Assembly (NCBI GenBank): GCA_003132265.1
Contig: PKXE01000037.1
Location: forward strand, 1-11,306
Source: Candidatus Dormiibacterota bacterium
GTDB taxonomy: Bacteria; Chloroflexota; Dormibacteria; Aeolococcales; Bog-877
DNA length: 11,306 nucleotides
Reading direction: 5' to 3'
A program made the position numbers and the translations under genes. Within the stretch, counting starts at the first letter, position 1; every line of letters starts with the position of its first letter. Below the pieces are notes generated by a model, which was not told the origin of the DNA, ran no database searches, and was given only the letters and a program-made list of their open reading frames with translations. This document shows, in pieces, positions 1 to 11,306 of this stretch.

Positions 1-19
1 GGGCGGGATGGCTCCGGGG

Positions 20-820
20 TCAGCCGGCGGCTTGGAAGGCGCCGTCCCGCAACACCGGGACCAGCTCCGAGACGTTGAGAGCAGCCGCCCACTCAAGCTC
101 TTCTCCGTACCCTCGGCGGCGCTGCTCCCGGCCGGAGGCACACTCCCGCAGGACCTGGCGCACTCCCTGCTTGCGCGCCTGCCGAAACACCGCTGCCGCG
201 GCCGAAGCCTCGGGCGAGCGCCGGCGCCGGCGCAGGCCGTCGATGATCGCGCCGGCCCCGATCAGGTCCTCCAGCGCCAGGTCCAGGCTGCCATCCGGCC
301 AGCGCTCGCCGGCGGCGATCACCGAGATCACGGCGCCCGCACGACGGGCGAACCGGGCCACCGCAAAGGCATTGCGTAGAGAGCCGGCCACCACCACCGC
401 CCGGCCGCGCAGAGCCGCCGCCGAGACCGCCGACCCGTTGGGCGAGGGCAGCACGATGGACATCCCCCAGGGTGCCCGGCTGAGGGTCGCTGGGGAGAGG
501 GAGTAAGGCTGCTCAACCGAGACGAGCGACCGGCTCACCGCGACCTGGGCGCCGAGTCTCTCGGCCAGGGCCAGGGCGCTCTCCGGGTCCCAGGGGTGGG
601 GATAGACGAGACAGCCCCGTTCAACCGCCACCACCACCGCGGTCGAGAAGGTGATCACGTCGACGACCACCATCACGTCCGAGTGCGGGGCCAGGGCGGC
701 CGCTCCACTGAGCCCCCAGCCGAACCTCACCGTGTAGCCAGCCTGGTCAGCAGCCGCCTGACGGTGGTAGCCGTAGCCGGAATCAGTGGCCGAGGTCGGC
801 ACTGAAGCGGAGGTGGTCAT
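20..820 (-). CDS. comB: ComB-family protein (2-phosphosulfolactate phosphatase-like)
   Basis: Probable member of the ComB family, whose founding enzyme is a Mg-dependent phosphatase that turns 2-phosphosulfolactate into sulfolactate in coenzyme M biosynthesis. Counting from the ATG at 820 (266 residues), visible family signatures are VVVDVITFSTA at about 51-61, LPSPNGS at 124-130, a GSLRNA stretch near 146, and AAGERWPDGS at 169-178 followed by ALEDLIGAGAI. The family normally begins just before the segment seen here at about 28-36 (GYTVRFGWG), so the ATG at 820 is preferred. An in-frame GTG at 892 would add 24 unremarkable residues, and neither start has a clear Shine-Dalgarno sequence. No signal peptide or membrane segment is seen, so a cytoplasmic enzyme is expected. 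Many bacteria with ComB homologues do not make coenzyme M and no other CoM gene is visible, so the physiological substrate is uncertain. The gene is divergent from the ATPase operon. Confidence 0.82.
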   Translation of the reverse strand: MTTSASVPTSATDSGYGYHRQAAADQAGYTVRFGWGLSGAAALAPHSDVMVVVDVITFSTAVVVAVERGCLVYPHPWDPESALALAERLGAQVAVSRSLVSVEQPYSLSPATLSRAPWGMSIVLPSPNGSAVSAAALRGRAVVVAGSLRNAFAVARFARRAGAVISVIAAGERWPDGSLDLALEDLIGAGAIIDGLRRRRRSPEASAAAAVFRQARKQGVRQVLRECASGREQRRRGYGEELEWAAALNVSELVPVLRDGAFQAAG

Positions 821-916
821 GAGCCGATAGCTTGGGGGATCACTTGCTTCGCGGGCGCTCTCGCGGACGTCGGCTGCGGAGTTCTCTCTCACTTCGAGAC
901 GGTTCGCGGGAGCCTG

Positions 917-924
917 ACTATAGT
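917..924. promoter_or_regulatory. possible bidirectional -10 element
   Basis: The perfect palindrome ACTATAGT lies in the gap between the divergent ComB-like and ATPase genes. It reads TATAGT on both strands, a 5 of 6 match to the bacterial -10 hexamer, and stands out as an AT-rich island in GC-rich sequence. Transcription rightward would give a leader of roughly 35 bases before the GTG at 967; leftward, one of roughly 90 bases before the ATG at 820. No good -35 hexamer is seen at the usual distance on either strand, so this is only a candidate. Confidence 0.3.
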
Positions 925-966
925 GGGCAAATGGTGCGCCCTGGTAGTCGTGGGGCTAGGGATTGA

Positions 967-2361
967 GTGGCACTTCCTAGCACCCTCGGAGAGTTGCGGG
1001 GCAGCGAGTACCGGATGCGCTCGGTCCGGGACGAGCTGCGGGACAACCTGGTCGATGCCCTGCGTCACGGTCAAGGGCGTTTTCTGGGCCTGGTCGGATA
1101 CCAGGAGACGGTCATCCCCCAGATCGAGAACGCCCTGCTGGCCGGCCAGGACATCGTCTTCCTCGGAGAGCGCGGCCAGGCCAAATCGAGGCTTATCCGG
1201 GCCATGACCCAGCTCCTCGACGAGCAGATCCCCATGGTGCGCGGGAGCGAGGTCCACGATCACCCATACGCCCCGATCAGCCGCTTCGGGCGCGACCTGG
1301 TCGCCGAATTGGGGGACGCAACCCCCATCGTCTGGATCGGGCGGGAGGATCGCTTCGGCGAGAAGCTGGCGACCCCCGACACCTCGATCGCGGACCTGAT
1401 CGGCGAGGTGGACCCGATCCGGGTGGCGGAGGGCCGCTATCTGGCCGACGAGCTGACCATCCACTACGGACTCTTGCCGAGGGTGAACCGGGGGATCTTC
1501 GCGATCAACGAGCTCCCCGACCTGGCGGAGCGGATCCAGGTCGGGCTGCTCAACATCATGGAAGAGCGGGACGTCCAGATCCGCGGCTTCCAGGTCCGCC
1601 TGCCCCTGGACGTGCTGGTGGTCGCCACCGCCAACCCCGAGGACTACACCAACCGGGGCCGGATCATCACCCCGCTGAAGGACCGATTCGGGGCCCAGAT
1701 CCGCACCCACTACCCCCGCTCGTTGGAGGCCGAGGCGGACATCATCGAGCAGGAGCGGGACCAGTTCGAAGGGCTGGGGATCCCTTTGCACGTGCCCCAA
1801 TACATGCTGGAGTTGGTCGCCGAGATCTCCCAGCTGGCCCGGCGCACGACCCAGATCAACCAGCGATCGGGGGTCTCGGTCAGGCTGTCGATCGCCAATT
1901 TCGAGAGCCTCTGCGCCAACGCGGTGCGCCGGACCATCGCCCTCCAAGAGGCGGAGGCGGTGCCCCGGCTCAGCGACCTCGGCGCGCTCTCGGCTTCGAC
2001 CCTGGGCAAGCTGGAGCTGGAGACCTGGGAGGAGGGCGAGGACCAGGCGGTGCTGCAGAAGCTGCTGCGCAGCGCCAGCGGCAACGTCTTTCGGCGACAC
2101 TTCTCAGTCCAGGAGTTCGCGCCGGTGCTGGCCCGCTTCGAGCAGGGCCTCACCATCGAGGTCGGGGAGATGGTCCCGGTCGAGCGCTACCTGCAGATCG
2201 CCGACGGCATCCCTGAGATGAATCGGATCCTCAGCGACCTGGATGAGCCCCAACAGCCGGGATCGGTGGCCGCCGCCCTGGAGCTGGTCCTGGAGGGGCT
2301 GCACCTCTCCAAGCGGCTGAATAAGACGGTGGTCGACGGCACCGCCGTCTACGGCAGCTAG
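967..2361 (+). CDS. MoxR/magnesium-chelatase-like AAA+ ATPase
   Basis: A 464-residue AAA+ ATPase of the MoxR / magnesium chelatase subunit I type, expected to hydrolyse ATP as a ring and remodel a target with its VWA partner. Visible parts are the Walker A motif GERGQAKS at 67-74, a Walker B-type strand GIFAINE at 176-182 whose acidic residue is E182, sensor 1 ATANPED at 220-226 with N223, and an arginine-finger region LKDRFG around 237-242. The rest is helical lid. The GTG at 967 is preferred because the residues it adds (TLGELR near 6-11) resemble the usual start of this subfamily, and a purine-rich stretch GGGGCTAGGGA lies just upstream; an ATG at 1015 is the alternative. No membrane segment is seen. 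The stop is 10 bases before the VWA gene, indicating one transcript. It is not a true chlorophyll or cobalamin chelatase subunit, since no such pathway genes are present. Confidence 0.9.
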   Translation: MALPSTLGELRGSEYRMRSVRDELRDNLVDALRHGQGRFLGLVGYQETVIPQIENALLAGQDIVFLGERGQAKSRLIRAMTQLLDEQIPMVRGSEVHDHPYAPISRFGRDLVAELGDATPIVWIGREDRFGEKLATPDTSIADLIGEVDPIRVAEGRYLADELTIHYGLLPRVNRGIFAINELPDLAERIQVGLLNIMEERDVQIRGFQVRLPLDVLVVATANPEDYTNRGRIITPLKDRFGAQIRTHYPRSLEAEADIIEQERDQFEGLGIPLHVPQYMLELVAEISQLARRTTQINQRSGVSVRLSIANFESLCANAVRRTIALQEAEAVPRLSDLGALSASTLGKLELETWEEGEDQAVLQKLLRSASGNVFRRHFSVQEFAPVLARFEQGLTIEVGEMVPVERYLQIADGIPEMNRILSDLDEPQQPGSVAAALELVLEGLHLSKRLNKTVVDGTAVYGS

Positions 2362-2371
2362 GCAAGGGGCG

Positions 2372-4360
2372 ATGGCCTCGGTCCGCCAGCGCTACAGCCG
2401 CTGGGACGGCAGTCAGGAGGGCGAGCTCCCCGACTCCGGCGAGCTCTTCTCGCAGCTCGCGGAGGACGTCTTCCACGGCTGGGACTTCGAGTCGGCGCTG
2501 CGCCGGCTCCTGAGCCAGGGGTTCAAGGACAGCGACGGCCGCCAGCTCCGGGGTCTGGAGGACCTCCTGGAGCAGCTCCGAGAGCAGCGCCAGGAGAAGC
2601 TGGAGCGCTACAACCTGGATGGCCTCTTCAAGAACATCGAGGAGCGGTTGGACCGGATCCTCCAGAAAGAGCGCCAGACCCTCCAGGAGCGTTCCCGGCA
2701 GGCGGCCGGCACCGAGCGGCAGCAGCTCGTGGAAAAGCTCGCCAACAGCCGCCTCGAGCAGCTCGATGCCCTGCCCCCGGAGGCCGGCTCGGCCATCCGC
2801 CAGCTCCAGGACTACGAGTTCCTGGACCAGGCGGCGGCCCAGGACTTTCAGGAGCTGCTGGCGGAGCTTCGCCGAAATCTGGTCGAGTCCCACTTTCAGG
2901 AGCTGGGCCGGGCCCTGCAGAACATGGGCGAGCAGGACTTGGGGCAGCTGCGCGAGATGGTGTCGGACCTGAATCAGATGCTGGCGCGGCAGCTGCGCGG
3001 CGAGCCCCCCAAGTACGAGGAGTTCATGGAGAAGTGGGGCAGCTACTTCCCAGACCACCCCGAGAACCTGGAGTCATTCCTGGATCAGCTCCGTCAGCAG
3101 ATGGCCGAGCTGGATTCACTGCTCCAGTCCGCCTCGCCAGAGACGCGCCAGCAACTCCAGGAGATCATGCGGGCCGCCCTCGGCGACGAGGCCCTCCAGG
3201 GCCAGCTCGCTCAGCTCTCCCAGCTGCTCGCGCAGCTGTCCCCCCAATCCCAGCCGGGATCTCGGTTCGGGTTCTTCGGCGGCGAGGAGCTCGACCTCCC
3301 CGGGGCCGTGGACGTGATGGGGGAGCTCCAGCAGCTGGACTCCCTGGAGCGCGGTATCCGCCAGGCCTACTCCGGCATGGAACTGCCACCGGAGCTGCTG
3401 GATCAGCTCGCCGACACGCTCGGTCCCGACTCGGCGGCCAGCCTGGCGCAGATCCAAGAGCTGGTCAAAGTGCTGGAGGCGAAGGGCCAGCTCCGGAGGG
3501 GTGGGGACGGCCTGGAGCTGACCCCCCAGGGGGTGCGCAAGATCGGCCAGAAAGCGCTGGGCGACATCTTCCAGCACCTCGCCCAGGACGGCTTCGGCAG
3601 CCATCCCCAGGGCAGTTCCGGGACCGGGATCGAGGCCGGCGACAACAGCAAGCCCTATGAGTTCGGTGACCCCTTTAATCTCGATGTGGAGCGCACCCTG
3701 ATGAACGCCGTTCGCCACAGCGACGGCAGCCGTCCGCTGCGCCTCGCGGTCGACGACTTCGAGGTGTTGGAGTCGGAGCGCAGCGTGTCAACCAGCACCG
3801 TGCTGATGCTCGACATGAGCCGCAGCATGCCGCTGCGGGGATACTTCTACGCCGCCAAGAAAATGGCGCTGGCGCTGGACTCTCTGATCCGCACCCAGTA
3901 CCCGCGGGACACGCTCTACGTCGTCGGATTCTCCGACTACGCCAGAGAAATTGGACCCGGGATGCTGGCCCAGCTCTCCTACAACGAGTACGTCTACGGC
4001 ACCAACATGCAGCACGGCCTGATGCTGGCGCGTCGCCTGCTCAACCGCCACCGGGCCGGGAATCGGCAGATAATCATCGTCAGTGACGGCGAACCCACCG
4101 CGCACATGGAGGGCACGCACGCCGTCTTCATGTACCCCCCGTTGCCGGAGACGTTCCAAAAGACCCTCCAGGAGGTGCGGCACTGCACCAGGGAGGGGAT
4201 CGTGATCAACACCTTCATGCTGGAGAGCAATCAGTACTTGGTGCAGTTCGTCAAGCAGCTGACCCGCCAGAACCGGGGCCGGGCCTTCTTCGTCAGTCCT
4301 GATCGGTTGGGGGACTACGTGCTGGTCGACTACGTGGCCTCCCGCGCCAGGTCCGGCTGA
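2372..4360 (+). CDS. VWA-domain protein, partner of the MoxR-like ATPase
   Basis: A 662-residue protein with a C-terminal von Willebrand factor A domain at about 470-655. The metal-ion-dependent adhesion site is intact: DMSRS at 481-485 (the DxSxS motif), T544 in YGTNMQHG, and D572 in IIIVSDGE. Residues 1 to about 440 are almost entirely predicted helix, rich in Leu, Gln and Glu, with Q/L-rich repeats near 275-290 (QLAQLSQLLAQLS), which suggests coiled coil or helical bundle. No signal peptide or transmembrane segment is seen, so it is likely cytoplasmic, like the ChlD/BchD and other VWA partners of MoxR ATPases. It begins 10 bases after the ATPase stop, with AAGGGGCG before the ATG, and ends 3 bases before the next start. 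Known biology of the family points to a chelatase-like complex in which the VWA protein contacts the target through its MIDAS metal. The target here is unknown. Confidence 0.88.
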   Translation: MASVRQRYSRWDGSQEGELPDSGELFSQLAEDVFHGWDFESALRRLLSQGFKDSDGRQLRGLEDLLEQLREQRQEKLERYNLDGLFKNIEERLDRILQKERQTLQERSRQAAGTERQQLVEKLANSRLEQLDALPPEAGSAIRQLQDYEFLDQAAAQDFQELLAELRRNLVESHFQELGRALQNMGEQDLGQLREMVSDLNQMLARQLRGEPPKYEEFMEKWGSYFPDHPENLESFLDQLRQQMAELDSLLQSASPETRQQLQEIMRAALGDEALQGQLAQLSQLLAQLSPQSQPGSRFGFFGGEELDLPGAVDVMGELQQLDSLERGIRQAYSGMELPPELLDQLADTLGPDSAASLAQIQELVKVLEAKGQLRRGGDGLELTPQGVRKIGQKALGDIFQHLAQDGFGSHPQGSSGTGIEAGDNSKPYEFGDPFNLDVERTLMNAVRHSDGSRPLRLAVDDFEVLESERSVSTSTVLMLDMSRSMPLRGYFYAAKKMALALDSLIRTQYPRDTLYVVGFSDYAREIGPGMLAQLSYNEYVYGTNMQHGLMLARRLLNRHRAGNRQIIIVSDGEPTAHMEGTHAVFMYPPLPETFQKTLQEVRHCTREGIVINTFMLESNQYLVQFVKQLTRQNRGRAFFVSPDRLGDYVLVDYVASRARSG

Positions 4361-4363
4361 GCG

Positions 4364-5242
4364 GTGCCGGCCATCCGGTTGGACGCCTATCGTCGGCAGT
4401 TCCAGGACCGCCTCCTCAACCAGCTCCGCTCCCGCTATGGCGACTGGGACTTCGCCGCCCGCGAGAACGACTTCGGCGTGCTGGCCCGCAAGGAGCGGGC
4501 TCAGGTGGCGCTGTCCCTGGAGTCGCTCTACGCCGATTCGGCCAAACCCGGGGTCTCCGTCCCCGATGAGATCTCCCGTTTCGTGGCTGCCACCGGGCCC
4601 CGCCTGAGCTCGGCGGAGCAGCACCCCGGGCAGTCGGGTCCGGCGCCGGACCCGGGCGCTCTGGTCTGGTGCGTCAGGGCTGAGCGCAGCATCCGCGGCT
4701 ACAGCCGCTTCGCGGAACTGGCGACCCGAGAGCTCCCGGGCGGGCTGCTGGCCTTCGTCGCGGAGGCCCTGCCCGGAGACGCCATGCGCGGGGTCTCCCG
4801 CGACGACGCGCAGGCGGGCGGCCTCAGCGAGGCCAACCTCTGCCAGCACGCGGATCACAACACCGCGCTGCGGCTGACGCACTGGAGCTCGGAGCTGGCG
4901 GCTGCCCGCGCGCAGCGGACCTGGCTCTTCACCGACGACATCCTCTTCTCCAGCAGCCTGCTGCTGGTACCGGCGTTCCTGGACCAACTGGGCCAGCTGG
5001 GACAGGGCCGGGCCGCGGTGGCCGTCCCCGACCGGGCGATGGTCGTCGCGGGGGTTGGCGAGGCGGCGGCCCCCGAGACCATGGTGCCGCTCGTGCGCCG
5101 ACTCTACCGGCTGGCCAGCTTTCCGCTCAGCCCGGTCTTGCTGGCCACCGACGGCCGGTCCCTGGAGCTGCATCCCGCCGAGCGGCAGGCTGCTAGCCGG
5201 AGGACCGGCTGGCGCCGTCTCTTTGGGACCGCGGAAGGTTGA
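4364..5242 (+). CDS. DUF1444-like protein of unknown function
   Basis: A 292-residue protein that I do not recognise with certainty. Its pattern fits the DUF1444 (YtpQ-like) family. The N-terminal part has a predicted helix followed by a segment ending in VALSLESLYAD, resembling the family's inLenly motif. A middle stretch, VSRDDAQAGGLSEANLCQHA and the residues after it, resembles the family's 'edl...gls.eeL...A..N' pattern. Then comes LFTDDILFSSSLLLVPAF followed by a strand and AVPDRAMVVAG, resembling the family's 'aSlLL...l......vavPsRD.llv'. It starts with GTG 3 bases after the VWA stop and its own stop overlaps the next start by 4 bases, so it is translationally coupled on both sides. No signal peptide or membrane helix is visible. 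Biochemical function is not known for the family; in this setting it may be a third component of the ATPase/VWA complex. The family call rests on remembered patterns. Confidence 0.55.
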   Translation: MPAIRLDAYRRQFQDRLLNQLRSRYGDWDFAARENDFGVLARKERAQVALSLESLYADSAKPGVSVPDEISRFVAATGPRLSSAEQHPGQSGPAPDPGALVWCVRAERSIRGYSRFAELATRELPGGLLAFVAEALPGDAMRGVSRDDAQAGGLSEANLCQHADHNTALRLTHWSSELAAARAQRTWLFTDDILFSSSLLLVPAFLDQLGQLGQGRAAVAVPDRAMVVAGVGEAAAPETMVPLVRRLYRLASFPLSPVLLATDGRSLELHPAERQAASRRTGWRRLFGTAEG

Positions 5243-6120
5243 GCCAAGCCCATTTCGAGGCCCCCAAAGGGGTGCGGGAGGCGATCGCTCGGATGCGGGC
5301 CGAGGCAACCGCCCGCTACGGAGAGGCGCTGATCGAGGTGAGCGTCACCCCGGATGGACTGCGAGGAACGGTGGCGCTGCCAGCGCAGGTGATGGAGTTG
5401 GAGCGCCTCCTGGCTGGGCTCTGGCCGGAGGCTGAGTGCCGGCTGCTGGTGCTGGCCACCCGGAGAGCCCGGGCGGCTCTCCACCCAGAATCCGGGCCCC
5501 TCGACATCTGGCGGAGACCGCCCGATGCTGGTGGCGAGCAGCGGGAACTGACCACCCAGCTGCTGCCGGGCGACCCGCCGGCCGAGCTGCTGGCAGTTCG
5601 GGAGGGGCAGTACCTGGTCAAGGCCCCCGGCGAGGCGGTGGGCTGGGTGTCACGGACGGCCCGATTCCGTTTGGGGCCAGCTCTGCCACCCACCCCGCCG
5701 GGAGTCGCGGTGGTGCCCGCTGACGGCTGGGATCCGAAGGTCGTCCGGGAGACCGCCCTCAACCTGCTTGGCCGGCCCTACGTCTTCGGGGGGACCGGGG
5801 GGCAGGGGGTGGACTGCTCGGGACTCAGCTGGCGCGCTTTCCTCGCCGCCGGGGTGCTGCTACCCCGCAACAGCCGCGCCCAGCGCAAGGTGGGCGACCG
5901 GGTGCGGCTGGCGGGGCTGGGGGAGGCGGACCTCATCTGCGCCGTCCACCGGGGCCCCAAGCGAACCAGCCACGTCGCGATCTATCTGGGAGAGGACGAG
6001 GTGGTCCACGCCTGCAGCGAGTGTCATGAGGTGCGCCGAGAGCGACTCGCGGAGTTCCGGAATCGCTATCAGGTGCTCACCATCCGCCGGGTGCCCGGAG
6101 CGCGTCCCCCCTCCCGCTAA
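5239..6120 (+). CDS. NlpC/P60-family cysteine peptidase, apparently cytoplasmic
   Basis: A 293-residue protein whose C-terminal half is an NlpC/P60 domain, the fold of gamma-D-glutamyl-diamino acid endopeptidases that cut murein stem peptides. The catalytic Cys is C193 in VDCSG, the His is H245 in SHVAIYLG, and H257 in VVHACS fits the third polar position. Upstream, about 110-150 (LLAVREGQYLVKAPGEAVGWV) looks like a bacterial SH3-type segment; the first 100 residues are unassigned. No signal peptide, lipobox or membrane helix is seen, unlike secreted cell-wall hydrolases, which suggests intracellular peptide processing comparable to the YkfC-type recycling enzymes. The TTG start overlaps the previous stop in TTGA, with GGAAGG just before it; a GTG at 5272 or ATG at 5293 are alternatives. 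It stands 10 bases before a Mur-type ligase. A cell-wall peptide substrate is inferred, not shown. Confidence 0.85.
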   Translation: MSQAHFEAPKGVREAIARMRAEATARYGEALIEVSVTPDGLRGTVALPAQVMELERLLAGLWPEAECRLLVLATRRARAALHPESGPLDIWRRPPDAGGEQRELTTQLLPGDPPAELLAVREGQYLVKAPGEAVGWVSRTARFRLGPALPPTPPGVAVVPADGWDPKVVRETALNLLGRPYVFGGTGGQGVDCSGLSWRAFLAAGVLLPRNSRAQRKVGDRVRLAGLGEADLICAVHRGPKRTSHVAIYLGEDEVVHACSECHEVRRERLAEFRNRYQVLTIRRVPGARPPSR

Positions 6121-6130
6121 CCTAGCCCAG

Positions 6131-7684
6131 ATGGAGGCACCTGGAACGCCCGAACCGGCCGCCGCGGCAACTCTGCGGGAGAAACCCGCGCTCCGGGTGC
6201 CGCCCAATCTGGCCCAGCTGCGTCAGAGCCGGATCGACCTGGTCGGGGTAGCCAGTGTCGAAGGTGGCGAGATGGCTCGCTACCTCCTGGCTGCCGGGTT
6301 CACCAACCTCGTCGGCCACGACCAGCAACCGGATTTGGAGAGCCTCGAGCGAGCTCACCATCTGGCCCACGCCGGACTGAGCCGGGAGGAGCGTCGGCAG
6401 CGGCTAGAACAGTTGCTCCACGGCCTGCACTCGCTGCAGTTGGCCGACGGCTACCTGGAGGGAGTGGAGCACTCGGAGGTGGTCATCCCCACCCAGGCCT
6501 GGTTCCTCTCCCCAGCCAACGCCCCCTTGCAGAAGCTCAAGGAGCGGGGACACCCCTTCTACTCCCTGATCCAGGCCTATCTCGACCTGGCGAGGGGCGA
6601 GGTGGTGGGGATCACCGGCAGCCACGGCAAGTCGACGACCAGCGCTCTGGTGGCGGCGGTCCTCAGCCGGAGCGGGCGCTATCCCACGGTCTGGCTGGCC
6701 GGCAACGACCGCCACGACCGCCAGGCATTGGAGGAGGTGGCCCGCGATGAGGGCGGGGGTTGCCTGGTGCTGGAGATCAGCAACCGGCAGCTGCTGCAGA
6801 TGGAGCGCGCCCCCCGGGTGGGCTGCATCACCAACATCACCCCCAACCACCTGGACGAGCATCAGGGCTTGGCCGGCTACCTGCGCACCAAGCGGCGCAT
6901 CTTCGACCTGCCCGGCTGCGAGGTGGCGGTCCGGAACGGGGACGACCCGCTCAGCCTCGAACACCCGGAGTTGGCGGAGGGAATCCACCAGCTCCGCTTC
7001 GCCAGGACGGAGGCTCGGCTGGAGGGCCTCGATGGCGCCTTTGAGGAGCAGGGAATGCTCCGCCTGCGCTGGCAGGGCGCCTCCCACGCGGTGATGCCGG
7101 CTGGACGGGTGCCGCTGCTCGGGGATCACAACCTCAGCAACGTCAGGGCCGCTCTCAGCGTCTTGGCCGGGCTGACCGATCCTGAACCGGGCCTGCTGGA
7201 CCGGGCGGTGGCGGCGATCGAGAGCTTCCGGCCGCTTCGGCACCGCACCGAGCTGATCCGCCAGCACCGGGGAGTCGACTACGTCGACGACCTCTCCAGC
7301 ACCACCCCTCAATCCACGGTCGCCGCCATCCGGGGCCTGGGCCGGCCCTGCGTCCTCATCGCCGGCGGGGAGGACAAGGGCATCGACTTCACCGAGCTGG
7401 TGGGACAGGTGGGCGGCCCGGTCCGGTCAGTCGTGCTCCTACCGGGAGCTGGCTCGGAGCGGTTGGCGCGGGAGCTGGTCGCCGCCGGACAGCAGGCGCT
7501 GGTGCATCAGGTGGAGAAGCTGCAGCTGGCGGTGGAGCTGGCCACGGAGCTGGCCCAGCCGGGGGAGGCGGTGCTGCTGTCCCCCGCCTGCCCGGGGTTC
7601 TTCACCGCTCACTACGGTGAGGGGGGCTTCCGGCAGGCGGTGCGGGGCGCTACTTCTCCTCGTCCTCGAAGGGCGCCAGGGTGA
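6131..7684 (+). CDS. MurD-like Mur ligase (divergent)
   Basis: A 517-residue Mur-family ATP-dependent amide ligase most like MurD (UDP-N-acetylmuramoyl-L-alanine:D-glutamate ligase). The N-terminal part (about 30-155) is a Rossmann-like domain. The central ATPase has GSHGKST at 163-169, EISNRQ at 215-220, and TPNHLDEH at 237-244. The C-terminal domain shows GDHNLSN, HRTELI, YVDDLSSTT, IAGGEDKG and LSPACPGFF. It is longer than typical MurD (about 450 residues), mainly in the N-terminal domain. Several substrate-contacting positions differ from the usual MurD: the P-loop is GSHGKS rather than GTNGKT, the NDSKATN motif has become DDLSSTT, and SPACAS has become SPACPG. The gene lies far from any division and cell-wall cluster. 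It could be the organism's MurD or a paralogue with another acceptor. The ATG at 6131 lacks a clear Shine-Dalgarno sequence and probably depends on coupling to the gene 10 bases upstream; a GTG at 6197 is an alternative. Confidence 0.8.
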   Translation: MEAPGTPEPAAAATLREKPALRVPPNLAQLRQSRIDLVGVASVEGGEMARYLLAAGFTNLVGHDQQPDLESLERAHHLAHAGLSREERRQRLEQLLHGLHSLQLADGYLEGVEHSEVVIPTQAWFLSPANAPLQKLKERGHPFYSLIQAYLDLARGEVVGITGSHGKSTTSALVAAVLSRSGRYPTVWLAGNDRHDRQALEEVARDEGGGCLVLEISNRQLLQMERAPRVGCITNITPNHLDEHQGLAGYLRTKRRIFDLPGCEVAVRNGDDPLSLEHPELAEGIHQLRFARTEARLEGLDGAFEEQGMLRLRWQGASHAVMPAGRVPLLGDHNLSNVRAALSVLAGLTDPEPGLLDRAVAAIESFRPLRHRTELIRQHRGVDYVDDLSSTTPQSTVAAIRGLGRPCVLIAGGEDKGIDFTELVGQVGGPVRSVVLLPGAGSERLARELVAAGQQALVHQVEKLQLAVELATELAQPGEAVLLSPACPGFFTAHYGEGGFRQAVRGATSPRPRRAPG

Positions 7685-7823
7685 GCGGCGCCAGCACCAC
7701 CAGCTCGAAGGTGGCTCCGCAGTTCGGGCAGTCGACCAGGTCCCCGATCTCGTCCACGTCAGTGAGGTCGAGCTCGGAGCCGCAGTCGGGGCACTGCTTG
7801 GCGGGAGCACCGGTGACGCTCAC
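7650..7823 (-). CDS. LysW-like amino-group carrier protein (zinc ribbon)
   Basis: A 57-residue acidic protein reading SVTGAPAKQCPDCGSELDL and onward from a GTG at 7823, with TAGGAG seven bases upstream as a strong ribosome binding site. Two knuckles, CPDCG at 11-15 and CPNCG at 32-36, flank the segment DVDEIGDLVD, followed by ATFELVVLAPLTLAPFEDEEK. Spacing, size, acidity and the 'ELxVVxLxPLxL' stretch match LysW, the carrier whose C-terminal glutamate side chain holds alpha-aminoadipate or glutamate during lysine/arginine synthesis. The usual EDWGE tail is replaced by EDEEK, so the terminal glutamate is absent and a lysine takes its place. No lysX, lysY, lysZ, lysJ or lysK is nearby. It is the only minus-strand gene between two plus-strand operons: its 3' end overlaps the Mur ligase by 35 bases and its start is 14 bases from that of the PLP enzyme. 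It could instead be a structural zinc-ribbon protein, but the LysW likeness is strong. Confidence 0.85.
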   Translation of the reverse strand: MSVTGAPAKQCPDCGSELDLTDVDEIGDLVDCPNCGATFELVVLAPLTLAPFEDEEK

Positions 7824-7837
7824 TCGAGGTCTCCTAC
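7824..7837. promoter_or_regulatory. head-to-head ribosome binding sites between divergent starts
   Basis: Only 14 bases separate the start codons of the minus-strand LysW-like gene (GTG at 7823) and the plus-strand PLP enzyme gene (TTG at 7838). GAGGT at 7826-7830 serves the plus strand and AGGAG (complement of 7831-7835) the minus strand, each seven bases from its start. There is no room for a promoter, so both promoters must lie inside the opposite gene and the two 5' leaders must be complementary. This arrangement supports both start choices. Confidence 0.7.
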
Positions 7838-8926
7838 TTGCCTGGCTCTGAGTTGGCCGGAGCGGAGCCCCTCGGGCAGTGGATCCACGCCGAACTCTTC
7901 AGCGTCAGTCTACCGGCTGGATCTCGGCTGTCCCTCGGCGAGGGCGGCACACCCCTGGAGCCCGCGGAAGAGCTCGGAGAAGCACTCGGGATCCCATCGC
8001 TCCAGTTGAAACGCGAGGACCTCTCCCCCACCGGCTCCCACAAGGCCCGCTGCCTCGGGTTGCTCTGCTCACTGCTGGTGGCCGCCGGGGACCGCCAGGC
8101 AGTGATCTCATCGTCGGGTAACGCGGCGGTCGCCGCGGCGGCGTACGCCTCGCTGGGCGGCATCCGACTGCTAAGCCTGGTCTCCCCCCGCACCCCAAGG
8201 GTCAAGCTGGACCGGCTCCGGGGCTATCCCCAGTTGACAGTCCTCAGTGAGCGCCCGGTGGCCCTTCTCCATCATGCGGTGCGCAGCTGGGACCTGGCCG
8301 ACCTTCGCGGCTCGGTCAATCCGCTGGCGCCCAACGCCTATCGGGGGATTGCCGCCGAGCTGGTCGGGACCGGGGCACTGGCCGCGGTCTTCCTCTTCGC
8401 CAGCAGCGGTGCGAGCGCCCTCGGGATCTCCCAGGGCTTCAACCAGCTCCTCCCGCCCTCGGAGCGGCCCCAGCTTCACGTGGTCGAGGGCAGCCCGGGT
8501 GGCGAGCTGACCCGCCCCTGGTACCAGAGCACCGGCCCCGCCTCTAGGCCCGAGTCCCACCTCGGGGAGCTCGGCTCCCGGCGCTCGCGTCTCTCCCCGG
8601 CGGTGCGGAGGGAGGTGCGGGCCAGTGGAGGGCGAGGGTGGCGGGTCGGTCCAGCGGAGCTGGCCGGGATCAGGGAGCTGGCCGATCGCCACGGGCTGCG
8701 GACCTCGTGGGAGGGACTGGCCACCCTGGCGGCGATGCGCGAGGCGGCGGCCGGCGATCAGGTGAGCCGAGCGGGCAGCTGGATCGCGGTCCTGACCGGG
8801 GACGCGGCCCAGCTGGATCTGGAGCCTTCCCGAGCAGACGACCGCCCACTCCCCGTCGCCGAGTCGGAGCTAGAGCTGGACCTGCTCCTGGAGGCAGCCG
8901 GATTCACGCGGCCGGATGCGAGGTGA
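7838..8926 (+). CDS. threonine-synthase-like PLP-dependent enzyme
   Basis: A 362-residue fold-type II pyridoxal-phosphate enzyme related to threonine synthase and the cysteine synthase group, acting in beta/gamma replacement or elimination on amino acids. GEGGTPL at 34-40 is the typical threonine-synthase opening. K69 in LSPTGSHKAR is the expected Schiff-base lysine (usual motif GSFKDR), and SSSGNAA at 91-97 is the substrate-carboxylate/PLP loop with N95. ASSGAS at about 188-193 stands where the glycine-rich phosphate-binding loop is expected, with fewer glycines than usual. The TTG start is chosen for its GAGGT ribosome site seven bases upstream; a TTG at 7853 is the alternative. Its stop overlaps the ATP-grasp start by 4 bases (GTGA), indicating co-translation. 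The changed SHKAR and phosphate loop argue against an ordinary housekeeping threonine synthase; no hom or thrB is present. The reaction cannot be named from sequence. Confidence 0.8.
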   Translation: MPGSELAGAEPLGQWIHAELFSVSLPAGSRLSLGEGGTPLEPAEELGEALGIPSLQLKREDLSPTGSHKARCLGLLCSLLVAAGDRQAVISSSGNAAVAAAAYASLGGIRLLSLVSPRTPRVKLDRLRGYPQLTVLSERPVALLHHAVRSWDLADLRGSVNPLAPNAYRGIAAELVGTGALAAVFLFASSGASALGISQGFNQLLPPSERPQLHVVEGSPGGELTRPWYQSTGPASRPESHLGELGSRRSRLSPAVRREVRASGGRGWRVGPAELAGIRELADRHGLRTSWEGLATLAAMREAAAGDQVSRAGSWIAVLTGDAAQLDLEPSRADDRPLPVAESELELDLLLEAAGFTRPDAR

Positions 8927-10182
8927 CGGTCAACACCGAGCGGGTGGTGTTCTTGGGGCCCGACCCGCTGCCTGCCGTAGGCAGCCAACTGCCCGTGCTC
9001 TGCGCCGACGGCTGCGGCCTCAGCAGGGAGGGTGGCCCCGGTTGGGAGGAGTTCGAGATGCGAGGGCCCAACTCCAGCGCCGCCCTCCTTCGGCTGCCGG
9101 CGGTCCAGCAGCGCCTCCGCTCCCAGGTGGACGCCCTGGCGGTTTGGAAGAGCTCCGCCGAAGTGGAGCGGATCGCCCTCGAACTGGGGGTCCTGGTCGC
9201 CAACTCTCCCGCTCTGATCGCCCGCCGGATCGAGAACAAGAGCCACTTCAGCCGCGAGGCCCAGGCGGCGGGGCTCCCGGTCCCGCCCACCAGAGTTGGG
9301 GTCGCCGGCCCGGAACTGCTGCGGGCCGCGCTGGAGCTCTCTGGCCCCTTTGTCTTCCAGCTCGCCCACGGCTTCTCCGGGGAGCAGACCTACCCCGCCA
9401 CCTCGGAAGCGGAGCTCGCGGAGTTGGTCCGCCGGTTCGAGGGCCGGGCCTGCCGGATCGCGCAGCAGGTGGTGGGCACGGCGATCACCGTGACCGGGGT
9501 CGTATCCGCGGAGCGGCTCCTGGTCGGGCCGGCCTGCATTCAACTGACCGGTCTGCCCAGCCTCACCCCCCATCCCCTGGGCTCCTGCGGCAACGACTAT
9601 GGGCGCCCGGTCCCCGAGCCAGACGCAGTCCGCGAGGTGACACTGCGGACCGCCGACTGGCTGCGCCGCCAGGGCCACCTGGGCATCTTCGGCTTGGACC
9701 TGGTGGTGGGCGCGAAGGGAGCGATCTGGTGCATCGAGGTCAACCCCCGGCTGGTGGCCTCGGTGCCGCTCTTCAGCCTCACTGCCCGGGACCAAGGGAG
9801 CCCGGGAATCCTGAGCCAGCATCTCGCCAGCTTCGGGATCGGTCCGAGCGCCGAGGTGGAGCTGGAGTGCCACTGGTCTCAGCTCATCCTCTACCAGCTG
9901 GGTGAGCGGCTCCGGCAGCCGGAGGTCAGGACGGCCCGGGGTACCCTCACTGCCCCGGGCCGCTTCCGCGCTGCCGGCGAGCTGGGGTTGCCGGGACCTC
10001 AGCCAGGGGAGGTGGGACTCCTGGTCCAGGGACATTCCCGCCCGGGCAGGGAACTGGCCCGGCTCTTCTTCGAGGGACCCTGCTGCGCTCCCGACGGTAC
10101 CCTCCTGCCCCAGCTGGAAGCCTGCATGGGGGAACTCCGCTCCCAGTTGGAGGCTCCCAGCAGGGCGGCGGCAGTTTCGTGA
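8923..10182 (+). CDS. ATP-grasp carboxylate-amine ligase
   Basis: A 419-residue ATP-grasp enzyme, expected to activate a carboxylate as an acyl phosphate and join it to an amine or thiol. The N-terminal ~100 residues form a preATP-grasp-like domain, followed by ENKSHF at 104-109 with K106. The ATP-binding strand is GPFVFQLAHGFSGEQT around 141-157, in which Q146 stands at the place of the usual lysine. The metal-binding end is clear: FGLDLVVG with D259, and IEVNPR at 271-276 with E272 and N274. The last 120 residues resemble the C-terminal region of biotin-carboxylase-like ligases. It is much longer than LysX (about 280 residues) and is not an evident LysX orthologue. The GTG at 8923 overlaps the PLP gene's stop by 4 bases. 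Together with the PLP enzyme and the LysW-like carrier next door, an amino-acid ligase acting on a product of the PLP enzyme is plausible but unproven. Confidence 0.82.
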   Translation: MTVNTERVVFLGPDPLPAVGSQLPVLCADGCGLSREGGPGWEEFEMRGPNSSAALLRLPAVQQRLRSQVDALAVWKSSAEVERIALELGVLVANSPALIARRIENKSHFSREAQAAGLPVPPTRVGVAGPELLRAALELSGPFVFQLAHGFSGEQTYPATSEAELAELVRRFEGRACRIAQQVVGTAITVTGVVSAERLLVGPACIQLTGLPSLTPHPLGSCGNDYGRPVPEPDAVREVTLRTADWLRRQGHLGIFGLDLVVGAKGAIWCIEVNPRLVASVPLFSLTARDQGSPGILSQHLASFGIGPSAEVELECHWSQLILYQLGERLRQPEVRTARGTLTAPGRFRAAGELGLPGPQPGEVGLLVQGHSRPGRELARLFFEGPCCAPDGTLLPQLEACMGELRSQLEAPSRAAAVS

Positions 10183-10209
10183 GGGCGGTGTAGGCGGTAC
10201 CTTGACGCT

Positions 10210-11306
10210 GTGGAGTTCCGAGACTACTACGCGACTCTGGGCGTGCCCCGCAACTCAACCGACAAGGAGATCCGGGCGCGCTATCGCAAACTGGCCCGCG
10301 AGCTACACCCGGACGTCAACCAGGACCCCAAGGCCACCGAGCGGTTCAAGCGGGTAAACGAGGCCTACGAGGTCCTCAAGGACCCGGAGAAGCGCTCCAA
10401 ATACAATCGCCTGGGAGCGGACTGGGAGCAGATCGAGCGGGCCGAGTCCGTCCGGCGCGAGCACGGCCAGCCCTTCGGCGATGCCGGAGCGCGGGCCCGG
10501 GAGACCGCTCAGCGCACCGCCGAGCGGGCGGGCAACCGCTTCGGCGGCTTCAGCGATTTCTTCGAGACGTTCTTCGGCGGCCGCGGTCCGGACGGCAACG
10601 ATCCCTGGGTCGAGGCTCAGATGGACCAGCTCCGGCGCGAGAACTCGGCGTCGAAGAAGGGGCCCGACACCGAGGATCAGCTGGAGGTCTCCCTCCAAGA
10701 GGCGATGGCCGGCGGGGAGAGGACCATGCACGTCTCCATCGTCGAAGCCTGCCCCACCTGCGGTGGCACCGGGCACGTGACTGAGACGAGCTCTAGGGGC
10801 GGCACCGCCGCCCAGCTCGGGGTGAAGGTCTGCCCGACCTGCTCGGGGACCGGCCGCCAGTACCGCCGGCGAACCCTGAAGGTCACCATCCCCAAGGGGG
10901 TCACCGAGGGTTCCAAGATCCGGATGGCCGGCGAGGGCGCCAGCGGGGTGAGGGACGGCAAGCGGGGCGACCTTTACCTCAGCGTCCGGCTCAAGTTGGA
11001 GCAGGGGACCGAGGTCAAGGGGCGCAACGTCCATCGGGATCTACCGGTGCGCGACTACCGCGCCGCGCTGGGGGGCAAGGTCGTGGCGGACGGCCCCGCC
11101 GGGCGGCTCGAGGTGACGATTCCCGAGAACTGTCCACCGGGAAGGACGCTCCGGGTGCCCGGCAAGGGAATCCCGGCACTGCAGGCCTCCGGGGCGCCGG
11201 GTGACCTCTTCCTGCGGGTCAAGATCGTCTCCGCCGGCCGCTCACCGCTGAGCGCGGAGGAGCGCGCCGCTTACCTGGAGCTGGCGTCGGCCGACGGTGC
11301 GACCAC
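10210..11306 (+). CDS. dnaJ: DnaJ-family co-chaperone with two zinc motifs (3' end cut by window)
   Basis: A J-domain protein that stimulates the ATPase of DnaK (Hsp70) and delivers clients to it. Residues 1 to about 65 form the J domain (FRDYYATLGVPRNST) with the essential HPD at 33-35. A region with Gly and Phe follows (FGGFSDFFETFFGGRG). Then come only two CxxCxGxG motifs, CPTCGGTG at 181-188 and CPTCSGTG at 208-215, instead of the four of canonical DnaJ, so a single zinc site is expected. The C-terminal substrate-binding domains are recognisable through VTIPKGVTEGSKIRMAGEG and, later, AALGGK and GDLFLRV. Coding runs off the end of the window after 365 codons, close to the expected end of the protein. 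The GTG at 10210 has no good Shine-Dalgarno sequence; 27 bases separate it from the ATP-grasp stop, so it may be read through from that operon. No grpE, dnaK or hrcA is visible. Confidence 0.9.
   Translation, partial: MEFRDYYATLGVPRNSTDKEIRARYRKLARELHPDVNQDPKATERFKRVNEAYEVLKDPEKRSKYNRLGADWEQIERAESVRREHGQPFGDAGARARETAQRTAERAGNRFGGFSDFFETFFGGRGPDGNDPWVEAQMDQLRRENSASKKGPDTEDQLEVSLQEAMAGGERTMHVSIVEACPTCGGTGHVTETSSRGGTAAQLGVKVCPTCSGTGRQYRRRTLKVTIPKGVTEGSKIRMAGEGASGVRDGKRGDLYLSVRLKLEQGTEVKGRNVHRDLPVRDYRAALGGKVVADGPAGRLEVTIPENCPPGRTLRVPGKGIPALQASGAPGDLFLRVKIVSAGRSPLSAEERAAYLELASADGAT

Follow-up and report, generated by a model that had tools for sequence, protein, structure and literature searches.

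A LysW-like carrier protein in a set of five genes with which several unrelated bacteria may supply cell-wall D-glutamate without the usual racemase

Several unrelated bacteria may use a set of five genes to provide D-glutamate (D-Glu) for the cell wall without the usual racemase. The set encodes an NlpC/P60 peptidase, a MurD-like ligase, a LysW-like carrier, a PLP enzyme (PALP) and an ATP-grasp ligase, all five genes being ordinary in size, and sequence comparisons indicate that it constitutes one module. The evidence leans towards a charged carrier that serves the D-Glu role of peptidoglycan, the five genes forming one cytoplasmic pathway that replaces MurI and conventional MurD, while the exact chemistry of such a pathway, as we propose it below, is rather doubtful.

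The starting point was a contig of Candidatus Dormiibacterota bacterium (GCA_003132265.1, contig PKXE01000037.1, positions 1-11,306). This whole stretch of 11,306 nucleotides is referred to here as the window, and the features of interest in it are collected in Table 1.

Table 1. Location and main characteristics of the module features in the window.
Feature	Position	Strand	Basis and remarks
NlpC/P60 cysteine peptidase without N-terminal signal	5239..6120	+	Catalytic Cys-His-His and gamma-D-Glu S1 residues; Phe at the Trp228 position
MurD-like ligase, divergent type	6131..7684	+	T321 and K348 retained; Ser415 substituted, with deletion of two residues after it
3'-to-3' overlap of the carrier and MurD-like genes	7650..7684	.	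35 bp with stops; 29-bp coding overlap
LysW-like zinc-ribbon carrier, 57 aa, tail FEDEEK	7650..7823	-	Pfam, tail comparison; Lys57 as candidate attachment residue
PLP enzyme of fold type II (PALP), threonine-synthase-like; putative Glu epimerase	7838..8926	+	Pfam, profile and fold comparison
ATP-grasp ligase, proposed carrier-loading enzyme	8923..10182	+	PLGSCGND and EVNPRLVAS motifs, no GSWGR

The carrier ORF has an AGGAG-like ribosome site upstream and a GTG start, and codes for CPDC and CPNC knuckles (two CxxC) and for the FEDEEK end. A preliminary description of this DNA had proposed a 57-residue, two-knuckle, LysW-like zinc ribbon with the tail EDEEK; the ORF is real, matching the Pfam model Zn_ribbon_LysW (PF21344) with 44.1 bits against a cut-off of 27, and we add that it lies on the minus strand. 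The NCBIfam lysW model TIGR01206 gives it 45.1, under the cut-off of 53.2, and the genome's own canonical LysW likewise stays under that value (43.2). By profile, the carrier comes closest, among solved structures, to 3wwl (Thermus LysW) and to the LysW-like chain in 5k2m, in alignments that stop before the EDWGE-type end. Carrier orthologues were identified in 18/18 genomes of the window's family, and the comparison with the orthologue from genome G001 (dN 0.126, dS 0.648, dN/dS ~0.19) fits purifying selection. The names of the carrier's relatives are mostly Candidatus Dormibacteria or Dormiibacterota. The PLP enzyme, the ATP-grasp ligase and the Mur-type ligase that had been noted as neighbours are all present, on the strand opposite to the carrier.

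The preliminary description had also reported that LysX, LysZ, LysY, LysJ and LysK are absent from the window, and indeed none of these families was found among the ten window proteins scanned with Pfam and NCBIfam models. Elsewhere in the same genome, contig C103 harbours a LysW ending in EDWGE, followed by LysX (296 bits), an ArgC-type reductase (269) and the LysW-aminoadipate kinase LysZ (321), all three over their cut-offs, and by a match to the LysW-lysine hydrolase LysK, which at 297 falls under the model cut-off of 363; we infer that the ArgC-type reductase plays the LysY role. Canonical LysW together with LysX over cut-off occurs in only 4/18 family genomes, against 18/18 for the carrier ending in EEK. 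Because of the canonical cluster on C103 and the rarity of the LysW/LysX pair, the EEK protein is a paralogue of canonical LysW that is independent of the lysine pathway, and lysine biosynthesis was rejected as its primary role. A second lysW with an EDWGE tail accompanied by lys genes had been named in advance as an argument against a primary lysine role, and against nothing more; this genome has both, and that role alone is removed. What stands of the original proposal of a reassigned LysW-derived carrier is membership of the LysW family outside lysine synthesis, together with the association of tail type and neighbours shown below; its choice of attachment residue has been revised, as explained below. 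One further weak LysW-like match was found in G001, and two genomes of the phylum (L243 and L248) each have two tandem LysW genes, both ending in EDWGE.

In the window, the MurD-like gene is arranged tail to tail with the carrier gene, PALP is divergent from the carrier, and the ATP-grasp gene comes after PALP. Across the family, NlpC/P60 is followed by MurD, the inverted carrier, PALP, ATP-grasp and DnaJ. MurD, carrier and PALP adjoin in 18/18 family genomes; the ATP-grasp gene is beside PALP in 15/18, the contig ending in the remaining three, and NlpC is beside MurD in 14/18, with three contig ends and one absence (L043, 18 kb). This last locus, on contig C10 of G009, has the four other module genes, and no NlpC, MoxR or VWA genes in the ~7 kb before MurD. 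A survey of 110 class genomes detected the ATP-grasp gene in 17/18 from the family and gave three weak matches in the other 92. The PALP protein is similarly distinctive, its best match outside the family reaching 87 bits.

Beyond the class, an ATP-grasp profile run against named genomes retrieved 69 loci, 15 from the window's family and 54 others. The whole five-gene set is found in 5/54 of the non-family loci, namely L118 (Armatimonadetes), L120 (unclassified bacterium), L121 (Patescibacteria), L122 (Deltaproteobacteria) and L123 (uncultured proteobacterium). At a contig end in L119, the ATP-grasp gene is accompanied by a fragment of PALP. L117 is a counter-example, in which a module-type ATP-grasp gene (306 bits) stands alone on an 11.8-kb contig with no other module gene, and the other 47 loci, from Streptomyces and others, have more distantly related ATP-grasp genes that the set does not accompany. 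All five genes also occur, on one strand, in G229, which belongs to the same phylum and another class. Gene arrangement varies among these bacteria: L122 and L123 share the one-strand order carrier, NlpC, MurD, PALP, ATP-grasp, with overlaps from NlpC through ATP-grasp; in the Armatimonadetes MAG (L118, 5941-8385) the NlpC/P60 and MurD-like domains are fused in one 814-aa ORF; and in L121 the set is placed inside a peptidoglycan cluster, between MraY and FtsW, MurG-like, MurC and MurB genes, of which MraY, FtsW, MurC and MurB exceed the curated cut-offs and the MurG match is under its own. The co-occurrence of the EEK-type tail with PLP and ATP-grasp neighbours, suggested earlier as a check, is thus observed in the family as well as across phyla. 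A Mur ligase that is an unrelated housekeeping neighbour was rejected because the module recurs outside the class and the family is devoid of a conventional MurD (see below).

The tail of the carrier defines a class of its own. It is EEK in 18/18 family genomes, none of which has there the EDWGE end with its substrate-bearing Glu. A profile built from family and non-family carriers matched 1654 proteins, and the best 120 of these end in EEEK (58), DEEK (43), EAEK (17) or DWGE (2), i.e. the [DE][EA]EK tail is shared by 118/120, many of which are close family relatives, although Myxococcota, Anaerolineae, Caldilineae and Armatimonadetes are among the named sources as well. Of 400 phylum genomes sampled, 157 gave a LysW-type match; 17 non-family loci from this sample end in EDWGE in 16 cases and in EEK in one (G229). 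Inside the family, tail conservation is weak evidence because the overlap with the MurD gene is constant there, the coding part being identical in length (29 bp) in the 14 family loci measured. A tail forced by the overlapping gene was nevertheless rejected, since L118, L120, L122 and L123 have carriers without the MurD overlap and with EEK or AEK ends, as do relatives outside the family. EEK-tailed carriers named in public sources, among the best 120 of 1654, often go under the name of lysine biosynthesis protein LysW, which is probably a misnaming.

Either Glu55 or Glu56 had been put forward as the attachment point. The former is unlikely from the alignment because Ala occupies the position in 17/120 of the best 120 of 1654 relatives; Glu56 and Lys57 are equally invariant among the 118 EEK-type proteins of that set, and sequence alone cannot separate them. 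Lys57, the sole side-chain amine of the carrier tail, is preferred here because the pathway deduced from MurD, NlpC/P60 and the absent MurI needs a carrier that leaves the amine of the substrate free. The alternative of a carrier charged through the substrate amine at Glu56 or at the terminal alpha-carboxylate, as an ordinary LysW, for some unrelated metabolite, draws on the invariance of Glu56 in the EEK class and on LysW and ArgW, which hold substrate amines on the C-terminal Glu according to the available text of PMC10433800. We regard it as very unlikely, given an operon that includes MurD and NlpC/P60 and an ATP-grasp enzyme in which GSWGR, the motif reading EDWGE, was found in 0/98 homologues. 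It is highly improbable that the carrier stays uncharged and serves the MurD/NlpC pair as a zinc-ribbon scaffold or regulator: its gene is separate and inverted in the family, as such a role might allow, but its C-terminal tail varies no more than that of LysW, which is known to be charged.

That the carrier is surrounded by MurD, a PLP enzyme and a gamma-D-Glu-type hydrolase suggested a supply of D-Glu, from which we predicted that MurI would be missing, and the prediction was then tested. MurI (TIGR00067) was detected in 0/18 family genomes vs 77/92 other class genomes, 73 of them over cut-off (Fisher p 5e-12, a value that ignores kinship; by genus 0/5 vs 25/32, p 0.002), with a model that in control genomes was positive in 10/14 and missed Thermotoga. 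Among the seven genomes of L117-L123, whose completeness is unstated, none has MurI over cut-off, and two have weak matches of 24.7 and 21 bits. Counting against the association, 15 class genomes outside the family (by subtraction; 13 from a sister family and 2 from another) are also without MurI: G021, G027, G028, G030, G031, G032, G035, G038-G040, G045, G046, G049, G090 and G101. These lack the module-type ATP-grasp gene, with a weak ATP-grasp match in G038, and several of them have a conventional MurD over cut-off. The cut-off of the D-amino-acid aminotransferase model TIGR01121 was exceeded in 0/110 class genomes, with sub-threshold matches in 108, a distribution that does not discriminate between genomes. 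In G000 (contig C14, 24747-29271) a class IV aminotransferase match lies ~3 kb from a Mur-ligase-like match, and similar spacing is seen in several family genomes.

Conventional MurD over cut-off (TIGR01087) was likewise found in 0/18 family genomes vs 82/92 other class genomes. The window ligase exceeds the cut-offs of PF08245 and PF02875, the middle and C domains of Mur ligases, and scores 203.7 with TIGR01087, under the cut-off of 211.95. In each family genome the top MurD match is the module MurD, at 178-205 bits; for G001, which has a truncated locus, the top match falls on another contig piece. As the module MurD of L121 passes the cut-off (268.9), scores this low characterise the family and not the module at large. 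In a comparison of 18 module MurDs (13 family, 5 others) with the 19 readable sequences from 30 conventional MurDs fetched, Ser415 is replaced by Gly, Phe or His and positions 417-418 are deleted in 18/18 of the former, whereas Ser415 is kept in 19/19 of the latter. T321 and K348 are kept in 18/18 module MurDs, and position 422 is Phe or Tyr in 7/18. Phe422 corresponds to the later of the Phe residues in the loop, so that the loss is claimed for Ser415 and 417-418, not for 422. The roles of T321, K348 and Ser415 in the D-Glu site follow the account available in PMC3527612.

These residues bear on a rival explanation, in which the PLP enzyme racemises L-Glu to free D-Glu and the carrier, the ATP-grasp ligase and NlpC/P60 only buffer or channel D-Glu to MurD. 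It would account equally well for the absence of MurI, and the PALP profile matches the fold-type II aspartate racemase 5ybw (E 3.1e-14); however, replacement of Ser415, which binds the second carboxylate, throughout the module MurDs would be odd for an enzyme using free D-Glu, and we consider this explanation unlikely.

The hydrolase retains a pocket that is typical of gamma-D-Glu recognition. Among 15 NlpC/P60 proteins compared (10 family, 5 others), the catalytic C238, H291 and H303 and the gamma-D-Glu residues Y226, D237, S239 and S/T257 (roles as given in the available text of PMC2954226) are conserved in 15/15, Trp228 is found in 11/15, the window protein being one with Phe, and position Asp256 is Asn or His in 15/15. 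In PALP, the PLP lysine K69 and S91, S93, G94 and N95 of the SSGN loop are invariant in 14/14, features that the fold shares with threonine synthases and dehydratases, and both profile and fold comparison place it nearest to threonine synthases. This proximity, together with the altered MurD site, could instead indicate another product at or near position 2, such as glutamate in amidated or substituted form, or a residue of a cross-bridge, the PLP enzyme performing a threonine-synthase-like substitution; the gamma-D-Glu residues kept in every NlpC/P60 compared make this quite unlikely. For the ATP-grasp model, Foldseek and VIA-align returned the general ATP-grasp fold only (PurK, GARS, biotin carboxylase), and no function.

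Under the tethered route that we favour, the module would place D-Glu as the second residue of the peptidoglycan stem peptide. Since neither a PLP epimerase nor MurD can act without a free alpha-amine, a carrier holding glutamate by a carboxylate would fit. The ATP-grasp enzyme would attach glutamate, through its gamma-carboxylate, to the epsilon-amine of carrier Lys57, leaving the alpha-amine free; a D-Asp ligase of the ATP-grasp family acting on a lysine epsilon-amine offers a precedent. The fold-type II PLP enzyme would next epimerise carrier-bound L-Glu to D-Glu, the MurD-like ligase would, presumably afterwards, couple that amine to UDP-MurNAc-L-Ala, and the gamma-D-Glu hydrolase (NlpC/P60) would be the release enzyme. 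We infer every one of these chemical steps, their order and the attachment to Lys57, and propose the route because it connects the terminal Lys with the changes in the MurD site, the retained NlpC pocket and the lack of MurI. It would imply a LysW-family protein with reversed chemistry, carrying a glutamate carboxylate on its terminal lysine amine where other members bind the amine of an amino acid to a terminal glutamate, and protein-tethered epimerisation and ligation of the second peptidoglycan residue in several phyla, which is possible but by no means probable.

With the LysW/ArgW carriers, among the closest known systems, the module carrier shares the zinc ribbon, the size, an acidic C-terminal arm and a nearby ATP-grasp gene, but it has EEK instead of EDWGE, an ATP-grasp enzyme without GSWGR and no adjoining lysine genes, and its terminal residue offers an amine rather than a side-chain carboxylate. 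The MurD2/MurL system of Xanthomonas and others similarly replaces MurI in peptidoglycan synthesis and uses an altered MurD; as described in the available text of PMC8788868, it differs in consisting of two proteins, with no carrier and with an ATP-using epimerase, and MurD2 has Arg at the K348 position, where module MurDs keep Lys. The same source relates that MurD2/MurL was discovered by the same reasoning, from genomes without MurI and the aminotransferase. Chlamydia DapF, acting as glutamate racemase, likewise supplies D-Glu without MurI, in that case through a single bifunctional enzyme (PMC5885031, in the part available). YkfC, or dipeptidyl-peptidase VI, has an NlpC/P60 domain with the gamma-D-Glu S1 residues; the module enzyme differs in sitting among biosynthetic and not recycling genes, and in lacking Asp256, which in YkfC binds the free amine of L-Ala. 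No earlier description of the module was found by title or abstract among the open-licence papers listed.

D-Glu is a near universal constituent of peptidoglycan, and the enzymes that supply it are drug targets. If correct, a carrier-borne route would add to MurI, D-amino-acid aminotransferase, MurD2/MurL and DapF, would help to explain wall synthesis in some MurI-less genomes of several phyla, and would extend the LysW family to the cell wall and to a second kind of tail chemistry. Furthermore, it would correct a frequent database name, that of lysine biosynthesis protein LysW for many EEK proteins.

Other genes accompany the module in the window. Upstream of the NlpC gene (967-5242) are genes for a MoxR-like ATPase, a VWA protein and a protein of 292 aa that matches no Pfam family, in an order kept in the family loci where the contig reaches, except L043. 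A protein of the 2-phosphosulfolactate phosphatase family (PF04029; 20-892, minus strand) is encoded divergently from the MoxR gene, and is conserved at that place in several relatives.
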